Shown here one piece after another: positions 1 to 55,165 of a stretch of DNA of 55,165 nt (positions are counted from its first letter, which is position 1; each line of letters opens with the position of its first letter). Under the pieces are notes generated by a model, which was given only the letters and a program-made list of their open reading frames with translations, was not told the DNA's origin and ran no database searches. This DNA is from Pectobacterium peruviense (GTDB lineage Bacteria; Pseudomonadota; Gammaproteobacteria; Enterobacterales; Enterobacteriaceae): NCBI RefSeq assembly GCF_002847345.1, contig NZ_LXFV01000004.1, positions 1-55,165 of the forward strand, read 5' to 3'. The translations under genes were made by a program, and so were the position numbers.

Positions 1-1812
1 TGATTGCCCGATACGTGGTGATGCGCCGCCCAATGCCCACTGTTGCGCCTGCTCATAATGTCGCCACAGCTCGCTATAGCGCCCCTGTGCGGTCAGTAAC
101 ACATCATGCTGACCAGATTCGCTCAGCCTCCCGTGATCAAAGACCACGATCTGATCGGCATCGCGAATCGTCGACAGCCGGTGCGCCACCATAATGACCG
201 TTTTTCCCTGCATCAGAACGCCAAGCGCCGCCAGCAGCGCCGCTTCATTCTCTGGGTCGGCAAAGGCCGTCGGTTCATCCAGCACCAGAATCGGCCGGTT
301 ATGCAGCAGCGCCCGCGCAATGGCGATACGCTGGCGCTGTCCGCCAGAAAGGAACTGGCCACGCTCACCAGCAAGCGTCTCGTAACCCTGCGGCAGCGCC
401 ATGATAAAATCATGCGCCTGCGCCGCCGTCGCTGCGGCAATCACCTCATCCATGCTTTTCTCAGGTAAACCAAGCCGGATGTTATTGGCGAGCGTGTCCG
501 CAAACAGGAAGGATTCCTGAAAAACAAACGACACCTGCTGCATCAGCGTGGCGGTTTTCATCTGCCGGATATCGACACCGCCAATCAAAATGCGCCCAGC
601 CGTCACGTCCCAAAAGCGGGGAATAAGCCGAGCCACCGTGGTTTTCCCTGCACCCGATGCCCCCACCAGCGCCGTGACCGATCCTGCGGGCACCTGAAAG
701 CTGACGTCCTCCAACACCCAGTCGCTCGCCAGCCGATCGTAACGAAAACTCACCTGCTCAAAACACACGCTGGCATCGGTAGGCAAGGCATCATTTTCTG
801 CTTCCGGTAGCGGCGGCAACGCCAGCACATCCTGAATTCTGCTGATACTCAATCGGGTTTTCGCCACCATATGATTCAGTGCCATCATCGGCATAACAGC
901 CTCCGCCATGCCATTGCCCAGCAGCAGCACGCCCACCCACAGGCCGAAATCGAGACGATCGTGGTTGTAGAAACTGTATGCCACCCAACACAACGCCAGC
1001 AGCGTCGGGAGCGGATTAAGTACGGCAAAGGAGAAACGCGCCGAGAATCCCGCCTGCCGATACCAGCGCGTGAGCACGTCCAGATAGTTTTCCAACGCCT
1101 GCTGATAGCGCCCAAACGTTGCCGCCCCCGTATCAAAGGTACGCACCACCGGCATCGCCTGAACAAATTCAATCACCGCGGTACTGACCTCTTCCCGCGC
1201 TTGGTTATAGCGCTGGTTCATCTCGCCCGCATCGCGCATCGCCAGCATCAGCACCACGGATCCGATGGCCAGCACCAGCAAGGCCGCCAATGCCAAACGC
1301 CAGTCCAGCCAGAACAGCAACGCCCCAGTACACAGCGGAGCCACAAAGGCGCGAGCGTAGAGCGGCGTACTGTCCGCCACGAACAGGTGAAGTGCTTTCA
1401 CATCATCATGCAGGATCTTCGCCAGCGACCCCGTGCCCAGACGTTGTACTTCCCCTAGTGGAATGCGCGCCAACTGCTCCGCCAGCGCGCTACGAATCTG
1501 ATTTTCCAGTCGGAACGCGGCATAGTGAGAGTGATTAAAGGCCAGCAGGCGTAACAGATAGCTGGCGGTCAGGCACAGCACCGCACCGCTCATTGGGCGT
1601 AGAGGCCATGATGCAGGTTGTAAGATCAGGAGTTGGATACTCCACGCCAGAGAGAGTAAAAAAGCGATGCCCGCCAACACCGACAGCCCCGACAGGCACA
1701 TCGCCAGACGAATCTGCCCTCGCACAGGGTGCATAATGTGCCAGGCTCGACGTTGTGGCGTAGAATGCGGCGCGGCAGCCGATGAACCCTCATCAACAGC
1801 AGAATGTGACAT
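1..1812 (-). CDS. Siderophore-type ABC transporter, fused membrane/ATPase half (YbtP/YbtQ-like), partial
   Basis: The reading frame starts at an ATG at 1812 on the minus strand and stays open for 604 codons to the left edge, so the C-terminus is missing. An N-terminal six-helix exporter-type membrane domain is followed by an ATPase domain. Walker A (GASGAGKTT) is near residue 387, the signature LSGGQRQR near 488 and the Walker B LVLDEPT near 509. This is the arrangement of the YbtP/YbtQ half-transporters that import yersiniabactin-iron in Yersinia. The gene is divergent from a YbtA-like regulator and lies close to fyuA-like and ybtX-like genes, which supports a siderophore role. Its partner half is probably just beyond the left edge (inference). 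A shared control region lies upstream. Which of YbtP or YbtQ it matches cannot be decided from sequence alone. Confidence 0.85.
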   Translation of the reverse strand, partial: MSHSAVDEGSSAAAPHSTPQRRAWHIMHPVRGQIRLAMCLSGLSVLAGIAFLLSLAWSIQLLILQPASWPLRPMSGAVLCLTASYLLRLLAFNHSHYAAFRLENQIRSALAEQLARIPLGEVQRLGTGSLAKILHDDVKALHLFVADSTPLYARAFVAPLCTGALLFWLDWRLALAALLVLAIGSVVLMLAMRDAGEMNQRYNQAREEVSTAVIEFVQAMPVVRTFDTGAATFGRYQQALENYLDVLTRWYRQAGFSARFSFAVLNPLPTLLALCWVAYSFYNHDRLDFGLWVGVLLLGNGMAEAVMPMMALNHMVAKTRLSISRIQDVLALPPLPEAENDALPTDASVCFEQVSFRYDRLASDWVLEDVSFQVPAGSVTALVGASGAGKTTVARLIPRFWDVTAGRILIGGVDIRQMKTATLMQQVSFVFQESFLFADTLANNIRLGLPEKSMDEVIAAATAAQAHDFIMALPQGYETLAGERGQFLSGGQRQRIAIARALLHNRPILVLDEPTAFADPENEAALLAALGVLMQGKTVIMVAHRLSTIRDADQIVVFDHGRLSESGQHDVLLTAQGRYSELWRHYEQAQQWALGGASPRIGQS

Positions 1813-1891
1813 AGTTTCTCTCTTTTCTCTTTCCCGCACAGTCGCTTACCCGCAAGACCCGCAAATCAACTCGACGGCGGCAATAAAGTCA

Positions 1892-1951
1892 GGAATAATA
1901 ACTATTCTCAACTGCGTATCTACCCGATTCGAGCCGATTTATACCCGAATC
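1892..1951 (-). promoter_or_regulatory. AraC-type direct repeats plus weak Fur-like box before the ABC gene
   Basis: Read on the minus strand, GATTCGGGTA (1951-1942) and GAATCGGGTA (1930-1921) are direct repeats with 21-bp spacing. About 11 bp further on is a weak Fur-like sequence (1910-1892, roughly 12 of 19 by eye). The same order and spacing occur before the MFS gene and before fyuA. By analogy with YbtA/Fur control in Yersinia this is probably the activator plus Fur operator of the ABC gene. It lies between the divergent ABC and AraC genes and so may also control the regulator. Confidence 0.6.
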
Positions 1952-2027
1952 CGTACAGGGTGACTGTCATCAACCGCATTACCGCGATCGTACGATGCCG
2001 CAGCCCGCATGTTCAGGAGTCTGTCCA

Positions 2028-2996
2028 TTGAATGCCTCCCCACTGAAAGCCTCCAGCGAACCTGAAGTCACAATTTCAAATTTGATTGCTGAGCTGCACG
2101 TCGTGCGACCTAATACTGGCGCAGATTGTAGTCTGCTACGCGCCACGCTTCAGGAAGGGCTGGATATTCTGGTGTGGCGCGGGCAGTTCCGACAGCCCAC
2201 CACCATGCACCTGCACGACGATTGGGGACGTATTAATTTTTCCTGTTCATTGCAGGGGGATTCGCAATTTGCACTGAAGGGCGATCGGGGACGAGAGCAC
2301 GTACTGAAGCAGGGTTCGGGCTGCATTAGCTACACGCCAGACTGTCAGGGCACGTCGTCTTATGCTGGGCAGTTTGAAAGCGTCACGGTGTCGCTAAGCC
2401 CTGATCTGTTGGCTAGCTGGGTGCCAAACCTCACGGGAAAGCTGCAACAACAGTTGGATTCCGGTCGTCTCTGCACTCACTGTGACTGCAATGCCGAAAT
2501 GCGGGGAACTGCTCAGGTATTAAGCCACGCTCTGTCAAGCCTAACGCAACCACAGCAGGCAGATGAAAACAGCCATGCGCCGCTATGGCTGCTGGGACAA
2601 AGCATGATTCTGGTCAGCCTTGCTGTCGCTGGGCATTCCGACACCCTCCCCCAGCAGGACACGCTGAATCTGGCCGATCGCCAGAAACTACTGCGTGCCA
2701 AAGATCGTCTGCTGGCGGATCTGTCACAGGCTCCGACCATCGCCATGTTGTCCAGAGAAACTGGATTAAGCGTACTCAAGCTGAAACGCGGATTCCGTCA
2801 ACTCTTCAATAACAGCATCTATGGACTATTTCAGGCCGAACGCATGCATGAAGCGCGGCGTCGGCTCTTTGTCACGGGTACACCAGTCATGGTAGTCGCC
2901 ACCGATTTGGGCTATGCCAACGCCAGCCACTTTAGTGCGGCGTTCCAAAAGCAGTTCGGCGTCACGCCTTCTGCGTTTAAACGTCTGAATATTTAG
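2028..2996 (+). CDS. ybtA: AraC-family regulator of siderophore uptake (YbtA-like)
   Basis: This is an AraC/XylS-type activator with a C-terminal double helix-turn-helix: residues near SVLKLKRGFRQLF, then GYANASHFSAAFQKQFGVTPSAF, the family's second-helix signature. I prefer a TTG start at 2028 because AGGAG lies 8 nt upstream. An in-frame ATG at 1995 has no visible Shine-Dalgarno sequence and would add 11 residues. The gene is divergent from the ABC transporter and upstream of the MFS and FyuA genes. YbtA in Yersinia activates fyuA and the ybtPQXS operon when bound by yersiniabactin. The same role here is inferred from context and from the repeated operator found at three promoters. The orthology symbol is tentative. 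Confidence 0.85.
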   Translation: MNASPLKASSEPEVTISNLIAELHVVRPNTGADCSLLRATLQEGLDILVWRGQFRQPTTMHLHDDWGRINFSCSLQGDSQFALKGDRGREHVLKQGSGCISYTPDCQGTSSYAGQFESVTVSLSPDLLASWVPNLTGKLQQQLDSGRLCTHCDCNAEMRGTAQVLSHALSSLTQPQQADENSHAPLWLLGQSMILVSLAVAGHSDTLPQQDTLNLADRQKLLRAKDRLLADLSQAPTIAMLSRETGLSVLKLKRGFRQLFNNSIYGLFQAERMHEARRRLFVTGTPVMVVATDLGYANASHFSAAFQKQFGVTPSAFKRLNI

Positions 2997-3022
2997 CGAG
3001 CAATTGGCGCAACAATCATCCC

Positions 3023-3083
3023 GATACGGGTACAAATAGACTGGATTCGGGTAGCGCCACAATAGCGAATGATTATCATTTTC
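3023..3083 (+). promoter_or_regulatory. AraC-type direct repeats plus Fur box before the MFS gene
   Basis: GATACGGGTA (3023-3032) and GATTCGGGTA (3044-3053) are direct repeats with 21-bp spacing. They are followed 12 bp later by a good Fur box (3065-3083, about 16 of 19 to the classical consensus by eye). The spacer carries AAATAGA, which also occurs before fyuA. The layout suggests activation from the repeats and repression by Fur-Fe at the core promoter. Confidence 0.75.
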
Positions 3084-3108
3084 TCCATTACACGCAGGAG
3101 AAACCGTC

Positions 3109-3192
3109 ATGCCCGATTCCGTAGCAATCCTCTATCTCCACCTTAAAACACAGGCGCTAGCGATAACGCTGCTGGATCGCGACAAACCATGA
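3109..3192 (+). CDS. 27-residue leader peptide overlapping the MFS start
   Basis: A 28-codon ORF starts at an ATG at 3109 with CAGGAG about 9 nt upstream, and its TGA overlaps the MFS start codon as ATGA. The MFS start itself has no convincing Shine-Dalgarno sequence, so the leader may load ribosomes for it by translational coupling. The predicted peptide (MPDSVAILYLHLKTQALAI and a short tail) has no recognised domain. It could be a functional small protein or only a coupling device. Its expression is unproven. Confidence 0.45.
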   Translation: MPDSVAILYLHLKTQALAITLLDRDKP

Positions 3193-4427
3193 CGCACAGC
3201 CCAATAACACGCTACCTGCCCTATTGGTGTTTCTACCTCCATCAGGGCATGATTACCGCGCTCATCATGCAAGGCGTCGCGGGCTATTTTCGCCATGCTG
3301 GATTGGATCTTGCACAGTTAAGCTGGCTGTCACTGACCTTTCTTCCGTGGATTGCCAAGTGCCTGTGGGCACCCTGGGGAGAGCGCCACGCCCTCCGCCT
3401 GCGTGGTAATCCCTATTTAGGCAGTCTGGTGTTGCTCCAGATCGCCATGGCGATAACGCTGGTGGTGATTGGCCTCATTTCACCGGAGCAATCTGTTCTG
3501 GCTATCGTTATTACGCTGATGTTGCTGGCGCTGCTCTCCGCCAGCCATGACATCTATGCCGACGGCATCACGATTTGCACTACCAACACGTCCAGTCGCG
3601 CGCTGGCGAATACCGCACAGGTCGGCGGCAGCTATCTGGGTATTCTGTTCGGCTCTTATGCGTTCCTGAGCATTGCCGAACATGCTGGGTGGCGAGGCGG
3701 TTTCTTCGCACTGGCAGGGCTGTCGCTGCTGATGCTCATCCTGCCGCTGCGCTATACCAGCCAGACCATACATCACGCTGATCCCACCGTGCGCCCGACA
3801 CTAAATCGTCAAACGTTCAACACGCTCTGGCCGGTATTAGCCTTCACAGCCATTTTCTATCTGGCGATGCGCGGCATGATGGCGCTACAGACCGTTATGC
3901 TCATCGATCAGCAGCTTAGTCTGAGTCAGCTCGGTATCGTTATGACCGTATACAGCACGGCGGTCAGTGGCGTAGGGATTGTGCTCGCCAACGTCCTGAT
4001 TCGACGCTTGGGCGCACTGCGCTGCCTGCTGCCCGTGATGATCGTACACGCTCTGCTGGCTATCGTGTTGGCCATCGGTTACCCGCTGTATTCGTTGAAT
4101 ATCTGGATTGTGCTCTTTGGCGTAGTCAATCTTGCCGCCGCCATCGGGTTTGTCACGTTATACAACGTCCTGATGGGGCTGGTCAGGCCGCATCAGCCCG
4201 CGTCCGACTATGCACTGTTCCAATCCACCGATGCTGCCGTCGCCATGATCGTGTCGATCGCCGCGCTTCAGCTCGCGCATCACACGAATTATCAGACCAC
4301 GCTGGGCGTGCTGGCCTGCTTCGCCATCGCCAGCCTGTGGCCCGCCAAACGCCTATCGGCAAGGCTTTCCCGCGTATTTTCGGAAGGTATTTCCCCAGCA
4401 ACAGTAAGCCACCGAGATCAGGATTAA
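3189..4427 (+). CDS. ybtX: MFS transporter, YbtX-like siderophore-associated permease
   Basis: A 412-residue polytopic inner-membrane protein with about 12 hydrophobic segments. The sequence and setting (YbtA-like regulator upstream, fyuA-like receptor downstream, Fur box) match the YbtX/RhtX/FptX group of single-protein siderophore permeases. YbtX of Yersinia pestis is encoded with yersiniabactin genes and has been linked to zinc acquisition. RhtX and FptX import rhizobactin and pyochelin. Which substrate applies here is not visible. The start overlaps the stop of a 27-residue leader ORF (ATGA). The family call is firm, but the exact orthology is inferred from neighbours. Confidence 0.8.
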   Translation: MTHSPITRYLPYWCFYLHQGMITALIMQGVAGYFRHAGLDLAQLSWLSLTFLPWIAKCLWAPWGERHALRLRGNPYLGSLVLLQIAMAITLVVIGLISPEQSVLAIVITLMLLALLSASHDIYADGITICTTNTSSRALANTAQVGGSYLGILFGSYAFLSIAEHAGWRGGFFALAGLSLLMLILPLRYTSQTIHHADPTVRPTLNRQTFNTLWPVLAFTAIFYLAMRGMMALQTVMLIDQQLSLSQLGIVMTVYSTAVSGVGIVLANVLIRRLGALRCLLPVMIVHALLAIVLAIGYPLYSLNIWIVLFGVVNLAAAIGFVTLYNVLMGLVRPHQPASDYALFQSTDAAVAMIVSIAALQLAHHTNYQTTLGVLACFAIASLWPAKRLSARLSRVFSEGISPATVSHRDQD

Positions 4428-4457
4428 CGAAAGGGAAACCGTACAGGACATCTATTG

Positions 4458-4518
4458 TATTCGGGTTGAAATAGACCCGATACGGGTAGCTCAAAAAATG
4501 CAAACGATTATCATTTAA
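4458..4518 (+). promoter_or_regulatory. AraC-type direct repeats plus Fur-like box before fyuA
   Basis: TATTCGGGTT (4458-4467) and GATACGGGTA (4479-4488) are direct repeats spaced 21 bp apart with AAATAGA in the spacer. A Fur-like box centred on GATTATCATT lies 12 bp downstream (4500-4518, about 13 of 19). This is the third occurrence of the same layout in the block. Confidence 0.7.
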
Positions 4519-4640
4519 CTTTCGTCATTCTCTGTCTCACTCGCTTTTCGGATCGTGATATTTTCGGACCGAGATAAAAGCGTGTCGTGATGAAAACCGT
4601 TGCCTTTGACATCGATTTTAGTCTTTTCAGGGATTTAATA

Positions 4641-6650
4641 ATGAAAATAATGCGCCTTTATCCACTCGCCTTAACCAGCATGTTTCTCTCGTCCTGTGCC
4701 TTTGCGGCTCAGGACGATACGCTTGTTGTCTCCGCCAGCAAACAGTCACCCTATTCCGCCTCGGCCAATAACGTCTCATCTACCGTCGTGACGGCACCAG
4801 AACTCAAAGATGCTGGTGTCACCAGCACCGACAAACTGACTCGGGTTCTGCCCGGCCTCAACCTCGGAAATAATGGCAGCCTGTTGTTCCCTTCAATTTC
4901 ACTACGCGGCGTGTCTTCCGCACAGGATTTCTACAGCCCAGCAGTGACGGTCTACGTGGACGGCGTACCACAGCTCGCCACCAACACCGTACAGGCACTC
5001 TCCGATGTAGAAAGCATCGAAATACTGCGCGGTCCGCAGGGGACGCTGTACGGTAAAAGCGCGCAGGGCGGCATTATCAATATCGTCACCCAGCAGCCGG
5101 ACAGCACGCCGCGTGGCTATGTCGAAGGCGGCGTTGCCAGCCGCGACGGCTATCACGGCAAAATCAATGTTAGCGGCCCCATTCAGGATGGCCTGCTGTA
5201 TGGCAGCGTCACCCTGCTGCGCCAGGTCGATTCGGGCGCGATGACCAATCCTTCTACAGGCAGCGATAACCTCGGCGGGACAAAATCCAGCGTTGGGAAT
5301 CTTCGACTGCGGCTGGCACCGGATGGTCAACCGTGGGAAACCAGTCTGGCACTGACGGAAGACTGCACGCGCGCCACGCAGGATACTTATCTGCCGTTTG
5401 GCGATGCTAAAAACCGGACGCTGGAGATTGCCGCTGGCGCGCCCGATCCTACATTACGCCGCTGCACCCATAGCCAGTCGCTGAGTGGAAAATACACCAC
5501 CGACAACTGGATCTTCAGCCTGATCGGCGCATGGCAGCAGCAGAATTATGACCGTACCTTCCCAAACAGTACGCTGATTGCCAACATGCCAGAGCGCTGG
5601 AATCAGGATGTGCAGGAACTACGGGCTGCCACACACGGTGCAGGCCGCACGGTGGATATGGTGTTCGGCCTTTACCGACAGAACACGCGTGAAAAGCTCG
5701 ATCTGACCTACAGCATGGCAGGCTCTCCGTTTATGCAGAGCAATGCCAACACATCAACAGAGACGTTAGCCGCCTACAGCGATCTGACCTGGCACCTGAC
5801 TGACCGTATCGATCTGGGCGGCGGGCTGCGTGTATCACACGACAAGGCCGAAACCCGTTACCACCAGCAGTTCTCCGGCATGAACGTGGGTGATAGCAAC
5901 AGCGTCGATGACGATCAGGTACTGGGGCAACTCTCCGCCAGCTACCTGCTGAATAATGACTGGCGCGTGTATACCCGCGTTGCACAGGGCTATAAGCCAA
6001 CCGGTTTTAACTACTCACCTGCCGCAGGTACACAGGCCATTCCTTACAGTGCGGAGAAATCGATTAACTATGAAATCGGCTCACGCTATCAGAGCGGCGA
6101 TGTACAGCTTCAGGGTGCCGTGTTCCATACCCACACGCGTGATATGCAACTGTATTCCGGCCCTGTTGGTATGCAAACGCTCAGCAATGCAGGTAGCGCT
6201 GACGCTAACGGCGTAGAGATGATGGTCAAGTGGCAGTTTGTTCCCAACTGGTCATGGGATATCAACGGCACCTATGTTCGTTCTGAATTTAGTGGCGACA
6301 GTGAGAGTTATCAGGATAAACGCGTTCCCTTCGTTCCGCGCTACGGTGCAGGCACTAGCCTGAACGGGTTGATTGATACCTCGTTCGGGGCGTTAATGCC
6401 GCGCCTGGCCTTCAACGTGGTGGGGCCGCACTACTTCGATGGCGACAACGCGCTGCGTCAGGGCACCTATACCACCACCGATCTGCGTCTTAGCTGGCAG
6501 GCTACCGATCGGGTGAATATCGCGGGCTATGTGGATAACGTCTTCGACCGTCGCTACCGCACCTTTGGCTTTATGAGCGGAACCTCCGGCTACGCGCAGG
6601 CCAATGAAGGCCGTACCGTCGGCGTGGACGTGCGCGTCGATTTATTCTGA
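4641..6650 (+). CDS. fyuA: TonB-dependent yersiniabactin/pesticin-type outer-membrane receptor
   Basis: A 669-residue receptor with signal peptide (MKIMRLYPLALTSMFLSSCA, ending AFA), TonB box (DDTLVV), plug domain (near VLPGLNLGNNGS, SISLRGVSSAQDFYSPAV, GPQGTLYGKSAQGGI) and a 22-strand barrel ending in an aromatic residue (DLF). I recognise long shared stretches with Yersinia FyuA (673 residues), including TRATQD, RWNQDVQELRAAT and QLYSGPVGMQTLSNAG. The start at 4641 has CAGGGA about 7 nt upstream. An in-frame ATG at 4587 would put 18 extra residues ahead of the signal peptide. The substrate is likely a yersiniabactin-like ferric siderophore. No synthesis genes are in the window, so use of siderophores made elsewhere or by neighbours is possible. 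Confidence 0.92.
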   Translation: MKIMRLYPLALTSMFLSSCAFAAQDDTLVVSASKQSPYSASANNVSSTVVTAPELKDAGVTSTDKLTRVLPGLNLGNNGSLLFPSISLRGVSSAQDFYSPAVTVYVDGVPQLATNTVQALSDVESIEILRGPQGTLYGKSAQGGIINIVTQQPDSTPRGYVEGGVASRDGYHGKINVSGPIQDGLLYGSVTLLRQVDSGAMTNPSTGSDNLGGTKSSVGNLRLRLAPDGQPWETSLALTEDCTRATQDTYLPFGDAKNRTLEIAAGAPDPTLRRCTHSQSLSGKYTTDNWIFSLIGAWQQQNYDRTFPNSTLIANMPERWNQDVQELRAATHGAGRTVDMVFGLYRQNTREKLDLTYSMAGSPFMQSNANTSTETLAAYSDLTWHLTDRIDLGGGLRVSHDKAETRYHQQFSGMNVGDSNSVDDDQVLGQLSASYLLNNDWRVYTRVAQGYKPTGFNYSPAAGTQAIPYSAEKSINYEIGSRYQSGDVQLQGAVFHTHTRDMQLYSGPVGMQTLSNAGSADANGVEMMVKWQFVPNWSWDINGTYVRSEFSGDSESYQDKRVPFVPRYGAGTSLNGLIDTSFGALMPRLAFNVVGPHYFDGDNALRQGTYTTTDLRLSWQATDRVNIAGYVDNVFDRRYRTFGFMSGTSGYAQANEGRTVGVDVRVDLF

Positions 6651-6683
6651 TTTCTATCGTCCCGCATCCGTAACACCCTGCTC

Positions 6684-6712
6684 TGCAGGGATGACGCTCT
6701 GCCATCCCTGCA
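6684..6712. terminator. 10-bp perfect hairpin after fyuA
   Basis: TGCAGGGATG and its complement CATCCCTGCA flank a 9-nt loop 33 bp after the receptor stop. The following sequence is only moderately T-rich, so this is a possible terminator or mRNA-stabilising hairpin. Confidence 0.5.
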
Positions 6713-6873
6713 TGTTATCCTCCATTCCTCTTGCCTCTTACAATCCGTTACCGATTAGGCTTTCGCCTTTTACCGCGGGTCATATTAATGACATCGCGCC
6801 TGTTCCATACTGACCAGCGCTACTTTCTCATGATCCGTTTACCCTGATATTTTACGCCAACCGGAGACCCGTC

Positions 6874-7632
6874 ATGAAACGCAACACGATCCTGATCTTC
6901 ACGGTTTCTGCCATCATTGTGCTCGCGGTGGTCACAGCAATAGGGTGGAAGGTTGGCCGAGGAAACAGCAACGCGCTGTGGGAAATCGTCAGTGAACAGT
7001 GCGTGCCCAACCAGCAGCGCAGTGGTAATCCAGCACCCTGTCTGGAGGTTAATCTGGCAGAGGGCTACGTGCTCTTTGATGACAGAAACGGCCCCTATCA
7101 CGACCTACTGCTCCCAACGGATAAAATCAGCGGTATCGAAAGCCCTGAACTCTTGCAACAAAACACGCCTAATTTCTTCATGCAGGCGTGGGATCGGCGC
7201 GGCCATTTGTCGCGCGAAGCAGGTAAACCGATCAAAGACGATTATATTTCGCTGGCAATTAACTCACGCTATGGCCGCACGCAAAACCAACTGCATATCC
7301 ACATTGCCTGCCTGCGCCCGGATATTTATCAAACGCTGAATCAGCAGTTCCCGACACTTTCTGGCGACTGGAAAGCGCTGCCAGCGAAAATTAATGGGCA
7401 TATCTATCTGGCAAAAACGCTCACGGCGAACGAACTGGCGCAAAGCGATCCGTTCAAAACCCTGGATCGCTACGCACAGCAGCGAAATGAATCTATCGGT
7501 AAATACGGCCTTGCGATGGTTTCTACGCCAACGGGCGAGAAGGTATTGCTCGCCAGTAGCCTTGACGTGTTCAATATGAGTCTCGGCTCCGTGGAAGAAA
7601 TTCAGGACTTTTCTTGTGCGCTGGCAAGATAG
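6874..7632 (+). CDS. cdh: CDP-diacylglycerol pyrophosphatase
   Basis: A 252-residue protein, near-identical in length to E. coli Cdh (251), which hydrolyses CDP-diacylglycerol to phosphatidate and CMP at the inner membrane. An N-terminal membrane anchor (residues about 5-25) is followed by a domain with the HIT-like active-site run LHIHIACLRPD, preceded by SLAINSRYGRTQN, as in E. coli. The conserved C-terminal SVEEIQDFSCALAR is also present. The gene stands alone between fyuA and a LysR gene and appears to be core metabolism unrelated to the iron block. Confidence 0.93.
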   Translation: MKRNTILIFTVSAIIVLAVVTAIGWKVGRGNSNALWEIVSEQCVPNQQRSGNPAPCLEVNLAEGYVLFDDRNGPYHDLLLPTDKISGIESPELLQQNTPNFFMQAWDRRGHLSREAGKPIKDDYISLAINSRYGRTQNQLHIHIACLRPDIYQTLNQQFPTLSGDWKALPAKINGHIYLAKTLTANELAQSDPFKTLDRYAQQRNESIGKYGLAMVSTPTGEKVLLASSLDVFNMSLGSVEEIQDFSCALAR

Positions 7633-7650
7633 CCGCTGACCGCAGCCTGA

Positions 7651-7714
7651 AGGTCGATAGCAATCAATTCGCTATAACTTATAACGTTTTGTTCATTGCG
7701 TTGCTATCCGACCT
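7651..7714. repeat. Inverted repeat between cdh and the LysR gene
   Basis: AGGTCGATAGCAA (7651-7663) pairs with TTGCTATCCGACCT (7701-7714) with a single bulge across a loop of about 37 nt. It has no T-tract. It may be a transcript-end hairpin or an operator; no function is evident. Confidence 0.35.
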
Positions 7715-7758
7715 CCGCCTAAAAAGTGGGGAAAATCGATACGGTAGGTAGCTGCAAC

Positions 7759-8697
7759 ATGCATCTGGATTTACGGCAATTACGCAATTTTCTTGCACTG
7801 GCCGAACACGGGAGTTTTGTACAGGCCGCAGAAGCCGTCTGTCTGTCACAGTCGGCATTCAGCCGCAGCATTCAGGCGCTGGAGCAAACGATGGGACATC
7901 CGCTTATCGACCGTCAGAGCCGACGCTTTGCGCTGACGTGGCAGGGCAATACGCTGCTGCCGTTTGCGCGGCGCATGCAGGAGTTGTCCTGGGAGTTGAT
8001 GACCGACATGCAGCAAATCAGCGAGGCGCAGGAAGGTGAACTGACGTTTGGTTGCGGCCCTGCTCCCTCTACCACGCTGATCCCCAAGGCGGTCGCACAT
8101 TTCCATGCCCTTCGTCCGCGAGCCAGAGTCACCTACAGCGTGGATAACTGGCAATCGCTGCGTGAGCGGCTGTTGGCCGACGAGTGGCCTTTCATCGTTG
8201 CCGATACCTGGCAGGCCGAAATGGAAACGAACCTCCATGTGCAGCCATTAAGCCAGCAACGCTGCTTCTTTATCTGCCACTCCTCACACCCGCTGGCACA
8301 ACAGGAAAATATCACGCCAGACGATCTGCTGCGCTTTCCGCTCGCCTCTCCTTTTATGCCTGTCGGCATGCGCAAGGTTTTGGCTGCCCTCACGCGCCAG
8401 CCCGACTATCGTCCGCAGATTCAATGTGACCATATCTATTCGGTCTTCAGTATCCTGCGACATACGCAGGCTATCAGCTTTGCCAGCGAGGATGGCTTCG
8501 CGCTGGGACGATTAAGTCATCAATTGGTAGAAATTCCGCTGACGGGAACACCGCCAGAATGGGGCAATATGCAAACCCGCTTCGGCATTGTCACCTGTTT
8601 GCAAAGGACGCTGCCGCCGCTGGCCGAACTGATGATCGAAACCATACTGGCGCAAGACAGGCTGCGCTCACCGGCTCCGGCACTGCCAACCCTGTGA
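7759..8697 (+). CDS. LysR-family regulator, probably of organosulfur use
   Basis: A 312-residue LysR protein with an N-terminal winged helix-turn-helix (near LRQLRNFLALAEHGSFVQAA, SQSAFSRSIQALEQ) and a C-terminal effector-binding fold. The ATG at 7759 fits the usual LysR N-terminus (few residues before the HTH). A GTG at 7726 is in frame but would add an atypical extension. It converges on a sulfonate-type binding protein gene that is followed by a divergent ABC operon and arylsulfotransferase. By analogy with SftR/Cbl regulators it may control those genes in response to sulfur supply (inference). Candidate sites are in 9975-10009. Confidence 0.85.
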   Translation: MHLDLRQLRNFLALAEHGSFVQAAEAVCLSQSAFSRSIQALEQTMGHPLIDRQSRRFALTWQGNTLLPFARRMQELSWELMTDMQQISEAQEGELTFGCGPAPSTTLIPKAVAHFHALRPRARVTYSVDNWQSLRERLLADEWPFIVADTWQAEMETNLHVQPLSQQRCFFICHSSHPLAQQENITPDDLLRFPLASPFMPVGMRKVLAALTRQPDYRPQIQCDHIYSVFSILRHTQAISFASEDGFALGRLSHQLVEIPLTGTPPEWGNMQTRFGIVTCLQRTLPPLAELMIETILAQDRLRSPAPALPTL

Positions 8698-8709
8698 GCG
8701 CCTTGATGA

Positions 8710-9840
8710 TTATTTCGTCGAGTTACCGCTGGCATCATACACCGGCCAATTTGACTCCAGTCCTTTGGCCTTTAATGCCCGATCGGCAAACTGACCGGCA
8801 AACCAGTCGCTGGCTGAAAACGTGTTGCGAATCAACCCGGCGGCTTTCGCCCGATCGATACTGTCCTGCAAGCTGCTGAGCAGGAACGGGTCGAGGCGTG
8901 GCGAGCTTTGGAATGGGAGATCTTCCGCTTTCAGCTCTTCCTGAAAAATAGCCTGTGGAATCTGGCTCTGCTCGGACATCAGCGCCGTATATTCCGGCAA
9001 GTGCTGCGCATCGCCGATCCACTGCGCATTGTCCACCAGCACATTCACCAGTTGCTGCGTCGTTCCCGGATAGCGATCGATAAAATCCTGCGTCGCCAGC
9101 ACCGCAGCCTGCGTGGTATTCGCCCAACCCAGCGCACGGCTAGTGGTGACAATATTGATGCCCTGCTGACGCAACGCCAGCAGGGAGGCGCCGCCCCACA
9201 CCGCATCAACGCGTCTGGCCGCCAGCGCCGCTTTGCCCGCAGTCCAGTCGAGATTGATTACCCGCACGTCGCGTTCATTCAGCCCGACGCTTTTAATGGC
9301 TCGTTCAAATGACAGCTGATCGGCTGTTCCTTTGTAGACTGCAATCCGCTTGCCGCGTAAATCCTCAATGCGTTGAATACCCGATTCCGGTGTTGCCGCC
9401 AGATAAGAATTAGAACCACGCGATCCCACCAGTACCCGCGTCTGCAGGCCACCCGCACGACCAATAATGGCAGCTAGATCGCCCAGATACACCACATCCA
9501 ACTGCTTGTTCGCCAGCGCTTCATTCACCGCCGGCCCTGCACCTTTAAAGAACGACCACTGAATTTTGATGCCCTGCGGCTCAAATTCTTTCTCCAACTG
9601 TTTTTGAATATGGGCTAATCCCAACGGCCCGCGGATAAAGGGCTTGCTGCCGGCGCTTTGGTCCGGCAAACCGATACGAATCTCCGTCGGCTTCTGTGCA
9701 TCCGACGTCACACCATCATCCGCCTGTACCGCGGAAACGAGTGCGGCACTCATCAGTAACGTCATCCCAAGAATTTTATTCATTCCCAGCCGCCAGCGAG
9801 AATAAGGGGTTATCAACGCTAAAAGGGTTGCATGCTGCAT
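8710..9840 (-). CDS. Aliphatic sulfonate/sulfate-ester ABC transporter, periplasmic binding protein
   Basis: A 376-residue SsuA/AtsR-type binding protein. The start at 9840 has TAAGGA 7 nt upstream. The secretion signal is long, with the hydrophobic core MNKILGMTLLMSAALVSAVQA about 19 residues in. The mature part has the NMT1/SsuA pattern: IRIGLPDQSAGSKPF, KIQWSFFKGAGPAVNEAL, DVVYLGDLAAIIGRAGG and VLVGSRGSNSYLAA. It is divergent from the permease, ATPase and arylsulfotransferase genes and would deliver substrate to that permease. Context points to organosulfur compounds such as sulfonates or aryl sulfates. The exact ligand is unknown. Confidence 0.85.
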   Translation of the reverse strand: MQHATLLALITPYSRWRLGMNKILGMTLLMSAALVSAVQADDGVTSDAQKPTEIRIGLPDQSAGSKPFIRGPLGLAHIQKQLEKEFEPQGIKIQWSFFKGAGPAVNEALANKQLDVVYLGDLAAIIGRAGGLQTRVLVGSRGSNSYLAATPESGIQRIEDLRGKRIAVYKGTADQLSFERAIKSVGLNERDVRVINLDWTAGKAALAARRVDAVWGGASLLALRQQGINIVTTSRALGWANTTQAAVLATQDFIDRYPGTTQQLVNVLVDNAQWIGDAQHLPEYTALMSEQSQIPQAIFQEELKAEDLPFQSSPRLDPFLLSSLQDSIDRAKAAGLIRNTFSASDWFAGQFADRALKAKGLESNWPVYDASGNSTK

Positions 9841-9974
9841 ACGGTTTTCCTTAGTAATCTGTTTCATCTGCCATGAAAACTAACGAACCGTCGGCGTCAG
9901 GCTTAAATAACATTTACAGGTTTGTTCAGAGGAAAAAAGCATAAATCAGCGCTGGCGGGCTTGGGATTCGCATA

Positions 9975-10009
9975 TGCATTTATTGCACGACGGCCATCGC
10001 TTTATTGCA
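9975..10009. promoter_or_regulatory. Repeated TTTATTGCA motif in the divergent ABC promoter region
   Basis: TTTATTGCA occurs at 9979-9987 and 10001-10009, 22 bp apart. The first copy sits in an inverted TGCA-N5-TGCA (9975-9987). The site lies between the divergent binding-protein and permease genes, so it is a candidate operator for the nearby LysR regulator. This assignment is inference only. Confidence 0.4.
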
Positions 10010-10078
10010 TTGGCCTTCCGCGTGTAAACCTGTTTTTTATTACTTATTCATACAGCCGTGGGGCTTTCGTGGAATAAA

Positions 10079-11680
10079 ATGAATAAGTCTATAGTGCTGA
10101 AAAAATCCGTGACCGTCTGGCCTGCTCTGCCGATAGCGCGTGTCTATTCTCTTGTCGTGCCAATAATAGTGCCAATAGTCGTGCCACTGGCGTTGCTGGC
10201 ACTGTGGTACACCAGCACCCATTACGGCTGGATGCCCACTCAAATTCTTCCTGCCCCCACTGTCGTCGCCAATACCGCTGTCGAACTTTGGCATAACGAT
10301 CTCCTGCCACAGCTCTTTATCAGCATGCAACGGCTAGTTGGCGGTCTGCTGGCTGGTTTACTGGCAGGAACATTGCTTGGTGCACTCATGGGAGCATCAC
10401 GCCGCGCCGAACACCTGCTGCACCCGACAATTTATGCGTTGGCACAGATCCCGACGCTAGGCTGGATCCCGCTATTTATGGTGCTGTTTGGCATTGATGA
10501 CGCATTGAAGTTCGCAGTCATCATCAAGGCCGTCATTATTCCAGTGACGCTGCATACGCAAACGGGCGTACGCAATGTGCCGCATGCGCTACGAGAAGTT
10601 GCCCGTACCCTGCGCCTGCCGTGGCACCAGCGCCTCATCAAATTAACGCTGCCTGCCGCCTTCCCGACCTGGCTAACCGGCTTACGGCTCGCGCTTTCGC
10701 AGGCTTGGGTGTCGCTGATTGTGGTCGAACTGCTGGCATCGTCTCAGGGCATCGGCTATCTGCTGGTATGGGGGCGTCAACTGTTTCAGCTAGACATCGT
10801 GTTTGTCTGCATCGCCGTCATCGGGATGGCTGGGCTGATGATGGAGTGGCTGATCAATCAACTGGAGCGCCGTCTGGTCTTCTGGCCGCATCCGCCACTT
10901 AGCCGATTAACCTCAACGCCGTCTCGCAAACTATCGGCACTGGTTTTACCCTTCCTGCTTCTGCTGTTATGGCAACAGGCCAGCCGTTTCGGCTGGATCG
11001 ATCCGCTCTTGCTTCCCCCACCTGCCGACGTGTGGCACATGCTGCTGCAAGGCGTCCGCGATGGTTCACTGACCGAGGCAATGCAGGCCAGTCTGACTCG
11101 TGCGCTCGCCGGTGCAGTATGCGGCATTGTTGCGGGTCTCGTAGGCGGCGTGCTGCTGGGATTGAATGCCACCAGCGACGCCCTTTTCACGCCCACGGTC
11201 GCGACACTACGTCAGATTGCACTGTTTGCCTGGCTGCCGCTGCTGACCGCTTGGGTTGGTAACGATGAAGCCGGAAAAATCACGTTTGTCGCACTCGCCT
11301 CTTTCTTTCCCATGTTGGTGGCCAGCCATCGCGGTATTCGCCAACGTTCCCAAGCCTTACAGGAAGTCGCGCAGGTGTTGCAACTGCGTTTATCAACTCG
11401 TCTGCGAGTCCTGATTTTACCGGGAGCCGCACCTGCCATCTTCACGGGTTTACGCCTGTCGCTGATTTACGCCTGGCTTGGCACCATCGGCGCAGAATAT
11501 TTCATGTCATCCGGCACCGGAATCGGCAGCCTGATGATCAACGCTCAGCAGTTGCTGGACATGCCTCTGATTATCAGCGGCATGTTATTGATTGGCTTAA
11601 CGGGCGCGGCGCTCGACCGCGTCGGATTAGGTCTGGAACAGCGGATGACGCGCTGGCGTTCCGCAGGAGAAATCGTATGA
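10079..11680 (+). CDS. Double-length sulfonate-type ABC permease (two fused SsuC-like domains)
   Basis: A 533-residue inner-membrane protein containing two complete BPD_transp_1 permease domains in tandem. Each has its own EAA loop for ATPase contact: EVARTLRLPWHQ near residue 171 with TLPAAFPTWLTGLRLAL, and EVAQVLQLRLSTR near 428 with ILPGAAPAIFTGLRLSL. SsuC/TauC proteins are normally about 260 residues and homodimerise, so this chain should form the whole membrane pore alone. The ATG at 10079 is used; a GTG at 10058 is in frame. The stop overlaps the ATPase start (ATGA), indicating translational coupling. It resembles sulfate-ester uptake systems of the AtsRBC kind; the substrate is inferred from neighbours. 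Confidence 0.88.
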   Translation: MNKSIVLKKSVTVWPALPIARVYSLVVPIIVPIVVPLALLALWYTSTHYGWMPTQILPAPTVVANTAVELWHNDLLPQLFISMQRLVGGLLAGLLAGTLLGALMGASRRAEHLLHPTIYALAQIPTLGWIPLFMVLFGIDDALKFAVIIKAVIIPVTLHTQTGVRNVPHALREVARTLRLPWHQRLIKLTLPAAFPTWLTGLRLALSQAWVSLIVVELLASSQGIGYLLVWGRQLFQLDIVFVCIAVIGMAGLMMEWLINQLERRLVFWPHPPLSRLTSTPSRKLSALVLPFLLLLLWQQASRFGWIDPLLLPPPADVWHMLLQGVRDGSLTEAMQASLTRALAGAVCGIVAGLVGGVLLGLNATSDALFTPTVATLRQIALFAWLPLLTAWVGNDEAGKITFVALASFFPMLVASHRGIRQRSQALQEVAQVLQLRLSTRLRVLILPGAAPAIFTGLRLSLIYAWLGTIGAEYFMSSGTGIGSLMINAQQLLDMPLIISGMLLIGLTGAALDRVGLGLEQRMTRWRSAGEIV

Positions 11681-12486
11681 CGTCCCCTTCCCTTGATATG
11701 TCACCGCCAGTGGTGCAGTTCGACCACCTGCGTAAGCAGTTTCGCGTACAGGGCGAGGCGCTGACGGTGATTGAAGATTTTTCCCTATCGATTCACAGCG
11801 GTGAGTTGGTGGCGATTGTCGGTAGCAGCGGCTGCGGCAAATCCACACTGCTGCGCATGCTGGTCGGATTGGACAACGACTATCAGGGGCGCGTGCTGGT
11901 CGAAGGAAAAACCGTGCGCGGCATCGGACGTGAGCGTGGCATGGTATTTCAGGAACCGCGCCTGTTTCCTTGGCTGACGGTGCGGCAAAACATCGCACTC
12001 GGGCTGGCGAATGAGTCAATCAGCGAAAAAGAGCGCAAACTCCTGATCGACCACTTCATTCAGTTAGTGCATTTGCAGGATTTTGCCGACGCACTGCCCG
12101 CCCAACTTTCCGGCGGCATGGCGCAGCGCGTAGCTATCGCGCGCGGGCTCGTCGCCAATCCACGCATCCTGATGCTGGATGAACCCTTTGGCGCGCTGGA
12201 CGCCCTGACCCGTCAGCAGATGCAGCAGGAACTGCGTCGCATTCATCAGGCAGAAGGTACCACCACGCTGCTGGTGACACACGACGTCGAAGAAGCGGTC
12301 TATCTCGCCGACCGCGTTGTCGTGTTGGCACCGCGGCCGGGCCGTATCCGCCAGATTGCAACCATTTCGCTGCCACATCCGCGCCAGCGTGACAGCCAGG
12401 CTTTTCACCAGCAGTGCAGCGATCTGCTTGCTCTACTGACGCAGCCCGCCGACACGGCTGCTGCCCTCTCTTCTCTGAACACGTAA
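11677..12486 (+). CDS. Sulfonate-type ABC transporter ATPase (SsuB-like)
   Basis: A 269-residue cytoplasmic ATPase with Walker A GSSGCGKST near residue 48, Q-loop MVFQEPRLFPWLTV (the SsuB/TauB form), signature LSGGMAQRVAIARGL, Walker B ILMLDEPFGALD and H-loop VTHDVEEA. Its start overlaps the fused permease stop. It powers the permease encoded just upstream with the divergently encoded binding protein. The next gene, an arylsulfotransferase, starts 16 bp later, so the three genes are very likely co-transcribed. Confidence 0.92.
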   Translation: MTSPSLDMSPPVVQFDHLRKQFRVQGEALTVIEDFSLSIHSGELVAIVGSSGCGKSTLLRMLVGLDNDYQGRVLVEGKTVRGIGRERGMVFQEPRLFPWLTVRQNIALGLANESISEKERKLLIDHFIQLVHLQDFADALPAQLSGGMAQRVAIARGLVANPRILMLDEPFGALDALTRQQMQQELRRIHQAEGTTTLLVTHDVEEAVYLADRVVVLAPRPGRIRQIATISLPHPRQRDSQAFHQQCSDLLALLTQPADTAAALSSLNT

Positions 12487-12502
12487 ATACTGGAGCACCA
12501 TC

Positions 12503-14296
12503 ATGGGACACCCTTCCGTCTACCCAACCGGCACGACGATTTACAATCCGGAAAAAGCCTGGGGCGGCTACACCGTCTTTCAGGCGCTGGAGCGCGGCGC
12601 AGTGCTAGTGGATATGAACGGCACTGAACTGCGCCTGTGGGAAGGTCTACACGGCTTCCCCAATAAAATTCTGCCCGGCGGTTACATCCTCGGACACAGC
12701 GGCGAACGTGATTCGCGCTACGGTATGCAGGACATGGTCGATCTGATTCAAGTGGACTGGGACGGCAACGTTGTCTGGAAATTCAACGGTTATGAACACA
12801 TTACCGATCCTGATCTTCCGCCAGAATGGATGGCGCGCGTCCATCATGACTACCAGCGCAGCGGCAATCCAGTCGGCTATTACGCACCGGGGCAAGAACC
12901 GCAATCGATTGGCGGTAACACGCTATTGTTGGCCCATACCAACCTGCACAATGAACGCATCAGCGACAAACTACTGCTTGATGACACCATCATCGAGGTG
13001 GACTGGCAGGGTAATATTTTATGGGAGTGGCGGTGCAGCGACCATTTCGACGAGCTGGGCTTTGATGACGATGCCAAAACCGCGCTGTACAACAATCCCA
13101 ACCTGCGCAAAAGCGGCGGCGGGATGGGCGACTGGATGCATATCAACTCGATGTCGGCACTCGGCCCCAATCCGTGGTTCGATCAGGGCGATACCCGTTT
13201 CCACCCCGATAACATCATCTGGGATGCCCGCGAATCCAACATCATCGCCATCATCGATAAGCAGAGTGGTAACATCGTCTGGCAGCTTGGCCCCAATTAC
13301 AACACGCCTGAACTCAAACACATCGGCTGGATTATCGGCCAGCACCACGCGCACATGATCCCAGCGGGCTTGCCGGGTGCGGGCAATATTCTGGTGTTTG
13401 ATAACGGCGGCTGGGCAGGCTACGGCGCACCCAATCCGGCTTCGCCCGATGGGGTGAAAAACGCCTGGCGCGACCATTCCCGCGTGCTGGAAATCAATCC
13501 GGTAACGCTGGATATTGTCTGGCGCTATTCGCCTTACGAAGCGGGCATTCCACACCCGACCGACGCGTTTCGTTTTTACAGCCCGTACATCAGCAATATC
13601 CAGCGCCTGCCAAACGGCAATACGCTGATTAACGAAGGCGCTAACGGTCGGCTGTTTGAAGTCACCGTCGATCACGAAATTGTCTGGGAGTTTATCTCCC
13701 CCTACTGGGGCAAGACGGTGAACACCAACATGCTGTATCGCGCCTACCGCGTGCCCTACGAGTGGGTGCCACAGCTGTCGCATCCGCAGGAAACGCCGGT
13801 AATCGCACCGGATAACACTCAACTACGCCAGCCCGGAGCCGCCGCGCCCGGCTTCGCCAGCGTGATTCGTATTGACGGCACGCGCCCCTACAAAAAGAGC
13901 GGCGATGCCCTGTGTGTCGCGACCGACAGCGAAGACCTTAAACGCAGCCCGAAACTCTTTGCTGTCAACCGAGAGCGCTTTGCTCCGCTTACCGTCGACG
14001 ACTGGACAGAACTGGCAGCACAAGCTGAACCACAGCTGTTGCTAATCGGTGCCGAGCGTTGCGTCCACTGTAAGAGCCTTTACCGCCAGTTGGAAACGAT
14101 TCTGGATAACGAGGAATACCGCCAGTTATCGAGCCATTATCTGGACGCCGATCATCACATTGCACTCGCGGAGAAACTGGCGGTAAGAACACTACCGACT
14201 CTGCTATGGCTTGAAAACGGTGAAGAACGAACTCGACTGAGCGGCGCACAACAGCCCGAACGCCTACGCCAATGGCTGGCAAAGCAACAAGCCTAA
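12503..14296 (+). CDS. Arylsulfotransferase fused to a C-terminal thioredoxin-like domain
   Basis: A 597-residue protein with GGAG about 7 nt before the ATG. Residues 1 to about 470 form an arylsulfotransferase (PF05935-type) beta-propeller. Repeated blades of the type IQVDWDGNVVWKF, IEVDWQGNILWEW and LEINPVTLDIVWRY are seen, plus histidine-containing motifs VHHDY and GQHHAHMIP. Residues about 500-597 look like a thioredoxin fold with C520-V-H-C523 and a cis-proline segment (RTLPTLLWL). Unlike the periplasmic AssT enzymes, no signal peptide is visible, so a cytoplasmic location is predicted. AssT-type enzymes move sulfate between phenolic compounds. Its place behind a sulfonate-type importer suggests handling of imported aryl sulfates. 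The fusion partner's role is unknown. Confidence 0.85.
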   Translation: MGHPSVYPTGTTIYNPEKAWGGYTVFQALERGAVLVDMNGTELRLWEGLHGFPNKILPGGYILGHSGERDSRYGMQDMVDLIQVDWDGNVVWKFNGYEHITDPDLPPEWMARVHHDYQRSGNPVGYYAPGQEPQSIGGNTLLLAHTNLHNERISDKLLLDDTIIEVDWQGNILWEWRCSDHFDELGFDDDAKTALYNNPNLRKSGGGMGDWMHINSMSALGPNPWFDQGDTRFHPDNIIWDARESNIIAIIDKQSGNIVWQLGPNYNTPELKHIGWIIGQHHAHMIPAGLPGAGNILVFDNGGWAGYGAPNPASPDGVKNAWRDHSRVLEINPVTLDIVWRYSPYEAGIPHPTDAFRFYSPYISNIQRLPNGNTLINEGANGRLFEVTVDHEIVWEFISPYWGKTVNTNMLYRAYRVPYEWVPQLSHPQETPVIAPDNTQLRQPGAAAPGFASVIRIDGTRPYKKSGDALCVATDSEDLKRSPKLFAVNRERFAPLTVDDWTELAAQAEPQLLLIGAERCVHCKSLYRQLETILDNEEYRQLSSHYLDADHHIALAEKLAVRTLPTLLWLENGEERTRLSGAQQPERLRQWLAKQQA

Positions 14297-14312
14297 ACCC
14301 CACGACATCTAA

Positions 14313-14348
14313 AGCGATCTCGCTTCCAGTGAGATCGCTGCGTTTCTT
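14313..14348 (+). terminator. Terminator of the sulfonate/arylsulfotransferase operon
   Basis: A perfect 9-bp stem (AGCGATCTC / GAGATCGCT, 14313-14339, 9-nt loop) followed by a T-rich stretch, 17 bp after the arylsulfotransferase stop. Confidence 0.75.
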
Positions 14349-14471
14349 TCATTTCTCACTTTTCTTGCGCGCACGCTTCCATACCAACGTTATCATCCTC
14401 TGTGTTTCTTCCCTGCCTGTATCCGCTTCTTTTACCATTGCATAAAGACTATTCAGGGACGGAAAAACAGC

Positions 14472-15392
14472 ATGGCAGCGCATGATGCGATTTTTAAACA
14501 GTTTCTCAGTGATCCAGCCGTCGCAAAGGATTTCTTTGCCATCCATCTACCAGAAGAAATCAGGAATATCTGCGATTTCAGCTCATTACAACTGCAATCA
14601 GCCTCTTTTGTTGACGAGGAACTGCGCGCAAGAATATCGGATATGCTGTATTCGATTAATACCACAGCAGGACAAGGTTATATCTACTGTGTGATTGAAC
14701 ATCAGAGCCGCCCAGAAAAGCTGATGCCATTCCGTCTGTTTCGCTACGCGTTGGCTGCCATGCAGCAACACCTCTCTCAAGGCCACGACACATTACCACT
14801 TGTTGTCCCTTTGCTGTTTTATCACGGGCAGCGTAGCCCTTATCCCTATACGCTGCGCTGGCTTGACGGCTTTACCGACGCGACTCAAGCAGAAAAACTC
14901 TACAATTCATCCTTTCCTTTGGTTGACTTGACGGTGATACCGGATGAGGAAATCAAGACACATCGACGCGTGGCACTACTGGAGTTGGTACAAAAACACA
15001 TTCGCACGCGTGATATGCTGGAACTGGCGCAAGATATCGGGCTATTATTTGAACGCTGGCAGATACCACTGCCGCAAAAAAGAGCGATACTGTTTTACAT
15101 CGCACGAAGCGGCAACACATCAAAACCCGCAGAGTTTATTGAGGCCGTCGCGCAATCTCTGTCAACGGATCGGGAGGCAATCATGACCATCGCACAACAG
15201 CTTGAGAAAATTGGGTTTGAAAAAGGTATCAAGCATGGCATGCAACGGGGTATGGAGCAGGGTATGAAAACCAGTGCCCGCCAGATTGCTCGCCAACTCC
15301 TGTTAACTGGCATGGAACCGACTCAGGTTTGTCATATTACTCAGTTGAGTGCGACAGAACTGGCACAGCTCAGTAATGAACCTAACGAGTAA
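14472..15392 (+). CDS. Rpn-family recombination-promoting nuclease (PD-(D/E)XK, YhgA-like)
   Basis: A 306-residue protein of the Rpn/transposase_31 family. The N-terminus (HDAIFKQFLSDPAVAKDFF) and nuclease motifs are typical: D57 in ARISDMLY, E76 and Q78 in YIYCVIEHQSRP. Rpn proteins are Ca-stimulated DNA endonucleases that promote RecA-independent recombination, and some act in phage defence. The C-terminus carries a variable linker with GMQRGMEQGMKT and a short helical domain. A strong in-frame internal start at 15183 could encode a separate short form. The gene is isolated, with no transposase or repeats at its ends, and the catalytic residues are all present, so it looks intact. Confidence 0.88.
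   Translation: MAAHDAIFKQFLSDPAVAKDFFAIHLPEEIRNICDFSSLQLQSASFVDEELRARISDMLYSINTTAGQGYIYCVIEHQSRPEKLMPFRLFRYALAAMQQHLSQGHDTLPLVVPLLFYHGQRSPYPYTLRWLDGFTDATQAEKLYNSSFPLVDLTVIPDEEIKTHRRVALLELVQKHIRTRDMLELAQDIGLLFERWQIPLPQKRAILFYIARSGNTSKPAEFIEAVAQSLSTDREAIMTIAQQLEKIGFEKGIKHGMQRGMEQGMKTSARQIARQLLLTGMEPTQVCHITQLSATELAQLSNEPNE
15183..15392 (+). CDS. Possible nested short Rpn protein (RpnS-type, 69 residues)
   Basis: An internal ATG in the rpn frame (residue 238 of the long protein) is preceded by GGGAGG at 15172-15177, 5 nt away. That is a stronger Shine-Dalgarno sequence than the long gene's own. It would give a 69-residue protein matching the C-terminal helical domain. In E. coli, rpn genes are reported to make such short intragenic products that inhibit the long toxic nuclease. 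Translation here is predicted, not shown. Confidence 0.5.
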   Translation: MTIAQQLEKIGFEKGIKHGMQRGMEQGMKTSARQIARQLLLTGMEPTQVCHITQLSATELAQLSNEPNE

Positions 15393-15528
15393 CCACTCAA
15401 GATACACCGCGTTTCCCTACGATTTACTCTCTCCAATTTCATCATCGACGCAAGCGGTTAAGACTGCGTCGATAGCGTAATTTATTCGCTCTGGATCACA
15501 TTTCCTTTGCATCATTTCGCCTTAATTT

Positions 15529-15546
15529 GTTATGTTATTACATATC
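15529..15546. promoter_or_regulatory. Zur-like operator before the Dpp/Nik-type ABC operon
   Basis: GTTATGTTATTACATATC differs at two positions from the perfect palindrome GTTATGTTATAACATAAC found at 25454-25471. It lies 28 bp upstream of the first ATPase gene. The form agrees with the enterobacterial Zur box pattern. If real, zinc-bound Zur would repress the transporter operon. Confidence 0.6.
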
Positions 15547-15573
15547 GATTTACATTAACTGTATACCTTAACC

Positions 15574-16452
15574 ATGATCAACTGGGACAGACATACCGAC
15601 GCCACGCTTCAGGTAGAGAACCTTAGCCTGTCCATTGGCGGTGAAACCAAAGTCAGCGATATCAGCTTTACGCTGTCCGCAGGTGAACGCGTCTGTTTAC
15701 TCGGCGCATCAGGTTCAGGTAAATCACTCACCGCCAAAGCGGTAATCGGCACTCCACCCGCAGGGTGCCAGATTAGCGGCAGCATTAAGGTAAATGGTGA
15801 AGAGGTAGGTCAGTTGAAAGCACTGGCACGCCCGCATACCAGCCGCGTCTCTGCCGTTTTTCAGGATTCTGCAACAGCCCTTAATCCCCTCATGCCGTTA
15901 GGAAAACAGCTGTCACTGGCGTTGAAATCGCCCTCTTCTGCTAAGCTTTCTGCGCTTCTGGCAGCCATGAAGCTGGACGATATTCCTAATCTGCTGCAAC
16001 GCTATCCTGCCGAATTGTCCGGCGGTCAGCGTCAACGTATTTGTATTACCCTCGCGCTGCTTGGCAAAACTCGGCTGCTGGTCGCGGATGAACCCACTAC
16101 TGCGCTTGATGTCATCACCCAGCAGCAGGTATTGCAGGTCTTACAGGAACGTAGCGCGCAGCCGGGTGCGCCCGCCCTGTTATTTATTACGCATGATATC
16201 GCCGTCGCCGCCCAACTCTGCCAGCGTGGTCTGGTGATGGAACATGGTCAGATCGTTGAATCCGGCAGTATGCAGCAACTCCTGAATGCACCACAGCATT
16301 CCTATACACGTAGTCTGGTCGCTGCCGCGCGTCGCGCTGACAATTTTTTATCAACTACGGTTTTATCCAGTAATGTTTTACCCAGTAATGTTTTACCCAG
16401 TAATGTTCTATCCAGCCATGTGTTACCCGCTGCCGGAGCACTTGCAGGATGA
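15574..16452 (+). CDS. Dpp/Nik-type ABC transporter, first ATPase (DppD/NikD-like)
   Basis: A 292-residue ATPase with Walker A GASGSGKS near residues 45-52, signature LSGGQRQRICI, Walker B LLVADEPTTALD and H-loop ITHDIAVA. This is the D-subunit type of peptide/nickel importers. The last 30 residues are a low-complexity tail made by a 15-bp tandem repeat (SNVLP units), absent from ordinary family members. The stop overlaps the next ATPase start (ATGA). It is the first gene of an apparent operon with a second ATPase, MFS protein, binding lipoprotein and fused permease, downstream of a Zur-like box. Zinc or a zinc chelate is therefore a plausible substrate, but nickel or peptides are not excluded. 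Confidence 0.85.
   Translation: MINWDRHTDATLQVENLSLSIGGETKVSDISFTLSAGERVCLLGASGSGKSLTAKAVIGTPPAGCQISGSIKVNGEEVGQLKALARPHTSRVSAVFQDSATALNPLMPLGKQLSLALKSPSSAKLSALLAAMKLDDIPNLLQRYPAELSGGQRQRICITLALLGKTRLLVADEPTTALDVITQQQVLQVLQERSAQPGAPALLFITHDIAVAAQLCQRGLVMEHGQIVESGSMQQLLNAPQHSYTRSLVAAARRADNFLSTTVLSSNVLPSNVLPSNVLSSHVLPAAGALAG
16361..16420 (+). repeat. 15-bp tandem repeat in the 3' end of the first ATPase gene
   Basis: Four in-register 15-bp units of the type TTTTACCCAGTAATG (16361, 16376, 16391, 16406) are followed by a decayed fifth unit. The second and third units are identical. The unit length is a multiple of three, so copy-number change would keep the frame and only vary the C-terminal tail. 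Confidence 0.85.
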
Positions 16453-17276
16453 ATCACCACCTGCATGCGGTGTCCTCACCGTTTTTAAGCCTTGAGCACG
16501 TCAGCCGCTATCGCCAGACGCCGCGTTTGCCGTGGCAAAAGGCCGATCCAGCCAGCGCCATTTTTCACGACCTGTCGCTGGATTTGCAACAGCACGAACG
16601 TGTTGGGCTGGTCGGTGCTTCAGGCTGTGGTAAATCCACATTGCTGAAGACCCTGCTCGCGCTTGAAGCGCCTGAGAGTGGCGCGGTGTACTGCGACGGC
16701 AACCTGATTAAGCCCGGTTCGGTACGTTCGCTGCTGTGGTATCGCCGTCGCGTTCAGTATATTCCGCAAGATCCAGCAGGCTCGCTCGCCCCACGCCAGC
16801 GCGTCGCCGATCTCCTTGCGGAGCCGCTGAAGCGACTCCGTCCCGATGAGAGCCATCGCGCTAGTGAAAAGAATTTACGTGAGGTTATGGATCAAGTTGG
16901 GCTAAGCGTTTCGCTTCTGGACAAGGTCGCTGGGCAGCTTTCCGGTGGACAGGCACAGCGCGTCGCGCTGGCGCGAGCACTGATTGTTCGCCCCGAATTT
17001 TTATTGGCAGACGAGCCCGTCAGCGGTCTGGATTTGCCGCTGCGTGAGCAGATCAAAGCCCTGCTTCAACAAGTCACTGAACAAAACAAGATGGGATTAC
17101 TGATGGTATCGCACGACATTTCCATGCTCGCTGGGCTGTGCGACAGGATGCTAGTTATGGATAGCGGACGCATCATTGAAGATCGCCCCACCGCCGAGGT
17201 GCTGGCTTCACCAGAACAGGCGCACACCGCCCGTTTATTGCAGGCCGTGCCTGGGCTGTCGGCCTCCGGCTATTAG
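16449..17276 (+). CDS. Dpp/Nik-type ABC transporter, second ATPase (DppF/NikE-like)
   Basis: A 275-residue ATPase with Walker A GASGCGKST near residue 56, YIPQDPAGSLAPRQRV as Q-loop region (F-subunit form), signature LSGGQAQRVALARAL, Walker B LLADEPVSGLD and H-loop VSHDISML. Its start overlaps the preceding ATPase stop. It would form the ATPase heterodimer of the importer. After its stop a 121-bp repeat element separates it from the MFS gene, so the operon is interrupted by about 220 bp. Transcription may read through or restart there. Confidence 0.88.
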   Translation: MNHHLHAVSSPFLSLEHVSRYRQTPRLPWQKADPASAIFHDLSLDLQQHERVGLVGASGCGKSTLLKTLLALEAPESGAVYCDGNLIKPGSVRSLLWYRRRVQYIPQDPAGSLAPRQRVADLLAEPLKRLRPDESHRASEKNLREVMDQVGLSVSLLDKVAGQLSGGQAQRVALARALIVRPEFLLADEPVSGLDLPLREQIKALLQQVTEQNKMGLLMVSHDISMLAGLCDRMLVMDSGRIIEDRPTAEVLASPEQAHTARLLQAVPGLSASGY

Positions 17277-17349
17277 CTCGCTAAAAACGCGTTTCTTACA
17301 ATAACTGACTGTTTTAATAGTTTATTAAGCCATAACGTAATTTTTCTAT

Positions 17350-17470
<121 letters not shown>

Positions 17471-17500
17471 ATATCGCGACTTTTTATAACGGATGATTGA

Positions 17501-18748
17501 ATGTCAGACCTTATCGCCAACCGCGCCCCACGGCCCTATCCCCCGTTGCTTCTGGGTAGCCAGCTTGTTTTCAACATTGGCTTTTATGCCGTCGTGCCGT
17601 TCCTGGCTATTTTCCTGCGCGACGACATGCAGCTTTCCGGCTGGGCTATCGGGCTGGTAATTGGTTTTCGCACCTTTTCTCAGCAGGGCATGTTTTTAGT
17701 CGGCGGCGCGCTGGCCGATCGCTTCGGCGCACGCGTGATTATCCTGTGCGGCTGCGTCGTGCGCATCAGCGGCTATCTCCTGCTGGCGTTGGGCGACTCG
17801 CTATGGCCGATAATCCTCGGTGCCTGCCTGACCGGTGTCGGCGGTGCCCTTTTCTCTCCTGCCATTGAAGCGCTGATGGCACAGGCCGGTACGCAAAGTG
17901 AAAAAGAGGGAAAACGCAGCCGCTCCGAGTGGTTCGCCCTGTTTGCGATTTGCGGCGAGTTGGGTGCGGTGCTCGGGCCATTGCTTGGTTCGGTGCTGGC
18001 CGGATACGGATTCCAGCGCGTAGCACTGGCGGGCGCTGGCGTCTTTGTTATCGCGCTCATCGTCCTATTTTTCAGCCTGCCGGCAACACAGCGGAATCAA
18101 GGCGAATTGCACATCGCTCCGTGGTGGGAGACCTTCCGCCAGCGGCGCTTTGTCGCCTTCATCATCGCCTACAGCGCTTACCTGTTCAGCTATAACCAGC
18201 TCTATCTGGCGCTACCGGTTGAGCTGCATCGCTCCGGCAGCAGCGAGAAAGACCTCGGCCCGCTGTTTGTACTGGCGTCTCTGCTGGTGATCGGATTACA
18301 GCTCCCGCTGGCGCGTTTTGCGCGCCGGGTTGGTGCGGCGCGCATGTTGCCATTAGGCTTCGCTCTGCTGTCCGCGTCCTTCTTTAGCGTGGCGCTGTTT
18401 GCCTCCACCACACCGCCAGAAGGCTGGCAGCGCCTGCTCCCCGCGATCTCATTAATTACTCTACTGACGTTGGGACAGATGCTGATCGTCCCCGTCGGGA
18501 TGGACCTCATCCCGCGCTTTGCCAACAACAAGAATCTGGGTGCGCACTATGGCGCGCTGGCGTCAATGGGCGGTATTGCCGTGCTGGTCGGTAACTTCAT
18601 ACTCGGCAGCCAGCTCGATCGCGCGCTGACGCCATCGCCACAGGCCGCGATTCCATGGGTGTTGCTCGCCGCCGTACCGCTGTGTAGCTCACTGGCGATG
18701 ATGGTCATCTGCCGCCCGTTTAAATCCGCTTCAACCGTGAATGAATAA
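17501..18748 (+). CDS. MFS transporter within the Zur-linked ABC operon
   Basis: A 415-residue, about 12-helix major facilitator protein with the motif-A-like loop GGALADRFGARV between helices 2 and 3, typical of drug/proton antiporters of the MdtH/YdeE kind. It sits between the ATPase genes and the binding-protein gene, and its stop lies 10 nt before the chosen start of the latter. An MFS exporter among Dpp/Nik-type importer genes recalls opine-metallophore clusters, where one MFS protein exports the metallophore. No nicotianamine-like synthase or opine dehydrogenase gene is present here, so that role is only a suggestion. Confidence 0.8.
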   Translation: MSDLIANRAPRPYPPLLLGSQLVFNIGFYAVVPFLAIFLRDDMQLSGWAIGLVIGFRTFSQQGMFLVGGALADRFGARVIILCGCVVRISGYLLLALGDSLWPIILGACLTGVGGALFSPAIEALMAQAGTQSEKEGKRSRSEWFALFAICGELGAVLGPLLGSVLAGYGFQRVALAGAGVFVIALIVLFFSLPATQRNQGELHIAPWWETFRQRRFVAFIIAYSAYLFSYNQLYLALPVELHRSGSSEKDLGPLFVLASLLVIGLQLPLARFARRVGAARMLPLGFALLSASFFSVALFASTTPPEGWQRLLPAISLITLLTLGQMLIVPVGMDLIPRFANNKNLGAHYGALASMGGIAVLVGNFILGSQLDRALTPSPQAAIPWVLLAAVPLCSSLAMMVICRPFKSASTVNE

Positions 18749-18758
18749 GGACAGACTG

Positions 18759-20270
18759 ATGAATATGCGTAATACCCTGTGGCCTATTTCCGGTCTGCTC
18801 TCAGCCACGCTGCTGCTTTCAGGCTGCTTTAATGAACCTGAAGAAAACCACACCTCGCATCATGACGGGCGAATCAAACTGGCGATGCTCCAACCGCCGC
18901 GCTCCGGTCTGACTCCGCTGAGCGATGACGCCTTTAAACTATCGCGCTGGAGTACGGCGGAAACGCTGGTGGTGCTCGATAAACTCGGCGAAGCCCAGCC
19001 TGCGCTGGCGACGAAATGGCAGCAGATCGATGATAAGTCCTGGCGTTTTGAACTGCGCCCCAATGTCCATTTTCACGATAACACCACGTTAAACGCCGCC
19101 ACGGTGGTCAATGCGCTCACGGTGGCCTCTACCGCCTCACCTAAACCTCGAATTCTGGATGGCGTGCAGTTAACGGTCAAAGCCGATGGCGATAACGCTG
19201 TCATTGTCTCCACCGCCAACGTAGATCCGCTGCTACCGCAGCGTTTATCAAGCCCACAATTGGCGATACTCTCCACCACGGCATACGGTAAGAATGGCGT
19301 CGTCAACCCGATCAATACCGGGAGCGGCCCGTTCGTTCTGCGCACTGTCACGGGCACCAGCAGCGCGGTATTGGATAGGTTCGATGGTTACTGGGGCGAG
19401 AAAGCACAGGCCAGCGGTATCGACGTCAGCTTTGTGTCCGACGGCGCGGCACGTGCCGCCGCCCTGCGCACTGGCACGGCAGACATTGTCGAAGCCATTC
19501 CTGTTTCTCAGGCACCGCTGCTGGATCAATCGCTGGTGCATGAAGTGCCTATGCCGCGTACCAACACGCTGTATCTGAATACGCACCATGGTGTGATGCA
19601 AGACCCCACAATGCGTGCTGCCGTACGCGATGCCATCAATCGTCAGCAGTTGGTGGACAACGTGTATGAGAAGCGTGCCGATGTCGCCCAAGGTCTGTTG
19701 GGACCTGCTCTACCGTGGGCGGCGACGCTGCGCCAGCCTGTGGCAAATCCGGTTAAAGCCGGTACGCCCGCTGGCGCGACCATCACGCTGGCAACCTTCA
19801 GCGATCGCGCTGAACTGCCTGAAGTCGCGGTCTATCTGGCACAACAGCTCACCGCCGCCGGATTTACGGTGAAGCAGGTGGTACGCGAATATGCGCAGAT
19901 CGAATCTGACGCGCTGGCTGGCAAGTTTGACGCCTTTATTTTGTCCCGCGCCACCGTGCTGGATTCCGGCGATCCGGTGGCTTACCTGTACAGCGATTTT
20001 GCCTGTGAAGGGTCGTTCAATATCGCCCAACTGTGCCGTCCGGAAATCGATCAGGCGCTGCAAAAAGCGTCCGCCATTCCTGCCGGAGAGGCACGTCGTC
20101 AGGCCATTATGCAAGCAGAGAATCTGATCCTCGCCAGCGATGCCGCAATCCCGATGCTGCATGAGCGAGTGATTCAAGGTGAAAGCGCGCAGGTAAAAGA
20201 CGCACTGCGTGACCCGCGTGAACGCACATTGATTAACGCCGCCACGCATATTGCTACCGGCACGAAATAA
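18759..20270 (+). CDS. Dpp/Nik-type ABC transporter substrate-binding lipoprotein
   Basis: A 503-residue SBP_bac_5 family protein. I place the start at 18759, where TAAGGA lies 7 nt upstream; an in-frame ATG at 18741 overlaps the MFS stop and would add 6 residues. A lipoprotein signal with lipobox LLLSGC puts it on the periplasmic membrane face. The mature N-terminus is His-rich (HTSHHDG), compatible with metal contact. Family motifs follow: KWQQIDDKSWRFELRPNVHFHDNT, GSGPFVL and IPMLHERVIQG. It would deliver substrate to the fused permease encoded next. The ligand is unknown; the Zur-like box upstream of the operon favours a zinc compound. Confidence 0.85.
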   Translation: MNMRNTLWPISGLLSATLLLSGCFNEPEENHTSHHDGRIKLAMLQPPRSGLTPLSDDAFKLSRWSTAETLVVLDKLGEAQPALATKWQQIDDKSWRFELRPNVHFHDNTTLNAATVVNALTVASTASPKPRILDGVQLTVKADGDNAVIVSTANVDPLLPQRLSSPQLAILSTTAYGKNGVVNPINTGSGPFVLRTVTGTSSAVLDRFDGYWGEKAQASGIDVSFVSDGAARAAALRTGTADIVEAIPVSQAPLLDQSLVHEVPMPRTNTLYLNTHHGVMQDPTMRAAVRDAINRQQLVDNVYEKRADVAQGLLGPALPWAATLRQPVANPVKAGTPAGATITLATFSDRAELPEVAVYLAQQLTAAGFTVKQVVREYAQIESDALAGKFDAFILSRATVLDSGDPVAYLYSDFACEGSFNIAQLCRPEIDQALQKASAIPAGEARRQAIMQAENLILASDAAIPMLHERVIQGESAQVKDALRDPRERTLINAATHIATGTK

Positions 20271-20276
20271 CGAGTA

Positions 20277-20307
20277 ACGCACCTGCAACCAGAAAGATGA
20301 CGAGTTT
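20277..20307. repeat. Degenerate right end of the intergenic repeat
   Basis: ACGCACCTGCAACC and ATGACGAGTTTA match the last 30 bp of the 121-bp repeat with a few changes. The fragment ends exactly at the permease start codon and replaces the usual ribosome-binding region. Confidence 0.45.
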
Positions 20308-22086
20308 ATGAGCGAATCGCTATATTGCCGCACCTGCGCGACCATCAGCCAGACACAACGTCCGCGATACGGCGTGCTGATCCCACTATTTTCGCGACTG
20401 CTGACGCTGGCGGGGATTGTGGTACTGATTGGTATGCTGCCGTGGTTATCCGGTCAGGATCCGGCTCTGGCGCTGCTACGTGCTCGCTCCGGTGAGCAGG
20501 AAGCGACCGCAGAAACGCTAAACGCGATTCGCCATTCTCTCGGGCTGGATCAAGGCCCGTTGCAGCTGCTATTGAACTGGCTGACGGGCCTGTTGCACGG
20601 CGATGCTGGCAACTCCTGGGTTTCAGGCCGCCCCGTGCTCCCAGGTATGTTGCAGGCGGCGGGTGTATCGCTCACGCTGATGGCCTCCTCGGCGCTGGTG
20701 GCCTTCACGCTGGCTGCCGTGCTGTGTGCTTCAACCTTTCGGCAGGGGTTGCGCGGTCAGGTTCACCGTTCAGGCGGCCTGTTCGCTGCCTTATTTACCG
20801 CATTGCCCGAATTTCTGCTGGCGTCGTTCCTGCTGATCGTCGGTGCCGTCTGGCTACAGTGGTTTCCCCCCTATGGCTGGCTGGGCTTGCACTATGCCGT
20901 GCTACCGTCGCTGGCTCTGGGTATCCCGGCAGGCGGTTACCTTGGCCGAATTCTCGCCGATGCACTCTCCGCCACCTTTAGTGAGAATTGGTTAACGACC
21001 TGGAGCGTCGCGGGGGTGAACCGTCGCCATATCGCGCTGGCAGTGCTGAAACGCACGTTACCCAGCGTGATGCCACTCGTCGGGCTAGTGTTGGTATCGC
21101 TCACTGGCGGGGCGATTGCCGTCGAAAAAGTGTTCGCTATTCCCGGTCTGGGACGCGCAACGCTGGGCGCTGCTGCTGCGCAGGATCTTCCCGCCTTGCA
21201 GGTCGGCGTATTGATTCTCTTACTTATCGCCTCGCTGGCAGGCATGGTGGCAAGCGGCGTACGGCTGCTGATTCTCGGACGCGCGCTGCGCAGCGGGGCA
21301 ATGCCCGTGCCGGAAGAGCGTGGTCATTCCGTCTCTCGTCATGCCATCTGGCTACCGATTATTTGTGTGCTGCTGCTGGTATTTCTGTTGCTGGCAGGCT
21401 TGCCGCGCGATCCCTATACCTCCGCGTTTTTGCGCCTGCAACCGCCGTCATTCGCGCTGCCTTTTGGCGCTGATGCAATGGGGCGCGATTTGCTGGCGCG
21501 CGTCGCGCACGGTACGTTAAATACCTGCCTGCTAGCGCTGGCGGTGTCGTTAGCCTGTCTGGCGATTGGCCTGTTAGTTGGATTATTCCCACGCCTGCTC
21601 ACCGGCCCCATCGAAGTGACTAACGCCCTGCCGCCAGTGATTGCCGGACTGCTGGTTGCCGCCGTCAACGGCCCAACGGCAACGGGTGCGGCGATTGCCG
21701 TGATTGCCGTCAGTTGGGCACCGCTCGCTGCTCACACGGCAGCGCTGGTCGCCGAAATCAACGCGCGCCCTTATATTCGGATGTTGCCGATACTCGGCGT
21801 AGGGCCGATACGGCGCAGCCTGTTCTATGTTCTGCCCGCGCTGGTTGGCCCACTCTTCCGTCACGCTATGCTGCGACTGCCCGGCATCGCACTGGCGCTG
21901 GCATCGCTCGGCTTTTTAGGTCTGGGCGCATCGCCACCGACGCCGGAATGGGGACGCGTACTGGCGGAAGGTATGCCGTATATCGAACGTGCTTTCTGGG
22001 GCGTGCTGGCCCCCGCTGCCGCACTAGGCGTGCTGTCGATATTGGCAGTAAGCGCGGCAAACCTCTCTGGTCGCCACAAGCACTAG
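20308..22086 (+). CDS. Fused Dpp/Nik-type ABC permease (DppB-DppC in one chain)
   Basis: A 592-residue membrane protein joining the two permeases of a peptide/nickel importer. The first half is DppB/NikB-like, with LGLDQGPLQLLLNWLTGLLHGDAG and the EAA-like region VAGVNRRHIALAVLKRTLPSVMP. The second half is DppC/NikC-like, with PFGADAMGRDLLARVAHG near residue 390 and GFLGLGASPPTPEWGRVL near 540. Separate proteins of about 300 residues are usual. There is no frameshift, so the fusion is real in this sequence. It is the last gene of the operon, followed by a strong hairpin. Its right-end repeat remnant overlaps the ribosome-binding region, so translation efficiency may be low. Confidence 0.9.
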   Translation: MSESLYCRTCATISQTQRPRYGVLIPLFSRLLTLAGIVVLIGMLPWLSGQDPALALLRARSGEQEATAETLNAIRHSLGLDQGPLQLLLNWLTGLLHGDAGNSWVSGRPVLPGMLQAAGVSLTLMASSALVAFTLAAVLCASTFRQGLRGQVHRSGGLFAALFTALPEFLLASFLLIVGAVWLQWFPPYGWLGLHYAVLPSLALGIPAGGYLGRILADALSATFSENWLTTWSVAGVNRRHIALAVLKRTLPSVMPLVGLVLVSLTGGAIAVEKVFAIPGLGRATLGAAAAQDLPALQVGVLILLLIASLAGMVASGVRLLILGRALRSGAMPVPEERGHSVSRHAIWLPIICVLLLVFLLLAGLPRDPYTSAFLRLQPPSFALPFGADAMGRDLLARVAHGTLNTCLLALAVSLACLAIGLLVGLFPRLLTGPIEVTNALPPVIAGLLVAAVNGPTATGAAIAVIAVSWAPLAAHTAALVAEINARPYIRMLPILGVGPIRRSLFYVLPALVGPLFRHAMLRLPGIALALASLGFLGLGASPPTPEWGRVLAEGMPYIERAFWGVLAPAAALGVLSILAVSAANLSGRHKH

Positions 22087-22104
22087 CGCCCTTCTCTTCA
22101 CGAT

Positions 22105-22140
22105 CGCAGACCCGCCAGATTTCACGATGGCGGGTCTGCG
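22105..22140. terminator. 13-bp perfect hairpin ending the ABC operon
   Basis: CGCAGACCCGCCA pairs with TGGCGGGTCTGCG around a 10-nt loop, 19 bp after the fused permease stop. The T-tract is poor, so the strength as an intrinsic terminator is uncertain. Confidence 0.65.
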
Positions 22141-22237
22141 CATCTTCAGTTACGCTGTGAGCTAACCTCTGCCGAGGTACAGAATGTGACAGAAGTTCAG
22201 AATATAAACAGTGCAGTGTGTGAATTAAGGAGAGAAT

Positions 22238-23698
22238 ATGCATAACAGCGGATCCCACGTCAGTCTTACCGTCACTCAGACTCTGGATAAACTGGAAGCG
22301 CTGTATGATGATGCCGTCTCAGCACTGCGCGACGCCATCGGGGACTTCATCAATGATGGTACGCTGCCCGACGCCACTGCGCGTGCAGCAGGGCTATTTT
22401 CCTACCCCGCTTTACGCGTTAGCTGGAGCGGCAATTCGACCGGTCATCCTCGCCATCGCGCCTATGGGCGTTTTACCCATCCCGGCAGTTATTCCACCAC
22501 CGTCACCCGCCCCGCATTCCTGCGTGCTTATCTGGCGGAACAGCTGGCGCTGCTGGAGGGGGATTATGACGTCATCATTGAAGCCAGCCCGTCACAGCAG
22601 GAAATTCCGTTCCCCTACGTGCTCGACGGTTCCGATCTGATTCTTGACCGCTCGATGAGCGCTGGCATCGCCAAACACTTCCCAACCACAGAGCTGTCAC
22701 AGATTGGGGACGAGACGGCGGATGGTCTGTTTCATGCCACCACCACGTCGCCACTGTCGCATTTCGACGCGCTGCGCACTGATTTCTCGCTGGCACGGCT
22801 TCGCCACTATACCGGTACGCCGGTGGAACATATTCAGCCGTTCATTCTCTTCACCAACTACACCCGCTATGTCGACGAGTTTGTACGCTGGGCCTGTGCA
22901 CAGATTGCCGATCCTGATAGCCCCTATGAGGCGCTGTCGTGCGCTGGCGGTATCTATATCACCGCCGACACGCCGAATCCCGAGCAGACGGTTTCCGATC
23001 TGGCCTGGAAGAACCACCAGATGCCTGCCTATCATCTGATTCCTCGTCAGGGTAAAGGGATTACGATGGTTAATATCGGCGTCGGGCCCTCCAACGCCAA
23101 AACTATCTGCGATCATCTCGCCGTCATGCGCCCGCATGCGTGGTTGATGATCGGCCACTGCGGCGGCCTGCGCGAAAGTCAGTCCATCGGTGATTACGTG
23201 CTGGCACACGCTTATCTGCGTGACGACCACGTTCTGGATGCCGTTCTGCCGCCGGATATCCCGATTCCGAGTATCGCAGAAGTGCAACGCGCGCTGTATG
23301 ACGCCACCAAGATGGTTAGCGGGATGCCGGGGGAAGAAGTTAAGCAGCGCCTGCGTACTGGCACCGTTGTCACTACCGATGACCGCAACTGGGAATTGCG
23401 CTACGCAGCCTCCGCTCTACGGTTTAACCTCAGTCGCGCCGTCGCAGTGGATATGGAAAGCGCGACGATTGCCGCACAGGGTTATCGCTTCCGTGTGCCT
23501 TACGGTACGCTGCTGTGCGTCTCGGATAAGCCGCTGCACGGTGAAATTAAACTGCCGGGACAGGCGAACCGTTTCTATGAAGGGGCGATTTCGGAGCATT
23601 TGCAGATTGGCATCTGCGCCATCGATCTGCTGCGGGCGGAAAGCGACAAGCTGCATTCGCGCAAGCTACGCACCTTTAACGAACCCCCGTTCCGCTAA
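22238..23698 (+). CDS. amn: AMP nucleosidase
   Basis: A 486-residue cytoplasmic enzyme (E. coli Amn has 484) that splits AMP into adenine and ribose 5-phosphate. An N-terminal Amn-specific domain (near SHVSLTVTQTLDKLEALYDD) is followed by a nucleoside-phosphorylase-like domain with MVNIGVGPSNAKTICDHLAV, MIGHCGGLRESQSIGDYVL and the catalytic region VDMESATIAAQGYRFRVP. AAGGAG lies 5 nt before the ATG. It has hairpins on both sides and appears monocistronic, a core gene placed between Zur-linked genes. Confidence 0.95.
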   Translation: MHNSGSHVSLTVTQTLDKLEALYDDAVSALRDAIGDFINDGTLPDATARAAGLFSYPALRVSWSGNSTGHPRHRAYGRFTHPGSYSTTVTRPAFLRAYLAEQLALLEGDYDVIIEASPSQQEIPFPYVLDGSDLILDRSMSAGIAKHFPTTELSQIGDETADGLFHATTTSPLSHFDALRTDFSLARLRHYTGTPVEHIQPFILFTNYTRYVDEFVRWACAQIADPDSPYEALSCAGGIYITADTPNPEQTVSDLAWKNHQMPAYHLIPRQGKGITMVNIGVGPSNAKTICDHLAVMRPHAWLMIGHCGGLRESQSIGDYVLAHAYLRDDHVLDAVLPPDIPIPSIAEVQRALYDATKMVSGMPGEEVKQRLRTGTVVTTDDRNWELRYAASALRFNLSRAVAVDMESATIAAQGYRFRVPYGTLLCVSDKPLHGEIKLPGQANRFYEGAISEHLQIGICAIDLLRAESDKLHSRKLRTFNEPPFR

Positions 23699-23719
23699 TC
23701 GAAGGATATTGCTCAGACA

Positions 23720-23743
23720 GCCGACCTCATTCGTGCGGTCGGC
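23720..23743. terminator. Hairpin after amn
   Basis: GCCGACC and GGTCGGC form a 7-bp stem with a 10-nt loop about 20 bp after the amn stop; there is no clear T-tract. Confidence 0.5.
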
Positions 23744-23761
23744 CGCTCTGGATTGATCAAA

Positions 23762-23780
23762 TTTGTTATGTTATAACAAA
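23762..23780. promoter_or_regulatory. Zur-like operator before the small secreted protein gene
   Basis: TTTGTTATGTTATAACAAA is a perfect 8-3-8 inverted repeat 25 bp before the ATG of the 79-residue protein. Its core GTTATGTTATAACA is identical to that of the palindrome before the AztD-like gene. Confidence 0.65.
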
Positions 23781-23805
23781 CTAAATTTCATACTGGATAA
23801 ACCCG

Positions 23806-24045
23806 ATGAGAAAAGGTCTGTCAGTTCTGTTCCTTTCCCTGGTGGCGGCACAAGCTTCGGCGTTTCAGGCGAAAATAGCCCCATCCGATGATGCTGGGTC
23901 ACGTAATATCGATGAGGCCAAACGCACTTTTTCTGGCTTTACGCCGATGGGATTGGAAACGATCCACCCCGGCCAGTGTGATGCAACATCAGTTAATGGC
24001 TGCGGTTGCCCATTCTGCACTCAGCTACGGCTTATTGGTCGCTAA
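23806..24045 (+). CDS. Small secreted Cys-containing protein, putative zinc-responsive
   Basis: A 79-residue protein with a clear signal peptide (MRKGLSVLFLSLVAAQASA, cleavage near residue 19) and a mature part of about 60 residues. Four cysteines cluster near the C-terminus: C58, then C66-G-C68-P-F-C71. No family was recognised. The Zur-like palindrome 25 bp upstream and the convergent AztD-like gene with its own Zur-like box suggest a periplasmic role in zinc handling, for example metal binding or transfer. The cysteines could equally form disulfides. It is predicted from signal peptide, operator and codon pattern; no function is established. Confidence 0.6.
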   Translation: MRKGLSVLFLSLVAAQASAFQAKIAPSDDAGSRNIDEAKRTFSGFTPMGLETIHPGQCDATSVNGCGCPFCTQLRLIGR

Positions 24046-24102
24046 TTGGTATAGAGCATGTGAGCATCCCTGCCCGCATACCGCTCCTATCCAGAAGCAG
24101 GT

Positions 24103-25422
24103 TTAGCGCTTACCCGCCAGCTCGGTAGGCGCGCCGTCAATTTTAATATCCAGCCCCTGCTTTGCGCTGCTCAGATAGAATTCACGAATACGCTGATTCA
24201 CCGGATCGCTGACGTACACGCTACCGCCGACAATGGCAATCGACGGCGTTGGCGTTTTCGCGCCGTAAGCGCAGTCAAACGCCTCAACTGCATCAAAGCT
24301 GGCAACTTGCTTCCAGTTCGGTGCAACGTCATATAAGCGCAGCTTGCCATCTGGCGTCAGGTTGGCGACCCGTTTACCATCGGCAGAGACCTCAAATTTG
24401 CACACTGCCTGACCATCCGGGATGGAAAATGCATCCTGCGCTGTGAGCTTTTTGGCCTGAGGATCGATGCGAATGAGCGCGTTAAATGGCTGCCCACCCA
24501 ACCCACCATAATTACCAATCACGTAGGTGCCTTGCAGGCCGGATTTCAGCGTGCTGGTGCGGCGATCGTCAGGGTAAGCCAGCTTGTGCGATACCCATTT
24601 CCCGCTCTGTTTTTTTACGATCAACACACCGCCGTCGCTTTTCGCGTCACCGTCCGCCAATTTCGCGTTACAGCCAAAAATGTGGACGTGATTCAGTTCG
24701 CTGTGACCGTGAAACTCTTTACAAGAGCGCTGTGGATCTTGTTCCTGATTAAAGTCCGCTATGGCTTTCCAGTTTTTGTCTTGCTGATAAACCACGAAGC
24801 CGTTAGGTCGCGATGTCACCGTTTTATCATCGCCTTTGGCATAGGCCGCTTTGGGTACGGAAATCAGCCACTGATTATTCCCCAATGGGGCGGTGATGCC
24901 GTGCTGCGGTGCCGAGCTTTTGCGCTTCTCAACAGTAGGATTTGCGCTATCCAGTTCCGACAAACGGATCATGACCGATTCAGGCTGGCTGGGGCCGTCC
25001 CACGGACGTATGCCATCGTATGACCAGGCCACCCAACCGTTCTCCGAGGTAATATGCGAAGGTTTGTCTCCCGTGACTCGCAGCGGTAGAAGACGCGGCT
25101 CGCCTTTATGCACGTCCAAATGATCGTCGTGCGACTCATAGGTCAGACCGGTATCAAGAAAAGCAATCGTACCCGCGTCGTCGTAAAGGTTGACGATCGT
25201 GAAGCGCCCGTCCTCCGTTGGCACCAGCGCCGCATTCGCCCGACCCACGTCAAAGGTGTGTGTCACCTTGAAGGTGTCCAGATCCAACACGCTGAGCGTC
25301 GGTTTCTGGTGATCGGAAAAGATTAATCGCCCGCGCAATACTTCATGATCGTGCGCCTGAACGCTCGTATTTCCCGCCCCTATCAACAGCGCCAGAGTCG
25401 CTGCGATTGTCGTTTTCTGCAT
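24103..25422 (-). CDS. AztD-like periplasmic zinc metallochaperone (beta-propeller)
   Basis: A 439-residue exported protein with signal peptide (MQKTTIAATLALLIGAGNTS, ending VQA) and a mature N-terminus starting HDHE, a possible metal site. The rest is repetitive beta-propeller-like sequence: FSDHQKPTLSVLDLDTFKV, RFTIVNLYDDAGTIAFLDTG, a FHGHSELNHVHIFGC histidine cluster and a C-terminal SVYVSDPVNQRIREF. This fits AztD, which passes zinc to the AztC binding protein. The start at 25422 has GGAGAG nearby; an ATG at 25434 adds 4 residues. A perfect 18-bp Zur-like palindrome lies upstream. No AztABC genes are adjacent, so its partner is unknown. The family call is from memory of the fold pattern. 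Confidence 0.7.
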   Translation of the reverse strand: MQKTTIAATLALLIGAGNTSVQAHDHEVLRGRLIFSDHQKPTLSVLDLDTFKVTHTFDVGRANAALVPTEDGRFTIVNLYDDAGTIAFLDTGLTYESHDDHLDVHKGEPRLLPLRVTGDKPSHITSENGWVAWSYDGIRPWDGPSQPESVMIRLSELDSANPTVEKRKSSAPQHGITAPLGNNQWLISVPKAAYAKGDDKTVTSRPNGFVVYQQDKNWKAIADFNQEQDPQRSCKEFHGHSELNHVHIFGCNAKLADGDAKSDGGVLIVKKQSGKWVSHKLAYPDDRRTSTLKSGLQGTYVIGNYGGLGGQPFNALIRIDPQAKKLTAQDAFSIPDGQAVCKFEVSADGKRVANLTPDGKLRLYDVAPNWKQVASFDAVEAFDCAYGAKTPTPSIAIVGGSVYVSDPVNQRIREFYLSSAKQGLDIKIDGAPTELAGKR

Positions 25423-25453
25423 CTTTCTCTCCATGATGTCATTGTGATTTTAA

Positions 25454-25471
25454 GTTATGTTATAACATAAC
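25454..25471. promoter_or_regulatory. Zur-like operator before the AztD-like gene
   Basis: GTTATGTTATAACATAAC is a perfect 18-bp palindrome 31 bp upstream of the minus-strand start at 25422. It agrees with the enterobacterial Zur pattern (ATGTTATA core with AT-rich arms). Confidence 0.75.
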
Positions 25472-25523
25472 AATTAAAAATACCAAAATCAGACAGGGAG
25501 AGGCATAGCAAAAGCGCAATAGA

Positions 25524-26462
25524 TTACTTCCGCGACACAATCATTTTCGGATTACGGTTAAAATAGCGTGTAAATGCCAGACTGAAATTAGCAGGGTGTC
25601 GATAGCCGACTTGCCAGGCCGTCTGCGCCACCTGAAACCCTTGTTCTAATAGCTGATGCGCCCGTTCCATCCTCATCCGCAATAACATTTGACCCGGCGT
25701 ACTCGCAAAGCAGCGATGAAACCCAAGTTTGAGTCTGGATTCACTCATCCCAGACTGCGCGGCAATACAGGCTAGCGTTAGCGGTTCAGCCAGATGTTCA
25801 CGCATCCAGTTGCATACTCGTTCCAACGGCTGCCGTTCCTGTGGATGAATACCGCCACGTTCACCCTTCGGTTGCAAAAAATGTCGATATTGCGATAACA
25901 AACTTAAGGCGTGGAGGTGGCGATTCAGCGGATCGGCGTCGCTGCACAGCGCATTGACATGAACCTGGCAGGCCGCAGAGACAGGCGTAAAGGCTCTCTG
26001 CTGCACCCCATCATCACTAAACAGCTGTTCGGCACAGTTCGCTCCAAAATAGCGGGTAGCTGCCGCTTTCCCCACCAGTAGCCGTAACTGATCGACCTGC
26101 TGCTGAGCCTGATAATGCCGCTCGCCTACGCTGGCACCAAATGTCGTGATAGTGACATGCTGTTGACGAAACCAGACCTGCGAACCATCGCTATCGTAAT
26201 AGGCCGACTCCCCTGCCAGCGCAAACGTCATAACCAGCATCGGCTGTGAATGCGAGTTGTGTGTTTCCTCCACCAAAGCACGACGCGGGCGGTATTGCGA
26301 GCGAGCCAACGACAGATCGGCATCAATGCGGCTGAAATCCGACCAACATTCACCGATGCCATCTGGCAAAGTACGACGCGAGCCTGAGATGTCAGCCTCA
26401 CTCGCACAGCACCGATCGCCTGCTGGTTTTTCACTTCGCCTCTGTCGCTGTTTTTGCATCAT
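25524..26462 (-). CDS. AraC-family regulator, PchR-like (iron/siderophore-responsive type)
   Basis: A 312-residue AraC/XylS protein. The C-terminal double HTH is clear (LACIAAQSGMSESRLKLGFH, then VAQTAWQVGYRHPANFSLAF). The spacing and the ending NRNPKMIVSRK resemble PchR-type siderophore regulators. The ATG at 26462 has GAGGG about 4 nt upstream; 26459 is also possible. It is divergent from a methyltransferase gene. The shared 119-bp region has two 18-bp direct repeats 21 bp apart and a Fur-like sequence. This suggests a self-contained iron-responsive pair in which the regulator activates the methyltransferase gene when it senses an iron chelate. The inducer is unknown. Confidence 0.82.
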   Translation of the reverse strand: MMQKQRQRRSEKPAGDRCCASEADISGSRRTLPDGIGECWSDFSRIDADLSLARSQYRPRRALVEETHNSHSQPMLVMTFALAGESAYYDSDGSQVWFRQQHVTITTFGASVGERHYQAQQQVDQLRLLVGKAAATRYFGANCAEQLFSDDGVQQRAFTPVSAACQVHVNALCSDADPLNRHLHALSLLSQYRHFLQPKGERGGIHPQERQPLERVCNWMREHLAEPLTLACIAAQSGMSESRLKLGFHRCFASTPGQMLLRMRMERAHQLLEQGFQVAQTAWQVGYRHPANFSLAFTRYFNRNPKMIVSRK

Positions 26463-26469
26463 TTTCCCT

Positions 26470-26531
26470 CGCCGTTCCGCATATGAAAAACGCCGTCTCG
26501 CATATCAATGAACATAATAACCATTCTCATT
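26470..26531 (+). promoter_or_regulatory. 21-bp-spaced direct repeats plus Fur-like box before the methyltransferase
   Basis: CGCCGTTCCGCATATGAA (26470-26487) and CGCCGTCTCGCATATCAA (26491-26508) match at 15 of 18 positions and start 21 bp apart. A Fur-like stretch (26513-26531, ATAACCATTCTCATT) follows. The order, repeats then Fur box then gene, is the same as in the YbtA-like system, but the repeat sequence differs, as expected for a different regulator. Confidence 0.6.
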
Positions 26532-26581
26532 TATAGATAGCATATTCCCTATCGACTGACCATCAATGAGAAAAGCCACTT

Positions 26582-27568
26582 ATGAATCCATTAGAGACGT
26601 TATGGCAGCTAGCCGCCAGCAGCGTGCAAGCTGACGCGTTACATCTGGCACTAGAACAGCAGATTTTCGACCGACTGGAGGATCTCACCACGCCAGAGCA
26701 ACTGGCGGAAGCGCTGGGCTGGCAGCCGGAGAAAACCGGATTTCTGCTTGAGATCCTCTGGAGTATGCAGCTTTTGACGCGCCATCATGGTGGCTACCGA
26801 ACCGCATCCGCCAGCGCTGCCGTGCTTTGTCGCAGTAGCCCGCATTTTCTCGGTGACGCCTGGCGTTTTCGCCTCACCAGCCTGCGCCAGTTTGGTCAGG
26901 GGCTCAGCGATGGAATGCACCTGCCGCTGCCTACGCAGCTAAGTGAGTTACCCCGCGATGCCGCGTGGGCCAATGCAGCAGAACAGCAAATCGCACAAGA
27001 GCAGCGAGCAATAACCGCAGATCTTGCCGATCAACTGCTCTCTGGCCTGCCGGATTTTCCACAAATCAGGCACGTTCTCGATCTGGGCGGAGGGCCCGGC
27101 TGGGTGGCGATTACGCTAGCGTTGCGCCATGCCCAGATCTCCGGCACCGTCTATGACCTACCGCGAACCGCCGCCGTAGCGCAACGCAACATCGACGACG
27201 CTGGGTTATCCGCACGATTGTCAGCACAAAGCGGCGCGTTTCCCAGCGAAAAATACGATCTAATCTGGAGTTCCTCATTCCTGCACTTTGTCGAGGACAT
27301 TCCCGCTATGTTAGCGACACTCTATAACGCACTCACATCGGAAGGGACGCTGGTTCTGGCACAGGCGGAGATCGCCGAAGAAGCCGATGATGCCGCACCG
27401 GTTCTGCCGTTTTATCTGCCGATGCAAATGAGTGGACGCCACGTCACGCAGGAAGGACAACTGACACAGTGGCTGATGGAAGCCGGTTTTACCTCTGTCG
27501 AAACTCGACGTCATCAGGCATTCCCCATGGCACCATTAAATGTACTGATTGCCCGCAGGCACAGGTAA
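26582..27568 (+). CDS. SAM-dependent methyltransferase under putative iron control
   Basis: A 328-residue class I methyltransferase with an N-terminal winged-helix dimerisation domain (residues about 1-100, ALHLALEQQIFDRLEDLTTPEQL), as in small-molecule O-methyltransferases. The SAM-binding motif I is VLDLGGGPGWV near residue 168. Acidic and post-motif regions follow (TVYDLPRTAAVAQ; IWSSSFLHFVEDIPAML), then a C-terminal catalytic segment. The substrate is not visible. The divergent AraC regulator, repeats and Fur-like box suggest expression in iron limitation, perhaps to modify a siderophore or iron-related metabolite. It ends about 150 bp before an intergenic repeat with no obvious partner gene downstream. 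Confidence 0.8.
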   Translation: MNPLETLWQLAASSVQADALHLALEQQIFDRLEDLTTPEQLAEALGWQPEKTGFLLEILWSMQLLTRHHGGYRTASASAAVLCRSSPHFLGDAWRFRLTSLRQFGQGLSDGMHLPLPTQLSELPRDAAWANAAEQQIAQEQRAITADLADQLLSGLPDFPQIRHVLDLGGGPGWVAITLALRHAQISGTVYDLPRTAAVAQRNIDDAGLSARLSAQSGAFPSEKYDLIWSSSFLHFVEDIPAMLATLYNALTSEGTLVLAQAEIAEEADDAAPVLPFYLPMQMSGRHVTQEGQLTQWLMEAGFTSVETRRHQAFPMAPLNVLIARRHR

Positions 27569-27626
27569 CCGCATCTATTCAGCAACGTCTGGAGCCGAAG
27601 AACTGACAATACCGTTGCTGCATCAT

Positions 27627-27645
27627 GTTGATGATTATCATATTT
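27627..27645. promoter_or_regulatory. Isolated Fur-like box
   Basis: A sequence centred on GATGATTATCAT matches the classical Fur consensus at about 14 of 19 positions. It lies 59 bp after the methyltransferase stop and 340 bp before the carboxylesterase. Which gene it serves, if any, is unclear. Confidence 0.4.
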
Positions 27646-27717
27646 CTGCGTATCCAAAGTTGTCAGCCGGATACAAAGCGCCTATAAGTGACATTACAGG
27701 GCGTGACTGATTGATAA

Positions 27718-27908
<191 letters not shown>

Positions 27909-27917
27909 TAAGAGGCG

Positions 27918-27957
27918 AACCTGCCAGGCGTGATGTATACATCACGCCTGGCAGGTT
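27918..27957. terminator. Perfect 40-bp palindrome with T-tract, just before the carboxylesterase
   Basis: Positions 27918-27937 are the exact reverse complement of 27938-27957 (arm AACCTGCCAGGCGTGATGTA). A T-rich run follows on the plus strand (27956-27966). This has the form of a strong intrinsic terminator, yet the esterase Shine-Dalgarno sequence begins only 18 bp later. It may end upstream transcription or act as a leader hairpin. Confidence 0.7.
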
Positions 27958-27986
27958 TTTTTGTTTTCATCCCTAAGGAAAAACGC

Positions 27987-29531
27987 ATGAATAAAAAAAT
28001 CACGGCCAGCCTGATATTACTGATGGCTGCCGCCAGCCAGCAGGCACTGGCAAACGACCCGCAGGTTACGCTAGACAGCGGTCGCATCAGCGGAACCGTG
28101 ACACAAGGTGTCGACGCCTTTAAAGGCATTCCCTTTGCCGCTCCCCCAATTGGCAAACTGCGCTGGGAGCCGCCACAGCCTGTGCAAAGCTGGAGCGATA
28201 TCCGTCCGGCAACGACATACGGCAAAGATTGTATGCAGAACCCTTTTCCCGGTGATGCCGCACCGCTTGGCGTCGGGTTCAGTGAAGATTGCCTGAGCAT
28301 TAACGTATGGCGTCCAGCCAACGCTACGGGCGCGCTGCCTGTGATGGTGTGGATCTATGGCGGCGGCTTCGTCAACGGCGGCGCCTCGCCTGAGGTTTAT
28401 TCCGGGCTGGAATTTGCCCGCCAGGGCGTCGTTTTCGTCAGCTTCAACTATCGCGTCGGACGCTTTGGCTTTTTTGCGCATCCGGCGTTAGCTGACCAGC
28501 CGCTGCGTGGCAACTATGGCCTGATGGATCAGATTGCGGCGCTGAAATGGGTACAGAAAAACATCGCCGCCTTTCATGGCGATCCGCAAAACGTCACCCT
28601 GTTTGGTGAATCCGCAGGGGGTTTTGCCGTCGGGTCGCTGCTCACCAGTGAGCTATCTCAGGGGTTATTCCAGAAAGCCATTATTCAATCCGGTTCCGGC
28701 AGACACAATCTGGCACCGAATCAAAGCTGGCAAAAAGCAGAACAGGCTGGCCTCGCCTTCGCCAGCGCGAACGGCATTAGCGGTCACGATACGAAAGCGC
28801 TGACGGCGCTGCGGCAGATTCCCGCAGAAAACGTGGTTAACGGGCTGAATATGGCCACCATGAGCACGCCGGACTACTCCGGCCCAATGTTCGATGGCAA
28901 GGCGATCACCGCAGAACCGCAGGATAGCTATCGACAAGGCCATTTCCAGCGTGTGCCGCTAATGATTGGTGCAACGGATGCCGATATCGGCTTCCCACCG
29001 AAAGTCGCCACACCAGAAGACGCTGTCGCCGTTTTCCCTGCTGGCGATCGGCAACAAGCCCTTCAGGCTTATCATGGTTTGCCGCCACAAGCGATAGCAA
29101 CCGCGATTGCCAGCGATCGTTTAATGGTCGAACCGGCGCGATTTGTTGCACGTGTTTGGGATAAAGCTGCGCTGCCCGTTTGGCAATTCCGCTTTGGCTA
29201 TGTTGCCGATAGCATGCGCGCGCAGTGGCCTGCAGCCGTTCACGCCAGTGAGATTCCGTATGTCTTTAACACGGTGACTGCACGTTATGGCGAGAAAGCT
29301 ACACCGCAGGATCGTGCGGTCGCACAGCAGATGAACCAGTACTGGGTGAACTTTGCCCGTACCGGTAACCCTAACGCTACCGGCTTGCCAGCATGGAACG
29401 CTTATAACAGCCAGAAGGACAACATTCTGTTTATCCCTGCGACAGGTGCGGAGCAGACTCGCGAGATAGCCGATCCGTGGAAGGCACGTCTTGATCTGGT
29501 CGAAAAGCTGGCAGAGAGCAACACACCGTAG
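27987..29531 (+). CDS. Secreted type-B carboxylesterase
   Basis: A 514-residue alpha/beta hydrolase (COesterase family). The ATG at 27987 has AAGGA 7 nt upstream and begins a signal peptide (MNKKITASLILLMAAASQQA, ending LA). The family N-terminal motifs GVDAFKGIPFAAPPIGKLRW and EDCLSINVW, the oxyanion motif YGGGFVNGG and the nucleophile elbow GESAGG (Ser in VTLFGESAGGFAVGS) are present. A conserved C-terminal histidine region (HASEIPYVF) completes the triad. It should hydrolyse carboxylic esters in the periplasm or outside the cell. The natural substrate is unknown; plant ester compounds are possible given the likely host. It has an unusual hairpin in front and is probably monocistronic. Confidence 0.88.
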   Translation: MNKKITASLILLMAAASQQALANDPQVTLDSGRISGTVTQGVDAFKGIPFAAPPIGKLRWEPPQPVQSWSDIRPATTYGKDCMQNPFPGDAAPLGVGFSEDCLSINVWRPANATGALPVMVWIYGGGFVNGGASPEVYSGLEFARQGVVFVSFNYRVGRFGFFAHPALADQPLRGNYGLMDQIAALKWVQKNIAAFHGDPQNVTLFGESAGGFAVGSLLTSELSQGLFQKAIIQSGSGRHNLAPNQSWQKAEQAGLAFASANGISGHDTKALTALRQIPAENVVNGLNMATMSTPDYSGPMFDGKAITAEPQDSYRQGHFQRVPLMIGATDADIGFPPKVATPEDAVAVFPAGDRQQALQAYHGLPPQAIATAIASDRLMVEPARFVARVWDKAALPVWQFRFGYVADSMRAQWPAAVHASEIPYVFNTVTARYGEKATPQDRAVAQQMNQYWVNFARTGNPNATGLPAWNAYNSQKDNILFIPATGAEQTREIADPWKARLDLVEKLAESNTP

Positions 29532-29567
29532 CGCACGCAAAGAAACGCGATGGTACAGATGCAAAAA

Positions 29568-29591
29568 GCCAGTCAGCGCGTGCTGACTGGC
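29568..29591 (-). terminator. Terminator of the chemoreceptor gene
   Basis: A perfect 10-bp stem (GCCAGTCAGC / GCTGACTGGC, 4-nt loop) is followed, on the minus strand, by TTTTT. It lies about 95 bp after the chemoreceptor stop. Confidence 0.75.
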
Positions 29592-29684
29592 AAAAATGCT
29601 TATGCAATCTCTACCAAAATGATTTCTTGTTGTTATGTTCGCCGACTTTCAATGTATCCCTGATATGTTGGCTGCCATAATATT

Positions 29685-31349
29685 TTAAAAACTCGTCCAA
29701 TCTGACGCACTCTGAGTGGGTGCACGGGTAGACACAGGGAGCATCGCCACAAGTGAGAGCGCCTGAGTTGCTGGCTTCAACGTAGAGGGTTTATGACCCG
29801 AGACTCTAAACACGGAAACCTCTCTGACAAGCTGATCCGCCTGCTCCTTGAGGCTTTGCGCGGCAGCAGCAGACTCTTCCACCAACGCGGCATTCTGCTG
29901 CGTGGTCTGATCCATTTGGCTAACAGCAATGCCAACCTGTTCAACCCCAGTCGACTGTTCGGCACTTGCAGAGCTGATCTCTGATACCGTATCGCTCAAC
30001 TGGCGAATAGACATCACAACTTGCTGCATCGTGTCACCCGCTTTATTAACCAAAACAGAGCCGCGTTCGACGCATTCAACGCTGGCGGTAATCAGATTTT
30101 TAATTTCTTTAGCGGCCTCAGCACTGCGCTGTGCCAAATTGCGTACTTCTCCTGCCACAACAGCAAAACCCCGTCCTTGTTCACCCGCACGCGCCGCCTC
30201 AACAGCGGCGTTGAGCGCCAGAATATTCGTCTGAAAGGCAATACTGTCGATGACGTTGATGATATCTGCAATGCTATGCGAGCTTTCATTGATCGCTCTC
30301 ATCGTGCCCACCACCTCATTGACAACATCGCCCCCTTGCTGCGCCACGGTACTTGCATTTTTCGCCAGCACATTCGCCTGAAGTGCGTTATCAGCATTAT
30401 TTTTTACTGTCATACCTAATTGCGTCATGGTCGAAGAGGTTTCTTCCAGCGCACTCGCCTGCTCTTCAGTCCGTGACGATAAATCAGCATTACCCTGAGC
30501 AATTTGCATACTGGCCGTGGCAACACTTTCTGCATTGTTTCTGACGCCAACAACCATCCGTATCAGCGCAGTTTGCATTTCCTGCATGGCCTCCAACAGC
30601 AGACCTGTCTCATCACGGTTATTGACGACAATAGAACCGCTCAGATCACCCTCGCTGATACGTTTCGCAGAAGAAAGCGCAACAGATAACGGTGCCGTGA
30701 CACTTCGGGTTAATAGCCAGGCCGTAAAGCAGCCTAAAACCGTGGAGGAAATGGATAGCACTAACATCCACAACAACGCGTCGTGGATATATTCTTTTGT
30801 CACCTGCTTAGCATGATCAACGAATGAGACTTGTAATTCAGTCAACTCATTGAGCTTGGTAAAGTAGAGCGACTGGATATTCGCTATATCGCCAAATACC
30901 AATTCGGTAGCCAATGCATCTTGCTCTTCCATCGCATAGTCAATCGCTTTATTAATACTCAGGCTATACTGCTTTCTTATATCGACAAGTTGATTAAACA
31001 ACTCCCGCGCTTTTGGCGAGGAAATGCTCGCATCGAGGTTTTTATATATTTCACTTGCCGAGTTAGTCGTTTTTACTATGACTGCCCTGAGGGCCTGTTT
31101 TTCTTGGTTTCTGTCGGCAGGAAGGAGGATAATGTCGCGCAACGTTCGAACATTCGTATTCAGTATATCTTGAATGTCACGCAACATATCGACTTTCATC
31201 ATTCTATCTTCAGTGATCTCATCAACTTCGGCACCAATATTCTTCATGAAATAATAGCCAACGGATGACAAAACCAGTGTCAGGATGATTAACAAACCAA
31301 ATCCAAGAGAAAGCCTTTTCCCAATTTTTATATTTTTAAAAAAATCCAT
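29685..31349 (-). CDS. Methyl-accepting chemotaxis protein with four-helix-bundle sensor
   Basis: A 554-residue Tsr/Tar-like receptor with TM1 at residues about 11-32. A periplasmic 4HB_MCP domain follows ([20 protein letters not shown] region), then TM2 near 190-212, HAMP ([25 protein letters not shown]) and a cytoplasmic signalling domain. The signalling hairpin tip reads [38 protein letters not shown] (quoted in two pieces of the family: [20 protein letters not shown] and [14 protein letters not shown]). The C-terminus ends DWTSF, resembling the NWETF tether for CheR/CheB. It signals via CheA/CheW to the flagella. The ligand is not predictable. It appears monocistronic. Confidence 0.93.
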
Positions 31350-32074
31350 GTTAGCACCAGAATCTTACATTCTTACAATATTTACCCAATTGCGATTGAT
31401 AGACATATTAGCCACTATTTATCTTATCTAAATAAAATACGACAAACGGTAAAGCGAATCGCTATTGCAACAGGCTCCCTGGCCCCTCTAAACTTCTTAC
31501 TTTCTGATGCACGTAGCAGAATACTGGCATAAGAAATTCATTTAGCCATATATAACTTTCATGTTTCACATTGCCTGGATGTTAACGACACTTACTTACT
31601 GAAATTATTTACTTGATAAAGTAATTCAAAACTCCTTTTCCCTCGTTTCACACGTTACATTATTTACATGCATCACTAAAATTGAGTCATGATTAAGAAA
31701 AAGCTAAACGTTGACTACCCACTCACTCAACGTGGGTAAGTATTCGTTTAATTGATGTCAGCACGTTTATAAACATAATGTCGAGATGAGCGCCTCTATA
31801 GTCTATAACTTTACACTATCATAAATCGAAGATCGATCGGAAATAACGATCATTAAACCGTTCAATTCCCTTTATTCGATCGTTTTTTTCTATCAGAAAA
31901 AAAGCCCAATCTTTGTTCATTAAATCGAATTTATAAATTAGAAAGCTAATAGTTAAGACTGAGTCACAATAGCGCCCATATCATGACGTTGTGAGACTCT
32001 CTATATAGCGTAACGCTGCGGAATTAATTAGATTTTAAACATGAAGGCTGAGGGCTTAATGCTCATCAACATAA
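31350..32074. other. AT-rich intergenic region between chemoreceptor and patA
   Basis: About 725 bp with no credible ORF. It holds a small hairpin (TACCCAC/GTGGGTA, 31716-31738) and A/T tracts. It should include the chemoreceptor promoter. I saw no convincing sigma-28 site, RNA gene or repeat. Confidence 0.5.
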
Positions 32075-32108
32075 GAAAAAAGCCAGTCAGTGGGAGCTGG
32101 CTGGCTTT
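32075..32108 (-). terminator. Terminator of patA
   Basis: On the minus strand, AAAGCCAGCCA and TGACTGGCTTT form an 11-bp stem with one G-T pair and an 8-nt loop, followed by TTTTCT. It lies 44 bp after the patA stop. Confidence 0.8.
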
Positions 32109-32151
32109 CGAACTGAAGCTAATCGGGTGCTGCGTGTTTCCGTCTCGTTTT

Positions 32152-33600
<1,449 letters not shown>

Positions 33601-33604
33601 TTAA

Positions 33605-33620
33605 TGCACATAACACGCCA
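33605..33620 (-). promoter_or_regulatory. Sigma-54-type promoter of patA
   Basis: On the minus strand TGGCGTGTTATGTGCA keeps the GG and GC elements of the TGGCACG-N4-TTGCW consensus at correct spacing (about 12 of 16 by eye). It lies about 47 bp before the TTG start. The E. coli orthologue is known to be nitrogen-regulated. Confidence 0.5.
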
Positions 33621-33741
33621 GTCGCCTGCCCCAAATCAAAATAAAATACAAAAACGCGATCTAAACCAAAAATCCAGCAGATGATTTGAACTAAATTCGG
33701 ATATTTGAAATTAATAACCGAATGACTGAGTGAATGTCAGT

Positions 33742-33873
33742 ATGAAGGGAATTACCGTATCTTGCGCTGCCCTGCTTTTGCTCAGCGCGCCCTCTTTTGG
33801 GGCGCGCCAAGGTTGGACAAATGCGCTATCTCATTACTCGACGTATCTTTCAGGGCACACAGGATTCCTGTAG
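33742..33873 (+). CDS. Possible 43-residue exported peptide between patA and patD
   Basis: An ORF on the opposite strand to patA and patD starts with MKGITVSCAALLLLSAPSFG, a convincing signal peptide, followed by about 22 residues ending SGHTGFL. A GC-rich hairpin (GCGCGCCC/GGGCGCGC, 33785-33807) lies inside it. The Shine-Dalgarno sequence is weak. It may be a small exported peptide, the 5' remnant of a lost gene, or chance. Confidence 0.3.
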   Translation: MKGITVSCAALLLLSAPSFGARQGWTNALSHYSTYLSGHTGFL

Positions 33874-33887
33874 CAGAGTGAATAACC

Positions 33888-35312
33888 TCAGTGCCGGATC
33901 ATGATATGGCGCACGATGGTGTAATCCTCTAGCCCGTACATCGACATATCCTTGCCGTAGCCGGACAGCTTCTGTCCGCCGTGTGGCATTTCGCTGACTA
34001 ACATGAAGTGAGTATTCACCCAGGTACAGCCATATTGAAGACAGGCGGCCAGGCGGTGCGCCCGCCCGATATCGCGCGTCCAAACCGACGACGCCAGCCC
34101 GTAATTCGAGGCATTCGCCCAGCCAATCACCTGTGCTTCATCGTCGAATGGCGTGATGGATATTACCGGGCCGAACACCTCTTTCTGGACGATTTCATCG
34201 TCCTGTTTCGCTCCCGCCAGCACCGTAGGCTGGAAGTAGAATCCCTGCCCTTTTACCCGCTCACCACCGGTCACCACCGTGATATGCGGCAGCGCTTTGG
34301 CGCGTTCGACAAAACCAATTACGCGTTCAAGCTGCGGTTCGGTAATCAGCGGCCCCAGCTCGGTCGTTTCATCCCGCGGATCACCAATTTTCAGCGTTGC
34401 CACCGCTTTTCCTAATGCCTCCACGACTTCATCGTAGACGGCACGCTGCACATACAGCCGACATGCAGCGGTACAGTCTTGCCCCGCGTTGTAGAAGCCG
34501 AAGCTGCGAATCCCATCAACCACCTGATCGATATCAGCATCGTCGAACACAATCACTGGCGCTTTGCCGCCCAGCTCCATATGCGTCCGTTTTACGCTCG
34601 CGGCAGTATGCGCAAGGATATGCGCACCAGTCGCAATCGAACCGGTCAGCGACACCATATTCACTTTCTCATGCCCTGTCAGCGCATCACCGATATCTGC
34701 ACCGCGCCCGAACACGATATTGACCACGCCAGCGGGGAGTATCTCCGCCAGCAGGTGCGCCAAATAGAATGTCGTCAGCGGGGTTTGCTCCGCTGGTTTC
34801 AGCACCACGCAGTTTCCTGCGGCCAGCGCGGGTGCCAGCTTCCACGACGCCATCATCAGCGGATAATTCCACGGTGCGATGGACGCTACCACGCCAACCG
34901 GATCGCGCCGAATCATGGAGGTGTGCCCTTCCAGATATTCTCCCGCCGCCGAACCACTCAGGCAGCGCGCCGCCCCGGCAAAAAAGCGAAAGACATCCGC
35001 CACCGCAGGCACTTCATCATTCAGCGCCGCATGGTAAGGCTTACCGCAGTTCAGTGATTCCAACTCGGCGAACGCCTCGGCATTTTCCTCGATGGCATCG
35101 GCAATTTTTAACAGCAGCGTCGCGCGTGTTTTCGGCGTGGTTTGTCCCCAATGTGCAAAAGCGGACTCCGCAGCCAGAACGGCTGCATCAACCTGGTGCA
35201 AATCAGCCTGCGCAATCGCGGCAATTTGCTCTCCTGTTGCGGGGTTGAATACTGGCAATGCCTCGCCTTTTCCCGCAACCAGCTTGCCTTCTATCAGTAA
35301 TTTGTCATGCAT
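33888..35312 (-). CDS. patD: Gamma-aminobutyraldehyde dehydrogenase
   Basis: A 474-residue aldehyde dehydrogenase, the same length as E. coli PatD/YdcW. It oxidises 4-aminobutanal to 4-aminobutyrate with NAD. Matching stretches include [55 protein letters not shown], the Glu motif [16 protein letters not shown] and the catalytic Cys in [12 protein letters not shown]. The C-terminal [15 protein letters not shown] is also shared. It is upstream of patA on the same strand, separated by 302 bp, and each gene has its own sigma-54-like promoter, so the two are co-regulated rather than one operon. Confidence 0.95.
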
Positions 35313-35371
35313 ACATTTTCCTTACAGAGAGAAAACGATCGTGTTTTTCATCACTATCTGCAAAATGTCTG

Positions 35372-35387
35372 TGCAAAAAACCTGCCA
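35372..35387 (-). promoter_or_regulatory. Sigma-54 promoter of patD
   Basis: On the minus strand TGGCAGGTTTTTTGCA matches the TGGCACG-N4-TTGCW consensus at all but one fixed position. It lies 60 bp upstream of the patD ATG. It suggests RpoN/NtrC-dependent expression when nitrogen is limiting. Confidence 0.7.
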
Positions 35388-35432
35388 CTTTATGTTTGAC
35401 AGTCAATGAGTTCTGCCACAAGCAGCCTCAGT

Positions 35433-35594
35433 TCAGGGCGTATTACCCGACGTTTTCTTCGTCTCCGTCGCGGCCTGTCTGGCTTCCTCCGCCAGCGCGT
35501 CGATCTCTTCTTTTGTCAGTTGCTCTGATGCTTCATGCACCTTTGCCAGCCCTTCGCTGACCGTCACCTCTTTGGGATCGTCCTTCGTCGTCAT
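35433..35594 (-). CDS. Small acidic helical hypothetical protein (53 residues)
   Basis: Starts at an ATG at 35594 with AGAGGA about 6 nt upstream; an ATG at 35600 is too close to it. The product is charged and alanine-rich (HEASEQLTKEEIDALAEEAR), predicted mostly helical, with no signal peptide or cysteine. No family was recognised. It lies between patD and hasI; its stop is about 45 bp before the patD sigma-54 site, so it is probably a separate transcript. Confidence 0.55.
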   Translation of the reverse strand: MTTKDDPKEVTVSEGLAKVHEASEQLTKEEIDALAEEARQAATETKKTSGNTP

Positions 35595-35702
35595 CGTCAT
35601 TCCTCTCAATCAAATAATGCGTCAACAAAGATAAGTGTAGTCGACGGCAAAAATCCGCCAATCTGAAGAAGATTTAACTCTGCTTTCCGGTTCGTCATAT
35701 GT

Positions 35703-35721
35703 GATAATAATTATCAATTAC
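35703..35721. promoter_or_regulatory. Fur box before hasI
   Basis: GATAATAATTATCAATTAC matches the classical Fur consensus at about 15 of 19 positions, 63 bp upstream of hasI. Confidence 0.75.
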
Positions 35722-35783
35722 ATCATATTTATACCCTAAATTTGCCGCAAGGCGGCAGGAAGGTCACCTGACGGGACGTTGGC

Positions 35784-36293
35784 ATGTCAGAGTCTGAACT
35801 CAGAATGCTGTTCAACCACTATGCCGAGCGGTTAGAACGCTATCTCAATCATAAACTGCGCGACCCTCAGGCAGCGGCAGACCTGGTGCAAGAGAGTTTT
35901 TTACGGTTGGCGCAACGGCTGGAACAGCAGGATGATGTAGACGACAAGAAAGCGTATCTCTATAAGACAGCAAATAATCTGCTGCTCGACCATATCCGCC
36001 ACCAGCAACGCTGGCAGGTGGCGACGTCGGTTGACGACGTGGATGCGACGCTAGACTATCTGCCGGATATCGCTCCTCAGCTCGATCAAGCGGCGATCGC
36101 CCAACAAGAGCTGGAGCGTCTGGCAAACGTACTGGCGACATTGCCTGAACGTACGCAGCAGATATTTCATCTGCACCGGTTTGAACACATGACGCAGGCG
36201 CAAATTGCTCAGCAGTTGACTATTTCCCTCAGCACCGTTGAGAAGCATCTTGCCATGGCTCTGCACGCCATGATGACGATCCGTGCCTCGTGA
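35784..36293 (+). CDS. hasI: ECF sigma factor of the haem uptake system (FecI family)
   Basis: A 169-residue extracytoplasmic-function sigma factor. Region 2 (YLNHKLRDPQAAADLVQESF, then AYLYKTANNLLLDHIRHQQR) and region 4 (LPERTQQIFHLHRFEHMTQA with QLTISLSTVEKHLAMALHAM) are clear. It lies behind a Fur box and just before an anti-sigma gene and a haem receptor, the HasI-HasS-HasR order known from Serratia. It should direct transcription of has genes when haem-loaded haemophore binds HasR. Confidence 0.92.
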   Translation: MSESELRMLFNHYAERLERYLNHKLRDPQAAADLVQESFLRLAQRLEQQDDVDDKKAYLYKTANNLLLDHIRHQQRWQVATSVDDVDATLDYLPDIAPQLDQAAIAQQELERLANVLATLPERTQQIFHLHRFEHMTQAQIAQQLTISLSTVEKHLAMALHAMMTIRAS

Positions 36294-36392
36294 AGAAAAT
36301 CGCCCAGCATGAAATAATCACAAATTATTTACGGGTTTATTGCCGTCAGACGTCTACTTATTTAGAGACCCTACATACTCCAGGCCTACAAC

Positions 36393-37361
36393 ATGAACGA
36401 TTATCCCCCTGAAATCCATCAGCAGGCAGCACGATGGGCCATACGTTTGGCCGAAGCGCCGCTGGACGATGAACAGGAACTGACATTCCAGCGCTGGCTG
36501 GCACAGGATCCTCGCCATCGCCATGCAGTGGAACAGGCTGGGATGCTCTGGCATGGACTTGGGTCGCTCAGCGCCGAGCAAAAACAAGCTCTACAAAGTC
36601 AGGGCCTGCAACCACAGCCGTTAGCAATATTGCCTGTCAGACGCGTCAATCGCGCGACGCAGTGGAAAATCGCGGCCCTATTGCTACTGGGTTTCAGTTT
36701 CGGCACGGCATGGATATCCGACGGCATACTGATGCTGCGCTCGGATTATCGTGCAGATCATCAGGTCAAACACGTCACGCTACCGGACGGCAGTGAGGTT
36801 GATATGGACGCAGGCAGCGCCATTGCTCTCGCCTACACGCCACAAGAACGGCGAGTTGCGCTGCTGCAAGGTTCGGCCTGGTTCACTGTCGCACCGACGA
36901 ATGCACAGGAAAAACGCCCTTTTCTGGTTGATGCCGCGTCCGGCACCACACAGGCGTTGGGCACGCAGTTTATGGTGCAAAATTCATCACAGACAACGAC
37001 CGTCGGCGTGATAGAACACAGCGTTCAGGTAACGGCAAACGGCCAAGCGCTGCGGCTTGATGAACAACAGGCCGCACGCTATACCGAACAAGGGATGACT
37101 CGCCTCCCCGGTTGGAATAGTCGCGAACGCGGCGACTGGCGGCGCGGTCTGCTGATATTCGATCAACAGCCACTGGCTATCGTGATCGCCCGTATCAATC
37201 AGTATCGATCCGGCACCATCATCATCTCCAGCTCAGCGCTGCGCCAGCGTCAGGTTAGCGGAATGTTTTCGCTGAACGAGCTGGATAGCGCGTTGCAAAC
37301 CATGACCACCGAACTGGGTGCCAAAACGGTGTCACTCCCCGGCGTCACGATTCTGTACTGA
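36393..37361 (+). CDS. hasS: Anti-sigma/sigma regulator, FecR family
   Basis: A 322-residue FecR-like protein. The cytoplasmic N-terminal DUF4880 part (QQAARWAIRLAEAPLDDEQEL, FQRWLAQDPRHRHAVEQA) binds the sigma factor. One membrane segment lies at residues about 90-109 (WKIAALLLLGFSFGTAWIS). The periplasmic FecR domain (LPDGSEVDMDAGSAIALAY, ALGTQFMV) receives the signal from the N-terminal domain of HasR. It is 99 bp after hasI and before hasR, completing the surface-signalling set. HasS of Serratia has the same role. Confidence 0.9.
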   Translation: MNDYPPEIHQQAARWAIRLAEAPLDDEQELTFQRWLAQDPRHRHAVEQAGMLWHGLGSLSAEQKQALQSQGLQPQPLAILPVRRVNRATQWKIAALLLLGFSFGTAWISDGILMLRSDYRADHQVKHVTLPDGSEVDMDAGSAIALAYTPQERRVALLQGSAWFTVAPTNAQEKRPFLVDAASGTTQALGTQFMVQNSSQTTTVGVIEHSVQVTANGQALRLDEQQAARYTEQGMTRLPGWNSRERGDWRRGLLIFDQQPLAIVIARINQYRSGTIIISSSALRQRQVSGMFSLNELDSALQTMTTELGAKTVSLPGVTILY

Positions 37362-37524
37362 TCCCCTTCTCACACTCGCATTCCCCACTCCTGCCATGCC
37401 GTTCGGGAGTGGTAATCACTCGAAAACTCCCTTTACGTTCACAAAGCCGCAACTCAGCAGAGAAAAAAATTTAAATATTTTTTTACGGGTTCTGTCATCT
37501 CAGCCGTCTTCATATTTAGGTAAT

Positions 37525-37543
37525 GATTTTTATTATCATTTTC
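37525..37543. promoter_or_regulatory. Fur box before hasR
   Basis: A sequence centred on TATTATCATTTTC scores about 15 of 19 against the Fur consensus and lies 80 bp upstream of hasR. The 261-bp gap before hasR also holds a hairpin (CCACTCC / GGGAGTGG, near 37387-37414) that may end the hasIS transcript. Confidence 0.7.
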
Positions 37544-37622
37544 ATTAAGAAAAGCAGGGTTAATTATCCCTTTGTTTATTAATGCTTATTGATGATTTAA
37601 CAGATGACAGACCAGGCGAAAA

Positions 37623-40301
37623 ATGTTTAAAAAAACACAACAGCAAGAAAGCCGTTTGTTACAACTTAATCCACTTTCTCTTGCCGTCGGCATCGCGCTT
37701 TCGCTGCCGGGTTCGTTCCACTATGCGCAAGCAGAGACACAGTCCGCCAACGTTCAGGAAACCGCTCGTCAAAGCGTCGCTTTTTCCATCAGCGCGCAGC
37801 CGTTGAGTAGCGCACTGCTGCGCTTCGCCGAACAAGCGGGGTTACAGGTCTTTTTTGCTGACGTAAAACTGGAAAACATGCAGGCCGCCGGGCTTCAAGG
37901 GCGTTTCCTCCCCGAGCAAGGGCTACGCCAGTTGATCGGTACCAATCCTATCGATTTTCAGATCGGCAACAACGGTGTTATTACCCTGCGCCCTCGTTCA
38001 GCTAACGTCGATACGGCAAAAATAGACGATGTGATGACAGTTCGCGCCTTTACCGTCGCCAATCCGGGCGACTGGATCTACGAGCAGCCGCGTGCGATTA
38101 GCGTCATTTCACGCGAGCAGATGGATAACCGCCCTGCCCGCCACGCCGCCGATATGCTGGAACAGTCCGCTGGCGTTTACTCCAGTGTCAGCCAGCAAGA
38201 TCCTGCGCTATCGGTGAACATTCGCGGAATACAGGATTTCGGTCGCGTGAATATGAATATCGACGGCGTGCGGCAGAATTTCCAAAAAACGGGTTACGGC
38301 CAGCGTAACGGACAGATGTATATCGACTCGGAGCTGCTCTCCGGCGCGACCATTGAGAAAGGTGCAACAAACGTGATGGGCAGCGCGGGCACGCTGGGCG
38401 GCGTCGCCACGTTTAATACTGCCAGCGCACACGATTTTCTGGCTCCGGGTAAAGAACTGGGCGGAAAACTGCACGCCAGCACGGGCGACAACGGAACACA
38501 CTTTATCGGTAGCGGCATTCTCGCGCTGGGTAACGAAAGTGGCGATATTCTGATCGGTGCCAGCGAACGCCATTTAGGCGATTACTGGCCGGGTAATGAC
38601 GGCAACCTCGGGAGTATTCGTATTCCCGGCAATTCAAGCAATTACGAAACGTGGGCGAATAACTTAAAGCATCAGAAGGTGACCAGCGCAGCCTACACCA
38701 TGCGCTCACGGCTGGCGAAAGTCGGCTGGAATCTGCCTGCCAATCAGCGCGTCCAACTCAGCTATATGCAAACGCAAACCTCCTCTGAAAACGCTGGGAC
38801 GTTGTCCAATCTCTCCAATACTGAGCTGGGTTGGAAAGCCAGCGGGCACAGCGAGATTATGGCACGCAGTACCGCGCTGGATTACAGCCTGAAGCCGGAC
38901 AACCAGCGCTGGCTCGACTTTAAAGCCAAAATTTATTACGCCGATACCAATAACGACACCGATAATTACGCCCTTTCCAATACCAGCGCCTATCACGAGA
39001 GCACGCGGTTACGTACCTACGGGGCGCAGGCACAGAATACCTCGACGCTATGGCAGCAGGGCGCGCACGATCTGAAAGCCGATTACGGATTGGACTTCTA
39101 TTACGACAAGATCACCACGGACAGCACCAACAGTACGGCCAGTAACGCCACTCCGGAAGGGAACCGCGCGATGACCAGCCTGTTCGCGAATCTGAATTAC
39201 GCCTACAACGAGTGGGTGACGCTACAAGGTGGCCTGCGTTACGATCGCTATCGGTTACGCGGCACCACCAGCATCAGCTATCGGGAAATCCCCTATACCA
39301 TCACGAATCCCTGCACGGCACGGTCGATCGCGCTTTGTCCGCCGTTCGTTACCACGACACAAGATTGGAATGTCGATGACGAGCACGGCAAGCTTTCGCC
39401 CACGCTATTTGCTGGCGTCCGACCCGGGATTGAATGGCTACAGCTGTTCACCAGCTACGGTCTGTCCTGGCGGCCACCTTCCGTCAGTGAAACCTTCGCC
39501 AACGGCACCTACAGCGCGGGCAACTATTACCTGTATCCGAATCCCAATCTCAAGCCGGAGCGCTCACGCGCCTGGGAAGTCGGGTTCAATATTCAGAAAC
39601 CCGAATTGTTCATGGATGGCGACCGACTGGTCACCAAGGTGTCCTACTTCGACACGCGGATAAACAACTACATCAGCCTGAACGGCGCGCGCAATAAACC
39701 GGGCTATAACGGTTATTCCCTCAGCAATTCCGTGTTCCAGAACAATCTGGCGAAAAGCCGTTTCCGTGGCATGGAATACCAGTTGAATTACGACGCGGGC
39801 TTTTTATATGTCGATGCCACCTACACCCACATGATCGGCAATAACGATTTCTGTGCGCCAGTGGCCTGGATGGGTGGCGTCACAACCGTTGGCGGTACCA
39901 GAGGCAACTATTACTCCACGCCGGTCGATACCACCGCCAGCGATTCCTCTTGCCAGAAAACGCTGTTATTCAGCAACGCCGCCTATCTTCCCGGTGACCG
40001 CGGTTCCGTCACGCTGGGGACACGCGTTTTCGATCGCAAGCTGGATATGGGCGTCACGATGCGTTTTGCTCCCGGCTATCAGGATACCGCCGCGCCAAGC
40101 AATTCGGCCTATTTAGCCGACTGGCCTAAATATGAAGTTTACGATCTGTACGCCAGCTATCGTCTGACCGACAGCCTGACGCTGCGCGGTTCCGTCGAGA
40201 ATATCGCTAACCGTACTTACATCGTGAGCTATGGCGAATCACTGGGTTACACGCCGAGCCGAGGAAGAACGGTGCAGGCTGGCGTGGAATACCGATTCTG
40301 A
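37623..40301 (+). CDS. hasR: TonB-dependent haem/haemophore receptor with signalling domain
   Basis: An 892-residue outer-membrane receptor. Signal peptide (cleavage near AQA, residue 38) is followed by an STN signalling domain (FSISAQPLSSALLRFAEQAG to FQIGNNGVITLRP). A plug (SVISREQMDNRPARHAADML, SVNIRGIQDFGRVNMNIDGV) and a 22-strand barrel ending VEYRF complete it. The STN domain fits control through HasS/HasI. It lies directly before hasA, as in Serratia, where HasR takes haem from HasA or haemoglobin. Energy must come from a TonB homologue; no hasB is seen in the window. Confidence 0.93.
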   Translation: MFKKTQQQESRLLQLNPLSLAVGIALSLPGSFHYAQAETQSANVQETARQSVAFSISAQPLSSALLRFAEQAGLQVFFADVKLENMQAAGLQGRFLPEQGLRQLIGTNPIDFQIGNNGVITLRPRSANVDTAKIDDVMTVRAFTVANPGDWIYEQPRAISVISREQMDNRPARHAADMLEQSAGVYSSVSQQDPALSVNIRGIQDFGRVNMNIDGVRQNFQKTGYGQRNGQMYIDSELLSGATIEKGATNVMGSAGTLGGVATFNTASAHDFLAPGKELGGKLHASTGDNGTHFIGSGILALGNESGDILIGASERHLGDYWPGNDGNLGSIRIPGNSSNYETWANNLKHQKVTSAAYTMRSRLAKVGWNLPANQRVQLSYMQTQTSSENAGTLSNLSNTELGWKASGHSEIMARSTALDYSLKPDNQRWLDFKAKIYYADTNNDTDNYALSNTSAYHESTRLRTYGAQAQNTSTLWQQGAHDLKADYGLDFYYDKITTDSTNSTASNATPEGNRAMTSLFANLNYAYNEWVTLQGGLRYDRYRLRGTTSISYREIPYTITNPCTARSIALCPPFVTTTQDWNVDDEHGKLSPTLFAGVRPGIEWLQLFTSYGLSWRPPSVSETFANGTYSAGNYYLYPNPNLKPERSRAWEVGFNIQKPELFMDGDRLVTKVSYFDTRINNYISLNGARNKPGYNGYSLSNSVFQNNLAKSRFRGMEYQLNYDAGFLYVDATYTHMIGNNDFCAPVAWMGGVTTVGGTRGNYYSTPVDTTASDSSCQKTLLFSNAAYLPGDRGSVTLGTRVFDRKLDMGVTMRFAPGYQDTAAPSNSAYLADWPKYEVYDLYASYRLTDSLTLRGSVENIANRTYIVSYGESLGYTPSRGRTVQAGVEYRF

Positions 40302-40306
40302 TTTCT

Positions 40307-40393
40307 CTGTTTCCCAACGCGGGAAACAGGAAAACAAAGGGGATGGGATGGCTCATCCTCTTTCACGACAGACACGGATGACCGTGCCTGTCG
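40307..40393. promoter_or_regulatory. Two hairpins between hasR and hasA
   Basis: CTGTTTCCC/GGGAAACAG (40307-40329) begins 6 bp after the hasR stop. A 12-bp stem with one mismatch, CGACAGACACGG/CCGTGCCTGTCG (40366-40393), ends 25 bp before hasA. Neither has a strong T-tract. They may partly terminate or protect the mRNA, allowing unequal HasR and HasA amounts. Confidence 0.55.
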
Positions 40394-40418
40394 ATCGTTA
40401 GTTAATGAGGAATCTATT

Positions 40419-41036
40419 ATGAGTTTTGCAATTACCTACGATGCCTACTATGCCAATTACAGCATTGCCAGCTACCTGACTGAATGGTCGGCAGCGTTTG
40501 GTGACGTTAACCATACCGCGGGTAATACACAAGTCGGTGGCAATAACACTGGGGGCTTTTACGGCGGCGATACCTTTATAGACGGTACTCAATATGCGAT
40601 CACGAGTACGCAGAACGATTTCTCCGCGCTCATTGCAGGCGGCGATCTGACCTATAGCCTCTTCTCCCCACCGGCTCATACGCTGTACGGCGATCTGGAC
40701 AGCCTGTCATTCGGTAATGTTCTGCAAGGCGGCACCACCGCAGGCACCACGTATTCGCTTGCCGAGCCAGAAGTCACCTTCAGCGGGCTGGATCTCTCTA
40801 CCGATGTAGCCAACCTGACCGTTAGCGATCGCGGCGTAGTTCATGACGTGATTTACGGCCTGATGAGTGGTCAGGTTCAGCCGCTGCTGGATGCACTGAC
40901 GAATGCCGGTATCGACATTAATGCGAGTCTGGATAGCCTGAGCTTCGCGACAACGACTTCCGATGCGGCACTCTCTGCCGATACCGTGGTTGACGTTGTT
41001 GGCGTCGCCGAAACGGCCGATCTGCTAGCGGCATAA
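40419..41036 (+). CDS. hasA: Haemophore HasA
   Basis: A 205-residue secreted haemophore without N-terminal signal peptide, as expected for type I secretion. The haem ligands are conserved: H32 in FGDVNHT, Y79 (Y75 in Serratia HasA) in LTYSLF, and H87 (Serratia H83) in PPAHTLYG. GGFYGG, QYAI and VVHDVIYGLMSGQ are also shared. The C-terminus ends ADLLAA, matching the secretion signal ELLAA. TGAGG lies 8 nt before the ATG. It should be exported by HasD-HasE-HasF, encoded downstream, and deliver haem to HasR. It is about 17 residues longer than Serratia HasA, mainly by short insertions. Confidence 0.96.
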   Translation: MSFAITYDAYYANYSIASYLTEWSAAFGDVNHTAGNTQVGGNNTGGFYGGDTFIDGTQYAITSTQNDFSALIAGGDLTYSLFSPPAHTLYGDLDSLSFGNVLQGGTTAGTTYSLAEPEVTFSGLDLSTDVANLTVSDRGVVHDVIYGLMSGQVQPLLDALTNAGIDINASLDSLSFATTTSDAALSADTVVDVVGVAETADLLAA

Positions 41037-41038
41037 GA

Positions 41039-41070
41039 AAACGGCTAAAAGATGACGCTTTTAGCCGTTT
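41039..41070 (+). terminator. Strong hairpin after hasA
   Basis: A perfect 13-bp stem (AAACGGCTAAAAG / CTTTTAGCCGTTT, 6-nt loop) begins 3 bp after the hasA stop. The T-tract is inside the stem only. It probably limits read-through from hasA into hasDEF. Confidence 0.75.
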
Positions 41071-41104
41071 GAGTGAACACCGTCGCGGTACGGAGAGAGT
41101 ATAT

Positions 41105-41152
41105 ACCCCAGATAATTCACGTTGCAGGGAAGCAGCTTGAAGTATGACGGGT
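41105..41152. repeat. Internally deleted intergenic repeat (48 bp)
   Basis: Only the two terminal arms of the 121-bp element remain: GATAATTCACGTTGCAGG on the left and GCTTGAAGTATGACGGGT on the right. They form an almost self-complementary unit between hasA and hasD. Confidence 0.7.
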
Positions 41153-41294
41153 ACGGCACCGCGGCGGTCTACTGAGTGTAATAACCGTTGGGAAGCCGCG
41201 TCAATAGCGGTACGGCTAACCACTTCCCCCCCTTCTACGTTGTGGGCACCCCACAGTGAGAACGATGACGATTTTATTGAAGAAGGAACATCCC

Positions 41295-43154
41295 ATGCCC
41301 GCCCCCCGTCCGGCCTCATCAGGCAGGGAGATTATTGACGCGCTGGCCGCCTATCGTCAGGGGTTCTGGGGAATTGGCCTGTTCAGCGCCGTCATCAACC
41401 TGCTGATGCTGGCACCAGCCATTTATATGCTTCAGGTCTATGACCGCGTACTGCCGTCCAGCAGCACCATGACGCTGGCGATGCTGACGATCATTATGCT
41501 GGTCCTGTTTTTATTGATGGGACTATTGGAATGGATACGCAGCGCCGTGGTCATTCGCCTCGGTACACAGATGGATATGCGTTTAAATCAGCGTGTCTAC
41601 AATGCGGCATTTGAAAGCAACCTCAAGAACGGAACGGCAGGTGCCGGACAAGCCTTAAACGATCTTACTGCCCTGCGTCAGTTCGCCACTGGGAACGCGC
41701 TGTTCGCTTTCTTTGATGCGCCGTGGTTTCCCGTTTATCTCTTAGTGATCTTCTTACTGCATCCCTGGCTGGGCGTCATGGCGCTGGCGGGGGCTATCGT
41801 GCTGATTGTACTCGCCTGGCTGAATCAAAAACTGACGCGCGAACCGCTGGCATTAGCCGCACAAAACACCGTTCAGGCGACGCATCAAGCCAATGCCAAC
41901 CTGCGCAACGCCGACGCTATCGAAGCGATGGGAATGCTGCCTGCTATGCGCGAACGCTGGCTGACACAGCATAAAGCGTTTCTCTATTATCAGAATGTTG
42001 CCAGCGAAAAGAGCGCCAACATTACCTCACTGACGAAGAGCACCCGGCTAGCGCTTCAGTCGCTAATGCTAGGTTTGGGCGCACTGCTGGCCGTCAACGG
42101 CGATATCACACCCGGTATGATGATTGCGGGTTCCATTCTGGTAGGTCGCGTGCTCAGCCCGATCGATCAGATCATTGGCGTCTGGAAACAGTGGATGCAG
42201 GCGCGTCTCGCCTGGCAGCGAGTCAATATCTTGCTCGATAACCACCCCGCGCGACCTGCTGGCATGGCACTGCCCGCACCAGTGGGTAAACTTCAGGTGG
42301 AACAACTCAGCGCCAACGCGCCCAACACTCGCACTCCCATCCTCGCCAATATCACATTTGAACTGGCTCCCGGCGATGTACTCGGCGTCTTAGGCCCGTC
42401 TGGTTCAGGGAAATCCACCCTCGCCCGCCTGCTGGTTGCCGCCATGCCGGCCCTCGGCGGTAAAGTCAGGCTGGACGGTGCCGACATGCATCAATGGGAT
42501 AAAGGTGACGTAGGCCATTTCGTCGGATACTTGCCGCAGGATGTGCAGCTTTTCAGCGGGACGATTGCTGAAAATATCGCGCGCTTCACTCAACCGGATC
42601 CCGAGAAGATTGTCGCCGCCGCCATCACGGCAGGCGTTCACGAGATGATTCTACGACTGCCGCAGGGCTACGATACACTGTTGGGCGAAGGTGGTGCCGG
42701 GCTGTCCGGCGGACAGAAACAGCGCGTCGCCCTTGCCAGAACCATTTACAACCAACCACGCCTGATCGTGATGGATGAACCGAATGCCAGTCTGGATGAC
42801 GACGGCGAGAAAGCCTTATTAGCCGCGATTGCCGCGCAGCAGGAAGCCAAAAGCACGCAGGTGCTGATCACGCATAAACCCGCCCTGTTGTCCTGCGCCA
42901 ATAAGCTGTTAGTCCTGCGCGCTGGGCAGATCCAGTATTTCGGCGCAACAGAACAGGTGCTGAAAGAACTACAGCGTGCCAAGCCCGCTAATACGTCTAT
43001 GACCAAACCGATGACTAAACCCATCAGCACCAAACCCGCACCGGTTAAAACAGCAGACGCCGCGAATGCCTTTAGCCCAAAGGAGCACAGTTCAACGGGT
43101 CTCAGCATGGTGTACAGCGCGCCGACGCCTCGCCGTGCCGCACCGGATAAATGA
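41295..43154 (+). CDS. hasD: Type I secretion ABC transporter for HasA
   Basis: A 619-residue inner-membrane ABC exporter. The membrane domain occupies residues about 20-320 (YRQGFWGIGLFSAVINLLML, FDAPWFPVYLLVIFLLHPWL). The ATPase has Walker A GPSGSGKST near residue 370, signature LSGGQKQR and Walker B LIVMDEPNASLD, the Asn form usual for protease/haemophore exporters. The ATG at 41295 has AAGGAA 7 nt upstream; an earlier in-frame codon at 41256 is less likely. A Thr/Lys/Pro-rich tail (TSMTKPMTKPISTKPAPVKT) of about 60 residues extends beyond the ATPase. It forms the HasA exporter with HasE and HasF. Confidence 0.93.
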   Translation: MPAPRPASSGREIIDALAAYRQGFWGIGLFSAVINLLMLAPAIYMLQVYDRVLPSSSTMTLAMLTIIMLVLFLLMGLLEWIRSAVVIRLGTQMDMRLNQRVYNAAFESNLKNGTAGAGQALNDLTALRQFATGNALFAFFDAPWFPVYLLVIFLLHPWLGVMALAGAIVLIVLAWLNQKLTREPLALAAQNTVQATHQANANLRNADAIEAMGMLPAMRERWLTQHKAFLYYQNVASEKSANITSLTKSTRLALQSLMLGLGALLAVNGDITPGMMIAGSILVGRVLSPIDQIIGVWKQWMQARLAWQRVNILLDNHPARPAGMALPAPVGKLQVEQLSANAPNTRTPILANITFELAPGDVLGVLGPSGSGKSTLARLLVAAMPALGGKVRLDGADMHQWDKGDVGHFVGYLPQDVQLFSGTIAENIARFTQPDPEKIVAAAITAGVHEMILRLPQGYDTLLGEGGAGLSGGQKQRVALARTIYNQPRLIVMDEPNASLDDDGEKALLAAIAAQQEAKSTQVLITHKPALLSCANKLLVLRAGQIQYFGATEQVLKELQRAKPANTSMTKPMTKPISTKPAPVKTADAANAFSPKEHSSTGLSMVYSAPTPRRAAPDK

Positions 43155-43218
43155 GGCTTAGCACATCGCTCACCAACTCCTGTCGTCAGGAAAGCATCTC
43201 GGAAAGAAGAGGATAACC

Positions 43219-44577
43219 ATGTCCGCGTTACGCGAAGTCACATCACAGCCGACAGCCCCTCAGCATCCAGTGGAGGATAATGTCGCAGCGATGCCGTTAC
43301 ATACCGATGCCGGACGCTATTTAAAGCACGGACTCTGGCTGGTTCTGGCTGGTTTTGGTGGCCTGCTGCTCTGGGCTGGCATGGCACCGTTAGATAAAGG
43401 CGTCGCGGTATCCGGTCGGGTCGTCGTCGCAGATAACCGCAAAGCAGTACAACCCGTCAGTAGCGGACGCATCGCCTCGCTTACCGTGCGGGATGGCGAT
43501 CGTGTGCAGGCCGGGCAAATTCTTGCCACGCTGGATCAAACGCCCGCTCAGGCGCAGCGCGATAATTTAGCCACGCAGTTGCAGGAAGCACACGCAGGCG
43601 AAGCGCGCCTGTTGGCGGAACGCGACGATCTGAGCACGATCCGCTTCCCTGCCGCCACAGAGCAATACAGTACCGTCACACAACAGATCCAGATCGCCCA
43701 GCAGCAGCTCTTCATCAGCCGTCGTGCCGCGCTGCAACAGGAACGCGCCGCCATGCAGGCTGCAATAATTGGGGCAAAAGCGCAGTCGCAGGGTTCACAG
43801 GCGTTGCTTGCCAGCAGTCAAACGCAGTTTCAGATCGTCAATGAACAGCTACGCGGGCTACGTCCATTAGCACAAGAAGGCTATATCGCCCGTAATCGCC
43901 TGCTGGACGTCGAGCGACAGGCCGCTCAGTTGGCAGGCGCGATTGCGCAGGAACGCAATAACCAGGTGCAACTCCAGCAGCAGGTCGTCGAGTTGGAACA
44001 AAGGATCCAGCAAAATCAGAACGAATATCAAAAAGACGTGCGCGCCCAGCTCGCCGATACCCAGCGTTCTATTCAGGATCTCACCCAGCGGCTGAAAACC
44101 GCGGAGTATGAGCTTCAGCACACACACATTCGCGCACCCGCCAGCGGTACGGTAGTCGGACTGGCGCTGCACACCGAAGGCGGCGTGGTGAATAGCGGGC
44201 AGATGCTGATGGAAATCGTTCCCGATGGGCAACCGTTATTAATTGACGCACAACTGCCTATCGAGCTGGTGGATAGAGTCAATAACGGGTTGCCGGTCGA
44301 GCTACTATTTTCTGCTTTCAATCAAAGCACCACGCCGCGTATTTCCGGCGTTGTCGCACTCATCGGTGCCGACCAGTTAGTCGAGCAACAGACAGGAAAA
44401 CCGTATTACGCCTTGCGTATTCACGTCGATGAACACGGTAAGCAGCAACTTGCTGGACTAGATGTTCGCCCCGGTATGCCAGTGGAAGCCTTTATTCGTA
44501 CTGGCGAGCGCTCCCTGCTCAACTACCTGTTCAAACCACTTTCCGATCGCCTGCATCTGGCGCTGACCGAGGAATAA
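43219..44577 (+). CDS. hasE: Type I secretion membrane-fusion protein
   Basis: A 452-residue HlyD-family periplasmic adaptor with one N-terminal membrane segment (LWLVLAGFGGLLLWAGMAPL, residues about 36-55). A lipoyl/biotinyl-like half motif (VQPVSSGRIASLTVRDGDRV), a long coiled coil (residues about 100-290, rich in Q/E/R/A) and the second lipoyl half (IRAPASGTVVGLALHTEGGV) follow. AGAGGA lies about 6 nt before the ATG. It bridges HasD and the outer-membrane channel, whose gene starts 2 bp after its stop. Confidence 0.94.
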   Translation: MSALREVTSQPTAPQHPVEDNVAAMPLHTDAGRYLKHGLWLVLAGFGGLLLWAGMAPLDKGVAVSGRVVVADNRKAVQPVSSGRIASLTVRDGDRVQAGQILATLDQTPAQAQRDNLATQLQEAHAGEARLLAERDDLSTIRFPAATEQYSTVTQQIQIAQQQLFISRRAALQQERAAMQAAIIGAKAQSQGSQALLASSQTQFQIVNEQLRGLRPLAQEGYIARNRLLDVERQAAQLAGAIAQERNNQVQLQQQVVELEQRIQQNQNEYQKDVRAQLADTQRSIQDLTQRLKTAEYELQHTHIRAPASGTVVGLALHTEGGVVNSGQMLMEIVPDGQPLLIDAQLPIELVDRVNNGLPVELLFSAFNQSTTPRISGVVALIGADQLVEQQTGKPYYALRIHVDEHGKQQLAGLDVRPGMPVEAFIRTGERSLLNYLFKPLSDRLHLALTEE

Positions 44578-44579
44578 CC

Positions 44580-45950
44580 ATGCTGCGCCTTTCATCTATT
44601 TACCGCGCGGCGATCCGCTCCTGCTATACCGTACCCGTTTATGCCGCTTCTTTCTTCCTCGCGCTGATCTACAGCGCACCGAGTCAGGCGCTGGGGTTAA
44701 TGGAAGCCTGGCAGCATGCGCTGACGCACGATCCCGCTTTTCAGGCTGCCGTGCATGCACGCAACGCCGACAGCGAAGAGAAAAACATCGGGCGTGCCGG
44801 ACTGTTGCCGAAAGTCACCTATGACTACAACCAGTCCCGCAACGATTCTACTGTCACCACTGGCGGCCAACAATCGGAGCGGGATTACACCAGCCGCGCT
44901 TCCAGCTTTTCCCTGCAACAACCGCTGATCGACTACGCGGCGTGGTCGCGCTATCAACAGGGTGAAGCTAGCGCGGTGCTGGCGGACGAACAACTGCGCG
45001 ATGCTAGCCAGCAGTTACTGGTACGTCTGTTTCAGGCCTACACCAACGTGCTGTTTAGCCGTGAGCAGATTACGCTGGTTCAGGCACAACAACGTGCTTA
45101 TCGCGAGCAGTATCAGTTGAATCAACGTCTCTTCCAGCAAGGGGAAGGCACCCGCACCGATATGCTGGAAACCGAGGCGCGGGTCAATCTGACGGAGGCG
45201 CAGCTCATCGAAGCGCAGGACAATCTGGATATCAGCCTGCGCGAACTGGAAACCTTGCTGGGGATGCCCGTTGGCGTGGAGCAGCTTGCGGCGTTAACCC
45301 CGCACTTCACACCGCAGCCGCTTCAGCCTTCGGGCTATCAGCATTGGAAATCACTGGCGTTACGTCACAACGCTCAGCTACTGGCGCTGAACCAATCGCT
45401 GGCCGTGGCGAAATACGGCATTGAGCGTAACCGGGCAGGCCACCTGCCGCAGGTCACGCTGGTCGCCAGCACCCGCAACACGCAGTCAGATACCGAAAAC
45501 AGCTACAACCAGAAATACGATACGCGCTCGATTGGCATCCGCGTCAGCGTACCCATTTTTGCGGGCGGCGGCGTTTCTGCGGCGACGCGTCAGGCGAAGG
45601 AGCGCTATCAGCAAACCGCGCGGGAAAAAGATGAGCAAACGGCAACCATTCAGACGGAATTGCGTCGCCAGTTTAATTTGGTCACCAGCAGTCAGGCGAA
45701 AATCCGCGCCTATGAACTGGCGGAAAAATCTGCGCTAGCGCTGGTCACTGCGACCCAGAAGAGCGTTCAGGGTGGGGAACGAGTGAATCTTGACGTGCTG
45801 AATGCCGAACAGCAGCTTTACGGCGCACGACGCGACCTGACCGAGGCACGTTATACTTGGCTGACGGCCTGGCTACAGCTGCGTTACTACGCAGGCACGC
45901 TAGATGAACAGACACTGCGTCAGTTAGCGACCTATTTCGTGCATATCTAG
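44580..45950 (+). CDS. hasF: TolC-family outer-membrane channel of the HasA exporter
   Basis: A 456-residue outer-membrane efflux protein with signal peptide (cleavage near SQA, residue 38). Two OEP repeats are present (GLMEAWQHALTHDPAFQAAV start; second repeat near SLALRHNAQLLALNQSLAVA). Coiled-coil regions and the PVFAGG-like motif ISVPIFAGGGVS complete it. Serratia uses its chromosomal TolC-like HasF encoded apart from the has operon, whereas PrtF-type channels in soft-rot bacteria are encoded with their exporters. The gene's position 2 bp after hasE makes it the dedicated partner here. The symbol hasF is used for function. Confidence 0.9.
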   Translation: MLRLSSIYRAAIRSCYTVPVYAASFFLALIYSAPSQALGLMEAWQHALTHDPAFQAAVHARNADSEEKNIGRAGLLPKVTYDYNQSRNDSTVTTGGQQSERDYTSRASSFSLQQPLIDYAAWSRYQQGEASAVLADEQLRDASQQLLVRLFQAYTNVLFSREQITLVQAQQRAYREQYQLNQRLFQQGEGTRTDMLETEARVNLTEAQLIEAQDNLDISLRELETLLGMPVGVEQLAALTPHFTPQPLQPSGYQHWKSLALRHNAQLLALNQSLAVAKYGIERNRAGHLPQVTLVASTRNTQSDTENSYNQKYDTRSIGIRVSVPIFAGGGVSAATRQAKERYQQTAREKDEQTATIQTELRRQFNLVTSSQAKIRAYELAEKSALALVTATQKSVQGGERVNLDVLNAEQQLYGARRDLTEARYTWLTAWLQLRYYAGTLDEQTLRQLATYFVHI

Positions 45951-46670
45951 CGGCATAAAGGGTGCAGATTGAAAGAAGACAGGGTCGCTGACGTGCTAAT
46001 ATTTGGCCATATTCGTCTTTGAAATGAAAATAGTTTGCATCCAGATATTCTATAAAACTTATAGAAATTTTATATTAATAACTAATCACACTATAAAGAA
46101 CGCTTCTCTTCGCATCTAATGCAAACATAGCAGAAAACACGTTAGCTATATTCTTGAGATAAATAGCAGTGACGTAGCCACCATTTTTATTTTTCGACTA
46201 TCCAGCTATGGTCTGGCGTTGACTTCATTACCAAAAAGGGATTCATTTTATCATTTTTAAACTAATCATTTAAAAACAACGAAATATGAACAAATACTCC
46301 ATTAGAGGTAGAAGGATTGGCATTAAGGTATGGTTTTTTGTGGTGATCGTTAACGAAAATAAAAAATAAAACCACACAAACCACAACAAAATAAAAACAG
46401 GAATTTAATCACTATTAAAAACGCCCCAACAATCATTAACAACTGCGCCAACTAACGCTCACCTCAATCATTAATAAATTAAAATTACACTTAAAAAACT
46501 AAAGAAACCAGAAAGGTATGATTATTGCGAGCGAGATCTTTTATTTTCATGAAATAGGACAAAGGTAAAAATTAATAGATTTAGATCAAGAAAACAAATA
46601 ACAACCCGTCCATATAGTACCCGCAGTAAAAACCAACTTATTTTAATTCTAACTAATCAGTTCATTAACT
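45951..46670. other. Very AT-rich intergenic region before dcuB
   Basis: About 720 bp with no credible ORF and no hasB-like sequence on either strand. It holds an imperfect inverted repeat (TGGTTTTTTGTGGT near 46331 and ACCACACAAACCA near 46371), many A/T tracts and an FNR-like site. It probably carries the dcuB promoter and the end of the has transcript. Confidence 0.5.
46576..46589. promoter_or_regulatory. FNR-like site upstream of dcuB
   Basis: TAGAT-TTAG-ATCAA differs from the FNR consensus TTGAT-N4-ATCAA at two positions in the left arm; the right arm is perfect. E. coli dcuB is activated by FNR without oxygen. The site is about 230 bp before the dcuB start because a repeat element lies between. 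Confidence 0.45.
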
Positions 46671-46791
<121 letters not shown>

Positions 46792-46817
46792 ATATTGAGC
46801 AATTCAATGGGGCTACT

Positions 46818-48158
46818 ATGGATTTCATCATTCAATTAGTCATTGTCCTTATCTGCCTTTTTTATGGGGCAAGAAAAGGCGGGATCGCGCTGGGTTTATT
46901 AGGCGGGGTCGGACTCGTTATTCTGGTCTTTATCTTTAAACTGCAACCGGGTAAACCACCCGTTGACGTCATGCTGGTTATCATTGCCGTGGTAGCCGCA
47001 TCGGCAACACTTCAGGCATCAGGCGGGCTGGATGTCATGCTACAACTCGCGGAGCGTATGCTGAGACGTAACCCAAAATACGTTTCGATTATCGCGCCGT
47101 TTGTCACCTGTATTCTGACTATCCTGTGCGGCACAGGACACGTGGTGTATACCATCCTGCCGATTATTTATGATGTCGCCATCAAAAATAATATTCGACC
47201 TGAAAGGCCGATGGCTGCCAGTTCAATCGGCGCACAGATGGGGATTATTGCCAGCCCGGTATCCGTTGCGGTTGTCTCGCTGGTTGCCATGTTGGCTAAT
47301 TTCACCTTCCAGGGTAAACATCTGGGCTTCCTCGACCTGCTGTCTATTACCATCCCTTCTACCCTGCTGGGTATTCTGGCGATAGGGATTTTCAGTTGGT
47401 TCCGCGGTAAGGATCTGGACAAGGATGAAGATTTCCAGAAATTCATCGCCGATCCAGAAAACAAGCAGTATGTGTATGGTGATACCGCCACGCTGCTGGA
47501 CAGAAAATTGCCGCGCAGCAACTGGGTCGCCATGTGGATCTTTTTGGCAACCATCGCTGCGGTAGCCGTTCTGGGTGCTGTTGAAGAATTGCGCCCAGTG
47601 TTCGCTGGCAAGCCGCTGTCGATGGTGCTGGTGATTCAGATGTTTATGCTGCTCTCCGGCGCTATCATCATTATCGCAACCAAAACCAATCCGTCATCGA
47701 TATCGAAAAACGAAGTGTTCCGTTCGGGGATGATTGCCATCGTCGCGGTATACGGTATCGCCTGGATGGCGGAAACCATGTTCGGTGCGCATCTGGAAGA
47801 GATCAAAGCCACGCTCGGGTCGTTGGTGAAAGTCTATCCTTGGGCTTACGCCATTATCTTGCTGATCGTGTCCAAGTTCGTTAACTCGCAGGCGGCAGCG
47901 CTGGCGGCGATTGTCCCTGTTGCACTGGCCATCGGCGTGGATCCGGCGTATATCGTGGCATCTGCACCAGCTTGCTATGGTTATTACATTCTGCCGACCT
48001 ATCCAAGCGATCTGGCTGCTATCCAGTTCGACCGCTCCGGCACCACCAAAATCGGCCGTTTCGTTATCAACCACAGCTTCATTTTTCCTGGCTTGATCGG
48101 TGTGAGCACCTCTTGTGTATTTGGTTGGGTGTTCGCCGCGATGTACGGCTTCCTATAA
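46818..48158 (+). CDS. dcuB: Anaerobic C4-dicarboxylate transporter
   Basis: A 446-residue polytopic membrane protein, exactly the length of E. coli DcuB. It exchanges fumarate, malate or aspartate for succinate during fumarate respiration. Near-identical stretches include [80 protein letters not shown] and [20 protein letters not shown]. The start at 46818 matches the family N-terminus. Upstream codons in frame lie in the intergenic repeat and are not used. DcuA is shorter and less similar. It is followed by a good terminator. Confidence 0.96.
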
Positions 48159-48175
48159 TTCGGTTCTCTATACCT

Positions 48176-48205
48176 AAAAGCCGTTCAGCAATGGGCGGCT
48201 TTTTT
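48176..48205 (+). terminator. Terminator of dcuB
   Basis: AAAAGCCG and CGGCTTTT form an 8-bp stem followed by further T residues, 18 bp after the stop. Confidence 0.8.
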
Positions 48206-48297
48206 ATGGCACGCCCCCTCACAAGCCATTGCAAGTGGCGTTGAAAAACCTATTTACTGAATGAAAACGGGAGTAACGGAATAGAAGAGTAAAGCGT

Positions 48298-48317
48298 CCG
48301 CGCCAGGGATGGCGCGG
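48298..48317. repeat. GC-rich hairpin in the dcuB-racemase intergenic region
   Basis: CCGCGCC and GGCGCGG pair around a 6-nt loop. The surrounding 100 bp is non-coding. It may be an extragenic palindrome. Confidence 0.4.
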
Positions 48318-48397
48318 CTCGAGCTTACAGGGAAGTACTTGCAGCGTCTTTACGATCTATCCGTTACTACCGCTTGGTGACCTTTGTCAGCACTCTC

Positions 48398-48421
48398 AAA
48401 AACGCACTATGCGTTTTTTTA
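48398..48421 (-). terminator. Terminator overlapping the racemase gene end
   Basis: AAAAACGCA and TGCGTTTTT form a 9-bp stem with a 3-nt loop, with A/T tracts on both sides, so it could work in both directions. It abuts the stop codon of the leftward sulfonate operon. Confidence 0.65.
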
Positions 48422-49135
48422 TCTCTGTTGCCAGATGCGAACACAGGCCTGTGCCAATGCTCGTGTTGGATCGATGCTGATATCTCTCCAGCGTGACGCC
48501 ACCGCCTCCAGCGCAGGAGGAACCTCCGTGCAGGCCAGCACCAGACGCTCTGCCCCGCGTTCCACCAACTGTGCCGCAAGCTGTTCTAACAAACGCCCAC
48601 CGTGCTGGAGTTCGCTGCGTTTTACCGCATAGCACCCTGGCACGAAGAGTGTGGTCATTTCCTGCTCGTCCGGCACCACGGTTTCAGCATCTAGCTGCGT
48701 GGCAAAACGCTGCTGATACCATCCGGCATTTAGCGTCCCGTGGGTCGCGATCAGCCCGATTTTTTGCGGCACTTTCTTTGTCTTCGCAGGTTGTGTGATG
48801 ACATGCAGCGTGGCATCGGCCATATGCACCAGCGGCGCATGACTTGCCTCAGCCAACGCATCAAACCAGTGGTGTGCCGTATTACACGGCACCACGATAT
48901 GGCTGACCGATAAGCGATTAAGCTGCTGGACAGCATGCAATAGCGTCGGCAACGGCGATTCTCCGGTTCCTGCCAGCGCCTGCTGGCGGTCTGGTATCTG
49001 CGGCACATTCCAGACAATTACCGGCACATGATCCTGATCGCAGTTGGCAGGCGTTTCCTCAACGATCTTATGCAGCAGATCGACCGTTGCCAGAGGCCCC
49101 ATGCCACCCAACACGCCAATCAGCGGTGTGCTCAT
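48419..49135 (-). CDS. Aspartate/glutamate racemase family protein
   Basis: A 238-residue protein with the two catalytic cysteine motifs of PLP-independent Asp/Glu racemases, VPCNTAHHW near residue 83 and [10 protein letters not shown] near 200, plus the N-terminal [18 protein letters not shown]. Its start overlaps the stop of the preceding PLP-enzyme gene (ATGA), so the two are translated together. In this operon it may interconvert D and L forms of a sulfur amino acid such as cysteate or cysteine, the substrate of the neighbouring lyase (inference). A general aspartate racemase role is the alternative. Confidence 0.88.
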
Positions 49136-50145
49136 TGTGCTGCCGTTTTTTCGAATAATTGGCGGTAGCCAAACAGCCCCGCTGAGCCACCGGTATGAAT
49201 AAAGACGATGTTTTCATTGGCGCGAAAATGTCCCTGACGGATTAAATCGATCAGTCCCGCCATCCCTTTTCCTGAATAGACCGGATCGAGCAAAATCCCT
49301 TCCAACTGCGCTAACAGTCTGAGTGCTTCCAACGTTCCTTCAGTGGGAATACCATAGCCTTTGCCAACGTAGTCACTGTTTACCTGCACAGCGCTGCGCG
49401 ACAGTTCGCCCGGAATACCCAGCAGTTGCCAGGTGCGCTGCGCTAACGCGTAAACATTCTCTTCCTGCTTTGCTTTGGGCGCTCTGACACTGATGCCTAA
49501 CAGCGGAATCTGGCTATGTGTTGCCGCCAGTCCGGTAACCAATCCCGCTTGCGTACCCGTGCTGCCCGTCGCATGAACAATATGATCGATGCGCAAGCGC
49601 TGCTGACTAGACTGGAACAACAGTTCTTCCGCACAGGCGACATAGCCCAACGCGCCTACCGGACTGGAACCGCCACCGGGGATGACATAAGGCTTAAATC
49701 CTTCTTTACGCAGCGATTCCGCCAGTGTTTCCATCGCCTGCTGCATGTCCGTACCCGCAGGAAGGTGATCGATAATGTCACCGCCAAGCAGGTTATCCAG
49801 CAGCACGTTACCGGAGCGCTGATAATCTTCGCCATAATCCTCCACGCGCTTTTCCAATAGCACTTTGGTTTTCAGCCCCAGCTTTGCCGCCGCCGCAATG
49901 GTTTGCCGCACATGGTTAGACTGTGTCGCCCCCTGCGTGATGATGACGTCCGCACCCTGCTGCTGCGCATCGGCTAACAGGAACTCCAGCTTGCGGGTTT
50001 TATTCCCGCCGGTCGCCAGCCCTGTGGCATCGTCGCGTTTGATATAAATCGTCGGTCCGCCCAGATAAGCAGACAGGTTCGGCAACACTTCCAGCGGCGT
50101 AGGAAAATGACCCAGTGATAAACGGGGGAATCGGGCAAGATGCAT
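49132..50145 (-). CDS. PLP-dependent D-cysteine desulfhydrase / L-cysteate sulfo-lyase family
   Basis: A 337-residue fold-type II PLP enzyme related to ACC deaminase. The PLP lysine motif is GGNKTRKLE, preceded by [14 protein letters not shown], with [17 protein letters not shown] next. A C-terminal [11 protein letters not shown] binds phosphate. The length and start MHLARFPR resemble both DcyD (D-cysteine desulfhydrase) and CuyA (L-cysteate sulfo-lyase, giving pyruvate, ammonium and sulfite). The upstream Tau-type transporter and the nearby Ldh2-type dehydrogenase favour CuyA-like use of sulfonates, but residues alone do not decide. GGAGAA lies 5 nt before the ATG, and the stop overlaps the racemase start. 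Confidence 0.85.
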
Positions 50146-50166
50146 AATATTCTCCTGAAATTCGGA

Positions 50167-50970
50167 TTACAGATTGAGGTGACGACGCGCTTCTTCACGA
50201 ACGCGATGTAAAATACGCTGCTTCAATGCGGCGTAGTCAGGATGCTGAGCCAGAGTTTCAATGTCTCTTTCGCGGCCAAACGGCAGCGAGATCGCCTCCG
50301 CAATACGACCGGGACGCGCGGACATCACCAATATCCGGTCAGCTAAGAACAGCGCTTCGTCCACGTCATGCGTGACAAATAACAGCGTGGTGCCCGTTTT
50401 CTGCCAGGCAGAAAGCAGCAGTTCCTGCATCATCAAACGGGTTTGCGCATCCAGCGCACCAAACGGCTCATCCATCAGCAGCACCTCGGGATTCGGCAGC
50501 CAGGCACGCGCCAGCGCCACCCGCTGTTTCATTCCGCCAGAGAGCTGCCAGGGATAGTGCTGTTGGAATCCTTCCAGCCCGACCAGCGCCAGATAGTTTT
50601 CCGCATCACGCTGAAGCTGGGCTTTATTCGCACCCTGCATCCGTGGGCCAAACGTCACGTTTTCCAGCACCGTGAGCCAGGGAAATAAATTGGCCTGCTG
50701 AAATACCATGCCGCGCGAGGGTCCCGGACGTCGCACAGGTTCATCGCCGCACAGCACGCGCCCTTTATCGGCGGCTTCAAAACCGGCGATCATGTTGAGA
50801 ATGGTTGACTTTCCGCAGCCGGAAGGACCCAGCAGCACCACGAATTCACCTTTGGCGATCTGGAGAGAGACGTCATCTAATACCGTTAGCGGGCCGCTTT
50901 GTGACGGAAACGTGAGGCTTACGCGTTCCACGACAATGTGTGGCGCATCAGGCTGAGCATGTTCTGTCAT
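50167..50970 (-). CDS. Taurine/sulfonate ABC transporter ATPase (TauB/SsuB-like)
   Basis: A 267-residue ATPase with Walker A GPSGCGKST near residue 47, Q-loop MVFQQANLFPWLTV, signature LSGGMKQRVALARAW, Walker B VLLMDEPFGALD and H-loop VTHDVDEALFLADRI, which is the TauB pattern. I place the start at 50970. There it overlaps the permease stop (ATGA) and has AGGGAA 6 nt upstream; an earlier in-frame codon at 50988 is less likely. It is in one leftward unit: binding protein, permease, ATPase, lyase, racemase. Confidence 0.92.
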   Translation of the reverse strand: MTEHAQPDAPHIVVERVSLTFPSQSGPLTVLDDVSLQIAKGEFVVLLGPSGCGKSTILNMIAGFEAADKGRVLCGDEPVRRPGPSRGMVFQQANLFPWLTVLENVTFGPRMQGANKAQLQRDAENYLALVGLEGFQQHYPWQLSGGMKQRVALARAWLPNPEVLLMDEPFGALDAQTRLMMQELLLSAWQKTGTTLLFVTHDVDEALFLADRILVMSARPGRIAEAISLPFGRERDIETLAQHPDYAALKQRILHRVREEARRHLNL

Positions 50971-51740
50971 GATGATTTCCCTGCCCACGGTACGAAGACG
51001 CGCTGCGCACCGACCAACAGCAAATCGAGCGCATAGCCAATGCCGCCTAGTAATAAGATGCCCAACATAACGATATCGGTACGCAGATAGGCGCTGGCGT
51101 TCATCACCATCCAGCCAATGCCTGACGTAGCGGCGACCATTTCCGCCGCAATCAAGGACGTCCAGCCGATACCGATAGCCAGCCGCACCGTAGTGAACAA
51201 TTCTGGCAACGTATCGGGTAAAACGACGTGGAAAAAGATCTGTCGGCGACTGGCACCGAGCGTTTGTGCTACGCGGATACGAGAACGTTCCACACGCTCA
51301 ACTGCAGCACAGGCACCGACCACGACGCTGAGAAACGTCGCGATGAAGATCAGAAAGAATTTGGATGCCTCACCGATTCCCAGCCAGACCACCGCCAGAG
51401 GAATAAGTGCAATTTTAGGCAGCGGCCGGAGAAACTGAACGAAAGGATTAAAAACGGCAGCAGTCGGAGGCGATAGCCCCATCAACAGGCCAAGCGGGAC
51501 GCCAAGAATAATGGCGATGCTGAAAGCGCTCAGCGCCCGAGCGACACTGACGGCAATATGTTCCCATAGCGATACCTGCCGGTAGCCGTCCTGCGCAAGC
51601 TCCCCGGCGGTCAGAATGATATCCGACAGCGGCGGTAGCAGCAGCGGATCTACCCACTGCTTCGCCCCCGCCAACTGCCACAACGCGAGCACCGCCGCCA
51701 CAGACGTGATGCTCAATAACACATAAGACGTTCTTTTCAC
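50967..51740 (-). CDS. Taurine/sulfonate ABC transporter permease (TauC/SsuC-like)
   Basis: A 257-residue, about six-helix inner-membrane permease with a single EAA loop (VAQTLGASRRQIFFHVVLPD, then TLPELFTTVRLAIGIGWTSL), of normal length, unlike the fused permease at 10079-11680. The start codon is GTG at 51740, 6 bp after the binding-protein stop. The stop overlaps the ATPase start. It should work as a homodimer. Confidence 0.92.
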   Translation of the reverse strand: MKRTSYVLLSITSVAAVLALWQLAGAKQWVDPLLLPPLSDIILTAGELAQDGYRQVSLWEHIAVSVARALSAFSIAIILGVPLGLLMGLSPPTAAVFNPFVQFLRPLPKIALIPLAVVWLGIGEASKFFLIFIATFLSVVVGACAAVERVERSRIRVAQTLGASRRQIFFHVVLPDTLPELFTTVRLAIGIGWTSLIAAEMVAATSGIGWMVMNASAYLRTDIVMLGILLLGGIGYALDLLLVGAQRVFVPWAGKSS

Positions 51741-51746
51741 GACCCG

Positions 51747-52775
51747 TTAATTCCCTTTTGCAGCCTGCTTTAGATAAGAGGAATTAATCGAGTCGGCGAA
51801 CGACGCAGGAATATCACGCTGGCGAACTTCGCCGATACTCTCCAGAAAATGCGCCGTTTTTGCGACTGCCTGACCGATGCCGCTCCGATCCGTGTTGTTA
51901 CCGTCACCCAGCCATTGTGCCGTCGCCTGCTGTTCCAGCGTCGGGTATTCCAGCCCTGACAGCGTATTGGTTGCCGTCGTGACTGGCGCACCGACTTCTT
52001 TTGCCACAATTGCCGCCGCTTTTTCCGGATCCTGACGGAACTCATCCACTTTCAGTTGGTGCACCCGCAGGAAGCGTGCCACCGTTTCTGGATACTGCTG
52101 GGCAAAAGCCTTTCTGACCACGTAGTTGTTGTAAATCAGATAGCCATCTTTTTGCAGATCTTTGGTCGCAAAAATCGCATGTCCGGCGGAGGCTTCCAGC
52201 TCTTGCGCGAACGGCGCCCAGACGTAACCTGCATCAATATCGCCACGCTTCCATGCCGCTACCATCTCAGCCGGGCGTAGCGGAATAAGGGTAATCTTGC
52301 TGCGATCGAGTTTATTCACCGCGATTGCCGCTTCCAATGCGTACTGCGCCGTGGAATTTGGCGGATAAGCGACACGTTTACCTTCGATATCTTTCAGCGT
52401 AGTGATGCCAGACTTGGCAATTAGGCGTTCATACGTAGCGATCACGCCAGAGACGCCGACGATCTCCACAGGTAGTTTTCTGACAATACCGGCTGTCGCC
52501 GGGCTGGAACCAAAGTTGGCGATATCTATCGCATTACTGGCGAAATAATTCAGCGCATCAGCACCAGAAGCAAACTGTACCCACTTTACTGGCGCGCCCA
52601 ATGCTTTTTGTAGCGAACCATCGGCTTTGGCTAAGACTAATACCTGTGAGCCACCGCTGTAGGCCACACGAACTTCATCAGGATGCTTTTCAGGAGCGTT
52701 GCTTTCTGCCGCCAGTACGGATGTGGTCATTAATAACAAGCCACCGACACCAACCGCACTCAATATATTTTTCAT
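51747..52775 (-). CDS. Taurine/sulfonate ABC transporter periplasmic binding protein (TauA-like)
   Basis: A 342-residue protein with signal peptide (MKNILSAVGVGGLLLMTTSV, ending LAA). TauA-type features follow: VRVAYSGGSQVLVLAKADGS, VKWVQFASGADALNYFASNA, DIANFGSSPATAGI and DIDAGYVWAPFAQEL. AGGGA lies about 6 nt before the ATG. It is the first gene of the transporter set. The ligand is probably a short sulfonate such as taurine, cysteate or sulfolactate, judged from the enzymes encoded with it. Confidence 0.9.
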   Translation of the reverse strand: MKNILSAVGVGGLLLMTTSVLAAESNAPEKHPDEVRVAYSGGSQVLVLAKADGSLQKALGAPVKWVQFASGADALNYFASNAIDIANFGSSPATAGIVRKLPVEIVGVSGVIATYERLIAKSGITTLKDIEGKRVAYPPNSTAQYALEAAIAVNKLDRSKITLIPLRPAEMVAAWKRGDIDAGYVWAPFAQELEASAGHAIFATKDLQKDGYLIYNNYVVRKAFAQQYPETVARFLRVHQLKVDEFRQDPEKAAAIVAKEVGAPVTTATNTLSGLEYPTLEQQATAQWLGDGNNTDRSGIGQAVAKTAHFLESIGEVRQRDIPASFADSINSSYLKQAAKGN

Positions 52776-52833
52776 TGTTTTTCCCTATGGCGTTAAATAA
52801 GTAAAAATTTAAATAAGTTAATAAATTAATTCA

Positions 52834-53856
52834 TCAGGCTACATTTTTATCTAAATAAGATAGTTGTCCCCAACTCACGTCATCGACAAAAATCCCGTTA
52901 TCTAACCGCTGGCGATAGGTTTGTTTTTCTTTATCGCCTGGCAGTAATAATTCGTTATCATTGCGGGATTGGCGCACCCACTCTAATAAGGCCGGAATTT
53001 CCTGTTGATAGGTTGCCGCACCGCCTAATTTCTGCGGATCGATTAAAATCGACAGCATGCTGTTAATAATCTGCTTACCCTCACCTTTCGCCGTACGTTC
53101 GGTTTTCCCGCCGGTCAGCGCTGCGCCAAGCAGAGAACAAACCAGCGACAGCCCCGAACCTTTATGTTCGCCAAACGGTAGCAGTGCACCCAAAGGCTGT
53201 TCCATCAACCAACGCGGATCCACTGTCGGGTTACCTTCGTTATCAACGATGCAACCGGGCGCAACCGATTTGCCTTCATTCCACGCGATACGGGCTTTAT
53301 TACCGGCAATCACGCTGGTAGCAAAATCCAGAATCACCGGATCGTCGTGTTCAACCGGAATACCGGCACAGAATGGGTTCGTTCCGAAACGCGCCTGCTG
53401 GCCCTGCCACGGCAGCACGACCGGTTTGGTATACACGTTGGCAAAGTGCAGCGACACCAGCCCAACCTCTGCGGCCTGTTCCGCCCATGCGCCAATACGC
53501 CCAAGATGGTGAGCATTTGCCAGGCTAACTACTGCCAGACCATGCGTTTGCGCACGTTCAATCCCTTCTGTCAGCGCCTGCTTCGCCACGACTTGCCCAA
53601 ATCCCTGCTGACCATCAAACGAAACTAACGGGCCGAAATCCAGCGTTTTTTCTGCCTGTGCATGAGGCGATAACCCACCTTCTCGAATCGCGTCGATATA
53701 GCGCGGCAGCATACTCACGCCGTGCGAGTCATGCCCTTTCAGGCTGGATTCGACGAGGTTATCCGCCACAATTTCTGCAATTTCCGCGTCCACGTCATTT
53801 TCTGTCAGTCGGTCGCGTAAATAATCGCGTAAATAATGATGAGTAAAAACAGGCAT
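52834..53856 (-). CDS. Ldh2/malate-type NAD(P)-dependent dehydrogenase, possibly sulfolactate dehydrogenase
   Basis: A 340-residue member of the Ldh2 family (malate, ureidoglycolate, sulfolactate dehydrogenases), with ESSLKGHDSHGVSMLPRYID, the catalytic-His region NAHHLGRIGAWAEQAAE, FGTNPFCAGIP and PFGEHKGSGLSLVCSLLGA. The ATG at 53856 fits the family N-terminus; an earlier in-frame codon at 53883 adds 9 residues. ComC of this family oxidises (R)-sulfolactate to sulfopyruvate. With a Tau-type importer and a cysteate-lyase-like enzyme downstream on the same strand, that reaction is plausible, though other 2-hydroxyacids cannot be excluded. It is 58 bp before the TauA-like gene and probably heads the operon. 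Confidence 0.82.
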   Translation of the reverse strand: MPVFTHHYLRDYLRDRLTENDVDAEIAEIVADNLVESSLKGHDSHGVSMLPRYIDAIREGGLSPHAQAEKTLDFGPLVSFDGQQGFGQVVAKQALTEGIERAQTHGLAVVSLANAHHLGRIGAWAEQAAEVGLVSLHFANVYTKPVVLPWQGQQARFGTNPFCAGIPVEHDDPVILDFATSVIAGNKARIAWNEGKSVAPGCIVDNEGNPTVDPRWLMEQPLGALLPFGEHKGSGLSLVCSLLGAALTGGKTERTAKGEGKQIINSMLSILIDPQKLGGAATYQQEIPALLEWVRQSRNDNELLLPGDKEKQTYRQRLDNGIFVDDVSWGQLSYLDKNVA

Positions 53857-54182
53857 ATTTTTCTCGGCATACCACAATAACAATGAATATTGTAGCCACT
53901 ATAACGCGCAGATTTTTATCCATAACTGACAAATAAGACTATCTATAGCGAATATTTAGCTAAGTCGGTTATTTACTTGTTTTCCCTTATGCATCGCCGA
54001 TATAAATCATATTTATTCTAACTTATTCCAAAAAACACTTTATCAGCAACCCCCCAAGAAAATAGGATGTTTTCCTTAGTACATTATTTACAGCACGTTA
54101 TTTATTTAAATATTAACCTGCCGTTTTTATTATTTATTTCATACCCTTTTTTATTACTGCTTAACCATGAGAGATAACAATA
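53857..54182. other. AT-rich divergent promoter region
   Basis: About 326 bp between the leftward dehydrogenase gene and the rightward binding-protein gene. It contains long A/T stretches and no ORF, repeat or clear operator; promoters for both units should lie here. Confidence 0.5.
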
Positions 54183-55165
54183 ATGAATCACTCACTACCC
54201 GCGAAAAAATCGACGCGTTTCACACGCCTTGCCGCCATGATTGGCCTGACGTTAACGGCATTTGGTGCGAATGCGGAAGGCACCATTAGCATTGCACAGC
54301 AGTTTGGCATTGGTTATCTGATTCTGGATGTGGTGCGCGACCAGAGCCTGATAGAAAAGCACGGTAAGCAGCAAGGGCTGGATATCAAGGTAGACTGGCG
54401 CACGCTTTCTGGCGCGACGGCGATTAACGAAGCGTTGCTTTCCGGCGCACTGGATGTGGCCTCCGCGGGTGTTCCACCAATGCTGACAGTATGGGATCGC
54501 ACGCAGGGTCGCCAGAATGTGAAAGCTATTGCCTCGCTCGGTTCCATGCCCAACTATTTACTCAGCAATAACCCGGCGGTGAAATCTATCCGCGACCTGA
54601 GCGATAAAGATCGTATCGCAGTACCTGCCGCAGGCGTCGGATTCCAGTCACGCACGTTGCAAATCGAAACGGCGAAACTCTACGGCGCACAAGATTTCAA
54701 ACGCTTCGACAAGATTTCCGTCAGCCTGCCGCATCCCGATGCCAGCGCGGCACTTATCGCAGGTGGTTCCGAAATCAATGCTCATTTCTCCAGCCCACCT
54801 TTCCAATATCAGGCGCTGGAGCATGCCAATGTGCACAAAATTCTGAGCTCTTATGACGTACTCGGCGGTCAGGCGACGTTCAACGTGCTGTACACCACAC
54901 AGAAATTCCATGACGAAAACCCGAAAACCTACCGCGCCTTCTATGAAGCCCTGAAAGAAGCCTCACAGATCATCAAGGCGGATAAAGCCGCCGCGGCCGA
55001 AACCTATATTCGGGTAGAGAAATCGAAGCTGAACCCTGAACTGGTGAAACGCATCGTCGCCGACCCCGAGATCGATTTTACCATCACCCCAGAACGCACC
55101 TACGTTTATGCCGAAAAGCTGCAACAGCTTGGCGTGTTGAAAAACAAAGCCGCCTCCTGGAAGGT
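54183..55165 (+). CDS. Sulfonate/nitrate/taurine-type ABC binding protein, partial
   Basis: The frame opens at an ATG at 54183 (GAGA about 10 nt upstream) and runs for 327 codons to the right edge without a stop. A signal peptide (ending FGANA, near residue 36) precedes a NMT1/SsuA-like binding domain: ISIAQQFGIGYLILDVVRDQ, KVDWRTLSGATAINEALLSG, DVASAGVPPMLTVWDRTQGR and VPAAGVGFQSRTLQIETAKL. It is divergent from the dehydrogenase-TauABC-like unit and would start a second, rightward importer. The ligand is probably another organosulfur compound, inferred from family and position. Confidence 0.88.
   Translation, partial: MNHSLPAKKSTRFTRLAAMIGLTLTAFGANAEGTISIAQQFGIGYLILDVVRDQSLIEKHGKQQGLDIKVDWRTLSGATAINEALLSGALDVASAGVPPMLTVWDRTQGRQNVKAIASLGSMPNYLLSNNPAVKSIRDLSDKDRIAVPAAGVGFQSRTLQIETAKLYGAQDFKRFDKISVSLPHPDASAALIAGGSEINAHFSSPPFQYQALEHANVHKILSSYDVLGGQATFNVLYTTQKFHDENPKTYRAFYEALKEASQIIKADKAAAAETYIRVEKSKLNPELVKRIVADPEIDFTITPERTYVYAEKLQQLGVLKNKAASWK

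Follow-up and report, generated by a model that had tools for sequence, protein, structure and literature searches.

Predicted Zur boxes precede three transcription units, among them a NikA-type ABC operon and an aztD-family gene, in Pectobacterium peruviense

Organisation of the locus

The window, by which we mean the whole 55,165-nucleotide stretch of Pectobacterium peruviense DNA analysed here, contains a set of transporter, small-protein and metallochaperone genes accompanied by three Zur-like palindromes. The gene content around the palindromes is that of the original prediction, namely a Dpp/Nik-type ABC operon with an MFS gene, a gene for a small Cys protein and an AztD-like gene. The features are as follows.

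15526..15544, + strand: predicted Zur box of the ABC operon, 18.4 bits with the znuA-derived matrix
15574..16452, + strand: ABC ATPase 1, 292 aa, profile nearest NikD/CntD, below cut-offs
16449..17276, + strand: ABC ATPase 2, 275 aa, profile nearest NikE, below cut-offs
17501..18748, + strand: MFS transporter, 415 aa, MdtH-like (136.5 bits, cut-off 469)
18741..20270, + strand: NikA-type substrate-binding protein (SBP), 509 aa, SBP_bac_5 195 bits
20308..22086, + strand: fused two-domain permease, 592 aa, two BPD_transp_1 stretches
22102..22144, + strand: strong hairpin 3' of the permease gene, fold -32.1 kcal/mol, z -5.15
22238..23698, + strand: amn, AMP nucleosidase (NCBIfam 803.5 bits, cut-off 307)
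23762..23780, + strand: predicted Zur box of the small Cys protein gene, 19.0 bits, 8-3-8 palindrome
23806..24045, + strand: small protein, 79 aa, signal-like start and C-terminal C-x7-C-x-C-P-F-C-x3-R, itself unmatched in Pfam and NCBIfam
24103..25434, - strand: AztD-family zinc metallochaperone, 443 aa, by NCBIfam AztD and alignment to solved AztD
25451..25474, - strand: predicted Zur box of aztD, overlapping registers of 23.4 and 17.2 bits

The first unit is predicted to encode a cluster-C (NikA/Opp-type) ABC importer with a fused permease, one half of which is NikB-like (NikB/Opp1B profiles) and the other NikC-like (NikC/Opp2C profiles). The best profile and structure names for its SBP are nickel, dipeptide and opine proteins; the Opp5A_nikA profile gives 184.7 bits against a cut-off of 600 and the nearest solved chain is 3t66. 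The SBP is probably a lipoprotein, since it carries a lipobox-like LSGC at residues 26-29, and L26, G28 and C29 are nearly invariant in an alignment of 27 sequences that includes the one from the window. The hairpin behind the permease gene may mark the end of the operon ahead of amn; it was not among the matches of the terminator scan, which demands a T run. The amn gene has no box of its own and was treated as a neighbour outside the system.

Predicted Zur boxes in the window and in the genome

All three palindromes described in the original prediction were found in the sequence. The 18-bp palindrome at 25454-25471 is perfect, a 16/18 match to it occupies 15529-15546, and the 8-3-8 palindrome at 23762-23780 is the exact inverted repeat TTTGTTAT-GTT-ATAACAAA. 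Within the window, the motif is limited to these sites: a search with the 18-mer that tolerated 3 mismatches gave 3 matches, all of them at these places, against 0 in 100 dinucleotide shuffles. The symmetry axis of the 18-mer differs from that of the gammaproteobacterial 7-1-7 box, and the site at 25454 can be read as a 7-1-7 box in two overlapping registers.

For scoring, a 19-bp Zur matrix was trained on znuA promoters from 29 genomes of the same family, the present one excluded. In each of them the site closest to the published consensus was taken from about 330 bp surrounding the znuA start; sites chosen in this manner lean to that consensus. Leave-one-out scores of the 29 training sites range from 12.7 to 31.9 bits with a median of 28.3, the lowest belonging to site L167, which may be a wrong pick. 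The three palindromes rank first among the 55,147 positions of the window, with scores of 23.4 (25456), 19.0 (23762), 18.4 (15526) and 17.2 bits (25451), the last being the second register of the 25454 palindrome. They are followed by a position that overlaps the first site (15531, 7.3 bits) and by 31361 with 7.1 bits; no position outside the three sites exceeds 7.1 bits, leaving a gap of more than 11 bits. The promoters of all three units thus carry a 19-bp AATGTTATAnTATAACATT-type box of 17.2-23.4 bits, with box centres 39, 35 and 31 bp upstream of the start codons. Judged by sequence, Zur very probably controls all three units.

Two other explanations of the palindromes were weighed. Their core is AT-rich and weak matches are common in the genome (22 sites against 10 with a reversed control), as would be expected if they were chance AT-rich sequence. 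However, none of 60 first-order Markov windows reaches 18.4 bits (maximum 17.1), and the box is conserved at 55 of 63 loci holding related operons (see below). Since this conservation already contradicts a chance origin, we regard the latter as practically negligible. Binding by another regulator, with zinc irrelevant, would be suggested by the AraC-type gene that adjoins aztD or by Fur, as Zur and Fur signals are alike in sequence (PMC2706843). Against this, the matrix that separates the three sites from the rest of the window was trained on znuA, like boxes precede rpmE2 and znuA, and the operon box is kept at loci lacking an AraC homolog match, such as L021-L024. Control by such a regulator therefore seems very improbable.

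The three units had been described as a local zinc regulon. This does not hold, as at least five further boxed units are present elsewhere in the genome. Given the frequency of weak matches in the reversed control, evidence from the own genome was limited to sites of at least 18 bits, and predicted boxes of this strength precede znuA/znuCB (26.6 bits), an aztABC-like operon (28.9), rpmE2 (18.4), a FecBCD-like operon (21.4) and a DUF1007 (ZevA-like) gene (21.7). Because boxes as good as those in the window precede other genes, the locus appears to be one part of a Zur regulon that spans the genome. In the KEGG scheme, ABC genes of the Opp type belong to the 'quorum sensing' map. Genes differentially expressed in a Pectobacterium odoriferum zur deletion mutant are enriched in the KEGG pathways 'ABC transporters' and 'quorum sensing', which is compatible with Zur control of an Opp-type operon but no proof of it. 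The excerpted account of this mutant in PMC10298282 names znuABC as the sole metal-transport targets, a point against the explanation proposed below.

The genome encodes two FUR-family proteins. The weaker one (58 bits) adjoins a lexA-like gene, and this neighbour, together with the E. coli gene order, makes it the candidate Zur. The lexA-, FecB-, ZevB- and IucA/C-like names were assigned by reading translations without a search, as were some of the COG0523, DksA2 and AztD names given to neighbouring genes below. Weaker own-genome sites that were opened (L103, L104, L106-L109 and L209-L213; best 15.6 bits) have no recognised zinc gene adjoining them. An EcaC-like gene at C1:308240 was left out because its 3-mismatch site scores only 9.9 bits, and the sites C1:234597 and C14:26166 were judged from their position to be chance matches.

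Relatives of the ABC operon and its possible cargo

Relatives of the SBP were found at 79 loci, of which 16 distant ones (L074-L089, at most 31% identity) were removed, leaving the 63 counted here. In 55 of them, including loci of Vibrio, Aliivibrio and Marinomonas, the first ATPase gene has a box, compared with 18 sites of such strength elsewhere in the same loci (1.31 Mb). Five of the 16 distant loci, scored apart, hold a 19-mer of at least 13 bits (L079 14.2, L082 18.9, L085 13.9, L086 21.4 and L089 21.2); only that of L085 directly precedes the SBP gene (by about 40-50 bp), that of L082 lies about 200 bp past it and the other three are further away. The family is patchily distributed, extending from Pectobacterium to Vibrio and some actinobacteria. 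Our gamma-trained matrix found no site in the actinobacterial relatives, but all four Lentzea/Saccharothrix loci share a GATTGTCATGAG block upstream of the SBP gene, which resembles an actinobacterial Zur box and serves as a lead only.

In other species, zinc-related genes are found near the operon. Two Vibrio loci have boxed ZevA-like genes near it, and elsewhere a boxed DksA2-like gene (Brenneria) or FecB-like genes (Enterobacter, Pseudoroseomonas) are found. The MFS gene is clustered with the operon in only 23 of the 63 loci; locus L046 has a further match of 46%. A MatE gene adjoins the operon in Vibrio, and a Zur box of its own was considered and rejected, since only two of the 20 loci (L061 and L065) have an upstream site of at least 13 bits, and there the box is more readily assigned to the divergent ZevA-like gene. 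A pairing of importer and MatE exporter in Vibrio is therefore suggested by neighbourhood alone.

There is a precedent for the induction of a nickel/dipeptide-type operon under zinc depletion. Paracoccus denitrificans, which also has aztABCD, contains in pden1338-1344 a zinc-depletion-induced cluster-C importer consisting of a COG0523 gene, two hypothetical genes, an SBP, two separate permeases and one ATPase (PMC5387054). In contrast, the present operon has a fused permease, two ATPases and an MFS gene, and lacks a COG0523 gene. It resembles the zinc-related staphylopine system CntABCDF-CntE in combining an Opp-type importer with an MFS gene, but its permeases are fused and its proteins score below the Cnt cut-offs (CntA 41/800, CntD 182/380, CntF 180/385 and CntC 43/440 bits). 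An opine metallophore of the staphylopine type was rejected, as the genome has 0 matches to nicotianamine synthase (PF03059, CntL-like); among 14 control genomes one was positive (Methanosarcina). A lone gene with an octopine-dehydrogenase domain lies in a siderophore-like cluster with a best Zur score of 1.3 bits and was not linked to the importer. NikABCDE shares the SBP, permease and ATPase superfamilies and is among the best profile names; the present operon differs in its Zur-type box, and all scores are far under the equivalog cut-offs (NikA 88.8/393, NikB 133.7/447, NikC 95.8/358.5, NikD 191.8/318.7 and NikE 192/332.6).

The zinc link of the importer is strongest in regulation and company, not in chemistry. 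We consider import of a metal chelate rather probable and, more tentatively, name zinc as the metal carried. Alternatively, the operon, though under Zur control, could import chelates of cobalt or nickel, or some nutrient other than a metal, and so reduce the cell's need for zinc. By profile, its SBP, permease and ATPases are most similar to components of nickel or Opp systems, and the Zur-controlled PA2911-PA2914 of Pseudomonas aeruginosa has been tied to pyochelin-cobalt in countering zinc deficiency (PMC11481552). Against this, dedicated zinc genes are found close to the operon in several lineages, although such company does not fix the cargo. We hold this alternative to be unlikely; it touches the cargo only and otherwise overlaps with our main explanation. 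Like PA2911-PA2914, a boxed importer on contig C13 of the present genome is of siderophore/B12 type; in this comparison, no TonB receptor gene was seen in the 15 kb around the C13 operon, nor beside the own-genome sites that were opened.

As a special case of chelate import, the operon might take up plant-made nicotianamine-zinc during soft rot. The genus rots plants, and the ligand would have to be foreign because the genome gave no nicotianamine-synthase match. However, boxed relatives in Vibrio, Aliivibrio and Marinomonas indicate that the ligand should not be plant-specific, making this version improbable.

AztD, the small Cys protein and the proposed zinc response

The chaperone was correctly predicted to be AztD-like. 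AztD is the only NCBIfam family that it matches, with 120.4 bits against a cut-off of 400 (model kind 'exception'), and it is therefore labelled AztD-family rather than an AztD equivalog. When aligned to 6cmk and 6ck1, it keeps 8 of the 9 zinc-ligand and disulfide residues published for PdAztD (PMC6689063). All three site 1 ligands (H124, H167 and H218 in PdAztD numbering) are aligned as His, while three of four are kept in site 2 (H99, H102, D104 and H408). The missing one, the C-terminal His, is conserved in 68.1% of the family, and the turn residue Gly100, kept in 93.4% (PMC6689063), is Asp here. Both cysteines of the Cys214-Cys231 disulfide are present in the 6cmk alignment and only the first in that to 6ck1, owing to a gap; in each of the three proteins they are 17 residues apart. 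We consider an AztD function likely.

Of 25 genomes from the genus, all encode AztC (with a partial match in one) and 7 encode AztD, and all 7 aztD loci have a predicted box of 21.4-25.9 bits. In comparison with AztABCD of P. denitrificans and Citrobacter koseri and ZniCBA of Klebsiella and Rhizobium, the zinc ligands of AztD are mostly kept, whereas aztD is separate from aztABC: it lies on the window contig (C4), and the Zur-boxed AztABC-like operon of the same genome on C32. The importer encoded there is most likely the one that AztD serves, and the Dpp/Nik-type operon looks like an independent system. The Zur-type boxes and the AztD family assignment of the original prediction were supported by sequence, and its single zinc-scavenging set was not supported.

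It seems plausible to propose instead three separate Zur-repressed units, an explanation that we consider probable as a whole. Zinc-loaded Zur would repress the neighbouring units from the boxes 31-39 bp upstream, and low zinc would switch them on. The first unit would most likely bring a small metal chelate into the cell, zinc being the foremost candidate metal; its MFS protein may send back the ligand once emptied, or else a by-product. The small exported four-Cys protein of the second unit, judged from its motif and company, most likely binds periplasmic zinc or passes it on. The AztD-type chaperone would most likely load AztC of the Zur-boxed AztABC-like importer in the periplasm. An importer of 'nickel/peptide' type is thereby recast as a candidate zinc-starvation transporter. 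In infections of plants and animals, how bacteria gain zinc that other molecules hold is not yet settled.

The Cys protein family, which has no Pfam or convincing NCBIfam model in the libraries searched, gains a Zur-linked context. Of 21 places outside the host genome with family-level homologs, 13 have a box of at least 13 bits and 8 do not; the Klebsiella plasmid locus L208 has no box. The family often lies behind a Zur box and sometimes adjoins aztD, COG0523, DksA2-like or FecBCD-like genes. We offer as a speculative and rather doubtful extension that the protein founds a new family of Zur-controlled exported zinc miniproteins working with AztD/AztC, the fused-permease NikA-type operon being a widespread, horizontally moved zinc-chelate importer. 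The C-terminal motif proposed for the family is of the GC-x-C-[PA]-F-C-x2-[LM]-R type. In the boldest form, a processed Cys peptide would be the zinc carrier taken up by the Opp-type importer; this has little support, as most importer loci have no Cys gene nearby. Both here and on the Klebsiella plasmid pBio30, the Cys gene and aztD are in convergent orientation; on pBio30, aztD-aztC-aztB-aztA follow.

Predicted Zur sites in the window

The three palindromes named in the original prediction were found in the window exactly as written, one at each of three units:

15526: Zur-like box of the ABC importer operon (amn lies downstream)
23762: Zur-like box of the small Cys protein gene
23806..24045 (+): small Cys protein, 79 aa
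24103..25434 (-): AztD-family chaperone, 443 aa
25456 (second register at 25451): Zur-like box of aztD

Because sites should not be judged by their own likeness, a 19-bp Zur matrix was trained on the best Zur-like site near the znuA start in each of 29 genomes from the family, the window's own being excluded. Scored with this matrix, the sites reached 23.4 (25456), 19.0 (23762) and 18.4 bits (15526) against a maximum of 17.1 in 60 simulated windows. The second register at 25451 scored 17.2 bits, and the next-best positions reached 7.3 bits, at a match that overlaps the 15526 site, and 7.1 bits (31361). Held-out targets of the same genome scored similarly (znuA, 26.6; rpmE2, 18.4). The available part of PMC2706843 gives the gammaproteobacterial Zur box as GAAATGTTATAnTATAACATTTC, with a 19-bp core AATGTTATAnTATAACATT, and the Rhodobacter-group box as GATATGTTATAACATATC. 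The palindromic 18-mer of the window is similar to the latter; each site also fits the 17-bp core of the former with two or three mismatches, and the sites were scored here in the gammaproteobacterial register. Zur control of the three units is a prediction with good support from sequence and conservation. Mechanistically it would be ordinary repression by Zur; what is new is the importer, with its fused permease and its conservation, together with a Cys family that has no name. In a search of the open-access literature, no paper among the matches listed and the passages available dealt with this importer operon or described the small Cys protein.

The predicted Zur regulon across the genome

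The regulon had been proposed to be local. Boxes of at least 18 bits are, however, also present on contigs C1, C16, C32, C13 and C11 of the 4.78-Mb genome to which the window's contig (C4) belongs.

Zur-like sites on other contigs of the genome; the list is a lower bound and took in sites no more than three mismatches from two patterns
C1: znuA/znuCB, box before the genes, 26.6 bits (znuA)
C16: rpmE2 (type B L31), box before the gene, 18.4 bits
C32: AztABC-like ABC operon, box before the operon, 28.9 bits
C13: FecBCD-like operon (ATPase-SBP-permease, siderophore/B12 type), box before the operon, 21.4 bits
C11:237429: DUF1007 (ZevA-like) gene (L105), site overlapping the gene start, 21.7 bits

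The three proteins of the C32 operon match AztA, AztB and AztC best, all below the cut-offs. A membrane-type gene follows the C11 DUF1007 gene, and we take the two to be a ZevAB pair. Two FUR-family proteins are encoded in the genome, and the weaker one, which adjoins a lexA-like gene, is presumably Zur. AztABCD and ZniCBA have already been described (PMC6689063, PMC10797113 and PMC12183173, each available in part). A study of Zur in P. odoriferum names only znuABC in section 2.5 and the other passages available (PMC10298282).

A weak 9.9-bit Zur-like site lies about 85 bp upstream of the gene for an EcaC-like protein of the CaMKII_AD/DUF4440 type (L092:2332-2790; C1:308240), the start of which is signal-like. 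By reading, C10:70000-88000 (L215) holds a siderophore-like cluster with an IucA/C-like end, a TonB receptor, a LysA-like decarboxylase, a cysteine-synthase-like gene and a FecB-like SBP, to which Pfam adds an octopine-dehydrogenase-domain gene and an MFS gene. No Zur-like site was found in this cluster, and a Fur box pattern was unmatched there within five mismatches.

The fused-permease importer

The operon encodes two ATPases, an MFS protein, an SBP_bac_5 substrate-binding protein (SBP) that begins with a lipobox-like segment, and a permease in which BPD_transp_1 is matched by two stretches, all with NCBIfam scores far below the NikA-E and Cnt cut-offs. A strong hairpin 3' of the permease (z -5.15), which is not among the listings of a simple terminator scan, argues that amn is probably a separate gene. 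We read the importer's cargo as probably a metal chelate. In the available parts of published work, a cluster-C importer operon of P. denitrificans, pden1338-1344, is 8.6- to 16-fold up on zinc depletion (PMC5387054), and opine-zincophore clusters pair Opp-type importers with MFS, EamA or MatE exporters (PMC7438024).

From 250 SBP relatives, 79 loci were kept, of which 16 distant ones were put aside before boxes were counted. The 63 close loci (L011-L073) have 55-99% SBP identity, the nearest being those of P. betavasculorum and P. zantedeschiae (99%), by which the window's genome is taken to be that of a Pectobacterium. In 55 of these 63, the stretch from -200 to +60 around the start of the first ATPase gene holds a box of at least 13 bits; elsewhere in the 1.31 Mb of the same loci 18 further sites reach this score, and several of those precede other zinc genes. 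Among the eight loci without a qualifying box, L054 (12.7 bits) and L040 from Rhizobium (10.1 bits) hold a weaker site where the box would be expected; two Arthrobacter loci lack any such site at the first ATPase gene (-200 to +60), and four Lentzea/Saccharothrix loci gave no first-ATPase match near the SBP gene. A GATTGTCATGAG block, common to L047, L048, L049 and L068 (Lentzea/Saccharothrix) at a similar distance upstream of the SBP gene, is possibly the Zur box of these relatives. The importer family is rare and patchy: of 369 genomes sampled from the class, three have it at E 1e-60, and one of these is the window's own.

The MFS gene clusters with the operon in 23 of the 63 loci and a MatE gene (checked in L050) in 20 of 22 Vibrionales loci (L050-L073). 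The Vibrionales efflux gene is mostly immediately upstream of the importer, whereas many Enterobacterales loci carry an MFS gene inside the operon. In Pseudochelatococcus, a 13.9-bit Zur-like site (L085:9801-9819) lies about 40-50 bp upstream of the gene for a distant SBP relative (28% identity).

Boxed genes near the importer include a DksA2-like gene in Brenneria roseae, with one Cys in its zinc-finger region, DUF1007 genes at two Vibrio loci and, about 6.5 kb away in Vibrio maritimus, a gene that matches Zur best (61.5 bits, cut-off 167). In Pseudoroseomonas, a 21.4-bit box lies about 500 bp upstream of a FecB-like gene; at an Enterobacter locus, a FecB-like operon runs divergently and shows no box of at least 13 bits. 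Both FecB-like proteins are 25-27% identical to that of C13.

The AztD-family chaperone and the small Cys protein

The proposed AztD-like chaperone is an AztD-family protein by sequence, aligning to both solved AztD proteins. Judged by the residues given in the available part of PMC6689063, it keeps 3/3 ligands of site 1, 3/4 of site 2 and both disulfide Cys; the second Cys lines up in one of the two alignments, and the Cys spacing is identical. Of the 25 genomes of the genus, seven carry AztD, each locus boxed (21.4-25.9 bits), and all carry AztC (one match partial), so that co-occurrence, though complete, says nothing about a link.

The small Cys protein has a signal-like start. Of 198 genomes sampled from the family, 21 have a homolog, the window's own among them, as do 16 of the 25 in the genus (two partial). 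In 20 aligned sequences, drawn from 22 family places, the invariant residues include G65, C66, C68, C71 and R75, and C58 is nearly invariant. Against Pfam, the window protein matched nothing, and its homologs did no better than E 0.17. NCBIfam matches to the family were single-member only (best CsgA, 9e-4) and judged to be chance, and the best PDB match, a TRIM32 fragment (E 0.43), is at chance level. The protein's role, like the importer's cargo, is an inference.

Of the 21 family places beyond the window's genome (L171-L191), 13 have a box of at least 13 bits upstream of the Cys gene, four have 7.9-11.0 bits and four 6.4 or less. The 13 include L176, whose box lies 202 bp from the Cys gene and is probably that of a FecBCD-like operon running divergently. 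Within the genus, 15 of 16 Cys-gene places have an upstream box. Within about 1.5 kb of the Cys gene, by reading, COG0523 genes occur at four of the 21 places (one checked, L174), DksA2-like genes at two (one checked, L175), AztD genes at two and FecBCD-like genes at one (71% identity to the C13 SBP over 130 residues), with at least one such neighbour at seven.

Of 72 plasmid records, two were examined. One locus (L208) has no box at the Cys gene; on Klebsiella plasmid pBio30, the gene is annotated 'hypothetical protein' and has aztD-aztC-aztB-aztA next to it in convergent orientation; the boxes there score 23.1 and 21.2 bits. pBio30 is a conjugative plasmid, and this stretch (L207; NZ_CP093857.1 120491-130742), where M14 carboxypeptidase, dihydroorotase, hemB, the Cys gene and aztDCBA lie side by side, looks like a zinc-starvation island.
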